This document shows, in pieces, positions 1 to 64,000 of a stretch of 64,000 nt of DNA. Within the stretch, counting starts at the first letter, position 1; every line of letters starts with the position of its first letter. The translations under genes and the position numbers were made by a program. The stretch is taken from NCBI GenBank assembly GCA_009387755.1, contig GG697240.1, forward strand, positions 64,001-128,000. The letters run 5' to 3'. The notes below the pieces were generated by a model. It searched no databases and had not been told where the DNA came from. It saw only the letters and a list, made by a program, of their open reading frames with translations. The DNA is from Candidatus Micrarchaeum acidiphilum ARMAN-2 (GTDB lineage: Archaea > Micrarchaeota > Micrarchaeia > Micrarchaeales > Micrarchaeaceae).

Positions 1-1
1 C

Positions 2-1210
2 CAGTCTGCAGTGCACGATGCCGCACAGAAGCAGGAGAATAAGGAAATGCCCAGGGAAAGCGCGACACAGGCCTCAAACGTAAGCAAAAAAACGTTTGTA
101 GAGGATGTAAACAAGCTGCTTGACTCGATTTCTGATGCGTATAAAAAGTTTGGAAAGGAGAAATATGGCATAGAATTCATAACCCCTAATATGGGCATAT
201 ATTCGGAAGATGGGCAGGGCAAAGATGACGAGTCGGAACTCAGCAAAGAGGTCATGGGCTTTTACGATGTTAAAAAGAACGAAGTGCACCTCTCTAAGGA
301 GCTTTATAACCTGTACATCAGCAAGGAAGGAAGCCTGGACGTAGTCAGATCCACGATAATACACGAATTGGGGCATGCAATGGCACACCAGGCCGGACTT
401 GATCGTAGCTCAGAAAAAGACGCTAAAAACAACCTAACACTAATCGGAAAAGTCGCATCGGAGCTTCTGGCAAACCTGCTGGCGGTCAGAATCTCGGCAG
501 ATATGGAAAATGTTCAGCCCACAGGCCATGAGTTGGCAAGGAGGCTTGTCACAAGCGCCAAGGTTGATTACCTTTCAAAGGATACGGACGCTGCAAAGGA
601 ATACTTGAATGCCCTTTCGGAGTTTTCTGGAAAGCTCAAAGCAGTATATAATAATATCACTTCCGGATTCGATCAGGCAGAGAGGAAAGTGCTGAGCGAG
701 GGCAAAGAGGTCAACTATAACGCTCTGACCCAGCTGTACTTCAAGGATGCCGAAGCCACAGTAAGAAAGTATCTTGGCTTTGTCGCAGTAGGCACGCTGG
801 CATCTGAATTTTATGGTGGCCCTGTTCTCGGGGCGGCTAAGGAGCTCTTAGGGGGCATGGACTTTAATGAACTGGTAGAGAGGGCTTCGAGAGACATTGA
901 ATCCTTGAAATATGTAAATGAATATCTCGGCGGCGCATACGCTTCGGGTATGGCAAGGTTTGTTTCGGAATTTGGTGCAATCGATATTAAGTTTGGAATT
1001 AATAACATGGATCTGGAGGAGATTGAAAGGCAGCTCAAAGAAGGCCAAACTGCTGCTCCAGTCTCGTCCAGAAAAAAATATGAATATGTGGTAGAAGAGT
1101 TCGGAAAACTGTTCGATGATGCTTATGAGATGGGTGCCGAAATCCTTGAGAACGAGCAAAAGATTATGGAAGGCCTTGAGGAGCTAAATGCCGAACTTGA
1201 TGGCAAATAG
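2..1210 (+). CDS. HExxH zinc-peptidase-like protein, 5' end cut by window
   Basis: The reading frame is open to the window edge (in-frame codons at 2, 5 and 8 before a GTG at 11), so the true start is probably upstream. Counting from the GTG, residues 118-122 are HELGH in the context IIHELGHAMAH, the zinc-binding signature of gluzincin metallopeptidases. The rest is charged and helical, with a Lys/Glu-rich C-terminus and no clear membrane span. I could not place the protein in a named family or identify the third zinc ligand with certainty. It ends four bases before the convergent permease gene. A zinc protease role is inferred from the motif only. Confidence 0.6.
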   Translation, partial: QSAVHDAAQKQENKEMPRESATQASNVSKKTFVEDVNKLLDSISDAYKKFGKEKYGIEFITPNMGIYSEDGQGKDDESELSKEVMGFYDVKKNEVHLSKELYNLYISKEGSLDVVRSTIIHELGHAMAHQAGLDRSSEKDAKNNLTLIGKVASELLANLLAVRISADMENVQPTGHELARRLVTSAKVDYLSKDTDAAKEYLNALSEFSGKLKAVYNNITSGFDQAERKVLSEGKEVNYNALTQLYFKDAEATVRKYLGFVAVGTLASEFYGGPVLGAAKELLGGMDFNELVERASRDIESLKYVNEYLGGAYASGMARFVSEFGAIDIKFGINNMDLEEIERQLKEGQTAAPVSSRKKYEYVVEEFGKLFDDAYEMGAEILENEQKIMEGLEELNAELDGK

Positions 1211-1213
1211 CAA

Positions 1214-2524
1214 CTACTCGCTTCTTAGTGCAACTATAGGATCTGTCCTCGATGCCCTCCAGGCAGGATAAAGACCCGAGAGTATGCTTATTGTAACTGC
1301 AAGCAGGACCGCCAGCATTATGGTTTCTGGGGTAACTACAGGAGTTATCGAAGATATAGAGGAGGATCCTGATGCTGGTGAAGATCCGCCGAAGCCACCT
1401 CCTCCTCCAAAGCTTGTCCTGCCGGAAAAGCCGCTGTGGGCAGCGCTGCCTGCCGGGGCAGCTGCACTGCTATGAAAGCTGGAGGAAAGCAGCGCTGGAA
1501 GCAGGTACGCACCGCCTATGCCGACGGCAGAGCCAATGACTCCTCCCAGCAGGCCTATTATCAACGCCTCAGACAAAAACAGCATCATTATGTCGTGCTG
1601 CTTGAACCCTATGGACTTGAGTATTCCTATCTCCTTTGTTCTTTCCGATACAGAGACCATCATTATGCTAAGAATGCCTACGCCAGCGACTATAAGGGAT
1701 ATTCCACCTATGGAGCCCAGCAGCAGCGATATGGAGCCGGTTATCGACTCCACGGTAGAAGTCAAACTCTGCACCGATAGTATTATTGCAGAGTTGCCAA
1801 AGATATCGCTCAGCATCGTGTCTAGGGAATTTGTTGATTTCAGGCTAGATGCCTTGACTACAAGGACGTTGTATGAATACCTCTTTACGATTCCCTCAGC
1901 TTCTGATATCGGCATGAATATCGAAGTGTCTGGATCTACGAAGAACGATGTCCCGTAGTTGCTGAGTATCCCAGTGGGCAGAGTTGTTGCAGTAACAGTC
2001 CCTGCACTCGAAGCTATATTTGTGAGATATAGTGGCTCGTTGCTTTGAACCTCAGGGCCAGAAGCGCCAGTTGGATAGGCTATGCTGTAGCCCACTATTG
2101 ACAGGGGCTCGCCATTGTCCTGATACGGCTGTCCTGCCGCAAGGTTCAGGCTGCCAAGCACAGAGGGCAGGCTGGTGTTTTCTATTCCAATGACTGTCAC
2201 GCTGGTAGACTGGCCGTTCAGCTCAGTCACGTTGGCCGAGAAGCGTATCATTGGTATTACTGAGCTGACGTTGGGCAGCGATTCTATTTCGGATATCTGC
2301 GCGTTTGTGAATATTGATCCTGGTCCGCGGGTTGACATGTATATCGTAGTTGGGCCTATGCTGGACAGCGACTGCGAAACGCTTGATGAGACCCCAGCTA
2401 CAAGGGATATCAGCGACACAATTGTAGCAACACCTATGATGACCGTGAGCACCGTGAGCGCGGTCCTGAGCTTGCGCTGAGACATGCCCTTCAGTCCGAG
2501 GCTTATTGTGTCGTTAATCTTCAT
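1214..2524 (-). CDS. FtsX/MacB-type ABC transporter permease
   Basis: Membrane subunit of a MacB/LolCE-type ABC system. One N-terminal membrane span lies around residues 25-48, followed by an extracytoplasmic domain of about 200 residues. A C-terminal FtsX block follows, with SERTKEIGILKSIG after the second span and the ending YPAWRASRTDPIVALR, both classic FtsX-family signatures. Between the third and fourth spans is an unusual Gly/Ser/Ala-rich loop with a GGGGG run. Start: ATG at 2524 is chosen; an in-frame GTG at 2533 directly follows the upstream stop. It is the last gene of a four-gene operon whose ATPase lies two genes upstream, so the two probably work as one exporter or mechanotransmission complex. 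Confidence 0.87.
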   Translation of the reverse strand: MKINDTISLGLKGMSQRKLRTALTVLTVIIGVATIVSLISLVAGVSSSVSQSLSSIGPTTIYMSTRGPGSIFTNAQISEIESLPNVSSVIPMIRFSANVTELNGQSTSVTVIGIENTSLPSVLGSLNLAAGQPYQDNGEPLSIVGYSIAYPTGASGPEVQSNEPLYLTNIASSAGTVTATTLPTGILSNYGTSFFVDPDTSIFMPISEAEGIVKRYSYNVLVVKASSLKSTNSLDTMLSDIFGNSAIILSVQSLTSTVESITGSISLLLGSIGGISLIVAGVGILSIMMVSVSERTKEIGILKSIGFKQHDIMMLFLSEALIIGLLGGVIGSAVGIGGAYLLPALLSSSFHSSAAAPAGSAAHSGFSGRTSFGGGGGFGGSSPASGSSSISSITPVVTPETIMLAVLLAVTISILSGLYPAWRASRTDPIVALRSE

Positions 2525-2534
2525 CCGGAACACA

Positions 2535-4220
2535 CTATTTCTGTTGCTTCGCTCCCCGCTTGGCGTTTTTGCGTTTACTTATGTGTTTATACACCAATGA
2601 AACCGCCACCACGATTACGATTATGGCTATTATTATATCTATAAGGACGCCGGCCCCGGAATGCCTTGCATACGGGTATTTTCCGGGTGTCCCGGTGGGT
2701 ACGCCGGTGACCAAGGACGAATTTGGCTTGGACAGGGTTATTGGCACGGTAATCTCCACGCTTTGCTTCTGGTTTATGTTGTTGATGTATGATATGTTTA
2801 ACGGCACTGTGTAGCTTCCGGGCTTGGCAGTAGGGCTCGCCTCAAAGCTTATTGTAAAGGACGTGGGGGAGCCTTCTGAAAGAGTGCCGATAAAGGTAGA
2901 ATTGCCGCCCAGTATGCTTATGCCGCGAGGAGCAGAGGCAGTAATGGTTACTGCGGATGCGGGCGAGGTACCTGAGTTGAGCAACGTGCCGGTCATAGAG
3001 AATATGCTGCCAGGCATAGGCGCAGCAGGAAGCAGTGTTATCCCAGTATTGGTTATGTTTATGTATCCTGGAGTAAGGAAGCTTATTGATCTGGTACTAC
3101 TTTCGGCCTGGCCACTTGCTATGTAGCTCAGAGAGGCTGACAACGTTGCAACTGTGCTGGATGAGGATGCAACATAAAGATCCAACGGTAGGGCGACCTT
3201 GCCATGCGGCGGAATGTACGCTATTGCGAAGTACCCGTCACCGCCTATGATGTTCAGCGGCGATTGCGGCGACAGCTGCACCGTCATGTTTGTTATCGGC
3301 GTGTAGCCGTTGTTGTATATGTACATGCTGATGTTCTGTGCGATTCCCTCCTCTATGTATTGACTGGCGGGCACTAAGGAAAGGTTTCCCGAGTAAGGCG
3401 CAGCATACATTGCGACCGTTATGGGCTCCGACTCATTATACCCGTACGGATTTACGTAATTGATAGTCATGCTTACAGGCACGGCTTCCGAAGCCGCGCC
3501 TGGCGATATATATACAGGTATGCTTATCTTGCCAGTAGCATTTGGCGCAAGGGATGCAATCTCGTTCGCCGCGCCCACCGGGTTGACAGTGCTCGAAGAC
3601 GTCACATATGGGACTATGTCATACTCGTAGCCAGTGCCGGAGTTTTTCACCTCTAGCGTTATGTTGTTTTCCGCACCGGCAGCCAGCATATGGTTTGAAA
3701 CGTTGAACTGCAGCCTTGAAGAGCCTTTGGTGGGTATAAAAACGCTCGCGGTATAGATGCCTGAAGTGCTGCTGCTGGTGTTTGCATAATACCATGACAG
3801 GTCCACCTGCTCGTTGACCCCGTCGTTGGGTCCTATTGGGGTGTTGTTGGCAATGTCGAGATTGTAAACTATTGTAAAGAAAGAGTACGGCTGTATGGTG
3901 CCCAGGTAGTCGGTAGCGTAATTTATTGACCCGTTGGCATTGGTAAAGTTGCTCACGAGGGGCATTTTTGCCATGGCGCCCACCAGCGTGCAGCCGTTCT
4001 CGTTGTACATGCGTATTGTAAGCGGGATGTTGCTCTGGCCAGCAGTAGCAGATATGGGGCTGGTGTAGTTGCCCCAGTTGGCTCCTACGACGTAGAAACT
4101 GGATGCTGCATTGACATTGCAGCTTTGGATCTGCGGTGATGCCGCGTACGAGTATCCGAACATTAGAACCGATAGCGCGACCAGCAGGACCGGGAGCCGG
4201 AACATATTATTTTTTATCAT
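2535..4220 (-). CDS. Secreted, membrane-anchored surface protein with CARDB/COG1361-like repeats
   Basis: A signal-like hydrophobic segment (LPVLLVALSVLMFGYSYA) is followed by about 480 residues of Ser/Thr/Asn-rich beta-type sequence with many N-x-S/T sequons. The protein ends with a membrane span (IIIAIIVIVVAVSLVY) and a Lys/Arg-rich cytoplasmic tail. Phrases such as 'NSGTGYEYDIVPYV' and 'LLNSGTSPASAVTITASA' resemble archaeal COG1361/CARDB surface domains. ATG at 4220 is favoured because GAGG lies just upstream; longer starts overlap the ATPase gene. It sits between the ATPase and permease genes, so it may be the extracellular partner of that ABC system. Substrate unknown. Confidence 0.72.
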   Translation of the reverse strand: MIKNNMFRLPVLLVALSVLMFGYSYAASPQIQSCNVNAASSFYVVGANWGNYTSPISATAGQSNIPLTIRMYNENGCTLVGAMAKMPLVSNFTNANGSINYATDYLGTIQPYSFFTIVYNLDIANNTPIGPNDGVNEQVDLSWYYANTSSSTSGIYTASVFIPTKGSSRLQFNVSNHMLAAGAENNITLEVKNSGTGYEYDIVPYVTSSSTVNPVGAANEIASLAPNATGKISIPVYISPGAASEAVPVSMTINYVNPYGYNESEPITVAMYAAPYSGNLSLVPASQYIEEGIAQNISMYIYNNGYTPITNMTVQLSPQSPLNIIGGDGYFAIAYIPPHGKVALPLDLYVASSSSTVATLSASLSYIASGQAESSTRSISFLTPGYINITNTGITLLPAAPMPGSIFSMTGTLLNSGTSPASAVTITASAPRGISILGGNSTFIGTLSEGSPTSFTISFEASPTAKPGSYTVPLNISYINNINQKQSVEITVPITLSKPNSSLVTGVPTGTPGKYPYARHSGAGVLIDIIIAIIVIVVAVSLVYKHISKRKNAKRGAKQQK

Positions 4221-4995
4221 TTGCATGCCTCTTTTTTTGTTTTTCCTTTTCATTCATCAAATCGTGAAGCGAGTAATTGTAGGACCTGGTGCTAGACGCA
4301 TTTTCCAGCAGGCCGTCCCTTATGTGTATGATGTGCCTTGCAAACCCCGCAACCTCAGGATCGTGGGTGCTAAGCACTACTGTGGTGCTGTTTTCCGTGC
4401 ACATCCTGGTGAGTATGTCCAAGACCACTTTTGCTGATTTTGAGTCGAGGTTGCCGGTAGGCTCGTCAGCAAGCAGTATCCTTGGCTTGTTTATAAATGC
4501 CCTAACTATTGCTACGCGCTGCTGCTCCCCGCCGCTAAGTTCGTTGGGCCTTTTCTCCAGCTTTTCACCTAGGCCCACTTCTGCAAGCATGGCCTCGGAG
4601 TCTTCTATTGTTGCCTTGGTGGCAACGCCTTTTACCTTCGACGGAAGTGTCACGTTATCCAGGACGCTTAGGTATGATATCAGGTTGTAAGATTGAAATA
4701 CAAAACCTATTGTTGAATTTCGAAGCTCTGCGAGCTTGTTTCCGTTCATCTCGGAAGTATCAGTGCCGTCTATTATCACCCTTCCGGACGTCGGCGTATC
4801 TAGAGTGCCCATTAGGTCTAGTAAGGTGGTCTTTCCGGAGCCGGATGGACCCATAAGCGCGACAAAGTCGCCTTTTTCTATATCAAGGCTTATGCCCCTG
4901 AGCGCTATATACTGCATGCCCGCCTTGTTTGTGTAAACCTTGTGAACGTCCCTTAGGCTTATGGCATAGCGTGTTAAGTCTTCTGCTTTTGGCAT
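4207..4995 (-). CDS. ABC transporter ATP-binding protein, LolD/MacB class
   Basis: Cytoplasmic ATPase. Walker A is GPSGSGKTT, the signature is LSGGEQQRVAIVRA, Walker B is ILLADEPTGNLD, and the switch His is in STHDPEVAG. The LADEPTGNLD form is typical of LolD/MacB ATPases that pair with FtsX-type permeases, and one is encoded two genes downstream. ATG at 4995 is chosen because GGTGA stands six bases upstream; a GTG at 5004 would overlap the preceding stop. The C-terminus is Lys-rich. It overlaps the start of the surface-protein gene by about 14 bases, indicating translational coupling. Confidence 0.92.
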   Translation of the reverse strand: MPKAEDLTRYAISLRDVHKVYTNKAGMQYIALRGISLDIEKGDFVALMGPSGSGKTTLLDLMGTLDTPTSGRVIIDGTDTSEMNGNKLAELRNSTIGFVFQSYNLISYLSVLDNVTLPSKVKGVATKATIEDSEAMLAEVGLGEKLEKRPNELSGGEQQRVAIVRAFINKPRILLADEPTGNLDSKSAKVVLDILTRMCTENSTTVVLSTHDPEVAGFARHIIHIRDGLLENASSTRSYNYSLHDLMNEKEKQKKRHANDKK

Positions 4996-4996
4996 T

Positions 4997-6535
4997 TTAG
5001 TCACCTTTGCATTTCCAATATATTGATGCGCTGTCCTGCAGAGACTGCGGCGCGTATATTTGAGGACCGTCTGAGGTCATAAACAATATGCGATAGCTCC
5101 CGTCACGAATGTAATTGTATGCAGATGCAGGGCTTTGACCGGTAAACGTGTATGAAAGCGTAAAGTTGCTTTCTGGATTGGCCTCATATCCTGGATTGCG
5201 GCCAGGCGCTGCATGCATCGCAGACAATGTACCATTTTTATTTGCAGTGAGGAACATTCCCATGAATCCCCAGCCTTGGTTCATGCCAAGATAGGGACGG
5301 CCGCTGGCCGAGATTATTATCCTGTCGATTGACTTGTTTAGGTTTATGGCCATCGCCTCGGACCTGTTTTGAACTAGGAGCCGCATTGCTGCGGTCAGGT
5401 TGATTGCAACGGTTCCGTTGCCAAGCTCTTTGCTTACTAAACCGTTCTCGGCTCCAATGCCTGAAATGGAATTTGAGGCGCCTGTTTGAATTCCGATGAC
5501 ATTGGCGCTTTTGAGGTTGTTGCAGAACATGAAGGCAGCTCCGGATATGTTTAAGGGATGCACTGCGCCGTTGCGCGCATAGATTTCGAGGGTTTTGCCA
5601 GACGATATTGACGAATTAGATAGGGATATTCGGTAAATGTGCAGCAAGCCTGAGCTTACATTATAGCTAGGGCCCCTGAACAGCGTGAAGGGAATGCCGT
5701 TCGCGGTACCGAATTGCATATTCCTTCCCGCACGGCCAATCGCGTGCGCAGGCCATGCGAACATACGGGCATTTACATACGGCAGCAACTCGTACGAAAG
5801 CGAATTGTTTGAGTATACAGGAACTACCACCGATGAAAGGTCCAGCAGTATAGCCGATGAAGAATTTATTGTTGTGTTGCTCGGCAGAATGGCTCTGATG
5901 GATCTTCCCATCACTATGACTGGAAAGGTGCTGTTGCCCTCGGATATGTTCGCAGAAACTATCCTGAATGAGACACTTTTTATGATGGCACCTATTGGAA
6001 GCTTGGCAATGTCGATTACCTGCGATACATTTACAAGCTTGATAAGATCAAGGGTTCCGGACTGGTTCATCTCCAGCGCCTTGGTTTCTCCGAAGACACT
6101 GTAATTTATTGACACTGAAGAATAGGTTATATTAAGGCCGGTCGTTCCGTAAGGAACCTGCGGCGGATCGGTTACGCTCAGCGGAACTAGCCCGAATTTA
6201 GGCATTGAATAGGTGTACACAAAAATTCCCGCCAGTGCAAAAATTGCGAGAATAAGAATTGGGTATTTCGCTTTTGCTATGCTACCGTATTCCAAAACTC
6301 GGCGGCGCACGAGCACCGTGCCGGAGTCCGCCAGTTCGTAGTGCTTCCACTTTCTTGCATAGCCGGTTTCAACCCTGCGAATTGCACCCATCTCAAGAAG
6401 TTCGTTTATGTGCTTGTTTACCGTTGATGGCGCAAGGTCCAGGATCTTGCTTATCTGGGTAAGAGTGTCCTTTTTCTGGCCTATAAGGCTCATTATCTCC
6501 GCTTTAGTTTTTCCGTATCCTGACAAGTTGATCAC
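4997..6535 (-). CDS. Membrane-anchored winged-helix protein with large extracytoplasmic domain
   Basis: Residues 1-75 form a winged-helix DNA-binding domain of MarR/ArsR type (KKDTLTQISKILDLAPSTVNKHINELLEMGAIRR). One membrane span follows (YPILILAIFALAGIFVYTYS) and then about 400 mostly extracytoplasmic residues rich in Ser, Asn and N-x-S/T sequons. This is the layout of a one-component membrane sensor or regulator. GTG start; a TATA-like CTTTATA on the minus strand at about 6570-6577 gives a very short leader. It heads the operon with the ABC ATPase, surface protein and permease, and may regulate it in response to an external signal. That role is inferred. Confidence 0.72.
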   Translation of the reverse strand: MINLSGYGKTKAEIMSLIGQKKDTLTQISKILDLAPSTVNKHINELLEMGAIRRVETGYARKWKHYELADSGTVLVRRRVLEYGSIAKAKYPILILAIFALAGIFVYTYSMPKFGLVPLSVTDPPQVPYGTTGLNITYSSVSINYSVFGETKALEMNQSGTLDLIKLVNVSQVIDIAKLPIGAIIKSVSFRIVSANISEGNSTFPVIVMGRSIRAILPSNTTINSSSAILLDLSSVVVPVYSNNSLSYELLPYVNARMFAWPAHAIGRAGRNMQFGTANGIPFTLFRGPSYNVSSGLLHIYRISLSNSSISSGKTLEIYARNGAVHPLNISGAAFMFCNNLKSANVIGIQTGASNSISGIGAENGLVSKELGNGTVAINLTAAMRLLVQNRSEAMAINLNKSIDRIIISASGRPYLGMNQGWGFMGMFLTANKNGTLSAMHAAPGRNPGYEANPESNFTLSYTFTGQSPASAYNYIRDGSYRILFMTSDGPQIYAPQSLQDSASIYWKCKGD

Positions 6536-6731
6536 AAAATAGCTCTGCTAATATTATTGTTTTACCCGGAAGGTATAAAGCGGTTTTGATTAATTTAGTT
6601 TTTATTTCGCTTTTTATTTCACTTTTTGTTTTTATTTTTATTTTAATTTTGCTTTATTTCGACGCATTTAATAGATTAGAACTGCAGGCACGCCGATTAA
6701 TAAGTCAGGACAAAATTTTCATCAATGGCCT
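6536..6731. other. T-rich intergenic region
   Basis: About 195 bases between two minus-strand genes. It contains the likely promoter of the winged-helix gene (TATA near 6570-6577) and a low-complexity tract at about 6597-6658 made of degenerate TTTTTATTT units. No open frame or RNA gene is seen. Confidence 0.5.
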
Positions 6732-8546
6732 TTAATTTTGACTTTCTCGCATCCCGGTTGATGCCTTTGGAGCCATTTTGTTGCTGCCAAAAAGGTTTGT
6801 CATGGTGTTTATCAGGGCTATATGCGAGTACGCCTGCGGAAAGTTTCCCAGCAGCTCGTATGTGCTCCGGTCTATGTCTTCCGAAAACAAGCCAAGATGG
6901 TTGGTGTGTGATATTATGCGTTCGAGAAGATCAAGTGCATCATCTCTTCTTCCTATTCCTGCAAGAGCATCTATGTACCAGAATGTGCACGCTATGAGGG
7001 CATTTTTTGGAATGCCGAAGTCGTCCTTTGCGGCATATCTGAGTAGAAACTCTCCGTTAAAAAGTTGCCTGCCTATCGCCTCCACCGTGCTCTTCATTTT
7101 CTTGCTTCTGAAGCTCGTAAAGCCAAAATACGGAAGCAGAAGTATGCTTGCGTCTAGCTCCCGCGACCCGTAGCACTGGACGAATGCATTGACCTCTGCA
7201 TTCCAGCCATTCTTAATTATGTCTGCTTTTATATGGCTCCGAACCTTTGACCACCGCCGGGCTTCTGCGGTCTTGCCTATTTCCTTTGCAATCTTTATGC
7301 CGCGGTCTACAGCGGTCCAGCACAGCACCTTAGAAAAGGTGTAATGCCTGCTGAGCTTCCTGAATTCCCAAATGCTGTGGTCCTTTTCATGCCATTCCTT
7401 TATTGCAGATTCGACAAGCGAGTATACGAGTTCCCAATCAGAATCGTTTATCTTGGGCTCTATTTTGTATTTCACATATATTAGGTATATTGCATCGAGA
7501 AGCTCGCCGAATATGTCGACCTGCCTCTGCTTTGCTGCGGCATTGCCCACTCGCACAGGCTTTGAATTTTTGTATCCGGACAGGTAATCAAGCTCCCTTT
7601 CGGGTATATCTCTGTCGCCGTTTATTCCGAAAAGCACCTGCAGGTTGATCCCGTATTCCTTGTGCAGCTTTAGCATCCAGCCCAGGAATTCCTTTGCCAC
7701 GTCGAAGCGCAGTATGTTTATGAGAGCCATTACCGTAAACGAGGCATCGCGTATCCAGCAGTATCTGTAGTCCCAGTTCCTTACCTCGCCGATAATCTCG
7801 GGTATGGAAGTCGTCGCAGCGGCGACTATTGCACCGGTATTGTCATAGGTAAGCAGCCGCAGGGTAAGCGCAGACCTGGCCACGAGATCCCTATGAACGC
7901 TCGGGAGCCTTGCCATCCCAATCCAGGATCGCCAGTAGCTTATGGTTTTGTCCATCTGCTCTTTTATTGCATTTATTTCCTTCTCGGCTTTGAGCTTGTT
8001 ATATGCCAGCACCATATATGAGTCGCCTTTCAGATCAAAGTAGCCCTGCCCCAATATTGAATCTGCAGGCATGTTGGTGTACAGGTACAAGTAGTCTATG
8101 CTTCCCTCGAAAACTATGTGGTCCGATTCTATTTTTGCCTTCGGGACCTCGGAAGCGTATTTGAACGCCGGCTCGATGACTATCCTTATTCTGGGAGTGC
8201 CGCGCACAAGCTCTATCAGCCTGTGAACTTCTGGTTCCTTGTACAGACTGCCGTCTTCCATTTGGAAGTGTGGGAAATAGTCCATAAGCCTGAATTCCCA
8301 CCCTTCGCCGACGAATCGCGTCTCTAGAACGTTGGTGTCCGCTATGTACGCCTGAGATACGTTGAACTGCCCTTCCGGTTCGACCTTGAAGAATCCGCCC
8401 TTGCCGTTGTCCAGTATTTTTGCAAATATGGACGGCGAGTCAAATTTAGGCATGCACATCCAGTCGATAGAGGAATCGCTCTTGACCAAAGCAGCGGTGC
8501 TGCAGTTCCCTATTATTCCATAGTCCAAAGTCATTAAACGCGCCAT
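6732..8546 (-). CDS. GH15 glucosidase (glucoamylase- or trehalase-like)
   Basis: Glycoside hydrolase family 15, releasing glucose from alpha-glucans or trehalose. The N-terminus (DYGIIGNCSTAALVKSDSSI) is the usual beta-sandwich start of archaeal and bacterial GH15 proteins. The barrel contains EVRNWDYRYCWIRDASF, the general-acid motif SIWEFR (Glu near residue 392) and the general-base region LFSEDID (near 553). At 604 residues it is full length. No signal peptide is seen, so it probably acts inside the cell on glycogen, maltodextrin or trehalose. A TATA-like stretch at about 8566-8580 predicts a leaderless ATG at 8546. It sits at the head of the sugar-oxidation block and could supply its glucose. 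Confidence 0.88.
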   Translation of the reverse strand: MARLMTLDYGIIGNCSTAALVKSDSSIDWMCMPKFDSPSIFAKILDNGKGGFFKVEPEGQFNVSQAYIADTNVLETRFVGEGWEFRLMDYFPHFQMEDGSLYKEPEVHRLIELVRGTPRIRIVIEPAFKYASEVPKAKIESDHIVFEGSIDYLYLYTNMPADSILGQGYFDLKGDSYMVLAYNKLKAEKEINAIKEQMDKTISYWRSWIGMARLPSVHRDLVARSALTLRLLTYDNTGAIVAAATTSIPEIIGEVRNWDYRYCWIRDASFTVMALINILRFDVAKEFLGWMLKLHKEYGINLQVLFGINGDRDIPERELDYLSGYKNSKPVRVGNAAAKQRQVDIFGELLDAIYLIYVKYKIEPKINDSDWELVYSLVESAIKEWHEKDHSIWEFRKLSRHYTFSKVLCWTAVDRGIKIAKEIGKTAEARRWSKVRSHIKADIIKNGWNAEVNAFVQCYGSRELDASILLLPYFGFTSFRSKKMKSTVEAIGRQLFNGEFLLRYAAKDDFGIPKNALIACTFWYIDALAGIGRRDDALDLLERIISHTNHLGLFSEDIDRSTYELLGNFPQAYSHIALINTMTNLFGSNKMAPKASTGMRESQN

Positions 8547-8616
8547 TGCCCTTGCACTTTGGGATTAAAGATTTATTTACATATGTTTTTAATTTTTGGA
8601 GTCCATAAGCGATTGA
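8547..8616. promoter_or_regulatory. Divergent promoter, GH15 gene / cyclase-family gene
   Basis: A 70-base divergent gap. AT-rich TATA candidates at about 8566-8580 (minus) and 8586-8597 (plus) each lie about 20-30 bases from the respective ATG, which fits leaderless transcripts in both directions. Confidence 0.45.
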
Positions 8617-9231
8617 ATGGAGATATATGACATATCCATGCCGATCGACGCTTCTATGTTGGTTTTTCCAGGGAATCCCAAGCCCTCAATTAAAAGGTAT
8701 AGCAGCATACCTAAGCGCCTGGCTAACGAATCCCTTGTTGAAGTTGGCAGCCATACCGGCACACATTTTGATGCAGGATTGCACGCGCTTAAGAACGGTT
8801 GGAGCTCGGGGTCAGTTCCGCTTGAATCATTCTTCGGAAAGGCTGCAGTGGTTGACTTGACCGGGGCTGGAAAGATAATAGGCCGTGAGCAACTCGTTGG
8901 CAAAGGCATACGGAGGGGCATGATCGTCCTATTAAAAACTGAAAATTCGCTTTTTGGATACAGGAAGTTCAGAAAGGATTTTGCAAGCCTTGGAATTTCT
9001 GGTGCTAGGTACCTTGTTGAGCGAGGAGTAAAGGCAGTTGGAATAGACTACCTGAGCATAGAGCGATTTGGGAGCGACATGTCGGTACACCGGATGCTGC
9101 TGCGCAAGCGCATACCAATAATCGAGGGGCTGATGCTTGGCAAAGTAGCTCCGGGATCTTACAACTTCGTAGGGCTTCCTATCAAAGTTGACATTGACGC
9201 TGCGCTTATGCGCGCTGTCCTGCTAAAATAG
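8617..9231 (+). CDS. Cyclase-family (kynurenine formamidase-like) metal hydrolase
   Basis: Member of the cyclase/KynB family (PF04199 type). The metal-binding motif HTGTHFDAGLH is present near residue 48, and the protein begins with the typical YDISMPID strand. At 204 residues it is normal for the family. No other kynurenine-pathway gene is nearby. Instead it is eight bases upstream of glucose dehydrogenase on the same strand, inside a block for oxidative glucose breakdown. Family members hydrolyse amide or ester-like bonds in small molecules, so hydrolysis of glucono-lactone, the dehydrogenase product, is a reasonable but untested idea. Confidence 0.83.
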   Translation: MEIYDISMPIDASMLVFPGNPKPSIKRYSSIPKRLANESLVEVGSHTGTHFDAGLHALKNGWSSGSVPLESFFGKAAVVDLTGAGKIIGREQLVGKGIRRGMIVLLKTENSLFGYRKFRKDFASLGISGARYLVERGVKAVGIDYLSIERFGSDMSVHRMLLRKRIPIIEGLMLGKVAPGSYNFVGLPIKVDIDAALMRAVLLK

Positions 9232-9239
9232 GTGTTTTT

Positions 9240-10331
9240 GTGGAAAAGATGATGGCCGGAACAATTGTTCCTGAAAAAAAGGGGAGTTTCGAACTCAAGG
9301 AGGTGGCAGTACCTGAAATAAACGAAGATGAGGTATTGGTAAAGGTGCTGAAGCTGGGGCTGGACGGCACAGACAGGGAGATAGGAGAGGGGCTTTACGG
9401 GCAGGCGCCGGAAGGGCAGGGCTACTTAATACCTGGGCACGAGTCGCTCGGAGTTGTAGAGCAGGTCGGCAAAAGGGTAAACGGAATAAGCGCGGGCGAG
9501 CTGGTGGTGGCCACTGTGCGGAGGCCTGACGACTGCATAAACTGCAAGAGCGGAGAATCCGACATGTGCGTCAAGGGTGACTACAAGGAGCGCGGAATAA
9601 AGGGCCTTGACGGATACATGGCTGAATATTACAAGGAACGTCCGGAGTATCTTGTAAGGATACCGAATGGCCTCTCGAATGTTGCAATGATGCTGGAGCC
9701 TCTAAGCATAGCTGAGAAGGCAGTAATGGAAGTGTTTGCAGTGCAGAAGAGAATGATATGGGAGCCTAAGACGGCAATGGTGCTTGGCACAGGCACGGTT
9801 GGGCTATTCGCAGCCATGCTGCTCAGGCTCAGAGGGCTTGAAGTCGTATCCGTAGACAGGACCTCTTCGAATCCCGTAAAGGACCGCATTTACTCGGGTT
9901 TTGGGATAACGCACGTGAATTCTGCTGAAACGCCAATAGCCAGCATACCTGAAAAATTGTCAAAGAAGATAGATGTTGCCGTTGAGCTTACCGGAAATCC
10001 TGCTGCGGTTGCTGAAGCATTTTCACTCCCGGGCATAAACGGCATATTGTGCCTGCTCAGCGTTACCGGGGAGAGCTACATGTACAATATGGACATTGGC
10101 AGGCTTAACTATGACATGGTGCTCGGAAACAAGGTAGTTATGGGCAGCGTAAACTCGAATATAAAGCATTTTCTGCAGGGCGTTGAGGATATGGTCGCCA
10201 TGGAGGGCAAAGCGAGTGGTGTACTTGAAAGCATGGTAACTAAGAGGATCAAGCTCGCCGACTTCAAGGACTACAGTGTGTTGGGCGACAGGAGCCAGAT
10301 AAAAGTTGTGCTTGATATAGGCAGCGCATAG
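9240..10331 (+). CDS. gdh: Glucose 1-dehydrogenase (medium-chain zinc dehydrogenase)
   Basis: Oxidises glucose (often also galactose) to the 1,5-lactone with NAD(P)+, the first step of the archaeal Entner-Doudoroff routes. Seen: DGTDREIGEG and PGHESLG for the catalytic zinc, a structural-zinc Cys cluster (CINCKSGESDMC), and the nucleotide motif GTGTVG. The catalytic Cys is replaced by Asp in the GLDGTD motif, as in the halophile enzyme. The GTG at 9240 is preceded by GGTG with about six bases spacing. It is probably co-transcribed with the cyclase-family gene. Confidence 0.9.
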   Translation: MEKMMAGTIVPEKKGSFELKEVAVPEINEDEVLVKVLKLGLDGTDREIGEGLYGQAPEGQGYLIPGHESLGVVEQVGKRVNGISAGELVVATVRRPDDCINCKSGESDMCVKGDYKERGIKGLDGYMAEYYKERPEYLVRIPNGLSNVAMMLEPLSIAEKAVMEVFAVQKRMIWEPKTAMVLGTGTVGLFAAMLLRLRGLEVVSVDRTSSNPVKDRIYSGFGITHVNSAETPIASIPEKLSKKIDVAVELTGNPAAVAEAFSLPGINGILCLLSVTGESYMYNMDIGRLNYDMVLGNKVVMGSVNSNIKHFLQGVEDMVAMEGKASGVLESMVTKRIKLADFKDYSVLGDRSQIKVVLDIGSA

Positions 10332-10341
10332 CCGGCAGGGG

Positions 10342-11805
10342 TCATAGCAGGCGCTTCCTTACCGTCGGGATTTCTATCTTTTTTGAGTAGTCGACGTAGA
10401 CGTTCTTGCGCTTCAGGTACTCCAGTATGCCGTAGACGCTGCCTTCACCGGCCTGGCCGGTCATCCTGAACCCAGTGTGGTACCCCTGCGAAGATTCTGG
10501 ACCTGGCATGTTTATGTAGAGCTCTCCGAAGCGTATGCGCTCCGAAGCTTCCTGCGCAAGAGAAAAGTCGTTAGTGAAAAGGTATGATGCAAGCCCGTAC
10601 TTTGAATCATTTGCGAGATCGAACATCTCATCCTTGTTCGATATCTTCATCGCGCCTATCACAGGGCCGAAAATTTCATCCTGAAAAAGTTTTGACTTCT
10701 GGCCCAGGCCTTCTATAATCTCTGGATACATGTAATATCCGTACTTGTATCTTGATGGGGCGGCAACCTTGCCCACCAAAAGCCTGCCGCCTTTTTCGAC
10801 TGAATATCTTACTGCGTCGCCGATGTTTTTCATGGCCGACGCGTTTATCAACGGACCCATGTCGGAGCTTGAAGTATTGCCTATGCTTATCTTCCTTGAA
10901 AGCTCTGCAAACATTCGCATGAACTTGCCATATACTTCTTCATGCACATAGAGCCGCTCGGCGGCTATGCAAGACTGTCCTGCATTCCAGTACTTCGCCC
11001 AAGCCAATGTCTTTAAGGCATTTGCAAGATCCGCATCTTTCCAGACCATGAAAGGGGCCTTTCCGCCGAGCTCGAGCACCAGCTTTGCCATATTGCCAGA
11101 CGCCTTCTCCATTATGCGCTGGCCGGTTGAAGTTGATCCGGTCATGGTGACAAGGGAAACAAGCTTGTTTGAGACTATCTCGTCTCCGATTTCCGAGCCT
11201 TTCCCAGCAATCATGTTGAGCACGCCTTTAGGCACTCCGGCATCGGCAAATTTCCGCGTTATCCATTCCGCGCTCATTGGGGTGTCGCTGCTGGGCTTCA
11301 GCACTACAGTATTGCCGGTAAGCAACGCCGGTGCTAGTTTTCTCGCGACCATCGCGGCAGGGAAGTTCCAAGGCGTTATTGCAGCCACGACTCCGTATGG
11401 TACAAGATACTGGAATATCTTCCTGCTTGCGGTATCGCCTTCTACAATATCGCCGCGCAGCTTTCTGGCGAATTCGGCATAGTACTGGAGCTGGTCTATG
11501 ACGCCGTCGACTTCCTCTTCTGCCTCCTTCGGTATCTTTCCGTTTTCTAGCATTATTATGCTCTCCAGCTCGCGCCTCTTTCTTTCTATAAGCTCCTTTG
11601 CCTTGAATATTATTTTGGCGCGCGCCGTTGATGTAATTGAACTCCACTTTGGAAACGCGTCATGCGCGCTTTCTATTGCCTCCTTCAGGTCGCCCTTTGA
11701 GGCGGGCCTGAACTCGTACAGCAGCTTTCCGCTTATAGGGGAAAATTTCTTTATTGAATCCTTGCCATCGCCATTTTTCCATTCGCCATTTACGTACATT
11801 TTCAT
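10342..11805 (-). CDS. NAD(P)-dependent aldehyde dehydrogenase, likely glyceraldehyde dehydrogenase
   Basis: ALDH superfamily: TPWNFPAAM, the glycine-rich GSTSTG, ELGGKAPF with the catalytic Glu, and GQSCIAAER with the catalytic Cys. ATG at 11805 is chosen over a TTG at 11832, since MKMYVNGEW is the usual ALDH beginning. It lies just downstream of KDG aldolase on the same strand, so the expected substrate is the glyceraldehyde released by that enzyme, giving glycerate as in Thermoplasma and Picrophilus. Succinate-semialdehyde or another aldehyde cannot be ruled out from sequence alone. Confidence 0.87.
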   Translation of the reverse strand: MKMYVNGEWKNGDGKDSIKKFSPISGKLLYEFRPASKGDLKEAIESAHDAFPKWSSITSTARAKIIFKAKELIERKRRELESIIMLENGKIPKEAEEEVDGVIDQLQYYAEFARKLRGDIVEGDTASRKIFQYLVPYGVVAAITPWNFPAAMVARKLAPALLTGNTVVLKPSSDTPMSAEWITRKFADAGVPKGVLNMIAGKGSEIGDEIVSNKLVSLVTMTGSTSTGQRIMEKASGNMAKLVLELGGKAPFMVWKDADLANALKTLAWAKYWNAGQSCIAAERLYVHEEVYGKFMRMFAELSRKISIGNTSSSDMGPLINASAMKNIGDAVRYSVEKGGRLLVGKVAAPSRYKYGYYMYPEIIEGLGQKSKLFQDEIFGPVIGAMKISNKDEMFDLANDSKYGLASYLFTNDFSLAQEASERIRFGELYINMPGPESSQGYHTGFRMTGQAGEGSVYGILEYLKRKNVYVDYSKKIEIPTVRKRLL

Positions 11806-11838
11806 TTTTACAACCCCTTGGATAAAAACCAATTTGTT

Positions 11839-12723
11839 CTAGAACATTCCCTTGAGCTGCGAGTATATGCTGGCCTTTTCTTTCGGAGAGGGCTTGCCTA
11901 TCGGGGGCACGCAGCCCACTTCAGCTCCGCGCATTACGAACTTTGAAAAGGCGAAGCAGTATCCCGAGGGAAACTGGACGGAGTTTACCGCCCCCATCAC
12001 TGCATCCAGCCTACTTTGTAGCTGCGACGCGGAATTGATCTCTCCTTCTTTGAACTTTTTGTATACTTGCACGGCCAAGTCGGAGAAGTTCGTGGTCCCG
12101 CATACGCAGCCTGACGCACCCAGCATGAGCGAAGGCAGCAGCAGATCGTCTTCGCCCTGGAATACGCTAAAGCCGCGCGGCATTGAATTAATGAATGCGG
12201 CGATGCTCCTGAAGTTTCCGCTGCTGTCCTTGATCCCTATAATGTTACTGTGCTTCTTTGCCAATGCTAGCGCGACTTTGACGTTTATTTCATTTCCGGT
12301 GAACTGCGGTATATTATATAGTATTATTTTTTCCCCGGTAGAGCCGGCTATCTTGTCAAAATACCTAAACATTGAACCGTCGTCCAGCTTTATGTAGTAT
12401 GGGCTCACTATTACCAGGGCGTCAGCGCCGAGTTTGGATGCGTGCCTTGCTACCTCCATTGTTTCAGATATGGAGTTTCTTCCTACGCCTGGAAGCAGCA
12501 TGAGCCTGCCGTCTAAGTATTCGGAAAATTCGGTTATGACGGATTTGTGCTGCTCCATGTCAAGGAATGGAAAGCACCCAGTAGAGCCTGCAGGGAATAT
12601 CCCGGATGCGCCGGTCTTTGATACAAATTCTGAGAGCTTTGAAATCGCCTTTGAGTCAAGCCTGCCGTTTTTCAGCGGCGTTATCGTCGGCGTTATTATT
12701 CCACATAATTTTTTTGGACCCAT
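11839..12723 (-). CDS. kdgA: 2-keto-3-deoxygluconate aldolase (DHDPS/NAL family)
   Basis: Class I aldolase that cleaves 2-keto-3-deoxygluconate to pyruvate and glyceraldehyde. It shows the family fold markers: the GSTGCFPFL loop at the position of GTTG, LYNIPQFTG with the catalytic Tyr, and IIGIKDSSGN with the Schiff-base Lys. The length of about 295 residues is normal. Two start codons are possible, ATG 12732 and ATG 12723. A TATA-like TATATC at about 12746-12751 would put the transcript start close to either. It is divergent from gluconate dehydratase, the enzyme that makes its substrate, and adjacent to the aldehyde dehydrogenase that would use its product. Confidence 0.87.
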   Translation of the reverse strand: MGPKKLCGIITPTITPLKNGRLDSKAISKLSEFVSKTGASGIFPAGSTGCFPFLDMEQHKSVITEFSEYLDGRLMLLPGVGRNSISETMEVARHASKLGADALVIVSPYYIKLDDGSMFRYFDKIAGSTGEKIILYNIPQFTGNEINVKVALALAKKHSNIIGIKDSSGNFRSIAAFINSMPRGFSVFQGEDDLLLPSLMLGASGCVCGTTNFSDLAVQVYKKFKEGEINSASQLQSRLDAVMGAVNSVQFPSGYCFAFSKFVMRGAEVGCVPPIGKPSPKEKASIYSQLKGMF

Positions 12724-12727
12724 TACG

Positions 12728-12740
12728 CACATCCGTGTTT
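12728..12740. promoter_or_regulatory. Copy 1 of 13-bp element CACATCCGTGTTT
   Basis: A 13-base element with a CAC-ATCC-GTG inverted core, located at the kdgA start between the divergent kdgA and gad genes. An identical copy occurs at 15753-15765 ahead of the ABC exporter genes. The symmetry suggests a regulator-binding site, but no regulator is identified. Confidence 0.4.
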
Positions 12741-12806
12741 ACTTAGATATAGGTTAGCTTGGAGGTTTATTAAAGTTTTTGCCGTTTTATTTGTATTGGT
12801 GTGGAG
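12741..12806. promoter_or_regulatory. Divergent promoter kdgA / gad
   Basis: The plus-strand TATA candidate TTTATTAAAG (about 12765-12774) lies about 35 bases before the gad ATG. The minus-strand candidate TATATC (about 12746-12751) serves kdgA. GGTG at 12798-12801 is the ribosome-binding site that points to ATG 12807 as the gad start. Confidence 0.45.
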
Positions 12807-13997
12807 ATGTCGCTGATTAAAGATATCGAAATAATTGAACTGGGTGACGTCGAGAAGGAAGATTCAAGCCCATGGAGTTCTACTGTTGTGCTGATCAGGA
12901 TGGTAACATCCGACGGGTTTGTAGGATACGGCGAAGCGCCTACAACGATGATGACAAGAGGGGTCTACGAGCAGGCAAAGGAGGTTGCAAGGGTGTTCAA
13001 AGGCAAGGAAGTTGAAGAGGTGCGAAAAAATTGCCTTGAAGTTTACAAGCATTCGTTTTATCTTCCGGTGTCAATGGAGACAAGCTCTGCACTCAGCGCT
13101 TTTGAAATAGCGTCATGGGACATAATAGGAAAAATACACAGCATGCCGGCATACGAAGCGTTCGGAGGCAGGTGCAGGGACTCGATAAGGGCCTACGCCA
13201 ATGGATGGTACTCTAATTGTGTGACGCCTGCGGATTTCCTTAAGAAGGCAAGAACCGCTGTAAAAATGGGATTTACTGCGCTCAAGTTTGATCCTTTCGG
13301 GGATGCCTTTGATTACATCGACGAGAGGCGCATGGCCATCGCGGTGGAGATAGTAGGTACGCTGAAGGAAGCTCTGCCAAAAGTTGACCTTCTTATAGAA
13401 TGCCATGGGAGATTCAGCGCTAACTCGGCAATCAGAGCCGAGAAGAAATTGAGGGAATTCAGACCCATGTTCATGGAGGAGCCTGTGCACCCGGACCAGT
13501 TCGAAGGTCTGCTCAGGTTTAGAAGCATGAGCAGGACTGCGGTTGCGCTCGGGGAGCGGGTTCTCGATAGCAGCCTTTTCCTCAATTACCTGAAAAACGA
13601 TGCGGTTGACATAATACAGCCTGACGTAACCAACGTTGGAGGCATGATACAGGCCAGGAACAGCGCGGAGCTCGCAGCTGCGTTTGGAGTCGAAGTCGCC
13701 TATCACAATGCCTTCGGCCCGATACAAACTGCGACCACGCTCAACCTTGATTACGCAATACCCAACTTCCTTATACAAGAAAGCTTCGAGGCATTCTGGC
13801 CGAGATGGAAGAAGGATCTGGTTGCCTCAGGATATTCGCTAGAGAAGGGATTCCTCAGGCTTGACAAGGGCAGGCCTGGGCTTGGGATAAAGATCAATGA
13901 GAGGGTTTTGGAGAAGCAAAAGATAAGCCTGATGGAGCCGTTCAACCCGGATGCGCCGGGATGGACAGTCGGCGGCACTTTTGTACATGGCAGATAG
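12807..13997 (+). CDS. gad: D-gluconate dehydratase (enolase superfamily)
   Basis: Mandelate-racemase/muconate-lactonising fold of the enolase superfamily. It dehydrates gluconate to 2-keto-3-deoxygluconate. Visible active-site segments are ALKFDPFG (Lys), LLIECHGRF (metal Glu and His), FMEEPVHP (metal Glu), ALGERV (metal Glu) and VAYHNAFGP (His). The N-terminal capping domain resembles archaeal gluconate dehydratases. A GTG at 12801 is also in frame, but GGTG with five-base spacing supports ATG 12807. Its position next to kdgA makes the assignment strong; galactonate may also be a substrate. Confidence 0.87.
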   Translation: MSLIKDIEIIELGDVEKEDSSPWSSTVVLIRMVTSDGFVGYGEAPTTMMTRGVYEQAKEVARVFKGKEVEEVRKNCLEVYKHSFYLPVSMETSSALSAFEIASWDIIGKIHSMPAYEAFGGRCRDSIRAYANGWYSNCVTPADFLKKARTAVKMGFTALKFDPFGDAFDYIDERRMAIAVEIVGTLKEALPKVDLLIECHGRFSANSAIRAEKKLREFRPMFMEEPVHPDQFEGLLRFRSMSRTAVALGERVLDSSLFLNYLKNDAVDIIQPDVTNVGGMIQARNSAELAAAFGVEVAYHNAFGPIQTATTLNLDYAIPNFLIQESFEAFWPRWKKDLVASGYSLEKGFLRLDKGRPGLGIKINERVLEKQKISLMEPFNPDAPGWTVGGTFVHGR

Positions 13998-14036
13998 CCT
14001 TTCCATTGCCTTAAGCTTTGATATTTTGGTGTCTAG

Positions 14037-15737
14037 ATGGAAGCTGCAAAACGCAACGTAGGATCGATGAAGTCTAACTCGGACAAAGTTTATTTTGGAC
14101 CTTACAAGGCCCCGAACAGGGCTTACATGAAGGCTATGGGGATTACTGACAAGGATCTTGCAAAGCCTGTTGTGGGGGTTGCCGCGGCTTGGAGTGAGGC
14201 AGGACCGTGCAACCTGCATGCAATGGAACTCGGCCGCAGGGCTAAGGAAGGGATAACCTATGCAGAGGGCACTCCGCGGATGTTTGCCACGCCACTTGTA
14301 ATAGACGGGGTGGCAATGGGCTCGGAAGGCATGAAGTACTCGCTGCCGAGCCGTGAAGTCATAGCAAATACCGTAGAGCTTACAGTTAAGGCCCATGGAT
14401 ACGACGCCTTCGTCGGAATAACAGGATGCGACAAGACTACGCCAGGAATGCTTATGGCCGCGGCCAGGACAAACCTGACTTCAGTTATTCTTTACGGCGG
14501 CTCAGCCATGAATGGCTATCTGGGCGGAAGAACAATAACAATGGAGGACGTTTTTGAGGCAGTAGGAGCATTCGCGGGAAAGCGCATGACAGAAGAGGAG
14601 CTCAAGGAACTTGAAGACAATGCCATACCAACTATAGGCACCTGCGCCGGGCTATTTACCGCAAATACAATGGGCACCATAGCGGAAACGCTCGGAATGG
14701 CGCTTCCGGGAAGCTCGGCACCGCCGGCAGTGGAAGGTGTGAAGTCGGATTATGCGTACGCGTCTGGCGTAGCGGTAATGAAACTGCTGGAGAACGGAAT
14801 AAAGCCAAGAGATATCATGACTGCTGATAGCTTCGAAAACGCCATCGCAATACTCATGGCAATGGGAGGCTCGACCAACGCAGTGCTTCACATTATGGCA
14901 ATAGCAGCAGAAGCCGGCATAAAAATAACCCTTGACGATTTTGAAAGAATAGGTGCAAAGGTGCCAGAAATTGCCAACATGCGACCGGGAGGCCCGCACA
15001 CGATGGAGGACCTGAGCAGGATTGGTGGCGTCCCTGCGGTGGTAAAGAAGCTGCTCAAAGCAGGTATAATTGACGGCAGCCAGCTGACGGTAACAGGAAA
15101 GACTCTCGCCGAGAATATGGATTCCATAAAATTTGTCGAGTCTAAGAATGACATACTTGCGGATATTGCAAAGCCCTACCACAACAGGGGAGGCATAAGG
15201 GTATTGAAGGGCAATCTTGCAGTGGACGGAGCAGTTGTAAAGATTTCTGCTGCAGGCATTCTTAAGCATGAAGGGCCTGCCAAAGTGTTCGATTCAGAGG
15301 AAAGCGCATTCGAAGGTGTGATGGATGGCAGGGTCGTCAAGGGTGACATTGTAGTCATAAGGTATGAAGGTCCGAAGGGAGGCCCAGGCATGAGAGAAAT
15401 GCTTTCCGTGACCGCGGCAATCATGGGCAGGGAACTTGGAAGCAGTGTTGCACTCGTAACTGACGGGAGATTTTCAGGCGCAACAAGGGGGCTCATGATA
15501 GGGCACGTTGCGCCAGAGGCATTCGAAGGCGGCAACATAGCTCTTGTTGAGAACGGAGATATCATATCGATAGATTGCGAAAAGGGCACACTTGAGCTGA
15601 AGCTGGGCGACGAAGAGCTCGCTAACAGGAAAAGCAGGTGGGTAAAGCCTCCTGCAAAGCACAAAAGCGGGTTCTTGGCTCAGTACGCAAAGCTTGTGGG
15701 CAGCGCAGCGGCAGGCGCTGTGATGCAGTTGGAGTAA
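14037..15737 (+). CDS. ilvD: Dihydroxy-acid dehydratase (IlvD/Edd family)
   Basis: Fe-S dehydratase of the IlvD/Edd family. Seen: [28 protein letters not shown] and [17 protein letters not shown], which carry the cluster cysteines, and C-terminal GRFSGATRG. It normally makes 2-keto acids for valine and isoleucine. No other branched-chain amino-acid gene is in the window. It directly follows gluconate dehydratase, and IlvD homologues from archaea are known to act on gluconate, so a sugar-acid role is plausible. GGTG at 14028-14031 lies five bases before the ATG, the same layout as for gad. Confidence 0.9.
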
Positions 15738-15752
15738 TGCAAAGCGGCAAGA

Positions 15753-15765
15753 CACATCCGTGTTT
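15753..15765. promoter_or_regulatory. Copy 2 of 13-bp element CACATCCGTGTTT
   Basis: Identical to the element at 12728-12740. Here it lies in the 65-base gap between ilvD and the ABC ATPase gene, extended to ACAC-ATCC-GTGT and followed by a T run. It could be an operator, or a very short stem with poly-T acting as an ilvD terminator. Confidence 0.4.
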
Positions 15766-15802
15766 TTAGATTTTCGCGACAAAACCTCTATGCTTGATTT
15801 GC

Positions 15803-16645
15803 ATGATAGAAGTTAGGGCGCTGGAGAAGCGTTATTCAGATGGCAATTACGCCCTCAGGAAGGTAAGTTTCAGGCTCAACAAGAGGGTGAGCGCCATAAT
15901 AGGCAGGAACGGCGCAGGAAAGACGACTTTGATGCGCATACTTTCAACTCAGCTTGAGCAAACCTCAGGCAAGGCAATTATCGACGGCTATGATACATTC
16001 AAGGATGCTGACAAGGTAAGAAGGATGGTAGTAAGCATACCTCAGGAAGCCAGCCCGATAGGATACCTCACGCCAATTGAGCATCTCAAGATGTACCTTG
16101 TTGCAAGGGGCATCCCGCTCGCGGACGCGGCGAGAAGGTCGGAGAAGGCACTCAAGGTCCTTGAGATGGCAGATGCTGCTGACACGCCGACGGACATGCT
16201 ATCAGGAGGCACGAAGAGGAAGGTATTTGTCGCAATGGCGCTTGCGTCCGATGCAGAAATGGTTTTTCTCGACGAACCGACAACGGGCCTGGATCCGCTG
16301 TCAAGGTTTGAAGTTTGGTCGGCGATAAAGGAGTTGAAGGGCAGGATCATACTGACAACGCACTACATGGAGGAGGCTGCCGAGCTGGCAGAGGACGTGA
16401 TAATGATGGAGGCGGGAAAAGTAATGCAGCAGGGCACAGTCGACGAACTCCTGAACAGGTTCAAGGGCAGGGTAAGGGCGGAGGTCAACGATCCTAGCAA
16501 AAGCCACTCGTTCAGCGTTGGCAATACATACATAAAGTATATACGCATAGGCGAAAGCGAGAAGTATGTCAAACAGGGATATTCTATAAAGAAGATAACA
16601 CTGGATGACCTTTTTATAAACAGGGGTGTTGCGATTGAATCTTAA
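15803..16645 (+). CDS. ABC-2 type exporter ATP-binding protein (DrrA-like)
   Basis: Walker A is GRNGAGKTT, the signature is SGGTKRKVFVA, Walker B is MVFLDEPTTGLDP, and the switch His is in TTHYMEEA. The DEPTTGLDP form and the paired downstream permease mark the DrrA/CcmA exporter class. ATG 15803 is preferred over a TTG at 15794. It overlaps the permease gene by 20 bases, so the two are translationally coupled. Substrate unknown; it may be chromosomally inserted into the sugar block rather than functionally linked to it. Confidence 0.9.
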   Translation: MIEVRALEKRYSDGNYALRKVSFRLNKRVSAIIGRNGAGKTTLMRILSTQLEQTSGKAIIDGYDTFKDADKVRRMVVSIPQEASPIGYLTPIEHLKMYLVARGIPLADAARRSEKALKVLEMADAADTPTDMLSGGTKRKVFVAMALASDAEMVFLDEPTTGLDPLSRFEVWSAIKELKGRIILTTHYMEEAAELAEDVIMMEAGKVMQQGTVDELLNRFKGRVRAEVNDPSKSHSFSVGNTYIKYIRIGESEKYVKQGYSIKKITLDDLFINRGVAIES

Positions 16646-17357
16646 GTTCATAGGCACTTTTACCTGGTACTATGGCTTCAAGTCCATACCAAGGGGACCG
16701 TCGTATATAATATCATCAATAATGTACCCTCTCGTATTCCTTTTCCTTATAACTATATTCTCGGCCGGCAAGTTCATAGACTATGCAGTTGTGGGAGGCT
16801 TCATATCGATAATCGGCATGAACGCAATATACAGCAGCAGCGACATTGCATTCCAGAGGCTGCAGCTCAAGACCCAGGACCTTTTTGTTGCGACCAGTAT
16901 AAACTCCACAGACTACATGCTTGCAATGGCATTCAGCTACTTAGCTACTTCAACGCCAGGAATAGCCGTATACGCAGTGATAGGGCTGCTGCTCGGGCTT
17001 TTCACTGCACTCAACGCGCTGGCGCTGGTGGTGCTTCTGATACTGGTGCTTTTCGGCATAACCTCCATATCATTCCTAGTGTCCGGCATGATAAAGCACG
17101 TAAGGAACGTATGGGGCATAGCCGGGATATTGGGCGTCCTGCTAACTGTGCTGCCGCCGGTATTCTATCCGTACACAATACTTCCTAAGCCGCTGCTCTA
17201 CGTGTTCATGATATCTCCGGTAACGCCAGCTGCAGTGCTTGCGCAGGGCGCTTTCGGCCTTGGGCCGTTTGCACCGTATGCGATTGCAGTTCTGCTCGTG
17301 GAAATAGTTGCATACACTGCAATAGCGAAATACATAAACCACTGGAGGGAAAAGTAG
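16626..17357 (+). CDS. ABC-2 type transporter permease
   Basis: About six predicted membrane spans (for example PLVFLFLITIFSAG, IAVYAVIGLLLGLFTALNAL, VWGIAGILGVLLTVLPPVF). The pattern fits ABC-2 permeases, including the hydrophobic PPVFYPYTILP element between spans. GTG start inside the end of the ATPase gene. Together they make a two-component exporter. Confidence 0.83.
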   Translation: MLRLNLKFIGTFTWYYGFKSIPRGPSYIISSIMYPLVFLFLITIFSAGKFIDYAVVGGFISIIGMNAIYSSSDIAFQRLQLKTQDLFVATSINSTDYMLAMAFSYLATSTPGIAVYAVIGLLLGLFTALNALALVVLLILVLFGITSISFLVSGMIKHVRNVWGIAGILGVLLTVLPPVFYPYTILPKPLLYVFMISPVTPAAVLAQGAFGLGPFAPYAIAVLLVEIVAYTAIAKYINHWREK

Positions 17358-17364
17358 CAGGCAG

Positions 17365-17805
17365 CTATTGGAGCTTCTTCTTGAGGTCTTCCACTATCTG
17401 GTTTATGAACTTGTCAGCTGCATTCTTTATCATTGGACCGCCGAAGGTGGCGGCTATTCCGCCGACATTGACAGACGCGTCCCATGACACCTTTGAACCC
17501 CTGCCTGACGGGTCTATGCTGAACTTCGTAAGGAAATCCAAGGAGCTTCCAGATCCTGCGCCGGATCCCTTGAGCTCAACATATGACGGCGCCTTTGATG
17601 AAAGGGTTTTAAGCTTCACCTTGAACGTCCCTTTTATGAAGGAAAAACCCACGGGAACGTCCATGTTTATACCGTTTTCGTCGTAGCTGTATTTTTTTAC
17701 TCCGGGTATGTATTTTACCAGCTTGTCTGGTACAGTAAGTATCTCGAATATCTCTTTAGGCGCAGCATTTACCTCTGCGCTGCCTTTGAACTCCATACGT
17801 ATCAT
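17365..17805 (-). CDS. coxG: CoxG-like SRPBCC protein
   Basis: Small START/SRPBCC-fold protein of the CoxG family (about 146 residues). It begins MEFKGSAEVNAAPKEIFEIL, then YIPGVKKYSYDENG, as in 'carbon monoxide dehydrogenase subunit G' proteins. These assist or recruit molybdenum hydroxylases to the membrane. It is divergent from the coxM/coxS/coxL genes here, which supports the link. Start chosen at ATG 17805; ATG 17823 and 17796 are alternatives. The name refers to family, not to CO oxidation. Confidence 0.78.
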   Translation of the reverse strand: MIRMEFKGSAEVNAAPKEIFEILTVPDKLVKYIPGVKKYSYDENGINMDVPVGFSFIKGTFKVKLKTLSSKAPSYVELKGSGAGSGSSLDFLTKFSIDPSGRGSKVSWDASVNVGGIAATFGGPMIKNAADKFINQIVEDLKKKLQ

Positions 17806-17900
17806 GATGCTTTCGATGCGCAATTCTAAATATCTGTTGTGGATGGCGAAGTATTTTGAAAGGTTTTTATAGTTTGTATCAAATATGTAAATGTGGTCTT
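17806..17900. promoter_or_regulatory. Divergent promoter coxG / coxMSL
   Basis: A strong plus-strand BRE/TATA-like element (AAAGGTTTTTATAG, about 17859-17872) predicts a transcript start near 17895-17900. That makes the TTG at 17901 the likely, near-leaderless coxM start. The minus strand has an AT-rich segment near 17828-17838 suited to coxG. Confidence 0.5.
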
Positions 17901-18764
17901 TTGCTGCCTAGAAATTTTGATTACTATGCGCCGGCAAGCTTGAAGGAAGCCGTTGCCGTGCTTAAGAAGCATAGCGATGCAAGGATACTTGCAGGGGGAC
18001 AGAGCCTTCTGCCCATGATGAAGCTTAGGCTTGCATCGCCCGAAGCAATAGTCGACATTTCAAGGATAAAGGAACTGCGCGGGATAAGACAGGATAAGGA
18101 TAAAGTCTTGTTAGGGGCGATGACTACAATTTCGGAAATCGCGATATCTGAAGTGGTAAAAAGTGAGCTGCCTGCTCTTTTCGAGGCCGCGTCCGCGATA
18201 GCAGATCCGCAGGTGAGGAACATGGGCACCATAGGAGGCAATATCGCGAATGCAGATCCTGGAAACGATATGCCGGCAATAGCCATCGCGTATGGCGCAG
18301 GAATAGAAATTTTTGACGGGAAAATAACGCGCAACGAAAGCGCAGACACTTTTTTTGTGGATGCATACACTACAAAGGCTGCGCAGCACGAAATAATAAC
18401 TTCGCTGGTCTTTCCTAAGGGCATGCGTGGAAGCGCGTATGCCAGGGTAAATAGGAGGATAGGCGATTACGCACTTGCCTCTGCATGCGCAGTGATCGAA
18501 GTTTCAGGAGGCAGAATAACAGAAGCAAGAATTGCATTCAACGGCGCCGCGCAAAAGGCGATAAGAGCAGAGGCTTCAGAGCGCAGGCTTGTAGACTCGA
18601 AACCCAGCACTGATGCATTTGACAAAGCAGCGCAAGACGCATTGAAGGGGCTTGAAATAGAGGACAGCTTTTACGCAAGCGCTAGCGTAAAGAAAGCTGC
18701 CATAAGGCACGTCGTTGCTGAAGCCGTTGAAAATGCCTACAGAAGGGCGAAGGTGGTCAGATGA
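17901..18764 (+). CDS. FAD-binding medium subunit of molybdenum hydroxylase (CoxM/CutM type)
   Basis: FAD subunit that passes electrons out of a xanthine-oxidase-family enzyme. It shows the two FAD loops AGGQSLLPMMKLRLA and TIGGNIANADPGNDMPA, and the C-terminal CODH-type domain. Start: the frame extends to a TTG at 17856, but that lies upstream of the TATA element, so TTG 17901 (reading LLPRNFDYYAP) is preferred. It overlaps coxS by four bases (ATGA). With CoxS and CoxL it matches the three-subunit glyceraldehyde oxidoreductase of Sulfolobales, which fits the surrounding glucose pathway. Confidence 0.88.
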   Translation: MLPRNFDYYAPASLKEAVAVLKKHSDARILAGGQSLLPMMKLRLASPEAIVDISRIKELRGIRQDKDKVLLGAMTTISEIAISEVVKSELPALFEAASAIADPQVRNMGTIGGNIANADPGNDMPAIAIAYGAGIEIFDGKITRNESADTFFVDAYTTKAAQHEIITSLVFPKGMRGSAYARVNRRIGDYALASACAVIEVSGGRITEARIAFNGAAQKAIRAEASERRLVDSKPSTDAFDKAAQDALKGLEIEDSFYASASVKKAAIRHVVAEAVENAYRRAKVVR

Positions 18765-19231
18765 AAAATGTTGAAGTCTCGATAAACATAAACTCGAAGA
18801 ATTACAAGGCTCGAATAGAGCCAAGGATGTTGCTTGTGCATTTCATACGGGAGGTTGCCGGACTCACAGGAACGCACATAGGCTGCGACACGACCGACTG
18901 CGGTGCGTGCACCGTGCTCATGGACGGAAAGGCGGTAAAGTCCTGCACAGTACTGGCAGTACAGGCAAAGGGGCGCAGCTTGAAGACAATAGAGGGCGTC
19001 GGCAGCGGAGACAAATTGGCGCGCATACAGAAGGAATTTGTAGATGAAAGGGGGCTGCAGTGCGGTTTCTGCACCCCAGGCATGATCATGCAGGGCCTTG
19101 CTATAATAAACGAATACAAGCATCCTACTGAGGAGCAGGTCAAGCATGGACTGTCAGGAAACCTCTGCAGGTGCACAGGATATCAGAGCATAGTCGACGC
19201 AATAGTAAAGGCTTCAAAAGCTAAAAAATGA
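18761..19231 (+). CDS. 2x[2Fe-2S] small subunit of molybdenum hydroxylase (CoxS/CutS type)
   Basis: Iron-sulfur subunit carrying two [2Fe-2S] clusters. The plant-type ferredoxin cluster is in GCDTTDCGACTVLMDGKAVKSC, seen here as spaced cysteines. The C-terminal helical cluster has CGFCTPGM and CRCTGYQ. The length of 156 residues is standard. It relays electrons from the molybdenum centre to the FAD subunit. Coupled to coxM by an ATGA overlap and followed four bases later by coxL. Confidence 0.94.
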   Translation: MKNVEVSININSKNYKARIEPRMLLVHFIREVAGLTGTHIGCDTTDCGACTVLMDGKAVKSCTVLAVQAKGRSLKTIEGVGSGDKLARIQKEFVDERGLQCGFCTPGMIMQGLAIINEYKHPTEEQVKHGLSGNLCRCTGYQSIVDAIVKASKAKK

Positions 19232-19235
19232 TTTT

Positions 19236-21239
19236 ATGGAAAGGTTGGAAAGATTCGTGTCTGGAAAGGGCATGTACGTTGACGACATAAGGGTGAAGAA
19301 CCCACTTTACATGGCGGTTTACAGAAGCCCCTACGCGAGGGCTAGAATAATAGATGTAAAAGGCGGGCTCAACTTTAAGGACCTTGATGCCGTGCTTACT
19401 TCTGTAGGAGAAGGCGCATCGCAAGACCGCAAGGACCTGATGCATCCAGTATTCGCAAAAGGATACGTTAACTATGTAGGGCAGCCTGTAGCTGCAGTGT
19501 TTGCTGATGATCCTTATGAGGCAGAGGACAGGCTTGACGAGGTAGATGTAGAATACGAGCCGCTTGACCCAATTGTTGACCCTGAAGCCGCGCTTGGAGC
19601 AGAGCCCATCCACAAGGGCATGAAGAGCAACGTGCTTTCCGACAAACATCTGGGAAGCAGATTCAGCACTGATGCTGACATAGTTCTTGAAGACAGGCTG
19701 GAGAACCATAGGATCGCGACCAACGCCATAGAACCCAGGGGGATACTTGCTGACTACGATGGAAAAAGACTAACTATACATATATCAACACAGTCTGTTT
19801 TCAGCATAAAGAAGGGCATATGTGGTACGCTCAACATGCCTGAAGAATCGGTCAGGGTCATACAGGCCGACACGGGAGGAGGCTTTGGGCTCAAGGGCGG
19901 GCTCCAGGCAGAGTATCCCATAGCGGCATTTGCAGCCATGAAGTACAGAAGGCCAGTGAAATGGATTGAGACCAGAAGCGAACATTTGATGGCAGCTAAC
20001 CAGGGCAGGGGAGCCATTGGCAAGATGAAGCTGCACGCCAAAAGAAACGGCCGCATACTTGGGATAGAAGGCGAGATAATAGTAGACGCGGGAGCATATG
20101 CGGGAGGCATAGCAGAGTTCGGCCCGGGATTCATAGCCATGCAGCTTACTGGTCAGTACAAGATAGAGAAGGGATATGTGCACGCCATGAGCGTTCTCAC
20201 AAACAAGGTGCCATACGGCCCATACAGAGGTGCCGGAAGGCCAGAGGCCGGCTTCTTCATGGAGAGGATGGTAGACATGCTTGCAGATGAGCTGAGAATG
20301 GATGCCGACGAAATAAGGCTGCTGAACGCTGCTGACAAGCCTTTCAAGTCTCCGCTGGGGCTTGAAATAGAAGCTTCCAAGCCGTTCATGCAGAAGGCAT
20401 TCAAGGAACTTGAGTACAAAAGGCTCAGGGGCAGGAGGGCTGGGCTGGCGCTATTCGTCCTGGTGCCAGGCGCAAGGCCAGGCGAGAGCGCAAGGATAAT
20501 GGTAAAGGACGGCATAGTGCACGTGTGGACCGGCAGCAACCCACACGGCCAGGGCCATGAATTTTTTGTGAAGAAGCTTGTACACGAAGAGCTTGGCGTA
20601 CCAGAATCAAAGGTAATGCTTGAAGTTCCTGACACGGACTTGATAAAGGCAGGAATAGGAACGTGGGGGAGCAGGTCTGCGATGGTCGGAGGCGCTGCAG
20701 TAGTCAATGCCGCCAGAAAGATAAAGGAACAGGTCGTGGCCAAGCACGGAAGTTATTCTCCGAGGAAACTTCTCGAGGGAAATTATGACTACTTCGAATT
20801 TTATAGATATGAAGGTAACATAAACGCCTTTGGCGCAAACGTGGCAACGGTAGCAGTTGATGAACTGGGAATGGCAAAAGTTATTGAACTGGGGGCGTAT
20901 TACGACGTAGGGAGAGCCCTTGACATGGGAATGGTAAAAGGCCAAATAAGCGGCGGAATGATACAGGGAGTCGGGCAGTCTTTTACTGAAGAAGTAATCT
21001 ACGACGAGAACGGCCAGCTCTTGACTTCCAGCATAGCTACGGCCGGACTGGTGCATGCTTCAGGAATACCGAAGATGAAAATAAAGGTTGCGGAAAATCC
21101 ATCTGCGCTGCCGCACCATGCAAGGGGCCTTGGCGAAGCTCCAACAATAGGAACCCCGGCCGCGATCGCTAGAGCGGTAGAGCTTGCAACAGGAAAACGG
21201 ATACGATCAACGCCGATAAGGCAGGAGGACCTTGTCTAG
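19236..21239 (+). CDS. Molybdenum-binding large subunit (CoxL/CutL type), probable glyceraldehyde oxidoreductase
   Basis: Molybdopterin subunit of the xanthine-oxidase family. Visible motifs are GGFGLKGGLQAEYP, PYGPYRGAGRPEA and the catalytic Glu in GLGEAPTIGTP. It lacks the AYxCSFR loop of true aerobic CO dehydrogenase and has the PYRGAGRPEA type instead, so CO oxidation is unlikely. At 667 residues it is somewhat shorter than the usual 700-800. Given the pathway around it, oxidation of glyceraldehyde to glycerate is the best guess. This would duplicate the role of the aldehyde dehydrogenase at 10342. No molybdenum-cofactor genes are in the window. Confidence 0.86.
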   Translation: MERLERFVSGKGMYVDDIRVKNPLYMAVYRSPYARARIIDVKGGLNFKDLDAVLTSVGEGASQDRKDLMHPVFAKGYVNYVGQPVAAVFADDPYEAEDRLDEVDVEYEPLDPIVDPEAALGAEPIHKGMKSNVLSDKHLGSRFSTDADIVLEDRLENHRIATNAIEPRGILADYDGKRLTIHISTQSVFSIKKGICGTLNMPEESVRVIQADTGGGFGLKGGLQAEYPIAAFAAMKYRRPVKWIETRSEHLMAANQGRGAIGKMKLHAKRNGRILGIEGEIIVDAGAYAGGIAEFGPGFIAMQLTGQYKIEKGYVHAMSVLTNKVPYGPYRGAGRPEAGFFMERMVDMLADELRMDADEIRLLNAADKPFKSPLGLEIEASKPFMQKAFKELEYKRLRGRRAGLALFVLVPGARPGESARIMVKDGIVHVWTGSNPHGQGHEFFVKKLVHEELGVPESKVMLEVPDTDLIKAGIGTWGSRSAMVGGAAVVNAARKIKEQVVAKHGSYSPRKLLEGNYDYFEFYRYEGNINAFGANVATVAVDELGMAKVIELGAYYDVGRALDMGMVKGQISGGMIQGVGQSFTEEVIYDENGQLLTSSIATAGLVHASGIPKMKIKVAENPSALPHHARGLGEAPTIGTPAAIARAVELATGKRIRSTPIRQEDLV

Positions 21240-21295
21240 GCGCATAAGCAACATATAAATATCAGTTGCCGCACAGACTTTTTAAGCGTGTTATT

Positions 21296-21634
21296 ATGCA
21301 AAAGCAGTTTGGGCACTTGAAATCTGAGGATCGAGTTGCAGCTTTACCAAGGTTAGATGCTTCTGAAAGAGTTCAAGCCACAGTCCAGGTTCCAATCAGG
21401 AAGGCTTCAGAAAAAGCCGGTCCAGTAAGCGCACGAAATAAGACTGGGAGTAGAAAGGATGCCGCATCTGGAGAGGTATCTTCGGGGCTGCTCATTGGCT
21501 CTGGACTTATAGCCATGGTCGCGGGAGCACTGTCTGGTGGAGCGGGAGTTGCGGCACTTTCAGCGATAGTGGCTGGGGGAACTGCAATGCTCTTCGGATT
21601 TGTCATTGCACTCAGTAAGACCTTGAAGAGATAA
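21296..21634 (+). CDS. Small membrane protein of unknown function
   Basis: From ATG 21296 it is 112 residues: a polar N-terminal half with charged residues, then two hydrophobic Gly/Ala-rich segments (LLIGSGLIAMVAGALSGGAG, ALSAIVAGGTAMLFGFVIAL) forming a likely membrane hairpin, and a basic end. A TATA-like ACATATAAAT at about 21250-21259 supports expression from its own promoter. No family recognised. Confidence 0.6.
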   Translation: MQKQFGHLKSEDRVAALPRLDASERVQATVQVPIRKASEKAGPVSARNKTGSRKDAASGEVSSGLLIGSGLIAMVAGALSGGAGVAALSAIVAGGTAMLFGFVIALSKTLKR

Positions 21635-21655
21635 GAATGCTTGACACAGCAGGAC

Positions 21656-22336
21656 TCAGCACATAATCAGCTTCTTGAACTCCTTTGCGTTGCTGAGCAT
21701 ATACTGGTCATTGTTGAAAAATGCGAATGCTTGTCTGGCATTAGACTTAGCGACCATTTCAGCCATGCCCGCTAGTTCACTCCTGCTGTAGTTGTAGGAG
21801 TACCATTCAGTACGGCCGTGGAAACGCAGATATAACTGCCTGTTTAAATTTGTAAGCTTGCCGCTCTGCAGCGGCGAGTCCGCAGTCACCACCGTGCCTT
21901 CAGTTTGTATTTTGCCTAGGTCTAAATCATTCCAACTTTCGTGCCTGAACTCTATTGCAAGCCTGTGGGAGTCGAAAGCGCTGAGGAAATCATTGAGCCT
22001 TGGCAGCAGCTTTGATGTGAACCTCGGAGGCAGCTGGATGAGGTACCACGACGTGATTTTGTCCAGGGGCGACACCGCCTTCAGAAACTTATCGCACAGC
22101 TCAATTGCGCTCTCGTTCAGCATATGCGTATGTGTTACCGACCTGTGGACCTTGACCGCCCATGCAAGGCTCTTTCCCGTCAGAGCCCATGACTTTACCT
22201 GGTTTGGATACGGAAACCGGTAAAAACTTGAGTTGAGCTCCATCGCATCCATACCGGATTTTTTTACATACCATTCGAGAGAACCGCCCTTGTTCCACGG
22301 GTAAAGCCATCCTGAAGTTCCCACGCGTATGTGCAT
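21656..22336 (-). CDS. DUF72 (YecE-like) protein
   Basis: TIM-barrel-like DUF72 protein: IRVGTSGWLYPWNKG at the N-terminus, ELNSSFYRFPYP, and LYLRFHGRTEWYSYNYS near the C-terminus are family landmarks. The length of 226 residues is normal. Biochemical role unknown across the family. It stands alone between a convergent small membrane protein and the MFS gene. Confidence 0.85.
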   Translation of the reverse strand: MHIRVGTSGWLYPWNKGGSLEWYVKKSGMDAMELNSSFYRFPYPNQVKSWALTGKSLAWAVKVHRSVTHTHMLNESAIELCDKFLKAVSPLDKITSWYLIQLPPRFTSKLLPRLNDFLSAFDSHRLAIEFRHESWNDLDLGKIQTEGTVVTADSPLQSGKLTNLNRQLYLRFHGRTEWYSYNYSRSELAGMAEMVAKSNARQAFAFFNNDQYMLSNAKEFKKLIMC

Positions 22337-22386
22337 GAAAATCGCTAGAAGAGTCGTTAATACTTGGATTTAGAAATGCTATAAAA

Positions 22387-23616
22387 CTAGCTGTTGGAAT
22401 TAATTGCTGCGTGCCGCTGCGCAGCAGAACCGGCAAGGTCTCTGCCAAACACAAATATCGCAGCCGAGATGATTAGCAGCACGACACCTATGATATCAAA
22501 TGTGTACCTGTATGAAAACGCATGGATTAGAAACCCGGATACCGGCAACCCTAGGATTATGCCGGCGTCGAGTATTATGAAGCCTACTCCGCTGTGCACC
22601 CCTACCCTGCCTTCGCCGGCTGACTCCGAAATTATGGTGTTGTATATGCTGCTCCATCCCATTATGAAAATGCCGAGAATAAACGATATGGCTATCGCGA
22701 CAACGAAATCCCCTGGCAGCATGGCCAAGATTATTATGAGCAGTGCAGACCCTGCCGCAACCGCAGAAAGTGAAGTTGCCTTGTCGCTTCCGAATGCCCT
22801 GGTTCCTATGCTGGGCCAGATGTTCCTGCCTGCAATTGATCCGAGAATCAGGGCGAAGAGGGCGATTTCTGCTGCAAATATGCCGAACCCGTTGTAAATG
22901 AAAAATAGGACTAGGTAGGTTGCAACTGACTGCTGGGCCCAGAAGAGGAATGCAGAAAGCGCGCTGATTCGATAGACTGTTTTGTTTTTTAGCACGGACA
23001 GAAGCTCGTGAAGGTAGTCGGTTTCGCTTTCGCTCTTGGGCTTGCCTCTGTCGTGTCCCATCAAAGCGAATACAAGTACTGCTATGACGAGCATAAAAAT
23101 AAATGCGTACACGAGACCGTAATCTAGCGCGATTATTGGAAGAAAGATTATTGCAAAAAGCACTCCGACAGGTATACCAGTCTGCTTCAGGCCCATCTTC
23201 TTGTAGTGGCTTGGGCGGTATGCACTTATCACTGTGCTGTTGGTTGCAGCAGGAAGGGATCCGTAGCCAAGGCCGATAAGAAAATATCCGATAAGCAGCA
23301 CATAATACGAACTTGCGGCTACGCAGGCGGCCAGTCCGAGAGCCATGAAGAGAAATGATAGCTTTATAGCGGTTCTGTTGCCTAGCCGATCTATGAATAT
23401 GCCTGACAGCAGCAGTATTAGTATTACTCCGGCGTAGACAGCAGTAGGTAGATAGCTTAACTCTCCCGCGTTCAGCAGAAATCTGTCCTTTATGAATGGG
23501 GCCAGCACTACGAATGACTGGTTGATAATGTTTCCGAAAAGAAGCAGGAGCAGCGCTTCAACAACAACAGGTAATGTGTGACCGGTTCTTTTCGCCAAAT
23601 TTTGCACCTTAGCCAT
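22387..23616 (-). CDS. Major facilitator superfamily transporter
   Basis: About 12 hydrophobic spans in 409 residues. The loop 2-3 motif is GIFIDRLGNRTAIKLSF (the G-x3-D-R-x-G-R-R type), and GLGYGSLPAATNSTVIS is the MFS motif in span 4-5. No substrate-defining feature is visible. AT-rich sequence upstream (about 23630-23660) probably holds the promoter shared with nothing else. Given the nearby sugar genes, a sugar or organic-acid substrate is possible but not supported by sequence. Confidence 0.85.
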   Translation of the reverse strand: MAKVQNLAKRTGHTLPVVVEALLLLLFGNIINQSFVVLAPFIKDRFLLNAGELSYLPTAVYAGVILILLLSGIFIDRLGNRTAIKLSFLFMALGLAACVAASSYYVLLIGYFLIGLGYGSLPAATNSTVISAYRPSHYKKMGLKQTGIPVGVLFAIIFLPIIALDYGLVYAFIFMLVIAVLVFALMGHDRGKPKSESETDYLHELLSVLKNKTVYRISALSAFLFWAQQSVATYLVLFFIYNGFGIFAAEIALFALILGSIAGRNIWPSIGTRAFGSDKATSLSAVAAGSALLIIILAMLPGDFVVAIAISFILGIFIMGWSSIYNTIISESAGEGRVGVHSGVGFIILDAGIILGLPVSGFLIHAFSYRYTFDIIGVVLLIISAAIFVFGRDLAGSAAQRHAAINSNS

Positions 23617-23692
23617 TGAAAAATTTTTATTATGGTCATGGCTTTAAAGTTATAAATACCAGCGCTTGGAACCAGATTTTGTCGGCTCGCGA

Positions 23693-24826
23693 TTACACTT
23701 CGATGAGAATAATTGCGAACAATGCGACAATTGTGGTGTAAAGAAGCGAAAGCTTCATGAACCTGATTGGGCTTATGCCCCCGCCCTGCCTTATCGCAAT
23801 AAAATTTGCCAGTGATGCAATCACCGTGCCGTTGCCTCCAACATTGACGCCCCAGCTCAGCGGCGCGAAAATAGACGACTTTTGCAGCAGCACCGTAGCT
23901 GGGACATTGCTTATTAGCTGCGAGGCAACCAGCGCATATAAAAACATGAGCACGCCGCTATTTGTATGAAGCCTTGGCAGCAGGGTCGCAGCCGAATTTA
24001 TAACAAGGAAGATAAGTACGAAAGTCAGTATTAGGAAGACGTCAATCCTGAAAAGCACGGCAGTGACCTTCGAGCCCTTGGACCTAAGCGCAGTCATGGC
24101 AGCTATTGCCGCGGCAGACATTGCCACAAAGAACCAGATGCTGTAATTGCCAAGGAAGCCTGCGGTGTCAGCCACAAAGAGCAGGATTGAAGCTGCAAGC
24201 AAGGCTCTGTTGCTGCGGGGCCTGGGAGGGGGCTGGCTTGCCCTGCCGGTTCTGCTGATTAAGAAAACAAAGGCGGCAAGCACAAGCGCAGATATTAGAA
24301 ATATTGGCATCATTGCCAGAATGAACTGCGGCGCGGAAAGCCCGTAGTGCCTGAACATTATTATGTTCTGCGGGTTGCCGAACGGCGTCAGCATTGATCC
24401 AAGGTTTGCGCCTATTGCCTGCAGCACGACTGTGCTCCTTACGTCGCTGCCGGATATCCTGCCTATGCTCATTGTCAGAGGCACCAGCACTATCAGCGAC
24501 GCGTCGTTTGTTATGAACATCGAGACAAGCACGGTAAGCGCGATTGACGCCAAGGCAAGCTTCCTGAAGCTTTTAATCCGTCCTAGCATCGCGTATGCAG
24601 CCGCATCAATCCCTCCGGAGATGAGCAGCCCGGTGTTTATTATCAGGAAAGACGCTATTATAGCAACCGTATTCCATTCAACAAGCGAGGAATTGAGAAA
24701 CTTGATGTTGTAGGCAACAAGCAAGGCGTATGCTGCCAGCAGGAAAAAGAAAATCGGTTCCTTCCTTACAAACCTTATTCCGCTTTTTTTGTTGGGCAAG
24801 CTGCTACCATTCCCCGCTTTGCGCAT
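23693..24826 (-). CDS. ArsB/NhaD-SLC13-type ion permease
   Basis: Ion-transporter-superfamily membrane protein of about 10-11 spans. MFITNDASLIVLVPLT matches the ITND hairpin element of ArsB/NhaD-like permeases, and QAIGANLGSMLTPFGNPQN matches their second conserved region. ATG 24826 is chosen; a longer frame reaches 24874. It may export arsenite, exchange Na+/H+, or carry an organic anion; these cannot be separated by eye. No ars regulator lies beside it. Confidence 0.8.
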   Translation of the reverse strand: MRKAGNGSSLPNKKSGIRFVRKEPIFFFLLAAYALLVAYNIKFLNSSLVEWNTVAIIASFLIINTGLLISGGIDAAAYAMLGRIKSFRKLALASIALTVLVSMFITNDASLIVLVPLTMSIGRISGSDVRSTVVLQAIGANLGSMLTPFGNPQNIIMFRHYGLSAPQFILAMMPIFLISALVLAAFVFLISRTGRASQPPPRPRSNRALLAASILLFVADTAGFLGNYSIWFFVAMSAAAIAAMTALRSKGSKVTAVLFRIDVFLILTFVLIFLVINSAATLLPRLHTNSGVLMFLYALVASQLISNVPATVLLQKSSIFAPLSWGVNVGGNGTVIASLANFIAIRQGGGISPIRFMKLSLLYTTIVALFAIILIEV

Positions 24827-24915
24827 TATCAGATGGATGCTGGGATTTAAATCCTTTGCCAATGCGCAACTCACTAATTTTTATTTTTTGTCTGCGCATT
24901 ATAATGGGTGGCGAG

Positions 24916-25638
24916 ATGGCAAGCATAAGGGGGAAGTGCTTTATAGTGGTTGGTGCCGGAGGGGGCCTTGGATACGCAATATCGAAGAGGCTGCTTGAGT
25001 CAGGCGCCAAGGTGGTTATATCTTCAAGGACAAGGGAAAATCTCGAAAAGTTAAAGGGAAGGCTGTCAAAGTTTGGAGTGGTTGATTATGTAGCTGGGGA
25101 TGCGACCAAAAGAGACGATGCAGAGCGCGTTGCATCTGAAGCCAAGAAGATAATGGGGAGAATCGATGGAGCAGTAATACAGGTCGGAGACTTCTTAGGT
25201 GACAATTTCGAAAGCTTTACCGCTGACAACGCGTACAAGATGGTGTCGGCAAACCTTGTTGCGCCGCTGACCGCAGTGCAGGCGGTGTCCAAGGCCATGG
25301 ATAGGGGTGGTGCGGTGGTTTTTGTAAGCAACTCGGAAGCGGCGCAGACAAAGAAAACATCTACCAACCTGTCGTATCTAGTATCAAAGGCTGCGCTAAA
25401 CAAAGCCGTTGAGATGGTGGCGGCCGAGCTTCTTCCGCGAGGAATAAGGGCGAACGGCATAGCCCCAAATTCGATAGCAGATCCCGAGAAGAGTGAAAGG
25501 AGCGAGATGGGCAGCCAGGAGCAAAGGCCCGAGGACCTTGCAGGAATAGCCGAGTGGCTGCTCGGCGAAGAATCAGTTCTTGTCGACGGTGTAGTAATAC
25601 AGGCGGACTCCGGATACAGGTTCGCAAGGCGCAGGTGA
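24916..25638 (+). CDS. Short-chain dehydrogenase/reductase
   Basis: Classical SDR: nucleotide loop VVGAGGGLGYAIS, NSEAA around the catalytic Ser, and the catalytic pair in YLVSKAALNKA. The C-terminus has the usual VLVDGVVIQADSG. ATG 24916 is favoured since GGGTGG lies just upstream; ATG 24904 is an alternative, and further upstream codons read into the divergent permease promoter. Substrate unknown. Followed with no gap by the methyltransferase gene, so the two are co-translated. Confidence 0.87.
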   Translation: MASIRGKCFIVVGAGGGLGYAISKRLLESGAKVVISSRTRENLEKLKGRLSKFGVVDYVAGDATKRDDAERVASEAKKIMGRIDGAVIQVGDFLGDNFESFTADNAYKMVSANLVAPLTAVQAVSKAMDRGGAVVFVSNSEAAQTKKTSTNLSYLVSKAALNKAVEMVAAELLPRGIRANGIAPNSIADPEKSERSEMGSQEQRPEDLAGIAEWLLGEESVLVDGVVIQADSGYRFARRR

Positions 25639-26211
25639 ATGGCAGTGCATTCGTGGGAGGACTTTGATCATTCCAGGGCCAAGGGCATGAGGGACAGATT
25701 TATACCAATGGATAGGGTGCTCGAGTTCGCAAAATTGGGCAGGGACGACACCATACTTGACATAGGGGCCGGAGACGGAGAATATGCCCAGGAGTTCGCC
25801 AAGATAGCGGTAAAGGGAAGCGCGACAGCAATGGAGTTCACGCAAACCGGGCTCAAGCTCATAAGGGACAGGATAGCCAGTTCAAGGCTTAAGAACCTGC
25901 ATGCAGTCGAGGCAAATGCGTGCGCAGTCAACGACTTTTCAGGATACACCAAGATATTCATGTCTAACGTATTCCACGACATCCGCTGCAAGGATGATAT
26001 ACTTTTCAGGTTTGAGGAAACCCTTGACGCAGGCTCCGAGATAATCTTAATAGAGTTCAAGCCTGAGGCAGAATTCGGGCCGCCCGTGCTTTCAAGAATT
26101 TCGGAAAGGCAGCTTGAAACCATAATGGCGAGGCACGGATTCGCACTCCTTGACAGGGCCGAGTTTCAATTCCACTACATGCACAAATATGCAAAGAAGC
26201 AGAAGCAGTGA
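25639..26211 (+). CDS. Class I SAM-dependent methyltransferase
   Basis: Rossmann methyltransferase of 190 residues with motif I LDIGAGDGEYAQEF and a UbiE-like layout (ATAMEFTQTGLKLI in motif II, FMSNVFHDI in motif IV). The ATG immediately follows the SDR stop codon. Its acceptor is not known; the pairing suggests the SDR and methyltransferase act on one small molecule. Confidence 0.83.
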   Translation: MAVHSWEDFDHSRAKGMRDRFIPMDRVLEFAKLGRDDTILDIGAGDGEYAQEFAKIAVKGSATAMEFTQTGLKLIRDRIASSRLKNLHAVEANACAVNDFSGYTKIFMSNVFHDIRCKDDILFRFEETLDAGSEIILIEFKPEAEFGPPVLSRISERQLETIMARHGFALLDRAEFQFHYMHKYAKKQKQ

Positions 26212-26216
26212 GCATT

Positions 26217-27116
26217 TTACATCCTGTCCATCTTCCGGGACATCTGCAGCAGGAGGTCAAGTATCAGCCCGCTTATTATGGAAAGGAAGCCAATCACAAC
26301 AAGCAGTATCGCTATCAGCGCCCTGCCTATCTCATTCATTGTGCCTGTGCTTATGTAGTTCACCACGACCAATAAGCCTATCACTATTCCTGCAAGCAGC
26401 AGTATGGCACCTATGGAGCCAAATATGAGCAGCGGGCTGTAGTCGCGCGTAGACCTTACGATGTGGCCCGCCACGCCCATGCCGTAGAGGACTTTTGATT
26501 TTGCGAGCTTTGATTCTGCTTGGCCGGGCCTCTCGCGGTAGCTTACAGGTATGTCGGATATCTTGTTAAAGCCTTTCTTTGATATCTCCATGACGAAGAA
26601 CAGCGTGCCAGCCCGGTATGGCTCAACATCAAATATGGCTGATACAGCCTCCCGGCGCATGACAAACACTCCGGAAAGAACGTCGTGTAGCTTGGCCCTG
26701 TGCGTGGTGTTGTATATTTTGGTTAGGTTCCTGTTCCCGAAGTTTATGTGCCCAGACATTGCAGCCGAATTTTTTCCATGAAGCCTGTTGCCCAGCACCA
26801 TGTCAAGCCCGTTCTTTTTCAAGTAGGATATCTCCCTGACAAGGTCGCGCGGGTCGTATGTGCCGTCCGGGTCTATCGTTGCTATGAGCGTGCCGCTTGC
26901 GGCCTTGAAGCCCTCCATCAGCGCATTTTCGTATCCGGAAGATGTCTGTTTTATCAGGTGCACTCGCTTCTTCTCTAGCCTTTTTCTGTAATCCTCGCTG
27001 CTTTTGTCAACCACTATTATCTCACATCCGGGAATAAGCTTGCGTAGCCTGTCTATCATGCCGAATACAGATTCTTCCTCTATTGTAGGCAGGACTACAC
27101 TTATCTCTTTAGGCAT
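26217..27116 (-). CDS. Family 2 glycosyltransferase with C-terminal membrane hairpin
   Basis: GT-A fold glycosyltransferase resembling dolichyl-phosphate mannosyl/glucosyl transferases. It starts with EISVVLPTIEEE, has the nucleotide-sugar DPDGTYD (DxD) motif, and ends with two hydrophobic spans (LLIFGSIGAILLLAGIVIGL, GRALIAILLVVIGFLSIISG). It probably makes a lipid-linked sugar donor for surface glycosylation, consistent with the many sequon-rich surface proteins in the window. Located just downstream of tRNA-Val on the same strand. Confidence 0.87.
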   Translation of the reverse strand: MPKEISVVLPTIEEESVFGMIDRLRKLIPGCEIIVVDKSSEDYRKRLEKKRVHLIKQTSSGYENALMEGFKAASGTLIATIDPDGTYDPRDLVREISYLKKNGLDMVLGNRLHGKNSAAMSGHINFGNRNLTKIYNTTHRAKLHDVLSGVFVMRREAVSAIFDVEPYRAGTLFFVMEISKKGFNKISDIPVSYRERPGQAESKLAKSKVLYGMGVAGHIVRSTRDYSPLLIFGSIGAILLLAGIVIGLLVVVNYISTGTMNEIGRALIAILLVVIGFLSIISGLILDLLLQMSRKMDRM

Positions 27117-27262
27117 CGCTGCTGCACCTTTTGATCCGCATATTTATTGCTGGTATCTTGTTAAATACCTTACGCATTTGCAGCATGCTTAACGGCAGGC
27201 AGTCGTGGCCCTGCTAAAATTGTCCGTAAAAGTATATACTCTGCTTCATTGAAAACTGAAGG

Positions 27263-27334
27263 TGGGCCCGCGGAGAATCGAACTCCGTGTCTTCACGTTG
27301 TCAACGTGACGTCTTACCAATCGACTACGAGCCC
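27263..27334 (-). tRNA. tRNA-Val (GAC)
   Basis: On the minus strand: 7-bp acceptor (GGGCTCG with CGGGCCC, one G-U), a D-arm, anticodon stem TCACG/CGTGA with loop TTGACAA (anticodon GAC), and T-arm CGGAG-TTCGATT-CTCCG with discriminator A. No intron; CCA is not encoded in full. Its first ten bases overlap the 3' end of the RNase Z gene, whose TAG stop forms tRNA positions 8-10. Confidence 0.93.
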
Positions 27335-28227
27335 CTGTCTATTTCGTACTCCTTTCCGTCCTCTGCGACCTCGACGTTCCTAAAGACCTTGGCGGCCTCG
27401 GACCGTATCTGCGAAGCGTTCCGGTACCTTGCACTTATGTGTGTAAGCACCAGTTTTTTTACTTTTGCATTTTTAGCGACCTGCGCAGCCTCTGCGGCAG
27501 TCGAGTGCTTCCTTTCCCTGGCGAGCCTTTCCAGATCTGCGCAGTAGGTCGCCTCGTGAACCAGCAGCTCTGCGTTCCTTGCCGCTATTACCGTACTTGC
27601 AGCTGGCCTTGTGTCTGACGCGTAGGTGAATTTCTTTTCCTTTTCAGGATAGGTTATTTCTGATAACTTTATTAGCTTGCCATCTATTTTAATTTTTCCC
27701 TTTTTCTGTATTTCGCTGAACTTCTTGCCTTTTATGCCAAGCGACTCTGCCTTGCTCTTTACAAAGTGCAGTTTTCCTTCCTCAACAAATGAATATCCGT
27801 ATGTAGGTATTGAATGCACAAGCTTGAATGCCCTGACCTCTATTCCTTCATCGCGATATACTACGCCGCTTTTGATCCCGATCACCTTTATCTCGTAGGT
27901 CATTATTGCCGAATCAAATTTCAGCAAGGACTCGGCCGCAGATTCATAGCCCCTCGGGACGAATATGCTCAGCGGCTCCGACCTCTTGTACAGCGACAGC
28001 GTTCTTACCAGACCTGCTATGCCTATGACGTGATCGCCGTGCATGTGGGTTATGAATATCGCCTTTACTCTTGATATGTTGAGGCCATACCTGAGCATCT
28101 GGCGCTGTGTGCCCTCCCCGCAGTCGAACAGGTATATTGTGCCCTCCCTGCTTACCGCTATCGAAGACAGGCTTCTATCTTTGGTCGGGGCCGAGCCCGA
28201 ACTTCCAAGTATTGTTATCCTAAACAT
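27325..28227 (-). CDS. rnz: Ribonuclease Z (tRNA 3' endonuclease)
   Basis: Metallo-beta-lactamase-fold endonuclease that trims tRNA 3' trailers. It begins FRITILGSSGSAPT, has the zinc motif THMHGDHVIG, and a C-terminal VLTHISARY. About 300 residues is typical of the short archaeal and bacterial form. Start set at ATG 28227 (MFRITILG); a codon at 28236 would abut the upstream stop. The last three codons and stop lie inside tRNA-Val on the same strand, so tRNA 5' maturation would cut the rnz coding sequence. Last protein gene of a long operon. Confidence 0.93.
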   Translation of the reverse strand: MFRITILGSSGSAPTKDRSLSSIAVSREGTIYLFDCGEGTQRQMLRYGLNISRVKAIFITHMHGDHVIGIAGLVRTLSLYKRSEPLSIFVPRGYESAAESLLKFDSAIMTYEIKVIGIKSGVVYRDEGIEVRAFKLVHSIPTYGYSFVEEGKLHFVKSKAESLGIKGKKFSEIQKKGKIKIDGKLIKLSEITYPEKEKKFTYASDTRPAASTVIAARNAELLVHEATYCADLERLARERKHSTAAEAAQVAKNAKVKKLVLTHISARYRNASQIRSEAAKVFRNVEVAEDGKEYEIDRGS

Positions 28228-28236
28228 GCGCCACAC

Positions 28237-29361
28237 TCATATGTCTATTGTTATCTTCTTGTCCTTAAGGTCTACTCCGATCACCTTTATGCCGGGGAAG
28301 CTGCTTTCTATGTCCTCCTTGGTAAATTTCTTCTTCTCCCTTGCGTAAGCTATTATCCTGTTTATCAAGTCCATGTTCTGGAATATCTTCTGGCCTGCGG
28401 CCTTGCTATATTCTATCTCCTTCTGCATTTCTAGGTAGGCTGCTTTCTGCTTTTCTATGCTCGCCCTAGTCTCTTCCGCGGCCCTGTTCGGCTGCTTTGC
28501 CGCAGATTCAGCCGTCTCAGAAGCAATGCTTGCATAGTATCTTTCCAGCATTTCCTGGACTGTGGCGAATTCCTGCATTTCCATACCTTCATATTTCATT
28601 ATTCCGCAGATTCCATAGTCCAGGTAAGCGCCGTCCTTGGAGTATATCCTTGGCTTGGGGTTCTCTGCGAATACGAGCAAATCTTTGATCTGCGCGGCTA
28701 TTCTGCCACATGCATCTTCGCCGACCGAGACGGCGGGCGCCTTTGGGTCTATGCCGCATCGCATGAGTGCATCCTCTATATAGACGGAGCCTATGTTGAA
28801 ATTTTTTGATATTGCAGATATTATGCTGGCATCCGGGACCTTTGCCATTTCGGCTATGTCATGCCCGGTTGGCGGGGCTGCCAGCGTGAACCGCGCATTT
28901 TTCGGCGGGGCGTATGTTGCACCTTTCTTTACCGCCCTGTCCTTGAATGTGTGCGGGGCGTACGCGAGCTCTATTGTGTAGGAGCCGTCGCAAAGTATTA
29001 TGTTTCCCCTCCCGAACATCTCGAATATTACAGATTTTGTTTCCTGGCCCTTGGAGCATTTAATCTCGATTATCCTGTCGGAGTTGAGCATGACCACAGA
29101 GTCCACCACAAATCCCGATATCCTTCTTCTTACCGCTATTGAAAAGTTAGTGGGTTTGTCAGCTATGGTTATCGTCTCGGTTCTGCCAATGTACCTGCAC
29201 AGCCATATGCCGAGGTTTACCTTCTCTCCTTTTGAGCTTGCCTTTATCCTGAACCTTGACTCATCCACCTGGTAGAACTTGTCTATGTGGAAGCCCTCTA
29301 GGAATCTCAGCTCTTTTGAAAGCGACGCAATTTCCAGGGTGGATACCTGCCTAGAAGCCAC
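28237..29361 (-). CDS. NFACT-family protein (RqcH/FbpA-like), short form
   Basis: Matches the NFACT-N domain: FLEGFHIDKFYQV, the IWLCRYIGRTET region, FSIAVRRRISG and FEMFGRGNIILCD. A helix-hairpin-helix-like part and a short coiled coil follow (about 280-340). At 374 residues it stops where full-length RqcH proteins, usually 550-700 residues, continue into the NFACT-R domain. RqcH binds obstructed large ribosomal subunits and recruits tRNA; a form without NFACT-R may have lost part of this or be complemented by a separate gene. Two bases separate it from GGGP synthase. Confidence 0.83.
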   Translation of the reverse strand: MASRQVSTLEIASLSKELRFLEGFHIDKFYQVDESRFRIKASSKGEKVNLGIWLCRYIGRTETITIADKPTNFSIAVRRRISGFVVDSVVMLNSDRIIEIKCSKGQETKSVIFEMFGRGNIILCDGSYTIELAYAPHTFKDRAVKKGATYAPPKNARFTLAAPPTGHDIAEMAKVPDASIISAISKNFNIGSVYIEDALMRCGIDPKAPAVSVGEDACGRIAAQIKDLLVFAENPKPRIYSKDGAYLDYGICGIMKYEGMEMQEFATVQEMLERYYASIASETAESAAKQPNRAAEETRASIEKQKAAYLEMQKEIEYSKAAGQKIFQNMDLINRIIAYAREKKKFTKEDIESSFPGIKVIGVDLKDKKITIDI

Positions 29362-29363
29362 GC

Positions 29364-30176
29364 CTACCCCTTTTTCTTCTTTTCAAGGCCTGCCGCAGCC
29401 TTCACCCTGGCGAACGCCCTTGCCTTCTTCGAAGCATTCCATGAATCCTGGAACGCAGTGCCGACTTGCACTATGTCTGCACCGCTTTTGTATATGTTCT
29501 TGAGCTGGTCTGTTGTAGTCACGCCGCCTGCCACTATGTATGGCACGTTTATAGTCATGCGAACCTGCCTGACCATCTCGAGCGGCACGGGTCCAGAATT
29601 CTGCAGCTTTGGATTTGATCCCGTATCTGTTATTATGAACCTGTTTCCGAGGAATTGTCCTGCGAGCGCCAGCGAGGCTGCGATGTGGGGCTTTTCCCTA
29701 GGTACGAAGTTCGCGTCGCCCACCCATCCTACCGTTCCGCCTGGATGCACAACTATGTAGCCGACCGGCAGAGGCTCTATGCCGAGTGATTTTATCAGCG
29801 GGGCAGACAGCATCTGCGCCTGCGTTATCCAGTACGGGTTCCTTGCGTTTAGCAGGGACATGAAATATATCGCGTCTGCGTGCCTTGTTATAGTGGCGAT
29901 GTTGCCTGGAAAGAGCACCACGGGCTTGTGCGTGGCCTCCTTTATGCCGAGCGTCACGTCATCGAGCAGCTCGCCCTGCGCGCCTATGCTGCCGCCTATG
30001 ACGATTATGTCTGCGCCGGACTCCATCACCATTTTGGCGGTCTTTATGGCGTCGCCCTTTGTCTTGTAGTCAACAGGGTCTATGACTGAGAATAGCAGCG
30101 CGCCGTTGTCCTCCAACATGTCGTGTATATAGCGTTCTATTGCGTTTTTTTCCTTCATTTGAATCAGCTTTAGCAT
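29364..30176 (-). CDS. Geranylgeranylglyceryl phosphate synthase
   Basis: TIM-barrel prenyltransferase that makes the first ether bond of archaeal membrane lipids from glycerol-1-phosphate and geranylgeranyl diphosphate. Landmarks: FSVIDPVDY, VIGGSIGAQ, PVVLFPGN, GYIVVHPGGTVGWVGDA, YIVAGGVTT and VQVGTAF. ATG 30176 is used; ATG 30158 (MKEKNAIERY) is also plausible. A Lys-rich tail ends the protein. In an operon with the epimerase and NFACT genes. Confidence 0.93.
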   Translation of the reverse strand: MLKLIQMKEKNAIERYIHDMLEDNGALLFSVIDPVDYKTKGDAIKTAKMVMESGADIIVIGGSIGAQGELLDDVTLGIKEATHKPVVLFPGNIATITRHADAIYFMSLLNARNPYWITQAQMLSAPLIKSLGIEPLPVGYIVVHPGGTVGWVGDANFVPREKPHIAASLALAGQFLGNRFIITDTGSNPKLQNSGPVPLEMVRQVRMTINVPYIVAGGVTTTDQLKNIYKSGADIVQVGTAFQDSWNASKKARAFARVKAAAGLEKKKKG

Positions 30177-30179
30177 AGA

Positions 30180-31199
30180 TTAAACTTTGCTCTCCCTATA
30201 CAGCTTTACCAGCCTTACGCCCTCAGTTTCAATCTTCTTGTTCGGCACGTAGCCAAGCTCTTTCCTTGCCTTATCTATGCTGACCACACGGTCGCTGGCC
30301 AGAAATTCGAGCTCGTCGTAGTTTATGTTTACCGCGTTTTTGGTAACCTTAGCCAGCAGGTACGGTATGTGGCGCTTTGGCGGTGGCACTCCAAGGGTAT
30401 TGGCAACCAGCTCGAAGAGCTGCCTGACTGTATAGTTTACTCCGTCGGTGACGTTGTATATCTGGTTGTAGCTTGAGGGATTGAGCATTGCAAGCATCAT
30501 GGCGTCGGTTGCGTCGTCCTCGTGCACAAGGGTAAGATGGTTAGAGCCGTTGCCTATGTATGCGGCCTTACCCTGCTCTATGAGCCTGAAAAGCTTGAAG
30601 AAAGAAGGGGTGTAATCCACCCCGTAAAGGGTGCCCATCCTCATTATGGTGTACTTTACGCCTTTGTTGACCTCGTTGAACACCTTTATAACCTGCTCGG
30701 CCATGTACTTGCTTTCCGAGTACGGGCTTGCCGGCTTTGTGGTGGACTCCTCCGTAAGTACCTCGCCCTTCCTTTTGTAGCCGTAGACGGTATTGCTGCC
30801 GCCGTATATGAAATGGACCGGCCTATCCGGGCCGTTGACGCTTATGTATGCATTGAGTATGTTTTCCGTCCCTTCCACGTTGACCTTTACCAGCCTGTCG
30901 AACGTGTTATTGGTGTTGTATCCGCCCCCTGCGAGGTGGAATATGTTGTCGACCTCTCTGCATGCCTCCTTCAGCACTGCTTCGTCGGAGCCGTTCTCCA
31001 GCGTTATGTCGCTCACGTATGGTATTGTGGTCTTGGGAAGGTTTTTCCAGTCGCTGTCTATGCCCGGGTGTTTTCTGATCACCGCGCGCACCTCGTGGCC
31101 CATTGCAAGCAGCTTGGGTATTATGTTGCGCCCTATGCCGCTGGTGGCCCCGACTACTAGGTCCCTGACCTTTTGGTTCTCGCTTTTGTTGCTAGGCAT
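30180..31199 (-). CDS. NAD-dependent epimerase/dehydratase (extended SDR)
   Basis: Extended SDR with the nucleotide loop VVGATSGIGRNI, IFHLAGGG, and the catalytic YSESKYMAEQ (YxxxK). The C-terminal region is of sugar-nucleotide epimerase type. It could act on UDP-sugars for surface glycans. It overlaps the ProDH-like gene by eight bases and precedes GGGP synthase by three bases. Confidence 0.85.
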   Translation of the reverse strand: MPSNKSENQKVRDLVVGATSGIGRNIIPKLLAMGHEVRAVIRKHPGIDSDWKNLPKTTIPYVSDITLENGSDEAVLKEACREVDNIFHLAGGGYNTNNTFDRLVKVNVEGTENILNAYISVNGPDRPVHFIYGGSNTVYGYKRKGEVLTEESTTKPASPYSESKYMAEQVIKVFNEVNKGVKYTIMRMGTLYGVDYTPSFFKLFRLIEQGKAAYIGNGSNHLTLVHEDDATDAMMLAMLNPSSYNQIYNVTDGVNYTVRQLFELVANTLGVPPPKRHIPYLLAKVTKNAVNINYDELEFLASDRVVSIDKARKELGYVPNKKIETEGVRLVKLYRESKV

Positions 31200-32091
31200 T
31201 TCCCATACCCTTGCTCTGCCTCGAAGCTAGCACCGCCTTGGCAATGTCCCTTATGTGACCTTCCGTAAACCTGTCCACTATGAACGGCACCCAGTCGCTG
31301 CCGTATGCAACGTATATGCTGGTGCTGGGCTTCATTTTCCTCAGTATGTTCATCCGTTTCTTGTTATAGCCCAAGGGCAACTCAAATATTAAATTCTTTC
31401 TATATTCGCTGCTGCAAGAAGCCAGTTTTATGAGAAGCCGCTCCTCGTTGCTGAACACAGCTAGGCTTTTCGCAGCAGGCATTATTTTGCCTATGGCATC
31501 CTTGTAGACTTCTATGTGATCGGCTTTCTGGTCCTTGGCACCTTTCACCTTTGGCGGCTCCCTGTGCCTTGCCCCTGCTGCTGAGAGACGCAGCGGATTT
31601 ATCTTAACATGGCAGTTTTTTATGTCGGCCAGCCGGGTTTTGTAGAGGTCCAACGCAGTATATACCGGAAGCTCTACTCCGACTCCATTGAGCTGCGAAG
31701 CGAACTCCAAAGTCTCGGCCTCTGGCACGGCTGACTCCGCCTCTATCCACAATTTTGCCTTCTCGTCCTTTGAAGCAAGTATGTCTTTTATGCCATCCTC
31801 TGCGGTCTTGGCGCTTATGTTGTAGCCTATCTGGCTGAGCCGCAGCGATATGTCTGAATCCACGCTCAGGCGCGACATCTCCTTGGATATCTGCACGTAT
31901 GTGTTTACGTTGTATTTCGCCTTTGCCTGGGTTTGAGGGGCTTCGCTCATGAAGGTAAGGGTTGCATGCAGGTTCTTCTCGTTCAACTGCTTTATCGTCT
32001 TTATCGCAGAGGCAGAAGTTGAGCCTGCTATGTGCTTCCTTACCAGCCTGAATATTATTTTTTTTACTATACCGTAGCTGTCTTCGGCCAA
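31192..32091 (-). CDS. Divergent proline dehydrogenase-like protein
   Basis: The order of motifs follows the ProDH/PutA TIM barrel: KHIAGSTSASAIKTIKQLNE near the start, then ISLRLSQIGYNIS, LWIEAES, INPLRLSAAGARHREP (where ProDH has RLVKGAYxEP), FELPLGYNKKRM and IYVAYGSDWVPFIVDR. The KGAY lysine is not conserved, so flavin or substrate handling may differ. Classical ProDH would oxidise proline to pyrroline-5-carboxylate with FAD. No P5C dehydrogenase is in the window, and the operon (lipid, sugar, RNA genes) does not suggest proline use. First gene of the long minus operon. Confidence 0.6.
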   Translation of the reverse strand: MAEDSYGIVKKIIFRLVRKHIAGSTSASAIKTIKQLNEKNLHATLTFMSEAPQTQAKAKYNVNTYVQISKEMSRLSVDSDISLRLSQIGYNISAKTAEDGIKDILASKDEKAKLWIEAESAVPEAETLEFASQLNGVGVELPVYTALDLYKTRLADIKNCHVKINPLRLSAAGARHREPPKVKGAKDQKADHIEVYKDAIGKIMPAAKSLAVFSNEERLLIKLASCSSEYRKNLIFELPLGYNKKRMNILRKMKPSTSIYVAYGSDWVPFIVDRFTEGHIRDIAKAVLASRQSKGMGNA

Positions 32092-32218
32092 GCGATCACT
32101 GGTATGCTCAAGAGAATGGATTTTCTAGTAATGCTTATTAAGATATCAGTTAAGATAATATGTAGTATTTCATAACTAAATATAAAAATGTGATATTTTG
32201 CAATGGGGTTGAGTTTTC
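32092..32218. promoter_or_regulatory. Divergent AT-rich promoter region
   Basis: 127 AT-rich bases between the ProDH-like operon (minus) and a small helical protein (plus). TATA-like AACTAAATATAAAAATG at about 32173-32189 fits the plus gene at 32219; AT-rich sequence near 32130-32150 may serve the minus operon. No other structure seen. Confidence 0.35.
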
Positions 32219-32614
32219 ATGACAATATCAGATGGTTTTAAGAAGCTTTCACTTGGCGAACTTTTCTCCAAGCTTCACGACTCGATAGTTTCGTTCGTCA
32301 AGGAGCTTGGCGAAACGATAGAGGCCAACAGGAGCATTTCCCAGGCGGACATACAGACTTTGAGGAACTTCATAAGGGACAGGCTCGAAAGGAAGGAAGA
32401 TACCGTGGAGAACGAGAAGCTTCTCAAGCTGCTCAACCTTTTTGCCACCGAAAAGGTAGTATTGGAGATACTCAAGGAGGATGCTGACGAATGGCTAGAG
32501 TTCCTTGAGGCGATAAGGGAATATGTGGACGAGGGCAAGATAGAGCTGAGCGACCGCGAAAGGAAGGAAATAGACAAGCTTACCAACGACATATCAAAGT
32601 ACCTGCGCAAGTAA
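32219..32614 (+). CDS. Small all-helical protein, unknown function
   Basis: 131 residues, highly charged (Glu, Lys, Asp), with heptad-like runs and no membrane span or Cys motif. Not recognised. ATG at 32219 after an AT-rich promoter. It is convergent with the coiled-coil protein at 32629, 14 bases away. Synonymous-type codon pattern and clean start suggest a real gene. Confidence 0.6.
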   Translation: MTISDGFKKLSLGELFSKLHDSIVSFVKELGETIEANRSISQADIQTLRNFIRDRLERKEDTVENEKLLKLLNLFATEKVVLEILKEDADEWLEFLEAIREYVDEGKIELSDRERKEIDKLTNDISKYLRK

Positions 32615-32628
32615 GCCTGTTTATGCGA

Positions 32629-34203
32629 TCAGATTGGCGGAGGCGGCGGCGCACGCTGCTGCTCCGAAGTTCCTGCTGGCTTGCTTTCGGCCTTGCTTGT
32701 ACCTTTCACGTACGCAAGAAGGGCGTATATTTCGTCCCATGTGACAGGGTTGGCGTCGATAAACTGCACCAGCATTGCTTCCCCGAAGTCTGAAAGCTGC
32801 TGGTTTGCAGCATCTATAAACTTCTTTTGCTCCTCACCCAGTATTGCGTAGTTCTCCGGAGAAGACGTGTACGCCAGCAGGGTCTTGCTGGCGAAGATGC
32901 GCATGGCTTCGTAATCCGAGTTCGGTATCTTGCTGAGCTCGTTGGGAGACGATATGCCTTTGTACTTCTTTAAAACAGAACCGAACCTCGTGCCATAATT
33001 TTGGTACCACGCAGTGTAAAGATCCTTGTACAGCTGATGGGCCTCTTCCATCGACAATGTAGAATTGCTCAGCTTTTCCAGGAGCTTTGGATTGGTAGCG
33101 TTTCCTAACCATGATGCATTGGTTGCTACGTAATCAGAGGTAAACTTTATCCATTCCGGATTCACCTTGACAGCCTGACCGGTGCTCTGCTTGCTCTGGC
33201 TGGATTGTCCTTGTGGGCTGGTGCCCTGCGAAGGCTGCTCCTTTTGCTGTTTTGATGTGGCGGACATGAGCTCGCTCGGATCCTTAAGTAGCTCCAGCCC
33301 CTTGCTCAGGGACTGCTTGTTTATAGCATTTATGACTTTTGCCAGAGCCTTGTCGAAAGAGTAGGTCATGGCCAGGTCGGTCACGTTCTTTAAAGCGTTT
33401 TCAACGTTCACGTTCTTTAGGTCCTCGCGTATGTCCGATAGCACTTCACTAGGCGACTTTACCATGGGCATTGCAGAACCTATCTTCGAAGCCATGCTCT
33501 GGAACAGCTTGCTGGAGGTCATTCTGCCAATCTTTTGCTCGTATTTGTATACGTCTTCAATAGTTTCTTGCAGAGTATATTGCAGTTTTTCGAGGTTCTC
33601 GGCCGCGCTTGCATCGAACTTGATAAACGAGCTGTCCAGTGTGGCTATGGCGTCTTCCGGGTTTTTAAGTATTACTTTGGAATATAGGTCTTTGAGTTTC
33701 TGCTCGGCAAGTGCCGTGGCCTTTTCTATCCCTATGCTTAAAATTCCTGAACTGTCAGAGCGCTCCGTAAACGCCTTCAGCGCCTCGGCAAGTGGAGTGA
33801 ACTCCTTAATGTAATTATTCGATGCGTTGAACGCATCAGCCATTTTCTTTGTCTTATCGTATTTTGACTTTGAAGCTTCTAGCGCCTTGGCTGCCCTTGC
33901 CTTTTCCTTTTCGCTCTTTGCAACTTCAAGCCTCTTCTCGTTTTCGCTTATCCGGTTCTTAAGCTTCAGGAGCCCCAATTCTCCTAGGGCCTTGGAAGCT
34001 TTTTCCGGAGAGCCGTAAAGGCCAGATATCTCCTTTACCCTGTTGTTCGCATCTTCAAGCCTCAAGTTTATTTCCTTTGAGAAATCTTTTATTGCGCTTA
34101 TCTGCTCAAGCGACTCGTTGAGTGCGCTCAGCGATGCAGATGCACGCTGCACATCGCTCTTTTCAGTTCCCTTAATATTCCTCTTCGCAGTCTTGCTAAC
34201 CAT
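32629..34203 (-). CDS. Long coiled-coil protein, unknown function
   Basis: About 524 residues. The N-terminal 250 are strongly coiled-coil (for example ENEKRLEVAKSEKEKARAAK). A Gln/Ser-rich linker lies near 330-350, then a globular-looking C-terminal part, ending in a proline run. No membrane span. ATG 34203 is chosen because GGTG lies five bases upstream. Not assignable to a family; the shape suggests a scaffold or structural role. Confidence 0.6.
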   Translation of the reverse strand: MVSKTAKRNIKGTEKSDVQRASASLSALNESLEQISAIKDFSKEINLRLEDANNRVKEISGLYGSPEKASKALGELGLLKLKNRISENEKRLEVAKSEKEKARAAKALEASKSKYDKTKKMADAFNASNNYIKEFTPLAEALKAFTERSDSSGILSIGIEKATALAEQKLKDLYSKVILKNPEDAIATLDSSFIKFDASAAENLEKLQYTLQETIEDVYKYEQKIGRMTSSKLFQSMASKIGSAMPMVKSPSEVLSDIREDLKNVNVENALKNVTDLAMTYSFDKALAKVINAINKQSLSKGLELLKDPSELMSATSKQQKEQPSQGTSPQGQSSQSKQSTGQAVKVNPEWIKFTSDYVATNASWLGNATNPKLLEKLSNSTLSMEEAHQLYKDLYTAWYQNYGTRFGSVLKKYKGISSPNELSKIPNSDYEAMRIFASKTLLAYTSSPENYAILGEEQKKFIDAANQQLSDFGEAMLVQFIDANPVTWDEIYALLAYVKGTSKAESKPAGTSEQQRAPPPPPI

Positions 34204-34305
34204 AGAAGCACCTTCATTCATTATTGCAGTGATTTAGATATTTATTAGTTGCTTGCCGCCCTGGCAGGCCCATTTTTTCAGTGCCTGCAGGGTTTCAATC
34301 CTGAG

Positions 34306-34986
34306 CTAGGCAATATTAGCTTTGTAGTACTTGCATCCGCCCTTGAGCGGGCATGGGCTGCACTCGGGCTTTGTCTTGCAGTAGTTTTTGCCTAGTTCGA
34401 CCAGCTGGGCATGCATGTCCTTGTATATGCTCACAGATTTCGGAAGCTCTGCATGGAAATGGGACTGCAGCTCGTCATACCCGATTTTTGGGTTGGTTCC
34501 ATAAAGCCTTGACATTATCCTTTTTGTGTATGCGTCAACTACAAAAATGCGCTTTCCAGCAGCGTATAGCAGTACGGAATCTGCGGTTTCAGGGCCTATG
34601 CCATCCATTGACAGTAGTTCCTTGCGAAGTGCCGCTTTGTCCTTGGAAAGGAATGCCTTGACGCTGCCGCTGCTTGAAATTATGTGCTTTGATACCGCCT
34701 TGAGCCTTTTTGCTTTTTGCCGGTAGAAGCCGCTTGACCTTATCAGCTTTTGGAGCCTTTCTTCAGGCATCGAGGCAATCTTTGCGGGGTCCAAGGCTCC
34801 GTGCGATTTGAGGTTCGTTATAGCCTTCTCGACGTTGCTCCAGGAAGTTTGCTGCGTAAGTATTGCGCCTGCGATTATTTCAAACTGCGTCTCTCCAGGC
34901 CACCAGCTTCTAAATCCGAAGTGCCGCAGCAGGATCTTGTAGAGCGCTGGGATGTCGTATCGCATTGAATCTGCTTTTGCTGGCAT
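34306..34986 (-). CDS. HhH-GPD DNA glycosylase, endonuclease III-related (COG2231 type)
   Basis: Base-excision repair glycosylase fold: ILTQQTSWSNVEKAI, helix-hairpin-helix MDGIGPETADSVLLYA, then FVVDAYTKRI with the catalytic Asp, and a C-terminal four-Cys Fe-S loop (C-x5-C-x2-C-x5-C). The HhH has Glu where endonuclease III has its catalytic Lys, so it should be a monofunctional glycosylase like the MagIII/3-methyladenine branch. ATG 34986 avoids overlap with the L11 gene upstream. Confidence 0.84.
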   Translation of the reverse strand: MPAKADSMRYDIPALYKILLRHFGFRSWWPGETQFEIIAGAILTQQTSWSNVEKAITNLKSHGALDPAKIASMPEERLQKLIRSSGFYRQKAKRLKAVSKHIISSSGSVKAFLSKDKAALRKELLSMDGIGPETADSVLLYAAGKRIFVVDAYTKRIMSRLYGTNPKIGYDELQSHFHAELPKSVSIYKDMHAQLVELGKNYCKTKPECSPCPLKGGCKYYKANIA

Positions 34987-35000
34987 GTATGTTTGCTTGT

Positions 35001-35468
35001 TCAGATCTTTATTTCTCCGGAGTTTATCTTTTTTATTATCTCCCTTGGATCCTCGTTCTCGCATTTTACACCCATGCTCTTGCACGTGCCAAGCACCTGC
35101 TTTGCCTTCTCTGCGAACGTGCCGCCGTATACCGCAGCTTCCTTTGACTTCGTTATCTTCTTGAGCTGCTCCAGGGTAAGGTTGCCTATTACCTCTTCCT
35201 TTGTCTTGGCCCCGGCTTGGGCGCCAAGCTCTTTGAGTATTAGGGCGCTAGTTGGCGGGGATCCCACTTCGACCTTGTAGGTCTTTGTAGAAGGATCCAC
35301 TATCACCTTGACAGGTATCTTTATGCCTGCGTATTGCGCAGTGTTTTTATTTATTTCGGCTATTATGGCGCCGATGTTCACTCCAAGCGGCCCCAGCGCC
35401 GGGCCGAAAGGCGGTCCTGCAGTTGCTTTGCCGCCTTCTATGAGTCCAGATATTGTAATGTTTGCCAT
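35001..35468 (-). CDS. rpl11: Ribosomal protein uL11
   Basis: Large-subunit stalk-base protein. It starts MANITISGLIEGGKATAGPP, continues GPLGVNIGAIIAEINK, and has the rRNA-binding C-terminal domain (QVLGTCKSMGVKCE). ATG 35468 is preceded by GTGATT, complementary to the 16S tail. It follows the Spt5 gene by 23 bases, an archaeal arrangement that couples transcription elongation and translation genes. L1 and L10 do not follow here. Confidence 0.96.
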   Translation of the reverse strand: MANITISGLIEGGKATAGPPFGPALGPLGVNIGAIIAEINKNTAQYAGIKIPVKVIVDPSTKTYKVEVGSPPTSALILKELGAQAGAKTKEEVIGNLTLEQLKKITKSKEAAVYGGTFAEKAKQVLGTCKSMGVKCENEDPREIIKKINSGEIKI

Positions 35469-35490
35469 GCTAATCACTTAGTGCCATTTT

Positions 35491-35943
35491 TCAACTTCCT
35501 TCCGCGTTTGCCCTCTGTATTATCTTTGCAGTATTCATTTTTGTGGTTATAGGTATTGGAACAACCACGTCCATCAGCTCTACGGTTATGTCGCTTTTCA
35601 GCTCGTCAACTTTCAGCACCTTTGCCTTATAGCCTTTGAACGGCCCAGACGTGAATTCCACTATGTCGTTTCTGCTTATGTCCTGTGCTGTGGATTTAGT
35701 CGCTATTAGCTTTTCTACATCTGCCGGATCCATCGGCTTCGGTATTATGCCCTTTATGCTCCTTTCCTTTGTTATGAAGTTCCTGCATGCAAGCTCGTCC
35801 TGCGCCTCGACTATTATGTAGCCGCGCAGGCCCTCGATCACTATTATAGAATATATCGGCGCATCTCCCTTCGAAAGCTTGCTCTGCAGTATGTTGGCCG
35901 CTATGTTCTCCTGGCCGGAAGTTACTTTTACCACGAAATACAT
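35491..35943 (-). CDS. spt5: Transcription elongation factor Spt5 (NusG-like)
   Basis: About 150 residues: an NGN domain (YFVVKVTSGQENIAANIL to GYIIVEAQ) and a single KOW domain (DIVEFTSGPFKGYKAKV), with a short tail. It binds the RNA polymerase clamp with Spt4 and raises processivity. ATG 35943 is chosen (MYFVVKV) instead of codons further upstream. No secE homologue is seen directly before it, unlike many archaea. Confidence 0.94.
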   Translation of the reverse strand: MYFVVKVTSGQENIAANILQSKLSKGDAPIYSIIVIEGLRGYIIVEAQDELACRNFITKERSIKGIIPKPMDPADVEKLIATKSTAQDISRNDIVEFTSGPFKGYKAKVLKVDELKSDITVELMDVVVPIPITTKMNTAKIIQRANAEGS

Positions 35944-36059
35944 AAATATACCTTTTTTCTGATTTAATAGCAAACATGAAAGACCGAAATTTCCTTGATT
36001 AAGCCTGGTTTAATTGGTTATTTTATTTATTAATACTTTCCCATCTTACGTGATCCAGA

Positions 36060-37109
36060 ATGCAGGAATATATAAAGGTACGCAGGACCGATGCAGAAAG
36101 GCTCAGGGTGGCGCTTTTGGATATCGGGGCGCTTTCCAGGGGCGTCAGAATACTGCATGATGATAGCTATGTCTACATTCCAGTTAACAATATTGATAGG
36201 CAAAATATTAAAAAGCTTGGTGGGGATTTCGATTTTGAGGTAACACGCAGAGGCGATGCGATTGAAAGGAAGGTGCAGCAGAGCTATGCTGAGAGGCTTT
36301 CTTCGGTTTTGCCAAAGAAGGATATAGACGAGATAGCTGGAGGGTACGAAGCGCTTGGGAACATAGCCATAATTGAGATACCGGAGAGGCTGTACAAAAG
36401 TCCGAAAGGCAAAAAGATTGGCGAAGCGATAATAGAGAGCAGCCGAACAATAAGGACGGTGCTCGCAAAGGCCGGGCCTGTGAGCGGGCGCTTCAGGACC
36501 AGAAAATTCGCATTTGTCGCCGGGAAAAGGACTTACGTTGCCAGCTACCGGGAGAATGGCTGCACGTTCAGATTTGATGTCAGGAAAGTTTTCTTCTCGT
36601 CCAAGCTCTCTTTTGAAAGGAAGAGGATTGCGAAGGCCGCGGGCGACCACGAAAACATTGCCGTTCCGTTTGCTGGCGTGGGACCCTTTGCCATTGAGAT
36701 TGCAAAGGCGCACCCTACGTCCAGGATTGTGGCTATCGAGCTCAACAAACATGCTTACGGATACATGCTTGAAAACATAGGGATAAACAAGGTCGGCAAC
36801 GTGGCTCCGGTGCTCGGAGATTTCGCGGACTTCGCCGAAAAGAATGCAGCGTGGGCCGATAGGGTGGTTATGCCCATGCCGAAGGCCGGGCTTGAGTTTG
36901 TCGTAGCAGCTCTGCACATCGCCAAGCAGAAGGCGAACTTCCACCTGTACACGTTTTGCGAAGCTGAAGGCGGAACCGATAAGGTATTTGGCGAGATAGA
37001 AAGAATTGCCGCCGACCATGGAAGGAGGGCAGGCTTAGTTTCTGCAAGAAGGGTAAGAAACTATTCAAGCAGCGAGATCGAAGTGGCCATAGACTTCAAG
37101 ACATGGTAG
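36060..37109 (+). CDS. trm5: tRNA (guanine-37-N1)-methyltransferase, Trm5 family
   Basis: Archaeal Trm5-type enzyme: an N-terminal tRNA-binding part, then a class I SAM domain with PFAGVGPFAIEIAK (near residue 203), IVAIELNKHAY for motif II, and RVVMPMPKAG at the site of the family NLP motif. C-terminal VRNYSSSEIEVAIDF is characteristic. It methylates G37 next to the anticodon to prevent frameshifts. Divergent from Spt5/L11. Confidence 0.87.
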   Translation: MQEYIKVRRTDAERLRVALLDIGALSRGVRILHDDSYVYIPVNNIDRQNIKKLGGDFDFEVTRRGDAIERKVQQSYAERLSSVLPKKDIDEIAGGYEALGNIAIIEIPERLYKSPKGKKIGEAIIESSRTIRTVLAKAGPVSGRFRTRKFAFVAGKRTYVASYRENGCTFRFDVRKVFFSSKLSFERKRIAKAAGDHENIAVPFAGVGPFAIEIAKAHPTSRIVAIELNKHAYGYMLENIGINKVGNVAPVLGDFADFAEKNAAWADRVVMPMPKAGLEFVVAALHIAKQKANFHLYTFCEAEGGTDKVFGEIERIAADHGRRAGLVSARRVRNYSSSEIEVAIDFKTW

Positions 37110-37128
37110 GGTCGGCAGCGGGAAGTCG

Positions 37129-38130
37129 CTACAGATCCTTCTTTATCCGCGCTAAGTCAACTATCCTCTTGTACGTGGGTGGATGAGTTGCAAACATTGA
37201 GTTCAGTGCATTCAGCGGACCGCCCCTGTTTTTCCTGGCTTCGCTTACCAGCCTGTTTATGTCTATGTCAGGTACCAGCTCCTTTATCTCGTTAATATGG
37301 GTCTTCAAGTCCTTTATGTCCTTTTCCACATTAAAAAAGTCAACTATGTAGAGCGATCTTGCAACCGTGGAGTTATTCGATGAGGCAGGCGCTGCGGCGC
37401 CGCTGGCAGTTATCTTTAGCAGAGCGGAAGCCAAGTCGCCGGGCTTTTTTGTGGCGCTTGCCGAATAGCTGTCTGCATAACTCTCTCTGGCCCTGGAAAG
37501 AGACAGCATAAGCATCTCTGCGACAAAGTACACTATGAATGCAACTACGCCAAGGAGCATTATGTAGGAGCTGCTGTTCCTAGAGTCGTTGAACATTCCG
37601 GCCCAGAGTATGTTCTGCGCTATTATGAATGCCAGCATGGGTATGAAGGCGACCATGGTCATTATTATTACGTCATTGTGTCTGAGGTGCCCGATCTCGT
37701 GCTCTATCACTGCCTTGAGTTCGTCAGAGTTGAGCCTTGCAAGCAGCCCTTCATGAATTACAAGCGTTGCGCTGCGCCTTGTCCTGCCGAAAACGAATGC
37801 ATTGGGATCCTTTGCAGGGGCTATTGCTATTCTTGGCACCGGAACCTTTGCAGAGTCTGCGGCGCTCTTGACAAACTGCTGTATTTGCGGGTATTCGTTG
37901 CCAGTTATATAGTGCAGCTTTGATGCCGCTGCGAGTATCTTCGGAGACACGTACCACTGTATGATGAAGTAGGCAAGCGCCACAAGCAGTATAATGTAGG
38001 TATCTGCGCCCATGTAGAACATTACCGCGTAGATTATTCCGAAGCCGATGGCGAATGACAGTATTAGGGTAATATACATCCTAAATGTAAGGTCCAAATC
38101 ATTGGTCGCACTAACACCCCGTATCTGCAA
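37129..38130 (-). CDS. htpX: HtpX-like membrane M48 metalloprotease
   Basis: Membrane protease for quality control of membrane proteins. Two N-terminal spans (YITLILSFAIGFGIIYAVMF, TYIILLVALAYFIIQWYV) are followed by HEIGHLRHND, the zinc site near residue 143, two more spans, and RARESYADSYS with the third ligand Glu. Frame opens with TTG 38130; TTG 38097 is an equally likely start by comparison with other archaeal HtpX N-termini. The ending ATHPPTYKRIVDLARI is typical. Confidence 0.93.
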   Translation of the reverse strand: MQIRGVSATNDLDLTFRMYITLILSFAIGFGIIYAVMFYMGADTYIILLVALAYFIIQWYVSPKILAAASKLHYITGNEYPQIQQFVKSAADSAKVPVPRIAIAPAKDPNAFVFGRTRRSATLVIHEGLLARLNSDELKAVIEHEIGHLRHNDVIIMTMVAFIPMLAFIIAQNILWAGMFNDSRNSSSYIMLLGVVAFIVYFVAEMLMLSLSRARESYADSYSASATKKPGDLASALLKITASGAAAPASSNNSTVARSLYIVDFFNVEKDIKDLKTHINEIKELVPDIDINRLVSEARKNRGGPLNALNSMFATHPPTYKRIVDLARIKKDL

Positions 38131-38283
38131 TTTTTATTTTCTGCGCACTACTTTAAACCTTTGCATGGGATTATGTACCGCTTTATCAACAAGAGTTTGC
38201 GATGTGATTAATGGCTGCGGGAAGCGCAGGTGCATGCCTTGGCTGTTAATTTATAAATATCTTGTAATGCAATTACTATCCAT

Positions 38284-38541
38284 ATGCAGGATCCCATGCC
38301 GGAGTGCCCAAAATGCAGGATGGTGCTTAATATAATAGAGGAAAACGGAGACGTCTATTACCATTGCGCAGCCTGCGGCTACAAGCAGCTCTTCCCGAAC
38401 TGGGTAGACCATGAATGCCAAAAGTGCGGCTTCGGCAAGGCGCAGCTTCTCTTCTACGGCATAATAGTCGGGGACGAGGCGCCGCTCAGCATGTATAAGT
38501 GCCTTAAATGCGGTAGCGTTGTACGGGACGGCTTTTCATGA
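38284..38541 (+). CDS. tfs: TFS/RPB9-like zinc-ribbon transcription factor
   Basis: 85 residues with two zinc ribbons: CPKC...CAAC at the N-terminus and CQKC...CLKC at the C-terminus. The second ribbon carries GDEAPLSMYKC, matching the acidic DE hairpin by which TFS/TFIIS stimulates transcript cleavage by RNA polymerase. It is shorter than the usual 100-110 residues, mainly in the linker. TATA-like TTTATAAATA at about 38249-38258 sits about 30 bases before the ATG, so a short leader or leaderless mRNA is expected. Confidence 0.83.
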   Translation: MQDPMPECPKCRMVLNIIEENGDVYYHCAACGYKQLFPNWVDHECQKCGFGKAQLLFYGIIVGDEAPLSMYKCLKCGSVVRDGFS

Positions 38542-38609
38542 GGCGGGAATTTATGCCTTTGGTATTGCTTTATAATTATGGTATGCATGATTAATATCGG
38601 GGTTATGGC

Positions 38610-39341
38610 ATGGCAAAAGTTTTGATATCTTGCATGGACCGAAGGCTCAACCTAGAGTTGGACAGCAGGGCGAAGGACATGGCGAAAGACGGTTCCGAAG
38701 TCATTGTGCTGCGCAATGCTGGAGCCAATGTCGGCGGACTCGAAGAATCGATGAGAGCGATAGAGGAGTTTGCAGGCATAGACCAGATAGTAATAGCAAC
38801 TCATGATGATTGCGGGGCGATGAAGTTCGTAGCCGGATGCCTTGATGGCAGATACACGTACGACAGAGACCTCGGCAGCAAGCTGGTGGAGCCGTTTGAG
38901 AAACATGCCGGCGAGAACTTGGATATCGCAAACCAGAAGGTGCAGAGGAGCAGGGCCGTAGACCTCTCAAAGGCCCTTGGACTGGATGCCAGGATTGAGG
39001 TGTCGCCGATATCGGTAAGTAGCATAGAAATTCAAGAGAGCACAAAGGGGGCACATCACGCACTGCTAGTAGGAAATGGCATTTACAAGGCCGGATTCGA
39101 GAAGGCTATCAGAAAGGCCGGGCTTGAAACCTTTGAAACGTATGTCATAGACGCGCCCGTGCTGTCAGAGACCGTTCCGGACATAAAGATAGCTAGAGAC
39201 GTACTTGGCATATCAGATATCAGAGTGGTGTCGCTAAACCAAAGACAGGAAGCCAAAAACGCGAAATTCATTGAAATGGCGAAGGGCATCGGCATGGAGC
39301 ACTTGAAGGTCTACAAGATCAGGGACAGGGCGCCAGCCTAA
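38610..39341 (+). CDS. Beta-carbonic anhydrase-like protein
   Basis: Contains the beta-CA zinc pattern: Cys8-x-Asp10-x-Arg (SCMDRRL), RNAGAN, and His65-x2-Cys68 (THDDCGA). Reversible CO2 hydration is therefore possible. At 243 residues it is longer than the small archaeal beta-CAs, with a C-terminal half (from about 125) that I do not recognise and that may carry another function. Start ATG 38610 follows a short AT-rich gap after the TFS gene. Confidence 0.75.
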   Translation: MAKVLISCMDRRLNLELDSRAKDMAKDGSEVIVLRNAGANVGGLEESMRAIEEFAGIDQIVIATHDDCGAMKFVAGCLDGRYTYDRDLGSKLVEPFEKHAGENLDIANQKVQRSRAVDLSKALGLDARIEVSPISVSSIEIQESTKGAHHALLVGNGIYKAGFEKAIRKAGLETFETYVIDAPVLSETVPDIKIARDVLGISDIRVVSLNQRQEAKNAKFIEMAKGIGMEHLKVYKIRDRAPA

Positions 39342-39366
39342 GAATTGCGCATGATTCCAATAAAGC

Positions 39367-39606
39367 TCATATGCTCATGAAGTTGTACGGAAGGCGGTTC
39401 ATATTTATGGTATTGAACCTCAGTATCTTGTCCAGGCTGTCCAGTGACGTCTGACCCAGTATCCTTGGTATTACCAGATAGTAGTAGTCCTTGGACTTGA
39501 ACGCCTTTATTAGAATGTAGTCCTTTGTAAGCAGGAAGCCGATTATGTGATAGTCGTTTTCCCTAAGCTGGCGGCTCACGAAGGCTAACTTGTTTTCAAC
39601 ATCCAA
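39367..39606 (-). CDS. Small hypothetical protein
   Basis: 79 residues with alternating strands and helices (YHIIGFLLTKDYILIKAF, YYYLVIPRILG). No Cys motif or membrane span. Not recognised. Isolated minus-strand gene with a clean ATG and an AT-rich upstream gap (39607-39660). Could be a small conserved regulator or a spurious frame; codon pattern favours real. Confidence 0.45.
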   Translation of the reverse strand: MDVENKLAFVSRQLRENDYHIIGFLLTKDYILIKAFKSKDYYYLVIPRILGQTSLDSLDKILRFNTINMNRLPYNFMSI

Positions 39607-39665
39607 TTTATCACAATAACCAATATTACGCGGCTATTATATTTAATGCTTTACGTGAGGCCGCG

Positions 39666-40025
39666 TCATTGGTATATTGAATGGTAGGTGTTTCCAGCCT
39701 CGTCGTCTATTACTATGCATTCGCCTTCGCACTGTATGAGGCAGGCTTGGCATAGGATGCATGCTGAGCCGTTTACCGCGACGGATATCCCGCCGCTTGT
39801 GCCGTCGTTTGTGTCGGCAAAATGCTTGTGACCGTCCTGCACCTGGCCCCACTTTTGCACCACCGCCGGGTCGCTTTGCCCCTTCCACTGCATTTCTGGA
39901 GGTGCCACGTCGGCGTTTACCTCGTCCTGCTTCGTCCTGTCCCTGAGCTCGAATACACTCACGGGGCAGACGTCCTTGCAGTGCTGGCACCCGGTGCATT
40001 TTGGTTTTTCAACGTATACTTTCAT
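39666..40025 (-). CDS. Dicluster [4Fe-4S] ferredoxin
   Basis: Electron carrier with two [4Fe-4S] sites: KCTGCQHCKDVCP near residues 9-21 and ACILCQACLIQCEGEC near 88-103. About 60 residues separate the clusters, longer than in clostridial ferredoxins. Such long archaeal ferredoxins are usual electron acceptors of 2-oxoacid oxidoreductases. ATG 40025 is four bases after the upstream stop, forming a two-gene operon with a small basic protein. Confidence 0.9.
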   Translation of the reverse strand: MKVYVEKPKCTGCQHCKDVCPVSVFELRDRTKQDEVNADVAPPEMQWKGQSDPAVVQKWGQVQDGHKHFADTNDGTSGGISVAVNGSACILCQACLIQCEGECIVIDDEAGNTYHSIYQ

Positions 40026-40028
40026 TTT

Positions 40029-40232
40029 TCACACCTGGTTTTGGCTTACCTTCTTTTTCTTTACCAGCTTTAGCTCGTAATCCTCCATTTTAGAGTAAGC
40101 CTCTTCTAACTTGTCACGCTTCACACCCTTTGGCAGGCTTATCTCCTTGTCGTCTATTCTGTGCCTGCCGAGGGCATCAAGCATCTGCCTATGGAATTGC
40201 ATCTTCTTCTTTACAACCTCGTCATGAGACAT
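40029..40232 (-). CDS. Small basic protein upstream of ferredoxin
   Basis: 67 residues from ATG 40232, which has an excellent ribosome-binding site (GGGTGATGGG just upstream). Helical and Lys-rich; no recognised domain. The four-base gap to the ferredoxin gene implies co-expression and possibly a partner or assembly role, which is inference. Confidence 0.6.
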   Translation of the reverse strand: MSHDEVVKKKMQFHRQMLDALGRHRIDDKEISLPKGVKRDKLEEAYSKMEDYELKLVKKKKVSQNQV

Positions 40233-40266
40233 CCCATCACCCAACCCTAATTGGTGGAAAAATTAT

Positions 40267-41373
40267 TTAATACAGTTGCTCGCGGTTGTATATGTTTATT
40301 ATTGTCGCCTGCAGCCACGCGGCGAATTTGTTCTTAGGTATGAAGTCTAGGAAGCCGAGCATCTGTTCCGTTGTCCGCTCTATTATCTCGTCGCGCTTCT
40401 TCGCCGCGAAGCCTATGCCGTCGTATTTTTCTATTGCGCCTATTACGAATTTTATCTCCTCCCCGGTTTTCTGCTCGCGAGGCTTGTTGTAGATCTCAGC
40501 AAGCCTCTGCTTTTCGTCGTCGCTGGCGAGATCGAACGTGTGCTTTATTATCAGCGTGAGCTTTCCCTCGCGTATGTCGTTGAACTCGCCCTTGCCGGAG
40601 TTGTAGCCCTTCTGCATGTCTATTATGTCATCGTTTATCTGGAACGCTATTCCCGCATTTTCGCCTATTGCACCGAGCTTTTCTACTATGTTTTCATCCT
40701 GGCCGGCAGATATGGCGCCGAGCTGCAGCGGACCGCGCATACTGTAGCTGGAGGTTTTCCCACTTGCTATCTCAAAGTATGTGCTCTCCTTTGCGCTTCG
40801 CAGACCGTCCTTTCCGTACATGAAATTAAGCTCTTGAAACTGGCCGCTGGCAGTGCTGTATGCAACTTCTATAAACTTGTTGTAGAGTCTTTCCCGTATT
40901 TCAGGGTTCGCCACGCCAAGATAGTCTATGAACATGTTCCACATGACTGAATGCAGTACGTCCCCTATGTGCAGCGCGGCGGAACTGCCGTATAGTTTGT
41001 GGAGCGTAGGCATGCCCCGCCTCATTTCAGACTTGTCTTCTATGTCGTCGTGTATGAGTATCCATTCCTGCGAAAGCTGAACGGCAGCTGCAAGGAGCAA
41101 GGTCGCAGGATCCTGGTTGTCGTACATCAGCGCAGTAAGCATCAATAGCATAGGCCGGGTATAGTGGCTTGGCCTGTTTATGTAGTCGAAGAGCATTTCA
41201 GAGTACCTTTCGGCGGCGGCCGCATCGGAAACCAGCGCCGCGGGCTTCCTCACGTATTCGGTAATTATTGCATGTATGCTCTTCTTCGTCTTGCTGATGA
41301 ATCCTTCGAGAGTCGCGTCCTCAAATGAAACCGCATACTTTGAAGCCTTTCCGTTTTTCTGTTTTGCGTCCAT
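40267..41373 (-). CDS. Isoprenyl (geranylgeranyl) diphosphate synthase
   Basis: All-helical trans-prenyltransferase: first Asp-rich motif HDDIEDKSEMRRG, second FQINDDIID, plus RPMLLML and the KTSSYS region. It makes geranylgeranyl or a similar diphosphate for ether lipids, the co-substrate of GGGP synthase at 29364. ATG 41373 is taken; the frame runs back to 41418. Downstream of scpB on the same strand with a 66-base gap. Confidence 0.9.
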   Translation of the reverse strand: MDAKQKNGKASKYAVSFEDATLEGFISKTKKSIHAIITEYVRKPAALVSDAAAAERYSEMLFDYINRPSHYTRPMLLMLTALMYDNQDPATLLLAAAVQLSQEWILIHDDIEDKSEMRRGMPTLHKLYGSSAALHIGDVLHSVMWNMFIDYLGVANPEIRERLYNKFIEVAYSTASGQFQELNFMYGKDGLRSAKESTYFEIASGKTSSYSMRGPLQLGAISAGQDENIVEKLGAIGENAGIAFQINDDIIDMQKGYNSGKGEFNDIREGKLTLIIKHTFDLASDDEKQRLAEIYNKPREQKTGEEIKFVIGAIEKYDGIGFAAKKRDEIIERTTEQMLGFLDFIPKNKFAAWLQATIINIYNREQLY

Positions 41374-41439
41374 AAAAATCAACGCCGCGGCACTGCAGGC
41401 AAAGTGCATGGCCAGCATATCAATATTTGCATTAGGTAT

Positions 41440-41982
41440 TTAAAATCCATTGGGAGGGTCTTGGCTCTGGACTGCACTGAGGCCAGCTTTGCCTTCCATG
41501 GTGGGACTTCCAGCCAGATCGAAGTATTCCTTGAATTTCTGCGTTGTATCGAGCCTTTTGGTCCTGCCCTGCCTTGACGCCTTTATGAAGCCCTTTTCGA
41601 CGAGTTCCTTGATGTGGGAATACGCGGCCGGCCCGAAAACGCCGATTATCTTGCTTTGCATTATGGGCTCGTTCTTGCTTATGTATGCCAGTATCCTGAG
41701 CGCAGGCCTGGAGATTTCCGGCTGGCCGGCCAGCTGGCTAACCTTTGAAGCATAGGGCTCCTTGAGCGTCATCACGTAGCCGTTGCCTATTGGCTCGATC
41801 TTCAACGACGAGTCGTTGGCATCATACTCCTGCATCAGCCCGTCAATAAGGTCCTTTATGTATCCCGTGGAGGCTATTCCGGTAATCTTGGCAAGCTCAT
41901 CTATGCTTAGGGATCTTGCAGATACGAATAGCGCTGCCTCGACGGTCTTTTTTGCTTCGCTCTTTGAAACGTTATCCTGCAT
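41440..41982 (-). CDS. scpB: ScpB, condensin winged-helix subunit
   Basis: Two winged-helix domains of ScpB: KKTVEAALFVSARSLSIDEL, the YVMTLKEPYASKVSQL strand, then RPALRILAYISKNEPIMQSKI and YSHIKELVEKGFIKASRQGR. It joins ScpA and SMC in chromosome organisation. It overlaps the end of scpA by about ten bases. SMC itself is not in the window. Confidence 0.9.
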   Translation of the reverse strand: MQDNVSKSEAKKTVEAALFVSARSLSIDELAKITGIASTGYIKDLIDGLMQEYDANDSSLKIEPIGNGYVMTLKEPYASKVSQLAGQPEISRPALRILAYISKNEPIMQSKIIGVFGPAAYSHIKELVEKGFIKASRQGRTKRLDTTQKFKEYFDLAGSPTMEGKAGLSAVQSQDPPNGF

Positions 41983-42718
41983 TCTGATCATTTATTAGGG
42001 TTATAATTATGTCTCCGAAGAAGATTTCCTGCATCAAAGTCACCTTCCTGTCGTGCGCGAGGTAAAGCAGCGGCACGAAGGCGTTCATTATAAGGACCTG
42101 CGGGTCGCTATAGCGCGCAGACAGGCTGGAAAAAAGCAGCATGCCCTCGCGGTCGGCCGTAGCCTTGATGACTTCATAGAGCTCGGCTATTTTGGCGTCT
42201 ATGTCTTCCTTTTCAATCGGGAAATCTATAACGCGGTTGTTGAATGATATCCTCGTTGCCTTCTCCTGCTCCATCTTCATCGACTTGTCCAGTGCGTCGA
42301 GCAGCTCCGATAGGGATATCTTTCTTGGAACCTGCTGCCTGAATCTGGTCACGAGCTGGGCGACTTCCGGAAGCTGCCTTGGCGCGCCAGGTTCCTGCTC
42401 CTGGTCCTGCTCCTGCGGGGCTTCTTCCTCAAGCAGCGGAATCGTGTTGCTTTTGAGCTTCAGCAGAATGGAAGCTGCAAGTATCATGTTTGCCGGCACC
42501 GCAAGGTTCATTATCTTTATTTTTTTAATCAGATCGAGATACGTGCGCACCATGGCCGATATGTCTATGTCCCAAGGGTCAAGCTTGTTCGATTCGACAA
42601 GATGTATTAGAAGCTCGCGCCATGTGGCATTCTTTACGAACTCCTCTAGGTTAAACTTCTTTGCGTCTATGTCTAACATTTCTGATTCTGACTGCATTAA
42701 GGTCGCCCAGAAGGTCAT
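41972..42718 (-). CDS. scpA: ScpA, condensin kleisin subunit
   Basis: Kleisin of the SMC complex: N-terminal LLIHLVESNKLDPWDIDISA and AASILLKLKS signature, a Gln/Glu-rich linker (near 115-130), and a C-terminal winged helix (VTLMQEIFFGDI). A TATA-like TTAAATATATTTAT at about 42728-42745 predicts a nearly leaderless ATG 42718. Overlap with scpB ensures matched synthesis. Confidence 0.9.
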   Translation of the reverse strand: MTFWATLMQSESEMLDIDAKKFNLEEFVKNATWRELLIHLVESNKLDPWDIDISAMVRTYLDLIKKIKIMNLAVPANMILAASILLKLKSNTIPLLEEEAPQEQDQEQEPGAPRQLPEVAQLVTRFRQQVPRKISLSELLDALDKSMKMEQEKATRISFNNRVIDFPIEKEDIDAKIAELYEVIKATADREGMLLFSSLSARYSDPQVLIMNAFVPLLYLAHDRKVTLMQEIFFGDIIITLINDQNAG

Positions 42719-42758
42719 TTTATTTAGGGTAATAAATATATTTAATCTTATGCGGGCG

Positions 42759-43340
42759 CTATAGGGAGTCCCAAAGCTTCCAGAAGTACCTTTTTGATTT
42801 CTCTATTTCGTAAGCGGAAGTGCTAAGCTCGACCTGCTCTATGTTGCGGTGCGTGCCGCTGTATGTCAGATTCGCAGACCCGGTCACCACGCCGGCTTCA
42901 GAAGTGTACATCTTTATGTGCACGAACCTCTTCGGAATTTTAATGTGTATGCGGCTGTGCGGGCGCAGCTTTACTGCGGAGAAGGCGCAGGCCACTGCAG
43001 CAAAAAGCAGAAGAAACCCCGCAAGTTCCATGCCGAACAGCCAGTACGACAGCGCGGCCACGGCTGCGAAAAGCGCTGAAAGCAATGCGTATACCCTTGA
43101 AAACAGCGGCCTTGACAACAGTATATTCCTGGCTTCTTTTGTCGGCGAAGACGATATTATGAATATGTGCTTTTTCCTTGACTCGCGCTTGAGTATTGCA
43201 GCGTAATATTCGTCTATGTATGGAGATATCAAAAGAAGCTCTCTGCCATGCTTTATGATGCGGTTTATCACCTTGTAGGCCTCGCTGCCATAGCTGCGCT
43301 CCGGCACCGCCGCTCCCAACTGCATGATATTATTTTGCAT
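42759..43340 (-). CDS. PLD-like protein interrupted by a membrane hairpin
   Basis: The C-terminal half has one phospholipase-D-type motif, HIKMYTSEAGVVTGSANLTYSG, where the usual final Asp of HxKx4D is Glu. The N-terminal part (LLLISPYIDEYYAAIL) fits the first PLD strand. Between them lie two hydrophobic spans (YALLSALFAAVAALSYWLFG, FLLLFAAVACAFSAV). Single-HKD proteins act as dimers; membrane anchoring suggests action on lipids or nucleic acid at the membrane. Function otherwise unknown. Confidence 0.65.
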   Translation of the reverse strand: MQNNIMQLGAAVPERSYGSEAYKVINRIIKHGRELLLISPYIDEYYAAILKRESRKKHIFIISSSPTKEARNILLSRPLFSRVYALLSALFAAVAALSYWLFGMELAGFLLLFAAVACAFSAVKLRPHSRIHIKIPKRFVHIKMYTSEAGVVTGSANLTYSGTHRNIEQVELSTSAYEIEKSKRYFWKLWDSL

Positions 43341-43381
43341 GCAATATTAGTAAGCCTTGCGCTTGCATGCTGCGGAAACGC

Positions 43382-43939
43382 TCATTTGCGCTTCGTCCTT
43401 ATTGCCCATTCAACAAGATTCTCGAGCAGCTCCTTTATCATTTTGCGCGTTTCCTCGTCTGTAAGCTTTCCGTCGGTCATCTTCTCCTTGGCTCTTGACA
43501 CGAATATCTGAGGCCGCTCCAGGGGATGTGCGTTAAGGAACGAGAATATTTCCCTTAGATGGTACTGCGCCACTATCGTGCCGAACATCCCTGCGGATGC
43601 GCCCATGGTTGCCACGGGCTTCTCGTTGAATACGTTGTCTGAAGGCGGCCTCGATGCCCAATCTATTGCGTTCTTGAGCGGGCCCGGTACTGACCTGTTG
43701 TATTCCGGAGTTGATATGAGCAATGCGTCCGCGGATCTTATAGCCTCCCTGAGCTCCTTTGCCCTTTCAGGCATGCCTTCCACTTCGATGTCTTCGTTGT
43801 AAACCGGCAGCCCCTCTATGTCGAATATTTCGAACTCTGCATTTTCCGGGCACAGCTCCTTCGCGGCTGCGATCAGCATCTTGTTATATGAATGCCTTCT
43901 GAGACTGCCTGCTATTCCGAGTATTTTCAGCTTTTCCAT
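43382..43939 (-). CDS. NADPH-dependent FMN reductase family protein
   Basis: Flavodoxin-like fold: ILGIAGSLRRHSYN for the FMN phosphate loop, STPEYNRSVPGPLKNAIDWAS, and PVATMGASAGMFGT. About 185 residues, as in ChrR/YieF-like quinone or chromate reductases. ATG 43939 (MEKLKIL) is chosen. Divergent from the antiporter gene. Confidence 0.9.
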   Translation of the reverse strand: MEKLKILGIAGSLRRHSYNKMLIAAAKELCPENAEFEIFDIEGLPVYNEDIEVEGMPERAKELREAIRSADALLISTPEYNRSVPGPLKNAIDWASRPPSDNVFNEKPVATMGASAGMFGTIVAQYHLREIFSFLNAHPLERPQIFVSRAKEKMTDGKLTDEETRKMIKELLENLVEWAIRTKRK

Positions 43940-44007
43940 GCACATCAACAATTAGTTAATATATTTGGGGCAAATAGGAATAAATTATTTGCCTTGAAAA
44001 TACCTCT

Positions 44008-45207
44008 GTGTCTTTCATAATCGACCTGCTGCTCCTTTTCGGCGTTGCCGTACTGCTTGGCAGGATTTTGGAGTCGCTCAGGGTGCCCGCGATAGTCGGA
44101 TACATAATAGCCGGGGTGGTGCTGGGCAACGTGGTTCTCAAGGTGGTTCAGCCGACCGCGATCCTGAGCGCGATAGCAGAGGTCGCCCTTTTCTTCATAA
44201 TATTGCAGATAGGGATAGAGGTCACAACAGACATAATAACAAAGGATGTTAAGACCAGCTTTGCACTTTCGTCGGCTAGCTTCTTCATACCAGTAATTGT
44301 TGTATTCGGCATAAGCACGTATTTTTTCGGCATGGGCTATGTTGAGGCAGCAGCGGTAAGCCTTGCTGTGTGCGTGCCTTCGATATCCATAATATCAGTA
44401 CTAATAATGAAATACGACCTGCTCAGGCTTGAGGGAGGCAGGATAATGCTTTCTTCCACAGTGCTCAACGACATAGTCGCATTCACGGTGCTTGCAATGG
44501 TGATAGGCAGGACTGTGGAAGGATTTTACAAGGTTATAATAGCGGTGTCGGCCATTTACGTGCTGACTCTGGCTGGAGGCAAGTACCTTAGGAGATACTC
44601 TGAAAGAGTGCATGCCTTTTTCAAGCAACTTAGGAAAATGGAGGGCGGCGAGAACTTCGCGCTCGGAATCATACTGATGATAGGACTGCTCATAGCTGCA
44701 ATATTCCAGTTTATCGGCATCACGTATGTGCTCGGGGCCTTCTTTGCGGGCATTCTGATAGAAGGCGCACTTATAGGAAAGCGCTTCTACAAGAGAGTCA
44801 TAAGGACCTTGAACCGCCTTAACGAGGGCTTTTTCATACCTGTGTTTTTCAGTATAGCCGGATTGGACTTCATACTGCCTGCAGTAGCCACAGACGCGTA
44901 TGCGCTGGCCGTAATATCCGTTGATGCAATCCTTGCGATAACACTTATTTATTTCATTTTTGAAAAGCGCTTCAAGGCAATAAGCCATAGGACGCTAATA
45001 GGCGTGATGGGCGGAAGGGGGGCAGTAGGCATAACCATAGGCACGGTGGCGCTAGAAGCTGGCCTGATAGGCAATGCCGACTACTCGGTAATCATACTGG
45101 GCACGATAGTGCTTTCGATAATAATGCCTGCCATAATAGACGCGCACATAAAGCAGAGGAGCAGACTGCGCAGACCTACCGGGGCGGCCGCAATAGACAA
45201 GCTGTGA
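44008..45207 (+). CDS. Cation/proton antiporter, CPA2 (KefB-like) membrane domain
   Basis: About 12 spans in 399 residues, with the CPA2 phrases RVPAIVGYIIAGVVLGN, TFVLGAFFAGIL-type YVLGAFFAGILIEG, and GVMGGRGAVGITIGTVALE near the end. No TrkA-N regulatory domain is attached. GTG start. It probably exchanges Na+ or K+ for protons to keep cytoplasmic pH, useful for an acidophile. Confidence 0.88.
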   Translation: MSFIIDLLLLFGVAVLLGRILESLRVPAIVGYIIAGVVLGNVVLKVVQPTAILSAIAEVALFFIILQIGIEVTTDIITKDVKTSFALSSASFFIPVIVVFGISTYFFGMGYVEAAAVSLAVCVPSISIISVLIMKYDLLRLEGGRIMLSSTVLNDIVAFTVLAMVIGRTVEGFYKVIIAVSAIYVLTLAGGKYLRRYSERVHAFFKQLRKMEGGENFALGIILMIGLLIAAIFQFIGITYVLGAFFAGILIEGALIGKRFYKRVIRTLNRLNEGFFIPVFFSIAGLDFILPAVATDAYALAVISVDAILAITLIYFIFEKRFKAISHRTLIGVMGGRGAVGITIGTVALEAGLIGNADYSVIILGTIVLSIIMPAIIDAHIKQRSRLRRPTGAAAIDKL

Positions 45208-45231
45208 GGGCGGTGCCCAGGACAAACCTGT

Positions 45232-46362
45232 TTATTTGACTTCAGGCATATCCGCGCCGTTCTGGTACTGGCTGGCGAGGCCGCTGCTGCCGTACTTTCT
45301 TTCTACGCCGGTCGGAAAGAAATAGATGCGGCCGTAGCCGAGCACATCGCCTGGCCTTATTAGTTTGCCTTCTTTGAAGTATGTTTTGGGCTGTCTTGAG
45401 AAAGGACCGGTATAGCCGGGATCTATCCAGCCATCCCATTTGTATGCTAGCCTGTGGTCAGCTACTCCGATATCTATCTTCTTTTTGCTTGTCACAAACT
45501 TCGTGAACAGGTATTCGCTGTAGAATATTAAGCCAATGTTTCTTGACAGGTTCATGCTCTCTGCGGTGTCTACATCTATGAATTCGCCTGGCTTCAGCTT
45601 GTACGGAAGCTCGACCTCGGTGCACAGCTCTGTGAACTTTGGCCTTTTCGAGAATACAACAGGTTCGCTTCTGGTTATTATCCTTGCTGTTTTGCCTGCG
45701 CGAACCTTAATGAGGTTTTTGCGCAGTGACAGTTCCGGCTCGACCTTGAAATAGCCTTTTGATGAAAGCGCCTTTATTTCGCTCTGCGAGAGCACTTCGT
45801 AGCCGTGGTCCAGCTCAAGGTGCATCTTATAGTCGTCTTTGCTGACATTTGAATTGAGGAATATATTTTTGCCTGCAAGCTCTTTGTTGGAGAACGAGTC
45901 AAAAAACACCATTAACTGTGCTATCCTGTCGCCTTTGCGCAGTTTTATGGGAAGCGGCGAGTGGTTTACTATGTCGAGGGCTATGTTGTAGTTTCCGAAA
46001 CCTAGTGGACCCCATCCGCCGCCGGCTTGCATCAGCGGCAGGGTGAGGTAGCAGCCAAGGCGGCGCATGCTGGACCTCAGCTCGGTAAATGGCTTAAGGA
46101 TATCGTCAAACATTATTGAGCTTTGAGTATCGACCGTTGTTTCATACCCGGGAAAAAGGGCAGAATTGTAGCGGTAGAAATCGTCGCTCTCAAACGAGCC
46201 GTTCACTGCCTCGGCGTCTTCAATGCCCTTGAATTTGAGGTCTAGGCTGGCAGGTTGGCGCTGCTTGTCGCTGAGCTTCGGATCTATTCTTAGCATATTT
46301 TGGGCTTCTGCCTCCTTTATGCCACGGTCTGTCAGAAGCCTGTTGCGGAAGCTGCTTCGCAT
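45232..46362 (-). CDS. Tandem dCTP deaminase/dUTPase-like protein
   Basis: Two jelly-roll dUTPase-type domains in one chain. The first has RQPASLDLKFKG, ELRSSMRRLG (like the RSSxARxGL motif of dCTP deaminase) and GNYNIALDIVNHSPLPIKL; the second has FIDVDTAESMNL and GWIDPGYTG. This resembles the long double-domain DCD proteins (about 360 residues). In the first domain the deaminase catalytic Glu position reads Asp, so activity may differ. A single-domain Dcd is encoded at 50468, so this copy may have another nucleotide substrate. Confidence 0.68.
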   Translation of the reverse strand: MRSSFRNRLLTDRGIKEAEAQNMLRIDPKLSDKQRQPASLDLKFKGIEDAEAVNGSFESDDFYRYNSALFPGYETTVDTQSSIMFDDILKPFTELRSSMRRLGCYLTLPLMQAGGGWGPLGFGNYNIALDIVNHSPLPIKLRKGDRIAQLMVFFDSFSNKELAGKNIFLNSNVSKDDYKMHLELDHGYEVLSQSEIKALSSKGYFKVEPELSLRKNLIKVRAGKTARIITRSEPVVFSKRPKFTELCTEVELPYKLKPGEFIDVDTAESMNLSRNIGLIFYSEYLFTKFVTSKKKIDIGVADHRLAYKWDGWIDPGYTGPFSRQPKTYFKEGKLIRPGDVLGYGRIYFFPTGVERKYGSSGLASQYQNGADMPEVK

Positions 46363-46838
46363 AAGCGATAATAATGGTTATTATAATATTAATATGTTTT
46401 CAATTGCAAGTTTGGCTTGCCATCCGATTTTTAAGTTTTTTTAGAGCAATCGTTATATTGAGCAATTGCTTGGCCTTGATAAAACTTTAATATACAAACT
46501 TGTACGCCACCATTAAAGCATGGTTCTTTCTAGGATTGTTGAAACTTGTAATGTAAAATTTATTTTGGTCAAAATATTATTGTTTATAAAAGCAATCTGC
46601 GATCTTTACGGGGATTTATAAAACGCTGTGCTTTTCCTTTTTGTCTTTTTCTCCCATAAAAGCGGTATCATTGCTCTTAATAAATTAAATACTCAATTGC
46701 TTCGGTAACATGACCGGATAGCACTTTCACGTTCTCTACATTTTAAAATTTCGCTGCTTATATCATTTTCTTGTTCAGCTGTCTCTTTTTTGCTGCTTTA
46801 TTCATAGTAAATCTAATGCAGTTCCAGTTTATTTAGTC
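46363..46838. other. AT-rich non-coding stretch at island edge
   Basis: About 475 bases with distinctly higher A+T than the flanking core genes and no convincing frame. Short palindromes such as AGCAATTGCT (near 46460) and TATA-like TTTATAAAAG (46583 region) are present. It marks the start of the accessory island. Confidence 0.5.
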
Positions 46839-47708
46839 TCATTTTGTTCTCAAAACATTTTGTATATCTGGTTTGAGAGTGGGCCCGTGGTTGTTCTCAC
46901 TTGGGCTGTTTGTTATTTCAATCATTTTCTTTTTATATTGGATAATTGGATTTAGGCAGTCTGCAATATCTTTGTTGTTGCGCTCCAAAGCGATCATTTC
47001 GGCAGTCTTCCCTTCATTGTTCTTTAATTTCAGATTTGCATTTTTATCAACAAGGTAATTTACAATGTCAAGATGACCGTTCCATGCGGCGTACATAATT
47101 GCTGTCGTTCCGGAATTGTCTGCTGCGTTTATGTCTGCGCCGTGTTCGGCAAGGTACTTTAAGACTTCGAGATGGCCGAACCGTGCGGCATTAATAATTG
47201 CTGTTTCTCCGGTTTTGTTCTTTGCGTTTATGTCTGCGCCGTGTTCGGCAAGGTACTTTACAATGTCGAAATAGCCATCAAAAGCTGCAGTCATAATTGC
47301 TGTTTCTCCGGTTTTGTTCTTTGCGTTTATGTCTGCGCCGTGTTCGGCAAGGTACTTTACGACTTCGAGACGGCCGAACCGTGCGGCGTACATAATTGCT
47401 GTCGTTCCGGAATTGTCTGCTGCGTTTATGTCTGCACCGTGTTCGGCAAGGTACTTTACGACTTCAGGGTGGCCGTTCCGTGCGGCGTACATAATTGCTG
47501 TTTCTCCGTCTTTAGCTGCTGCGTTTATGTCTGCGCCGTGTTCGGCAAGGTACTTTACAGTATCGAGACGGCCGTCCCATGCAGCACGCATAAGCGCCGT
47601 TCTTCCTTTTTCATCCGGTGTAGCTATATCTGCGCCTATCGGTTGCTTATTAGATGTTTCTTTGTTTATAAATGTAATAATTCTCACCGGGCCATTGGTA
47701 CAACTCAA
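46839..47708 (-). CDS. Ankyrin-repeat protein
   Basis: About seven 33-residue ankyrin repeats (consensus VKYLAEHGADINA...GxTAIMYAA), a short N-terminal cap and a polar C-terminal tail. At DNA level the central units are almost identical and exactly 99 bases apart (GTGTTCGGC on the plus strand at about 47142, 47241, 47340, 47439 and 47538). No signal peptide or span, so it is likely a cytoplasmic or host-directed protein-binding scaffold. TTG 47708 lies about 25 bases below a TATA box (TATATAAATA, 47731-47740), suggesting a leaderless start. Confidence 0.87.
   Translation of the reverse strand: MSCTNGPVRIITFINKETSNKQPIGADIATPDEKGRTALMRAAWDGRLDTVKYLAEHGADINAAAKDGETAIMYAARNGHPEVVKYLAEHGADINAADNSGTTAIMYAARFGRLEVVKYLAEHGADINAKNKTGETAIMTAAFDGYFDIVKYLAEHGADINAKNKTGETAIINAARFGHLEVLKYLAEHGADINAADNSGTTAIMYAAWNGHLDIVNYLVDKNANLKLKNNEGKTAEMIALERNNKDIADCLNPIIQYKKKMIEITNSPSENNHGPTLKPDIQNVLRTK
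47145..47600. repeat. 99-bp tandem repeats encoding ankyrin units
   Basis: Direct repeats of 99 bases, in phase with the reading frame and with very high identity in the central copies, implying recent duplication or gene conversion. Confidence 0.8.
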
Positions 47709-48026
47709 TACACCGCTCTCTTTTTCCTGATATATAAATATTACTTTTTATTAAAATTTATCAAACTTGATTCTTAAAATTTCAAATTTATACTGCCCCT
47801 TGCCTGTTTTTTCGAATAAATTTAATAGGAATGCTATCCTATTTCTAAATTATACAAATAATCCGGCGCGGGCTATTTCGCTTGTGATAGCCGAAGCTAG
47901 ATCTTAAAACTCCAGGTATTCTTTGTATGGAGCTCATCCTGCCAAAAACTTTAATTCCTTATCTAATAGCTTCAAAAATCAAATGTTTCAAACAGGGCTT
48001 GGATTGTTGCTGTATTGATGAAATCG
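47709..48026. other. AT-rich non-coding stretch with inverted repeats
   Basis: 318 bases without a gene. Holds the ankyrin promoter (47731-47740) and two inverted repeats: AATAGGA/TCCTATT (47824-47843, six-base spacer) and GGCTAT/ATAGCC (47871-47892). These could be operators or RNA hairpins. Nothing else seen. Confidence 0.45.
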
Positions 48027-48224
48027 TTATGTCTTTACTTTCTTGAGCCTCAGTTTCCTGTTTGACTCATACATGCTATCGATTATGGATTTCTGGCGCT
48101 TGCTCCAGTCCTTGTTGCTTTTTCTTTTTATCCATTCTGCACGAAGCTTTACGAACTTGAGATTGTCGTCTGCATTCCGCTTTTTTTCTTCTGCCAACTC
48201 TTTAAGCAGGTTGCTCTTTTTCAT
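48027..48224 (-). CDS. Small basic protein paired with nucleotidyltransferase
   Basis: 65 residues, Lys/Arg-rich, predicted helical (LLKELAEEKKRNADDN). Overlaps the end of the nucleotidyltransferase gene by four bases (ATGA-type coupling). No family recognised. The coupling to a nucleotidyltransferase inside an accessory island suggests a two-gene defence or toxin-antitoxin unit, with this as the small partner. Confidence 0.55.
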   Translation of the reverse strand: MKKSNLLKELAEEKKRNADDNLKFVKLRAEWIKRKSNKDWSKRQKSIIDSMYESNRKLRLKKVKT

Positions 48225-48829
48225 ATCTCATTACCCAATACCCTTTTGACCACTTCTGTTTTTATGTCTAACTTCTTTATGAAATTCTTTAATTCTTTCT
48301 TGTTTATGTTTTCCCTAAAGATAGTGTATAAATGTGCTGCATCCTCGTAATCTTTGTCGCTTCCTAAGTAAAGTTTGTACGCCAGCTGCAGCTCTATCGG
48401 ACTTATTCTTATCCTGCTTTTTCCCATATCAACAATTATACCATTTTTTAAAGCATACCAGTTAAGCTCGTTTTGCGGGAATTTTATTTCAAAATTCGGA
48501 TCAAAGGTATCCCTCTCTGCGAACCTTATGGAGCTTTTTTCATTAAGAATTTCATACGCGTCTTTGGCGCGCTTGGCATTTATGCAGTAATATTTTTTTG
48601 AATTGGTTATTTTATTGAATAAGCTGGAGAAATCTTTTATGGCCATGGGCTTTATAAAAATATCTATGTCTTCAGTATGTCGATCCATGCCAAAAAGTAT
48701 TGCAATATAGCCGCTTACTATGACATAGTCGGAATTTAGGTATGATATAAAGTCGATCACCAATTTGTCAAGCATGGTTAGCTTTTTGCCAGTATATTTT
48801 ATCATATTTTTGCTATACGTGTATTTCAT
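48221..48829 (-). CDS. Nucleotidyltransferase-fold protein (AbiEii/DUF6036-like)
   Basis: 202 residues. VIVSGYIAILFGMDRHTEDIDIFI is the Gly-Ser...Asp-x-Asp core of the polymerase-beta-like nucleotidyltransferase superfamily, and DYEDAAHLYTIF follows near the C-terminus, as in AbiEii-like toxins and DUF6036 proteins. Such proteins often act in type IV-like toxin-antitoxin systems by adding nucleotides to RNA or protein. Base composition is AT-rich like its island neighbours. Start could also be an ATG eight or eighteen codons further in. Confidence 0.7.
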   Translation of the reverse strand: MKYTYSKNMIKYTGKKLTMLDKLVIDFISYLNSDYVIVSGYIAILFGMDRHTEDIDIFIKPMAIKDFSSLFNKITNSKKYYCINAKRAKDAYEILNEKSSIRFAERDTFDPNFEIKFPQNELNWYALKNGIIVDMGKSRIRISPIELQLAYKLYLGSDKDYEDAAHLYTIFRENINKKELKNFIKKLDIKTEVVKRVLGNEI

Positions 48830-48864
48830 ACCTTATGTTTGACTCCTGGAAATTATAAATAGAT

Positions 48865-48916
48865 GCTCCCAACGGGATTTGAACCCGTGTTGTGGGTTGA
48901 AGCCCCATATTTTAGG
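48865..48916 (-). pseudogene. tRNA-Glu 3' remnant
   Basis: 27 bases (48865-48891) are identical to the 3' end of the intact tRNA-Glu at 49639-49713, and similarity continues with small deletions through the anticodon arm to about 48916. The 5' half is missing. On the minus strand it has a good T-arm and 3' acceptor strand but no matching 5' acceptor strand within the next 120 bases. Best read as the displaced 3' copy left by integration of an element into tRNA-Glu. Confidence 0.75.
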
Positions 48917-49043
48917 TTCGTATAACTATGGTGGTAAAGAGAGAGGCGAAAGTGGCTGTCTGCAAAATAGCGCACAGCACACATTGAGCTATAACCTATA
49001 ATTAGAGCTCATCGTTACCAATAACGCCGTAATACTATGCTTT

Positions 49044-49304
49044 TTAGTTGGCAAGCTTGTTAAACTCGTCCAAGCTTATGTCCGCTTCGCGCATTATAGT
49101 CCTTACCATACCTTTGCCTATTGGCCTATGGGCCGGAATTACTATCATAATTTCGGGATTCCTTCCTCTAAAAATAGATGAATATTTGTGTTTGTCTGCA
49201 AGCTGCATTACTATGTGGCTGCCTTTCTGGTGTATGACTTTATAGCCTATTTTAGTTAAGGCTTTGATTACCCTGTCGTAATTTACTGGTACGAGCTTAG
49301 ACAC
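49044..49304 (-). CDS. hicA: HicA-family mRNA interferase toxin
   Basis: 86 residues with the HicA double-stranded-RNA-binding-like fold: LTKIGYKVIHQKGSHIVMQ contains the conserved Gly-Ser-His catalytic site, and IVIPAHRPIGKGMVRTIMREADIS is the typical C-terminal part. It cleaves mRNA when free. Encoded downstream of and overlapping hicB by eight bases. Lies between the tRNA-Glu gene and its remnant. Confidence 0.9.
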   Translation of the reverse strand: MSKLVPVNYDRVIKALTKIGYKVIHQKGSHIVMQLADKHKYSSIFRGRNPEIMIVIPAHRPIGKGMVRTIMREADISLDEFNKLAN

Positions 49305-49506
49305 TTACCTGCACCATATCCACTGGCACCGGGTCGCCGTGTTTCTTAAGCGCTTCTAAATAAGCTTGGATGGCCTCCTTTATATTCTTCATAAGCTCCT
49401 TGCGGGTCTTGCCTTCCGTTGCGCAGCCCGGCAAATCTGGCACTCTGGCTATGTAAGTGCCGTCTTCGTCACGCTCTATCATTACCCTGTACTTCATTCT
49501 TTCCAT
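49297..49506 (-). CDS. hicB: HicB-family antitoxin
   Basis: 69 residues: a partial RNase-H-like HicB domain (YRVMIERDEDGTYIARVPDLPGC...KTRKELMKNIKEAIQAYLEALKK). No separate DNA-binding domain is attached. It neutralises HicA. Antitoxin-first order with overlap is normal for some HicBA pairs. A TATA-like TTTAATACC (about 49524-49533, minus) lies close upstream. Confidence 0.9.
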   Translation of the reverse strand: MERMKYRVMIERDEDGTYIARVPDLPGCATEGKTRKELMKNIKEAIQAYLEALKKHGDPVPVDMVQVSV

Positions 49507-49542
49507 AATAGAATTATGCGCATTTAAGGTATTAAATCTTTT

Positions 49543-49591
49543 CTGAGAAACTTCAATGCCCGCAAAATATACGAAGTTCGCAACTTCTCAG
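49543..49591. repeat. Inverted repeats between hicB and tRNA-Glu
   Basis: A hairpin GAAGTT-CGC-AACTTC at 49573-49587, and a wider pair CTGAGAA (49543-49549) with TTCTCAG (49585-49591). Possible operator, terminator stem for the tRNA, or recombination site. Confidence 0.4.
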
Positions 49592-49638
49592 GCAAAAACT
49601 CGGCTTTTTAGGTAGACAAGATGACCACTTTGGCTATT

Positions 49639-49713
49639 TGCTCCCAACGGGATTTGAACCCGTGTTCTGGGGTTGAAAGCCCCATGTCCTTAGCCGGGCT
49701 AGACGATGGGAGC
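49639..49713 (-). tRNA. tRNA-Glu (TTC)
   Basis: Minus strand: acceptor GCTCCCA/TGGGAGC, anticodon stem TGGGG/CCCCA with loop CTTTCAA (anticodon TTC), T-arm ACGGG-TTCAAAT-CCCGT, discriminator A. Uninterrupted, CCA not encoded. Its 3' end is duplicated at 48865-48916, marking it as an integration target. Confidence 0.93.
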
Positions 49714-49741
49714 ATTAGGCATTAGCCGGTTTGGCCAACGC

Positions 49742-50398
49742 TTAGATTTTAGTGTCAAGTATATTTATAATTTCTTTGCTTATTGAACCTTTTGAACGGT
49801 TGCCATTTATTACATAGTAGTTCTTGAAGTCCTTCTGCATCTCAAGGTATGCCAGCCTCGCCCTGCCCAGGAAGCCGAGCTTCTCGAACATCGTGGTGGT
49901 GGACTTCTGCTTGAAAAGCTCGCCGTCCTTCTCCATCAGAGCAGTCTTGTTCTTCAGGAACTCTGCTGCGCGCCGGTTGAGCCTTTCCACGGCCTTTCGG
50001 GGATTCGCATCTATTACGAAAGTTATATCTGGAGGTATGAATTTCCTGTTGATGCCGACCAGAAAGCGCTTGTCTATGCCGGCTGCGGTGCCGTACGCTA
50101 TCGTGGAGCCTATGTACCTGTCTGTTATTATCACCTTGCCTTCAGATATCGAGGGCATTATCGTGGTCTCTAAGTGATACGCGCGGTCCGCAGTAAAAAG
50201 CATCTGCATTGCAAGGGCGTTTATCGGTTTCTTCGAAACCACTATTTCCTTTATCAGCTTGCCTATTGGCCCAGAAGTCGGCTCCGCGGTCGTCACTGCA
50301 GCTATGCCGCTGGACTTGAGATAGCTGTCGAGCATCTCGGCCTGCGTGGACTTTCCGGATCCGTCTATACCCTCGAATGCGATTAGCAATTGCCCCAC
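49742..50398 (-). CDS. tmk: Thymidylate kinase
   Basis: Phosphorylates dTMP to dTDP. P-loop FEGIDGSGKST (residues about 8-18), TAEPTSGPIG with the family EPT, and TDRYIGSTIAYG with the DR motif; a Lys/Arg-containing lid follows near 145-170. 218 residues, standard. Divergent from dcd across 69 bases, so dTTP synthesis genes share a promoter region. Confidence 0.95.
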   Translation of the reverse strand: MGQLLIAFEGIDGSGKSTQAEMLDSYLKSSGIAAVTTAEPTSGPIGKLIKEIVVSKKPINALAMQMLFTADRAYHLETTIMPSISEGKVIITDRYIGSTIAYGTAAGIDKRFLVGINRKFIPPDITFVIDANPRKAVERLNRRAAEFLKNKTALMEKDGELFKQKSTTTMFEKLGFLGRARLAYLEMQKDFKNYYVINGNRSKGSISKEIINILDTKI

Positions 50399-50467
50399 CA
50401 GTATTGTATTAGACTTATTTGTAGTACTATTTATAAATCTTTTTCAGCGTAAATCTTTGTGGTTTGC
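50399..50467. promoter_or_regulatory. Divergent promoter tmk / dcd
   Basis: 69-base divergent gap with AT-rich ATTTATAAATC near 50429-50439, readable as a TATA box in both directions, about 30 bases from each start. Confidence 0.45.
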
Positions 50468-51004
50468 ATGATACTCTCAGATGTCGATATATTGAACATG
50501 ATAAAGAACAAAAGGCTCGGCATAAAGCCATTCGACAGGAAGATAGTCCGAGAAAACGGCATAGACTGCAGGCTCGACGACCAGATAGCACACCACGTTG
50601 TCCCAGATGCCGATTTTGTTATGGACCCTACAAATCCGGAGCACATAGCAAAGAGCTACTCCGTCATGAAAAACCAAAAGAAACTAATCATAAAGCCGCA
50701 CGAGCAGGTGCTGCTTTCGACTTATGAAAAGCTTTCCATCCCGGACAGCGTTGCGGGGTTCGTTGAGCTAAGGAGCACTTGGGCAAGGCATGGGCTGTCA
50801 ATGCCGCCCACCATTATTGATGCGGGTTTCGAAGGCACTGTCACCCTTGAAGTAATAAACAACGCCCCTTACAGCATAATCCTTAGGCCGAAGCAGAACT
50901 TTGCGCACATAATACTGGTAAAGTTGGACAACAAGTCTGAGAATGCCTATTCCGGATTCTACAGTGGACAGAACGGCATAAGGCTCCCAAAGGTGCTTAA
51001 GTAG
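50468..51004 (+). CDS. dcd: dCTP deaminase
   Basis: Homotrimeric dCTP deaminase: MILSDVDILNMI start, IDCRLDDQI, the substrate loop ELRSTWARHGLS, and IDAGFEGTVTLEVINNAP with the catalytic Glu. Makes dUTP (or dUMP if bifunctional) for thymidylate synthesis. ATG 50468 preferred to a GTG at 50459. Divergent partner of tmk. Confidence 0.93.
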   Translation: MILSDVDILNMIKNKRLGIKPFDRKIVRENGIDCRLDDQIAHHVVPDADFVMDPTNPEHIAKSYSVMKNQKKLIIKPHEQVLLSTYEKLSIPDSVAGFVELRSTWARHGLSMPPTIIDAGFEGTVTLEVINNAPYSIILRPKQNFAHIILVKLDNKSENAYSGFYSGQNGIRLPKVLK

Positions 51005-51081
51005 GATTTGATAAAAAGAGCGAAGCAGATTCGTAGGCTGCCTCGCGGCCTAAACTGGATTTGACAAGCAGAAAGCGCAGG

Positions 51082-51372
51082 TTACCTTGATACAAGGTCG
51101 GAGACTTCAGAGCTGTCTGAACCTTCCTGGTGCTGCTGGCGTATGCCTGCAGATACAAGCACTACGTCTCCTATGTTCTTTATGTTCTTAAACAATATGC
51201 TTTTCTGCTGGAGCATCTTCCTTATCTCGTCTTCTTCTGAGCTGCGCCATTCTTCCATGAGCAGCCTGCTCACTTCGCCCTTCTCTAAATCTACAATAGC
51301 ATCGCGAACCTCACCAAGGTATTGGCCGTTATCGCTATATATGTCCATATTGTATATTTCAGATATCTTCAC
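51082..51372 (-). CDS. PRC-barrel domain protein
   Basis: 96 residues: MKISEIYNMDIYSDNGQYLGEVRDAIVDLEKGEV matches the PRC-barrel beta fold found in archaeal proteins linked to RNA maturation and cell division (CdpB-like). A polar tail follows. ATG 51372. Convergent with dcd. Exact partner unknown. Confidence 0.83.
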   Translation of the reverse strand: MKISEIYNMDIYSDNGQYLGEVRDAIVDLEKGEVSRLLMEEWRSSEEDEIRKMLQQKSILFKNIKNIGDVVLVSAGIRQQHQEGSDSSEVSDLVSR

Positions 51373-51522
51373 TTGATCACCTAATGCATATAGACAAATT
51401 AAACTTTAAATATCTTGTGTATTCATACGATAAACCTGTGGGCTCCATATTTTTGTCGTTTGCTTATTCAAAAAATGAAACAACCAATAATAGCTTTTTT
51501 GCTGATTTTATACTGTGATTTT

Positions 51523-52101
51523 ATGCAGGAAACAAAATTTGATCCTAAGAAGACTGCGCTTGTAGTGATAGACATGCAGAAAGGCATTGCTGCAGGAGAT
51601 CGTAAACTGGCGCCACATACTGCCGAGGAGGTCAGGAGAAATGTGGGCATTGCAATCCGCAGGTTTAGGGATTCCGGCGCAAAGGTATTCCTTGTGCATG
51701 TTGCCGGAACCGACGGTGCTGATATGCTCAAGCCGCTGGTAGATGATGCACCGAACTGGGGCAGTCCGGGCCAAGATTGGGCTGAGTTCGTAGACGAAGC
51801 CAAACCCACGGAAAAGGATATTGTAATAACTAAGAGGCAGTGGGGCGCGTTTTACGGCACCGAACTGGACCTTCAGCTTAGGAGAAGGCACATAGACACG
51901 ATATTCCTTTGCGGCATATCCACCAACATAGGTGTAGAGACCACAGCCAGGGAGGCTTACCAGCACGGGTACAACGTTGTACTGCTGGAAGACGCCATGA
52001 GTGCAATGTCAAAGGACGAGCACGATGCAGCGGTGAAGTTCATATTTCCACGCATAGGCATCGTGCGCAGCACAGAGCAGGCAATGTCAATGCTTGGATG
52101 A
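51523..52101 (+). CDS. Isochorismatase-family cysteine hydrolase
   Basis: Catalytic triad of the family is visible: Asp in VVIDMQKGI, Lys in ITKRQWGAF, and Cys in FLCGISTNIGVETTAR. About 192 residues from ATG 51523; the frame extends upstream with unlikely hydrophobic sequence. Members act as nicotinamidases, ureidohydrolases or isochorismatases; which one is unclear. Nicotinamide salvage is a fair guess, but the zinc-site residues of nicotinamidase are not obvious. Confidence 0.88.
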   Translation: MQETKFDPKKTALVVIDMQKGIAAGDRKLAPHTAEEVRRNVGIAIRRFRDSGAKVFLVHVAGTDGADMLKPLVDDAPNWGSPGQDWAEFVDEAKPTEKDIVITKRQWGAFYGTELDLQLRRRHIDTIFLCGISTNIGVETTAREAYQHGYNVVLLEDAMSAMSKDEHDAAVKFIFPRIGIVRSTEQAMSMLG

Positions 52102-52290
52102 AGCCGGGCTTGTCTGCAGGGTATCGCGGCAGGTGGCAGCCTTTCATGCTGCCGGGCAGGCAATCCAGGCTGCGAGAACACCGAAAGATTTAAATATTTG
52201 ACTGTTCACTTATATTAGTGCTATTTTTAGAAACATTTAAAAATCTTTTTTCGTGGTTTAGTTGACAAATAGCATATAAGGTGTTATTAG
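52102..52290. promoter_or_regulatory. Upstream region of TFB gene
   Basis: 188-base gap. TATA-like AGATTTAAATATTTG (about 52188-52202) and a second AT-rich box (ACATTTAAAAATC, about 52231-52243) precede TFB, suggesting two promoters. GGTG at 52280-52283 is the ribosome-binding site. Confidence 0.4.
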
Positions 52291-53433
52291 ATGACTGCAA
52301 AAAAACAAAGAAAAGAAGAAAGCAGAAAAAGTTCGGATTCTAAGAGCGAAGCCGAGAAGCAGAAGTCCGGAAACGAAGGCTCTGGAAAGAAGCTTATACT
52401 TAAGAATAACAAGGTCAGTATAAGTGAGGACAGCAAGCTTGTCAGGAAAAGGGGCAGGCCGCGAGGCAGCAGGAACGACTATTCGCAGCAGGGAGAATAC
52501 AGCGTAGCGCAGCGCGAAACGGTAGAGCCAGCAAAGGTGTGCCCGAGCTGCGGGAGCACGGCTCTCATATTCGACAGCGAAAGGGGGGAGCTGGTATGCA
52601 ACAACTGCGGACTGGTCATAGAAGAGAATGTTACAGATACAGGCCCGGAATGGAGGGCATTCGATGCCGATCAGAGAAATTCAAGGGCGAGAACCGGAGC
52701 GCCGATGAAATACACCAGGCCGAACAAGGGCCTGGTTACAGAGATAGACCTGTACAACAAGGATATTAGGGGAGTAAGAATACCTTCAAAGAGGCAGGCG
52801 CAGCTGTACAGGATGAGGAAGTGGCACAAGAGGGCCAGCATAGCAAGCTCCAGCGAGAGGAACTACCTGATAGCCCTTCCGGAGCTGAACAGGGTGTCGA
52901 GCTATCTGGGCTTGCCTGAAAACATCAGGGAAAACGCAGCGCTGCTGTACAGGAAATGCGTTCAGAACAACCTGATACGCGGAAGGCCTATAGAGACTGT
53001 GGTTCAGGCTGTAATATACGCAGCATGCAGGAAGGCCGGCATGCCAAGGACACTTGACGAAATAGCAACCATATCAGGGCTGCCGAAGAAGGAGATAGGA
53101 AGGGCCTACAGGGCCATATCCCACGAACTCGGCCTCAAGATACCTTTGACCGATCCGATAGCATACGTTCCTAGGTACGTCAATGCGCTGAAACTCAGCG
53201 GAGAAGCGCAGGAGAAGGCAGTAGAACTCCTCAACGACGCCATGGCTAAGGGCCTGGTGTCAGGAAGGAGCCCTACGGGAGTCAGCGCCGCGGCGGTATA
53301 TATTGCGGGCGCCCTTGCCGGAGAGCGCAGGACGCAGAAGGAGGTCGCGGATGTGGCAGGTGTCACGGAAGTAACCATAAGGAACAGGTACAGAGAGCTC
53401 AAGGAGCAGCTCAACATAGACGTAAATCTATGA
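52291..53433 (+). CDS. tfb: Transcription initiation factor IIB with N-terminal AT-hook extension
   Basis: TFB: zinc ribbon CPSCGS...CNNCG (about residues 83-103), B-reader/linker ([18 protein letters not shown]), and two cyclin folds with [33 protein letters not shown], and the second repeat ending [20 protein letters not shown]. The first 80 residues are an extra Lys/Ser/Glu-rich extension containing KRGRPRGSR near 53, a canonical AT-hook. Ordinary TFB begins close to the zinc ribbon, so the extension could add DNA binding in the minor groove. Followed by a membrane protein five bases later. Confidence 0.96.
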
Positions 53434-53438
53434 TTTGA

Positions 53439-53873
53439 ATGAAGGCTCAATTTTATTTCTTGGCCGTTTTGCTGCTGCCGGCCTTCTCGGCAGCCGCATT
53501 TGCGGGTGCGCCAAATTCAACCCAGGCCTATTCGAATGCAACTGCTTTGCAGAGCTTCAACGCCTCGTTCAACTCCACCGTAGGCTACCTGACTATGGTC
53601 AACCAGAGCAGCTATCTTGTTTTCTACCCAAATCTGAATAGGGCATACAACCTCACGTATACCGCCAAAAAAATATACAAGGAGGATCCGCAGCTCGCAT
53701 ATGCAGACCTGTCGGAAGCAAAAACTTTGGCTGCAAGGCAGCTCGCTTATATAAACCAGTACCAAGACGTATCTTTTATCACGCTTGCTGTTATTACCGC
53801 AATAACCGCATACCTGTTATACGTGATAGTGTATGGTTCCCCGAAGGGCAGAAGGAAGGCCAAAGTTATGTAA
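53439..53873 (+). CDS. Small secreted or membrane-anchored protein
   Basis: Signal-peptide-like N-terminus (FYFLAVLLLPAFSAAAFAG), an extracytoplasmic stretch with several N-x-S/T sites, and a C-terminal span (FITLALVITAITAYLLYVIV-like) with a basic tail. 144 residues. Not recognised. It starts five bases after TFB and so shares its transcript, an odd pairing. Confidence 0.65.
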   Translation: MKAQFYFLAVLLLPAFSAAAFAGAPNSTQAYSNATALQSFNASFNSTVGYLTMVNQSSYLVFYPNLNRAYNLTYTAKKIYKEDPQLAYADLSEAKTLAARQLAYINQYQDVSFITLAVITAITAYLLYVIVYGSPKGRRKAKVM

Positions 53874-54013
53874 TAAACATTACAGGCTATCTTTTTATAT
53901 CAATCTACGGGTTAGCCAAATGGCGAATTGGCGTAAAACTGTAGAATAAGCTTAAAAACATATATTAAGGAACTACTACTGACCAGGTTGGATGATACTT
54001 ATTGGGTGAGAGA

Positions 54014-54259
54014 ATGGGAAATGAATCTGCGGAGATAATGGAAGGGATGGAATACGAGGTAAAGGTCGATGCAAAGGGCACGAAAGGAGAAGGCATCGGC
54101 AGGATAGGGGATTTTGTAGTCTTCATAAAAAGCGCAAAGACAAGGATAGGAAACAGGTACAAGATAAGGATAACCAAGACCCATAGGACTTTCGGTTACG
54201 CCGAACTTACAGACAGCACTGGAACTTTCGTTGGAAACGGCAGCCTGTTGGAATTCTGA
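54014..54259 (+). CDS. TRAM domain protein
   Basis: Single TRAM domain of about 81 residues: GMEYEVKVDAKGTKGEGIGRIGDFVVFI, then RYKIRITKTHRTFGYAEL. Stand-alone TRAM proteins are abundant archaeal RNA-binding chaperone-like factors. ATG 54014 has GGTGAGAG upstream; the frame's earlier TTG (54002) overlaps that site. Confidence 0.9.
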   Translation: MGNESAEIMEGMEYEVKVDAKGTKGEGIGRIGDFVVFIKSAKTRIGNRYKIRITKTHRTFGYAELTDSTGTFVGNGSLLEF

Positions 54260-54448
54260 CAGGCCCTGCCGCGTATTTCAGTAAGCCTTTTATAAGTTTG
54301 TAAGCAAATTAATATTGCATTTTTTATTTTTTATACTGCCTTACTTGACTTTCCGAAAGCGACATTCTGCGAAGCATAAATGTTGGGTTGCATGAGATTC
54401 GCATATCTTAATCGAATTGTATAGATATCGCATACTAAGGGGATTATA
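54260..54448. promoter_or_regulatory. Upstream region of proteasome beta gene
   Basis: 188 bases. T-rich segment at about 54315-54340 probably ends the TRAM transcript; AATTGTATAGATATC (about 54415-54429) is TATA-like, and AAGGGGATT lies just before the ATG. No RNA gene seen. Confidence 0.35.
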
Positions 54449-55081
54449 ATGGATCAAAAGGATATTAGCAGATATATGAAAGGCACGACCACGGTTGGTT
54501 TGGTGTGTACTGACGGTGTAGTTATTGCGGCTGATTCGAGGGCAACTATGGACACGTTCATAGCGAGCACAGAAGCCAGAAAGGTATGGAAAATAGACGA
54601 GAATCTTGGCATGACCATAGCAGGGCTGGTCGGCGACGCACAGGAGCTGATAAGGATATTGAAGATTCAGAATGAGATTTACAAAATGAACGAGCGCAAA
54701 CAGATGTCGCCTAGGTCCGCAGCAACCCTGCTTTCGATAATTTTGCAGGAGAACAAAATGATGCCGTTCTACGTGCAGCTCATAGTGGGCGGAGTCGAGG
54801 ACGGAAAGGGCTACGTGTACAATCTGGATGCGGCTGGTGGATACACGCAGGAGTCCAGGTTTACTGCCACTGGCAGCGGCTCGCTTACGGCACTCGGATA
54901 CCTGGAGGACTCGTACAAGCCGGGCCTTACCACAAAGGATGCGATCAAGATAGCTGCAAAGGCGCTTCTAATAGCAATGCAGAGGGATTCTGCAACAGGC
55001 AACAACATGACCATAGCCGCGATAACCAGCAGGGGATACGAGGAGTACACTCAGAAGGACGTAGAAAAGATGGCAAAATAA
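54449..55081 (+). CDS. psmB: Proteasome beta subunit
   Basis: Catalytic subunit of the 20S proteasome. A 12-residue propeptide ends at Gly12, leaving TTTVGLVCTDGVVIAADSRAT with Thr13 as the active nucleophile; Asp and Lys in ADSRA and EARKVWKI complete the site. 210 residues, typical. Followed by a poly-T terminator. The alpha subunit is not in this window. Confidence 0.96.
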   Translation: MDQKDISRYMKGTTTVGLVCTDGVVIAADSRATMDTFIASTEARKVWKIDENLGMTIAGLVGDAQELIRILKIQNEIYKMNERKQMSPRSAATLLSIILQENKMMPFYVQLIVGGVEDGKGYVYNLDAAGGYTQESRFTATGSGSLTALGYLEDSYKPGLTTKDAIKIAAKALLIAMQRDSATGNNMTIAAITSRGYEEYTQKDVEKMAK

Positions 55082-55115
55082 TTTTTTGCCTTTTTGTTTT
55101 GTTTTCTATTTTAGG
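55082..55115 (+). terminator. Poly-T terminator after psmB
   Basis: Several T runs (ATTTTTTGCC, TTTTTGTTTTGTTTTC) directly after the stop codon match archaeal oligo-T termination signals. Confidence 0.5.
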
Positions 55116-55172
55116 CGATACGCTTTATTTTTACAATGAAGGTAGACAGAGCTTCTAACCAGATGTGATTTA

Positions 55173-57140
55173 TTGGAGGAAAAATCTGAAAACGGAAACA
55201 GTCTTAAGAGCAGGATGGAGGAGCTGTCTAAGAAGATAAAAGACATGCTGCCTGAGGACGCGGGATTCTCAAAAATAGAATTTGAGGGCCCCGACATAGT
55301 CATAGTATTAAAGGACATACGGCCGGTGTATCAGAACGACGTTGTGATAAAGGAGATAGCTTCGCTCATAAAGAAGAAGCTCATAGTTAGGACAGATCCT
55401 AACGGTGGGCGCCTGATGAAGCCGGAGGACGCCATGGAGCTTATAGGCACCATAATACCCAAGGAGGCGGGTGTGGGCAGCATAAAATTTGTGCCAGACT
55501 TCTCCGAAGTTTGCATAGAGGCCATGAAGCCCGGGCTAGTTATAGGCAAGATGGGAAGCACGCTTAAGGAGATAGCTACAAAAACTGGTTGGATACCGAA
55601 GGTGCTAAGGACACCTACGATGGACAGCGATACGATAAAAGGGGTAAGGCAGCTTATGGTTAATGAAAGTGACTTCCGCAAGAAGCTGCTTGGCACCGTG
55701 GGCAAAAACATAAACAAGACGATAATAAAGAGCGAATGGCTTAAGGCTACAGCACTAGGCGGATTCAGGGAAGTGGGAAGGAGCTGCCTGCTGCTGGAGA
55801 CTCCGAATTCAAAAATCATAATAGACTGTGGAATAAGCCCGGAGCCCGGCATAAAGGGCCTTGACGCAAACGCCAACCAGGAGGGCAATAAGGCCTTCCC
55901 TTATATAGACAGCGCAAACATATCCATAAACGAGATAGACGCAGTGATACTCACGCACGGGCACATGGACCACATGGGGTTCGTTCCGTATCTTTTCAAG
56001 TATGGATACGAAGGCCCGGTGTACTGCACACCGCCGACCCGCGACCTCGCGGCGCTGCTTCTTACTGACTATACAAGGCTTGTCCAGAAGAGCGGCGGAA
56101 CTCCGCTTTACGGGGAGAAGGACATAAAGAAGATGCTGCTGCACATGATAACCAGGGATTATGGGGAAGTCACAAACATAACCGACGAGCTAAAGCTCAC
56201 GTACCACAACGCGGGGCACATACTCGGGAGCGCGACTGTGCACCTCCATGTAGGGGAGGGCATGTACAACATCGTGCACACCGGTGATATGAAATACGGC
56301 TTTACAAGGCTGCTGGATCCTGCAAGCGTGAAATACCCGAGGGTAGACGCCCTGTTTATAGAGAGCACTTATGGAGGCCCGAGGGACATATCGCAAAACA
56401 GGCATGATACAGAACGCGAGCTCATGGAGTTGATAAAGAGGACAATAAACAGGAACGGGAAGGTGCTCATACCGCTGTTTGCAGTAGGCAGGAGCCAGGA
56501 GCTCCAACTGGTGCTGGAGAATTACATGACCAATAACGGGCCGTACAAGTTAGACGTGCCCGTATACTTGGATGGCATGATACTCGAGGCGAGCGCCATA
56601 CATACTGCATACCCGGAGTACCTGAAGGAGAATGTGCGCAACAGAATACTCAACAATAGGTCACCCTTTGAAAGCGAGATATTCGAGGTCATAAAGGGAG
56701 AGAGGTCAGACGTTTTTGATAAGGGCCCGGCCATTATACTCGCCAGCGGAGGCATGCTTAACGGAGGTGCCAGCGTAGAGTACTTCAAGGGGCTGCTTGC
56801 AAATCCTGACAACGCCATGGTATTTGTGGGATACAACAGCGCGAACTCTCTGGGCAGGAGGATACAGAACGGCCTGAAGGAAGTGGCGCTGCCCAATGAA
56901 GACGGTAAAATTACGCCCATGGAGGTAAAAATGAATGTCGCCACGGTCGAGGGATTCTCTGGGCACAGCGACAGGCACCAGCTTATCGATTTTGTAGAAA
57001 AGCTTAACGTAAAGCCGAAGAGCATATTTACTATGCACGGTGAGGAGCAGAAATGCGAGGACCTTGCCAGAACACTGGGCAAGATTGTGCATGCAGATTC
57101 CAGGGCGCCCATGAATCTTGACTCCATAAGGCTGAAGTGA
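55173..57140 (+). CDS. aCPSF1 (FttA) transcription-termination ribonuclease
   Basis: Archaeal CPSF73-like beta-CASP nuclease with two N-terminal KH domains (DAGFSKIEFEGPDIVIV; PGLVIGKMGSTLKEIA) and a metallo-beta-lactamase core with LTHGHMDHMGF (about residue 260), HNAGHILGS, and beta-CASP motifs (FIESTYGG; LASGGMLNGG; GFSGHSDRHQL). It cleaves nascent RNA to end transcription. TTG 55173 start with GTGATT just upstream; an ATG 14 codons later is possible. Full length (655). Convergent with dnaJ, eight bases apart. Confidence 0.95.
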   Translation: MEEKSENGNSLKSRMEELSKKIKDMLPEDAGFSKIEFEGPDIVIVLKDIRPVYQNDVVIKEIASLIKKKLIVRTDPNGGRLMKPEDAMELIGTIIPKEAGVGSIKFVPDFSEVCIEAMKPGLVIGKMGSTLKEIATKTGWIPKVLRTPTMDSDTIKGVRQLMVNESDFRKKLLGTVGKNINKTIIKSEWLKATALGGFREVGRSCLLLETPNSKIIIDCGISPEPGIKGLDANANQEGNKAFPYIDSANISINEIDAVILTHGHMDHMGFVPYLFKYGYEGPVYCTPPTRDLAALLLTDYTRLVQKSGGTPLYGEKDIKKMLLHMITRDYGEVTNITDELKLTYHNAGHILGSATVHLHVGEGMYNIVHTGDMKYGFTRLLDPASVKYPRVDALFIESTYGGPRDISQNRHDTERELMELIKRTINRNGKVLIPLFAVGRSQELQLVLENYMTNNGPYKLDVPVYLDGMILEASAIHTAYPEYLKENVRNRILNNRSPFESEIFEVIKGERSDVFDKGPAIILASGGMLNGGASVEYFKGLLANPDNAMVFVGYNSANSLGRRIQNGLKEVALPNEDGKITPMEVKMNVATVEGFSGHSDRHQLIDFVEKLNVKPKSIFTMHGEEQKCEDLARTLGKIVHADSRAPMNLDSIRLK

Positions 57141-57147
57141 CAGCCCT

Positions 57148-58269
57148 TCAGAATATTCCGAACTTTTTCTTCTTCGAATCCAGCTCGGCAAATTTCTTGA
57201 TTAGCTCCTGCTGTTCTGAGGTCATGCTTTTTGGTATGTCTACGATTATATGAACATAGTGATCGCCGTAGCCGGGACGCTCGAAGTGCGGCATGCCCTT
57301 GCCATGCAGCACGAGCCTGTCGCCGCTCTGGGTGCCGGGCGCTATCTTCAGCTCTTCGCGACCCGAGACAGTTTCAACGCTAACCGTGCCTCCCAGTATG
57401 GCAGTATAAAACGGTATGTGCAATTCAGAGTGCAGGCTGTCGCCGTCTCTCTGGAAGCGCCTGTCCTGCTGTACGTTTATCTCTATGTACAGGTTGCCCT
57501 GACCGCCTGGACCGTAGTCCCCCATGCCCCTGAGGCGCAGCCTTGTACCGGAACTTATGCCGCGCGGTATCGAAACGTCGACCTTCTCGTTGGCCTTTAT
57601 GGTGCCGGTGCCTGAGCAGTTCTTGCACGGAATTTCTGGTACGGTTCCTGAACCACCGCATTTTGGGCATGTCGTTATTGTCTGCATTAAGCCGAACGGG
57701 GTGCGCCTTGAAGTTGCTACCTGGCCGCTGCCGCGGCACGTCGGGCAGGTAACCCTCTTGCTTCCCGGCTCTGCGCCGGACCCGTTGCACCTCGGGCACG
57801 CCTTTATGTGCCTTACTGAAATTGTCTTTGTAACGCCCTTCGCGGCTTCGTCAAAGCTTATGGAGAGCGATGCCAGTATGTCGTTGCCGCGCTGCGCCCT
57901 CCTGCCTCTGGATCCGCCGCCGAACATGCTGTCGAATATGTCGTCTGCACTTTCGAAGCCGCCGCCCATGCCACCGAAGTTGAATCCCATCTCCCTGAAT
58001 ATCTCATTGAAGTCGAATCCGCGGAATATGTCGCTTTCGGAGAAGCGCTTGTTGAACTGCTCGGCGCCGTAGGTATCGTACTGCTTGCGCTTTTCCGGAT
58101 CGCTCAGAACCGCGTACGCCTCGTTTATTTCTTTGAACTTCTCCTCGGCGCCCGGATCCTTGTTCTTGTCCGGATGAAACTGCATGGCTAGCTTTCTGTA
58201 GGCATTTTTTATCTCCTCCGGCGTGGCGCTCTTCTTCACGCCAAGTATTTCATAATAGTCCGCTGCCAT
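57148..58269 (-). CDS. dnaJ: Chaperone DnaJ
   Basis: J domain with HPD (FHPDKNK, near residue 33), a short Gly/Phe region, four CxxCxGxG zinc repeats ([32 protein letters not shown]), and substrate-binding C-terminal domains. 373 residues, class A. It delivers clients to DnaK. Last gene of the heat-shock cluster on the minus strand. Confidence 0.96.
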
Positions 58270-58342
58270 AATATCTCCGCAGAGCGCATCTTACGCATTT
58301 TTCACTTCTCCAGCTTATATTCTTATTGCATCTGAATTCCGG

Positions 58343-60190
58343 TCATTTTTCGACCTTGAAGTCCGCATCTGCGGCGCCAGAATCATCCGGACCGCTTGCC
58401 GGACCCTGGTCGGGAGCAGGGCCTTCGGGGCCTGCTTTGCCTCCGGATGCGCTACCGTACATCTTTGAGCCGAAGTCCGCAAGTAGGTTCTTCAGCTCGT
58501 CCATCCTAGACTTTATGGATTCGTAGTCGTCCTTGTTGATTGCATCCTGCAGGCTTGACTTTGCCGCGTTTATCTTTTCAATGTCTTCCTTGGATGCCTT
58601 GTCCTTGTAATCCTCGAGTGTCCTTTCTGTCGTGTATATCATAGATTCGGCTGTGTTTTTTGCCTCTACCTGCTCCCTCAGCTGCTTGTCCTGCTCTTCG
58701 TACTGCTTGGCCTCTTCCATCTTCTTTTCTATGTCATCCTTGCTCATCTTGTGCGGGGCCACTATGTCCATGCTCTGGCTTTTTCCTGACGCCTTGTCCT
58801 TGGCCGTAACGTGGAGTATGCCGTTGGCGTCTATGTCGAAGGTGACCTCGATCTGCGGCACGCCCCTCCTTGCGGGAGGTATGCCGGTCAGGGTGAATTT
58901 GCCCAGGTCTATGTTGTCCTTTGCAAGAGTTCTTTCGCCCTGCGTTACGTGTATGTCAACGCTTGTCTGGAAATCCTCAGCAGTACTGAACACCTCGGTT
59001 TTTTTCACCGGAATGGTCGTGTTCCTTTCTATCAACGGCGTAGTGACTCCCCCGAGCGTCTCTATGCCGAGGGTAAGCGGCGTTACGTCCAATAGCAGTA
59101 TGTCCTTTACTTCTCCTGTAAGCACCCCTGCCTGCACTGCCGCCCCTAGCGCCACTGCCTCCATGGGGTCAACGCCGCGCTCCACCTTCTTGCCAAGGAG
59201 CTGCTCTACGTATCTTTGCACTATAGGCATCCTGGTAGGCCCGCCTATCAGTATAACTTTTGACAGCGCAGTCGGCTCGAGCTTTGCATCCTTAAGCGCC
59301 TGCATCACAGGCTTCGCGGATCTTTCTATTATCGGCACGACCAGGCTTTCCAGCTTGGCCCTGGTCATAGTATAGGTGAAGTTTACCGGCTGCCCGTCTT
59401 TTTGAGACAGGAACGGCAGGTTGATCTCGGTAGAAAGTACTGTCGAAAGGTCTATTTTTGCCTTCTCGGCAGCCTCCCTGATCCTCTGCATTGCCTGAAG
59501 ATCCTTCCTCACGTCCACGCCTGCGGACTTGTTCACCTCCCCGACAAGGAAATCGGTTATCGCATTATCCATGTCGGTGCCTCCGAGCTGCGTGTCTCCG
59601 CTTGTTGCTTTTACTTCGAACACCCCTGCGCCGAAATCCATTATAGTGACATCGAGAGTGCCTCCGCCAAGGTCGTATACCAGTATCTTCATTTCGCTTG
59701 CTGACTTGTCAAGGCCGTATGCCAGGCATGCCGCAGTAGGCTCGTTTACCAGGCGCACTACCTCAAGTCCAGCTATTTCGCCGGCGTCTTTTGTCGCCTG
59801 CCTTTGGTTGTCGTTGAAATATGCCGGCACTGTGATGACGGCCTTTTTGACTTCCTCGCCCAGAAACGCTTCGGCATCCTTTTTGATCTTTTGAAGGAGA
59901 AGTGCTGACAGCTCCTGCGGCTTGTAGTGCTTTCCGTAAATCGTGTATTCAAAGTCTGATCCCATCTTGCGCTTGAACGCTGTTATTGTGCCTTCCGGAT
60001 TGGCGACCGCCTGCCTTCTTGCAGGATCCCCGACGAGCCTCTGGCCATCTTTGGTAAACGCCACATAGCTCGGGAAAGCCTTGCCGTACAACGAGGTTCC
60101 TTCGCTGCTTGGTATTATCACCGGCTTTCCGCCTTCGAGTACCGCAGCAGCCGAATTTGATGTTCCCAAATCTATTCCTATTATCTTCAT
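58343..60190 (-). CDS. dnaK: Chaperone DnaK (Hsp70)
   Basis: [15 protein letters not shown] phosphate loop, [33 protein letters not shown], substrate domain [17 protein letters not shown], and a C-terminal lid with a Gly/Pro-rich tail lacking the classic EEVD. About 615 residues. ATG 60190 (MKIIGIDLG) has GGTGAATAAA upstream; the GTG at 60199 overlaps that site. TATA-like TATAAAATATAAAA (about 60219-60235) may give a second promoter inside the cluster. Confidence 0.96.
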
Positions 60191-60243
60191 TTTATTCACC
60201 TAAATAGCATATTCTGATTTTTTTATATTTTATAACTAATTGT

Positions 60244-60846
60244 TTATTTTTGTTCTTCAGCTGGGTTGCCCTCGCCGGAAGTTTTTTCCGGTTCTGGATT
60301 TGCCGGGGATTTATCCGCAGCTATTATGACCGATGCCGGGCGGAGCATTATCCCGTTGAAGGTGTAACCCTTTTTTACCACTTCGAGTATGCTGCCGCCG
60401 TCCTTGTCACTTTTCATTATGGTTATTATTTCGTGCCGGTATGGATCGTACGTGCCTTTGGTGGGTATTTCTTGCATGCCGAAGCCCTTCAGCGCATCCA
60501 TCAGGTTCGAGAATACCATTGCAATTCCCTTGGAAACGTTTTCGTCCTTTGACTTGCTTGCAACAAGGACTGCAAGTTCGAATTCGTCTATTATGGGCAG
60601 CAGTGACTTCACGAGCTCGGCTTTTCCTTCATTTTTTGCTCTTTCCAATTCGCTCCTGGAGCGTTTTTTGTAATTGTCGAATTCTGCAGCAAGCCTGAGC
60701 AGCTTATCCCGCAGTTCCTCGGCCTCGCCGGCTTTCGCTTCCTGGCCCGTTTCCTTGTTTGCCTCTGGCTTTCCCGGCTTTGAATCCGCTTCCTTGCCGT
60801 TCGCGTTATTTTTGGCTATATCCTCCTTTTTTTCTTCGCCTGCCAT
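60244..60846 (-). CDS. grpE: Nucleotide exchange factor GrpE
   Basis: Acidic N-terminal region, long coiled coil (ELRDKLLRLAAEFDNYKKRS), and the C-terminal beta domain (MQEIPTKGTYDPYRHEII...KKGYTFNGIMLRPASVIIA). Releases ADP from DnaK. ATG 60846 has GGTG nearby. 53 bases upstream of dnaK. Confidence 0.94.
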   Translation of the reverse strand: MAGEEKKEDIAKNNANGKEADSKPGKPEANKETGQEAKAGEAEELRDKLLRLAAEFDNYKKRSRSELERAKNEGKAELVKSLLPIIDEFELAVLVASKSKDENVSKGIAMVFSNLMDALKGFGMQEIPTKGTYDPYRHEIITIMKSDKDGGSILEVVKKGYTFNGIMLRPASVIIAADKSPANPEPEKTSGEGNPAEEQK

Positions 60847-60866
60847 GAACAGCACCAAACTTCATC

Positions 60867-61289
60867 TTATAAGCTTGCCTTGCGCTGGCGCGCGCCTTTT
60901 TCGAATAGCTTGTCCATCTCCTTAGCAGTGTCTAGCATTTTCATGATTTCGCGGTTGAGGTCGTATTCTATTTCCTCTATCGTCTTTGACATGTCCATTG
61001 CCCTGAGGTAATATTTCCTGCCCCTCTTTATTATAATACCCATGTCCATGAGCCTGTTCAGGTGGTATATCACGGTGCTTCTCGCAATGTCCTTGTCGAG
61101 CTTCAGCTCGGAACTGGATATGCCGTGGCCCTGATATGCTGCCTTGGCAAACCTCAGGAGTATTTGCTCTTCTATGCCGTTGTCTTCGTCGTCGTTCGCA
61201 AGTCCGAATACTTCGCAGAACCATTTTATTAGAACCTGGGGGTGGTTGTCCCTCGGCTTTTCCACGGAGCGTATAATTATCGATTTCAT
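60867..61289 (-). CDS. Winged-helix regulator of the heat-shock cluster (candidate)
   Basis: 140 residues with a winged helix in the middle (HGISSSELKLDKDIARSTVIYHLNRLMDMGIIIKRGRKYYLR) and a C-terminal helical region. First gene of the grpE-dnaK-dnaJ run (20 bases before grpE) and divergent from hsp20. It may repress both sides; archaea use Phr/HSR1-type winged-helix repressors for this. No HrcA or CIRCE sequence is seen. The role is inferred from position. Confidence 0.72.
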   Translation of the reverse strand: MKSIIIRSVEKPRDNHPQVLIKWFCEVFGLANDDEDNGIEEQILLRFAKAAYQGHGISSSELKLDKDIARSTVIYHLNRLMDMGIIIKRGRKYYLRAMDMSKTIEEIEYDLNREIMKMLDTAKEMDKLFEKGARQRKASL

Positions 61290-61353
61290 ATGGTATATAA
61301 TTATGAGGCGATATTTTTAAATATTTTTTGTTTATAACAATAATAAATTGGAA
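61290..61353. promoter_or_regulatory. Divergent heat-shock promoter region
   Basis: Highly AT-rich. Minus-strand TTTAAAAATATC (about 61309-61320) fits a leaderless start of the regulator. Plus-strand TTTATAACA (61331-61339) fits hsp20 with a start near 61358. The compact overlap would let one repressor block both. Confidence 0.5.
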
Positions 61354-61383
61354 ATGTCAAAAAAATTTGAAATGGTGGTGCAA

Positions 61384-61851
61384 ATGAAGACCGATAGGAA
61401 CGAGAAGCAGAAGAAGGAGATAGTCGCGTACGACCCGTTCGGGGTGCTGACGGACATGAACAGGGCTTTTAACTCCTTTATCGGGCTGGGCCCGAAGAAG
61501 ATGGTGTCCGAATTCATGAACAATGGAATGAGGATGCCAGAAGCCGACATCGTCGACAACGGAGACAGCCTCACGATAAAGATAGACATGCCAGGGGTGG
61601 ACAAAAAGGACATAAAGCTGAAGGTAACTAACACCAGGATAATCGTAAGCGCTGAGAAGAACCAGGAAAAGGAGCAGAACGACAAGGGATTTTACTCCAG
61701 GGAAAGGTCTTCAGTAGGATATTACAGGGCCATAGAGCTCCCGGAGCCGGTAATAGCCGCCAAGTCAAAGGCCAAGTATGACAACGGCACGCTGACAATC
61801 ATCGCAGACAAGAAGGACAGGGAAAATGAGGTAGAGCCCAAGATAGACTAG
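61384..61851 (+). CDS. hsp20: Hsp20/alpha-crystallin small heat-shock protein
   Basis: Alpha-crystallin domain: PEADIVDNGDSLTIKIDMPGVDKKDIKLKV, then RIIVSAE, and the edge strand near YDNGTLTIIADKK with the A-x-x-x-N-G-x-L motif. ATG 61384 chosen because GGTGGTG lies five bases upstream; ATG 61354 and a TTG at 61348 are alternatives. Holds unfolding proteins for the DnaK team encoded opposite. Confidence 0.93.
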   Translation: MKTDRNEKQKKEIVAYDPFGVLTDMNRAFNSFIGLGPKKMVSEFMNNGMRMPEADIVDNGDSLTIKIDMPGVDKKDIKLKVTNTRIIVSAEKNQEKEQNDKGFYSRERSSVGYYRAIELPEPVIAAKSKAKYDNGTLTIIADKKDRENEVEPKID

Positions 61852-61864
61852 ACCTTGGGGTGTT

Positions 61865-61888
61865 TTCCCATTTCTTTTTTTATTTTCA
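61865..61888 (+). terminator. Poly-T terminator after hsp20
   Basis: TTTCTTTTTTTATTTTC shortly after the hsp20 stop, a typical archaeal T-run terminator. Confidence 0.5.
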
Positions 61889-61941
61889 ATCCCTCACGGC
61901 AGTTTTAAAAATTTTTATCTGATTCTAATATGGGTAATTCG

Positions 61942-62469
61942 ATGAAGGTATGCGTAGGTTCAAAAAACCCGGTAAAGATTAATGCAGTAAGGAGGGCATT
62001 TGAGGACTATTTCGGCAAGTTTGAGCTTTCCTATTCCGAAGTTGAGTCTGGGGTGGCTGCAATGCCGATGAGCGCAGAGGAAACCGTAGCAGGCGCAAAG
62101 AACAGGGCGCTAAGGGCGTTGGAAAAGTTCAAAGGATATGATTATGCGGTCGGAGCTGAAGGGGGTGTGGAAAAGACGCAGTTTGGAATGATGGTGTGCA
62201 ACTATGTCGTAATAATGGACAAATACGGCAAGGTAGGGGTAGGCGGAGGAACCGAATTCATCATTCCGAAATACATGGAAGCCAGGCTTGCAAAAGGCGA
62301 GGAGCTGAGTGAAATCATAGACGAGCTGATGGGCATTGAGGGAACCAAATATTCGGGAGGGGCAATAGGCGCCCTGACGAAGGGAATGGTGGGAAGGGAT
62401 GAGACTTTCAGGATCGCCACGCATTTTGCACTGATACCGTTTGTGAATGCAGAGCTATTTAGAAAGTAA
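61942..62469 (+). CDS. Inosine/xanthosine triphosphatase-like NTPase (DUF84/YjjX)
   Basis: House-cleaning nucleotide pyrophosphatase or phosphatase family: VCVGSKNPVKINAVRRAF, the YAVGAEGGVE core, and TKYSGGAIGALTKGMVGRDE. About 175 residues. It removes ITP/XTP from the pool. ATG 61942 is preferred, with an AT-rich TATA at about 61903-61916; ATG 61930 is also in frame. Confidence 0.9.
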   Translation: MKVCVGSKNPVKINAVRRAFEDYFGKFELSYSEVESGVAAMPMSAEETVAGAKNRALRALEKFKGYDYAVGAEGGVEKTQFGMMVCNYVVIMDKYGKVGVGGGTEFIIPKYMEARLAKGEELSEIIDELMGIEGTKYSGGAIGALTKGMVGRDETFRIATHFALIPFVNAELFRK

Positions 62470-62618
62470 TGCGCCCGTTGCAGCAGTGCGATTTTAAGGC
62501 GTAGCTTATTCTAGGAGGAATAGATTATTATATTATTTATATAACAATAATAATATAATATTTATAATATTTAAATCAAATCACATAAAAAGTTGATTAT
62601 TGGAAAGGGGCGAGCGCA
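62470..62618. promoter_or_regulatory. Very AT-rich promoter region
   Basis: 149 bases. 62521-62580 is almost pure A/T and contains an 11-bp inverted repeat (62527-62537 with 62549-62559). Probably the promoter and melting region for the downstream oxidoreductase; the repeat may be a by-product of composition. Confidence 0.4.
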
Positions 62619-63614
62619 GTGGAGAAGCTTACTTATGGAATAATAGGTCTTGGACATATTGCCGAGAAGGCATATCTTAAGGCGGCAGGGTATGCTGCAG
62701 GAGCCGAGCTAATTGCGGTGTGTGACAAGGATAAATCAAGACTTGCTTTGGCAGATGGTCTTGGAGTAAGCACGTATTCCAACTATGGTGATATGATTGC
62801 CAAGGAAAAACCGGATTTTATAGTTGCGCTTACGCCGCATAACGAATATCATGATATTATCAAGGCTGCAGCCAGACGTGGGATAGGCGTATTCAAGGAA
62901 AAGCCGCTCGGGCGCGACTTGAAGGAGGCAAAACGCTTTGTTGCTCTTGCAGAGAAGAACGAAATAAAGCTTGGAGTAGGTTTGCAGCGCAGATTCAGCA
63001 GCCTCAACAGAAACTTTGAGAGCATGAAAAATGCGATATCCGGGATATTCTTTGTAGAAGGCAAGTACACCATGCACGTTGACAATCCTGGCGAGGGATG
63101 GCGCGGGCAAAAAAGCCTCGCTGGAGGCGGCTGCATAATAGACATGGGATATCATATGCTAGACATGCTCATATGGTATTTTGGCATGCCGGAGTATGTA
63201 CACGCGTATATTAGCACGGCAGCTATGCCGAAGACGAATTATGACGCTGAGGACACTGCGCTTGTAAGCTTTAAGTATGGGAATGGGGCATACGGATCTG
63301 TGACCATATCTAGGTATTACTACCCGAAAACAGAATATGTAAAGGCCGTTGGCAATAACTTTGTAGGCGCCCTTGAAAGGGAAAGCGCAGAGTTGATAAA
63401 CAAGGACGGCAGAGTTGTGAAGCGGATGGACTACAAGTATGACATGGTGAACCTGGCGGCAGTGCAGATTGACAATTTCTGCAGGTTGATAAAAGGCGAT
63501 AAGAATGCGGTTGACTTGATTCCGGATAACCTCAGGGTTATGTCACTGATAGACGCAATTTATGCATCGGCCAACAAGGGCAGGTATGTCAAGGTAAACC
63601 ATGCGGGGGTGTAA
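62619..63614 (+). CDS. Gfo/Idh/MocA-family oxidoreductase
   Basis: N-terminal Rossmann fold (YGIIGLGHIAEKAYLKAA), FKEKPLGRDLKEAKRFVALAE with the conserved EKP, and the C-terminal alpha/beta domain (GGGCIIDMGYHMLDMLIWYFG with the active-site His). 331 residues. Acts on a sugar or related polyol with NAD(P). GTG start with GGGG upstream. Six bases before the IscU-like gene. Confidence 0.9.
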   Translation: MEKLTYGIIGLGHIAEKAYLKAAGYAAGAELIAVCDKDKSRLALADGLGVSTYSNYGDMIAKEKPDFIVALTPHNEYHDIIKAAARRGIGVFKEKPLGRDLKEAKRFVALAEKNEIKLGVGLQRRFSSLNRNFESMKNAISGIFFVEGKYTMHVDNPGEGWRGQKSLAGGGCIIDMGYHMLDMLIWYFGMPEYVHAYISTAAMPKTNYDAEDTALVSFKYGNGAYGSVTISRYYYPKTEYVKAVGNNFVGALERESAELINKDGRVVKRMDYKYDMVNLAAVQIDNFCRLIKGDKNAVDLIPDNLRVMSLIDAIYASANKGRYVKVNHAGV

Positions 63615-63620
63615 TTGATA

Positions 63621-64000
63621 ATGGAAGGCAGCAGTTTTAGTTTATGGTCTATCGAAAAGCTTGGCAATATAAAGAACAGAGGTAAGCCTGCAAAATTCAA
63701 TGCGAGCGCCAACCTGGAAAACACGATGTGCGGGGACGATGTCACAGTTTATCTCAGTATACAGGACAATAGAATAAAAGATGCATCGTTCGAAGGGGAG
63801 GGCTGTTCAGCAACAGTAGCCGCTGCGGACGCACTAATGGAGTTCATAAAGAGCAAGGAAGTGGATGAAGTGGTGTCATTTGGAAGTGATTTCATGGAGA
63901 GCCTGCTAAACGTGAAGATCGAGCCTTCGCGCAGCAGGTGTGTCAATCTGGGGCTCAGGGCGGTAAAGGCGGCGATAGCAGAATATTCCAAGAGCGCAAC
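63621..64000 (+). CDS. IscU/SufU-type Fe-S scaffold protein, 3' end cut by window
   Basis: ATG 63621; 126 complete codons remain in frame at the window edge. Conserved ligands are visible: TMCGDDVTV (Cys and Asp), GEGCSATVAA (second Cys), and RSRCVNLGLRA (third Cys near residue 106). These are the three cluster-binding cysteines of IscU/SufU. It would build Fe-S clusters for enzymes such as IlvD, CoxS, ferredoxin and the DNA glycosylase in this window. Confidence 0.88.
   Translation, partial: MEGSSFSLWSIEKLGNIKNRGKPAKFNASANLENTMCGDDVTVYLSIQDNRIKDASFEGEGCSATVAAADALMEFIKSKEVDEVVSFGSDFMESLLNVKIEPSRSRCVNLGLRAVKAAIAEYSKSA

Follow-up and report, generated by a model that had tools for sequence, protein, structure and literature searches.

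Where the gene for RNase Z (rnz) ends inside a valine tRNA gene on the same strand, two products have to be made from the same bases. The question that this locus raises is how they can be, and whether the shared bases serve to set the level of RNase Z. The window – the whole stretch of DNA that was analyzed, 64,000 nucleotides long (G000:C7:64001-128000) – belongs to a metagenome-assembled genome (MAG) of the Micrarchaeota (1.01 Mb, 96.6% complete, 8 contigs) whose named relatives are Candidatus Micrarchaeota. The features of the junction are as follows.

27325..28227, minus strand: rnz, RNase Z, 300 amino acids, TAG stop at 27325-27327; identified by curated models, single copy in the genome
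27263..27334, minus strand: tRNA-Val(GAC), found by ARAGORN and Rfam; the only GAC valine tRNA found in the genome
27325..27334, minus strand: the 10 nt shared by the two genes; bases 1-10 of the tRNA and, in rnz, the last G of AGG followed by GGC, TCG and TAG

The stop codon of rnz lies within tRNA-Val(GAC)

Both genes are well defined. The rnz product matches the RNase Z models NF000801 (326.6 bits, cut-off 252) and TIGR02651 (323.8 bits, cut-off 292.95), and its start is the ATG at 28227, with an alternative GTG at 28236. ARAGORN places tRNA-Val(GAC) at 27261-27334, including two encoded C's after the discriminator, and the Rfam tRNA model scores 66.0 bits at 27263-27334 (G000:C7:91263-91334). 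CC but not CCA is encoded at the 3' end (27262-27261), and the tRNA is canonical in its cloverleaf score, its GAC anticodon and its U8.

The sequence confirms the original prediction that the TAG of rnz is positions 8-10 of the tRNA on the same strand: rnz ends GAC AGG GGC TCG TAG and the tRNA starts GGGCTCG TAG (GGGCTCGTAG). The prediction was also right to place the end of rnz in the first ten tRNA bases, but what lies there before the stop is not three codons; it is two whole codons (GGC, TCG) and the third base of AGG.

The placement of this stop is not a coincidence in itself, since it is the tRNA's own U8-A9-G10. TAG occupies positions 8-10 in 19 of the 36 tRNAs of the window's genome (TAA in 2 of 36) and in 68 of 96 rnz-linked tRNA-Val genes. 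When a gene in the matching frame loses its stop immediately ahead of a tRNA of this kind, it will terminate at positions 8-10. Other reading frames stop deeper in the tRNA, at positions 13-15 in G093 and 33-35 in G092. This gives a simple rule for annotating genomes: in many tRNAs, U8-A9-G10 offers a ready-made stop codon to genes running into them.

We observed further overlaps of this kind. In the window's genome a 230-amino acid ORF ends at positions 8-10 of tRNA-Asn (L002 1501-1510, G000:C5), and relatives of its protein precede tRNA-Asn in G009 and G074. Two other ORFs of G074, one of 474 amino acids (L243) and one of 114 (L237), end at positions 8-10 of tRNA-Lys(CTT) and tRNA-Thr(CGT), respectively.

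tRNA-Val follows rnz throughout two families

The original prediction proposed comparing the junction in related genomes, and this comparison revealed a conserved linkage with a variable geometry. The comparison covered 104 rnz loci, drawn from the family of this genome (f1) and from a further family of the order (f2); a contig end interrupts one of them, leaving 103 evaluable relatives from about 50 genera. tRNA-Val lies directly behind rnz on the same strand in 98 of the 103, which rejects chance adjacency. Its anticodon is GAC, except in G077 and G079 (TAC). The five exceptions to the linkage are G025, G051, G053, G081 and G088; a ‘tRNA-Stop’ called by ARAGORN in G081 was dismissed, as Rfam does not detect a tRNA at that place. 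Beyond these two families, 19 rnz loci of the same class were compared; none has tRNA-Val behind rnz, and one has a tRNA-Gly 77 nt on. The only same-genus genome (G001, 71% complete) is without rnz and stands outside the junction comparison.

The overlap is present in only 9 of the 96 linked species. Seven have the same -9 junction, with TAG at positions 8-10 (G000, G009, G021, G032, G041, G043 and G054), and one species each has -14 and -34. Two junctions are at 0, twenty-one are at +1, where the rnz stop codon abuts the tRNA, and the rest range up to +141. On the rnz tree, in which many branches are weak, the overlap requires at least 6 changes and close versus wide spacing 15. The rnz stop is TAG in 16 of the 21 abutting junctions vs 21 of 66 others, an excess that may come from shared descent.

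tRNA-Val closes a run of close-packed genes

Upstream of rnz, the minus strand carries four more genes and a putative promoter.

28237..29361, minus strand: N-terminal part of rqcH (rqcH-N, NFACT_N), the gene immediately preceding rnz; the relatives checked keep this order
29364..30176, minus strand: gene for geranylgeranylglyceryl phosphate synthase (GGGPS), next upstream of rqcH-N; conserved in the relatives checked
30180..31199, minus strand: NAD-dependent epimerase-like gene, 3 nt before the GGGPS gene
31192..32091, minus strand: ORF, 299 amino acids, sharing 8 nt with the epimerase gene; likely the first gene of the operon, with no match in a Pfam search
32178..32186, minus strand: TATA-like box TTTATATTT, 7.1 bits; candidate operon promoter (a match, not proof)

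Gaps of at most 9 nt or small overlaps separate all five genes up to rnz, and tRNA-Val(GAC) closes the run. In the 30 loci in which the order was followed (L001, L032-L060), rqcH-N precedes rnz in 30 and the GGGPS gene is present in 29. The box at 32178..32186 is likely the operon promoter. Another TATA-like box, at 27148, stands 32 nt ahead of the start codon (ATG) of the gene that follows downstream, and matches within the operon genes are no commoner than background. A box before the first gene, a box before the next downstream gene and no excess in between suggest one transcript of ~4.9 kb, ending behind tRNA-Val. No intrinsic terminator was found, in keeping with a shared transcript of rnz and tRNA-Val.

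Two features of the neighboring genes were also observed. The downstream gene encodes a glycosyltransferase, and the spacing between its box and its ATG (27116-27148) is that of a leaderless message. RqcH comes in two pieces: the gene beside rnz (28237-29361) encodes the N-terminal part only, 374 amino acids where the model has 645 positions, whereas a separate 266-amino acid ORF on another contig (G000:C5:62548-62874, L222) holds the NFACT-R domain. The short RqcH form adjoining rnz is seen throughout the order.

Close-spaced tRNAs are without the usual TATA box

The original prediction named a separate tRNA promoter with no read-through as what would speak against a shared transcript. We fitted a TATA-like matrix upstream of the tRNAs of three genomes, leaving out rnz-linked tRNAs, and used it to scan positions -42 to -18 before the rnz-linked tRNA-Val genes with a threshold of 4 bits; the scan was narrowed from -50 to -18 after the box positions were known, and both windows give the same contrast. 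The other tRNAs of the three genomes score 5.7-6.5 bits on average, and about 85% exceed 4 bits. With spacer cut-offs that were set after the data were known, a box above 4 bits occurs in 3 of the 54 species whose spacer is at most 12 nt long vs 40 of the 42 whose spacer is at least 17 nt long. Close-spaced species are no higher than background, as ~11% of random positions in rnz exceed 4 bits. Spacing and TATA box are physically linked, the spacers being AT-rich, and the tree offers only 4 well-supported independent pairs for relating the two, too few for a test.

Close-spaced rnz-linked tRNAs are thus without the usual TATA box, and the window's tRNA-Val(GAC) is an extreme case: its score of -6.8 is the lowest of the genome's 36 tRNAs. 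Within this genome a box is absent from 6 of the 12 tRNAs within 16 nt of an upstream gene vs 2 of the 24 others (Fisher p 0.009). A separate promoter signal therefore exists in many relatives, but there is none before tRNA-Val in the window's genome. In part of f2 the TATA-like box falls within the last rnz codons: at L045, L051, L056, L186 and other loci these codons (TATAATTGTTTAG) carry the box of the following tRNA, and the C-terminus of RNase Z in f2 may be shaped by the promoter.

One way to read the junction is that tRNA-Val has its own promoter, without a recognizable TATA box, inside the 3' end of rnz, and that the overlap reflects the crowding of two separate transcripts. The f2 boxes, together with a TATA-like box that the genome's tRNA-Asn has inside the 230-amino acid ORF that it overlaps, indicate that promoters inside coding ends do exist in this order. 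However, 51 of the 54 close-spaced species have no such box, and no tRNA of the genome scores lower than tRNA-Val(GAC). We consider this reading unlikely, though worth keeping in mind.

tRNA-Val as the probable last cistron of an operon

We favor the reading that tRNA-Val(GAC) has no promoter of its own and is the operon's last cistron, freed by an RNase P cut that removes the rnz stop, and give it a probability of about 0.68. The two genes lie on the same strand, with no gap for a promoter and no promoter signal before the tRNA. The shared transcript that the original prediction put forward is supported by this anatomy – no TATA box, gaps of at most 9 nt, no intrinsic terminator. A tRNA is needed at far higher abundance than a typical mRNA, and this abundance would have to come from the shared promoter, which counts against co-transcription.

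Under the favored reading, the ORF, epimerase, GGGPS, rqcH-N, rnz and tRNA-Val would lie on one polycistronic RNA. RNase P would cut at G1 and release tRNA-Val, RNase Z would then trim the trailer, and the CCA end would be completed. Since rnz uses U8-A9-G10 as its stop, the cut at G1 would leave an rnz message ending ...GAC AG, with no stop codon. The predicted loss of the stop, and with it the non-stop mRNA, is in keeping with the anatomy and follows from a shared transcript; likewise, tRNA punctuation in the sense of a stop removed by processing would follow if RNase P cuts at G1. As for the order of the cuts, a 5' extension of at least 5-10 nt markedly suppresses trailer removal by two methanogen RNase Z enzymes, and archaeal RNase Z is efficient only once the 5' end is mature (PMC7479834), so RNase P would be expected to cut before RNase Z.

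The consequences for the message would be as follows. The rnz reading frame could be read to its true stop only on RNA that is still uncut, and a ribosome at the last codons and stop would cover the acceptor and D arms of the tRNA, keeping both open. Completion of RNase Z and folding and maturation of tRNA-Val would then be mutually exclusive in time, and ribosomes reaching ...GAC AG would need rescue, for which Pelota is an encoded candidate. The genome encodes both Pelota and the RNase P RNA. RNase P is reportedly absent from Nanoarchaeum; a like absence is rejected here, as the RNase P RNA is present. The overlap itself would have originated by loss of an ordinary stop codon beside the tRNA.

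tRNAs are closely packed behind other genes

Two control pairs weaken the idea that the link is special to rnz. In most relatives an aminotransferase gene is followed by tRNA-Val(TAC), mostly within 15 nt and with a -9 overlap in G009; of the 29 loci with enough sequence, 24 carry a tRNA at this place, one of them displaced. The gene for ProRS is linked to tRNA-Gln in 12 of 30. Throughout the order, then, tRNAs tend to sit tightly behind genes, and this speaks against a purpose specific to RNase Z.

Two loci depart from the common layout of the aminotransferase pair. In G074 the gene ends in a tRNA 5' fragment, GGAGGCATAGTCTAGTG (L233 1148-1501), and the full tRNA-Val(TAC) follows about 344 nt on. 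A small ORF lies between the two, as would be expected had an insertion moved the tRNA away. In genus g32 the anticodons are swapped: tRNA-Val(TAC) follows rnz (L158 in G077, L185 in G079) and tRNA-Val(GAC) follows the aminotransferase gene (L302, G079).

The overlap could be a working switch, in which the ten bases are contested between ribosomes completing rnz and tRNA-Val as it folds, and translation, RNase P cutting and non-stop rescue (RqcH being encoded just upstream) jointly set the levels of RNase Z and tRNA-Val. We think this improbable; the best reading is that the overlap is something a compact genome can tolerate, not a dedicated switch.

The original prediction went further and suggested a feedback loop, in which the encoded enzyme, by processing the tRNA on its own message, sets the level of RNase Z. 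Such a loop would fit with the conservation of the linkage across the order and with the truncation of the rnz message by tRNA 5' processing. The decisive cut would be that of RNase P, however, and RNase Z cuts only afterwards (PMC7479834). The encoded enzyme may well cut the tRNA's trailer, as predicted, but it would do so as a later step and outside its own reading frame, so there is no direct route from its activity to what becomes of its own message. Moreover, the overlap is confined to the nine species noted above, the aminotransferase/tRNA-Val(TAC) pair is equally tight, and the TATA box of about 40 relatives would uncouple the two genes. We therefore hold the loop to be very improbable; the arrangement looks like a habit of compact genomes. 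That the junction is an artefact of assembly or gene calling, with the true rnz stop elsewhere or the tRNA a pseudogene, might be feared of a MAG in 8 contigs but can be set aside: the 66-bit tRNA is the sole tRNA-Val(GAC), the C-terminus of rnz aligns with its relatives, and independent assemblies of six other species carry the same junction.

With the promoterless last cistron as the preferred reading for the window, the order offers a natural series in which the tRNA promoter lies in the spacer, lies inside the coding end or is absent, and in which the stop lies before, touching or inside the tRNA. This series lets one ask how cells cope when production of a tRNA destroys a message.

Comparison with known mRNA-tRNA transcripts

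Among bacterial operons that join an mRNA to a tRNA is secG leuU of E. coli, reportedly treated by Mohanty and Kushner in 2008 (cited in PMC3985628). It resembles rnz/tRNA-Val, as read here, in that the tRNA is the 3' cistron of a protein-coding transcript and is released by RNase P. It belongs to a different domain of life, and the overlap is a feature of rnz/tRNA-Val; to our knowledge, no bases are shared by coding sequence and tRNA in the bacterial operons. An archaeal tRNA on an mRNA is found in Thermococcus kodakarensis, where tRNA-Lys lies in the 5'-UTR of TK0306 (PMC4247193); there the tRNA precedes the gene without overlap, whereas at rnz it lies behind the gene and overlaps it.

In a limited search of the papers searchable, we found no published description of a tRNA-supplied stop, and a literature search on Micrarchaeota with RNase Z found no paper. 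A further parallel is the tRNA punctuation of animal mitochondria, in which RNase P, by cutting at the 5' end of the tRNA, sets the 3' end of the mRNA (PMC9674279). In both systems the mRNA would be followed directly by the tRNA on one transcript, and in both the stop would not be secured in the processed mRNA, and non-stop messages would arise. They differ in that mitochondria complete the stop by polyadenylation, whereas rnz has a full stop codon in the DNA, within the tRNA, and in that mitochondria transcribe the whole genome, whereas rnz/tRNA-Val is part of a cellular operon. The arrangement is real and conserved, and is best seen as a form of mRNA-tRNA co-transcription that resembles mitochondrial tRNA punctuation.
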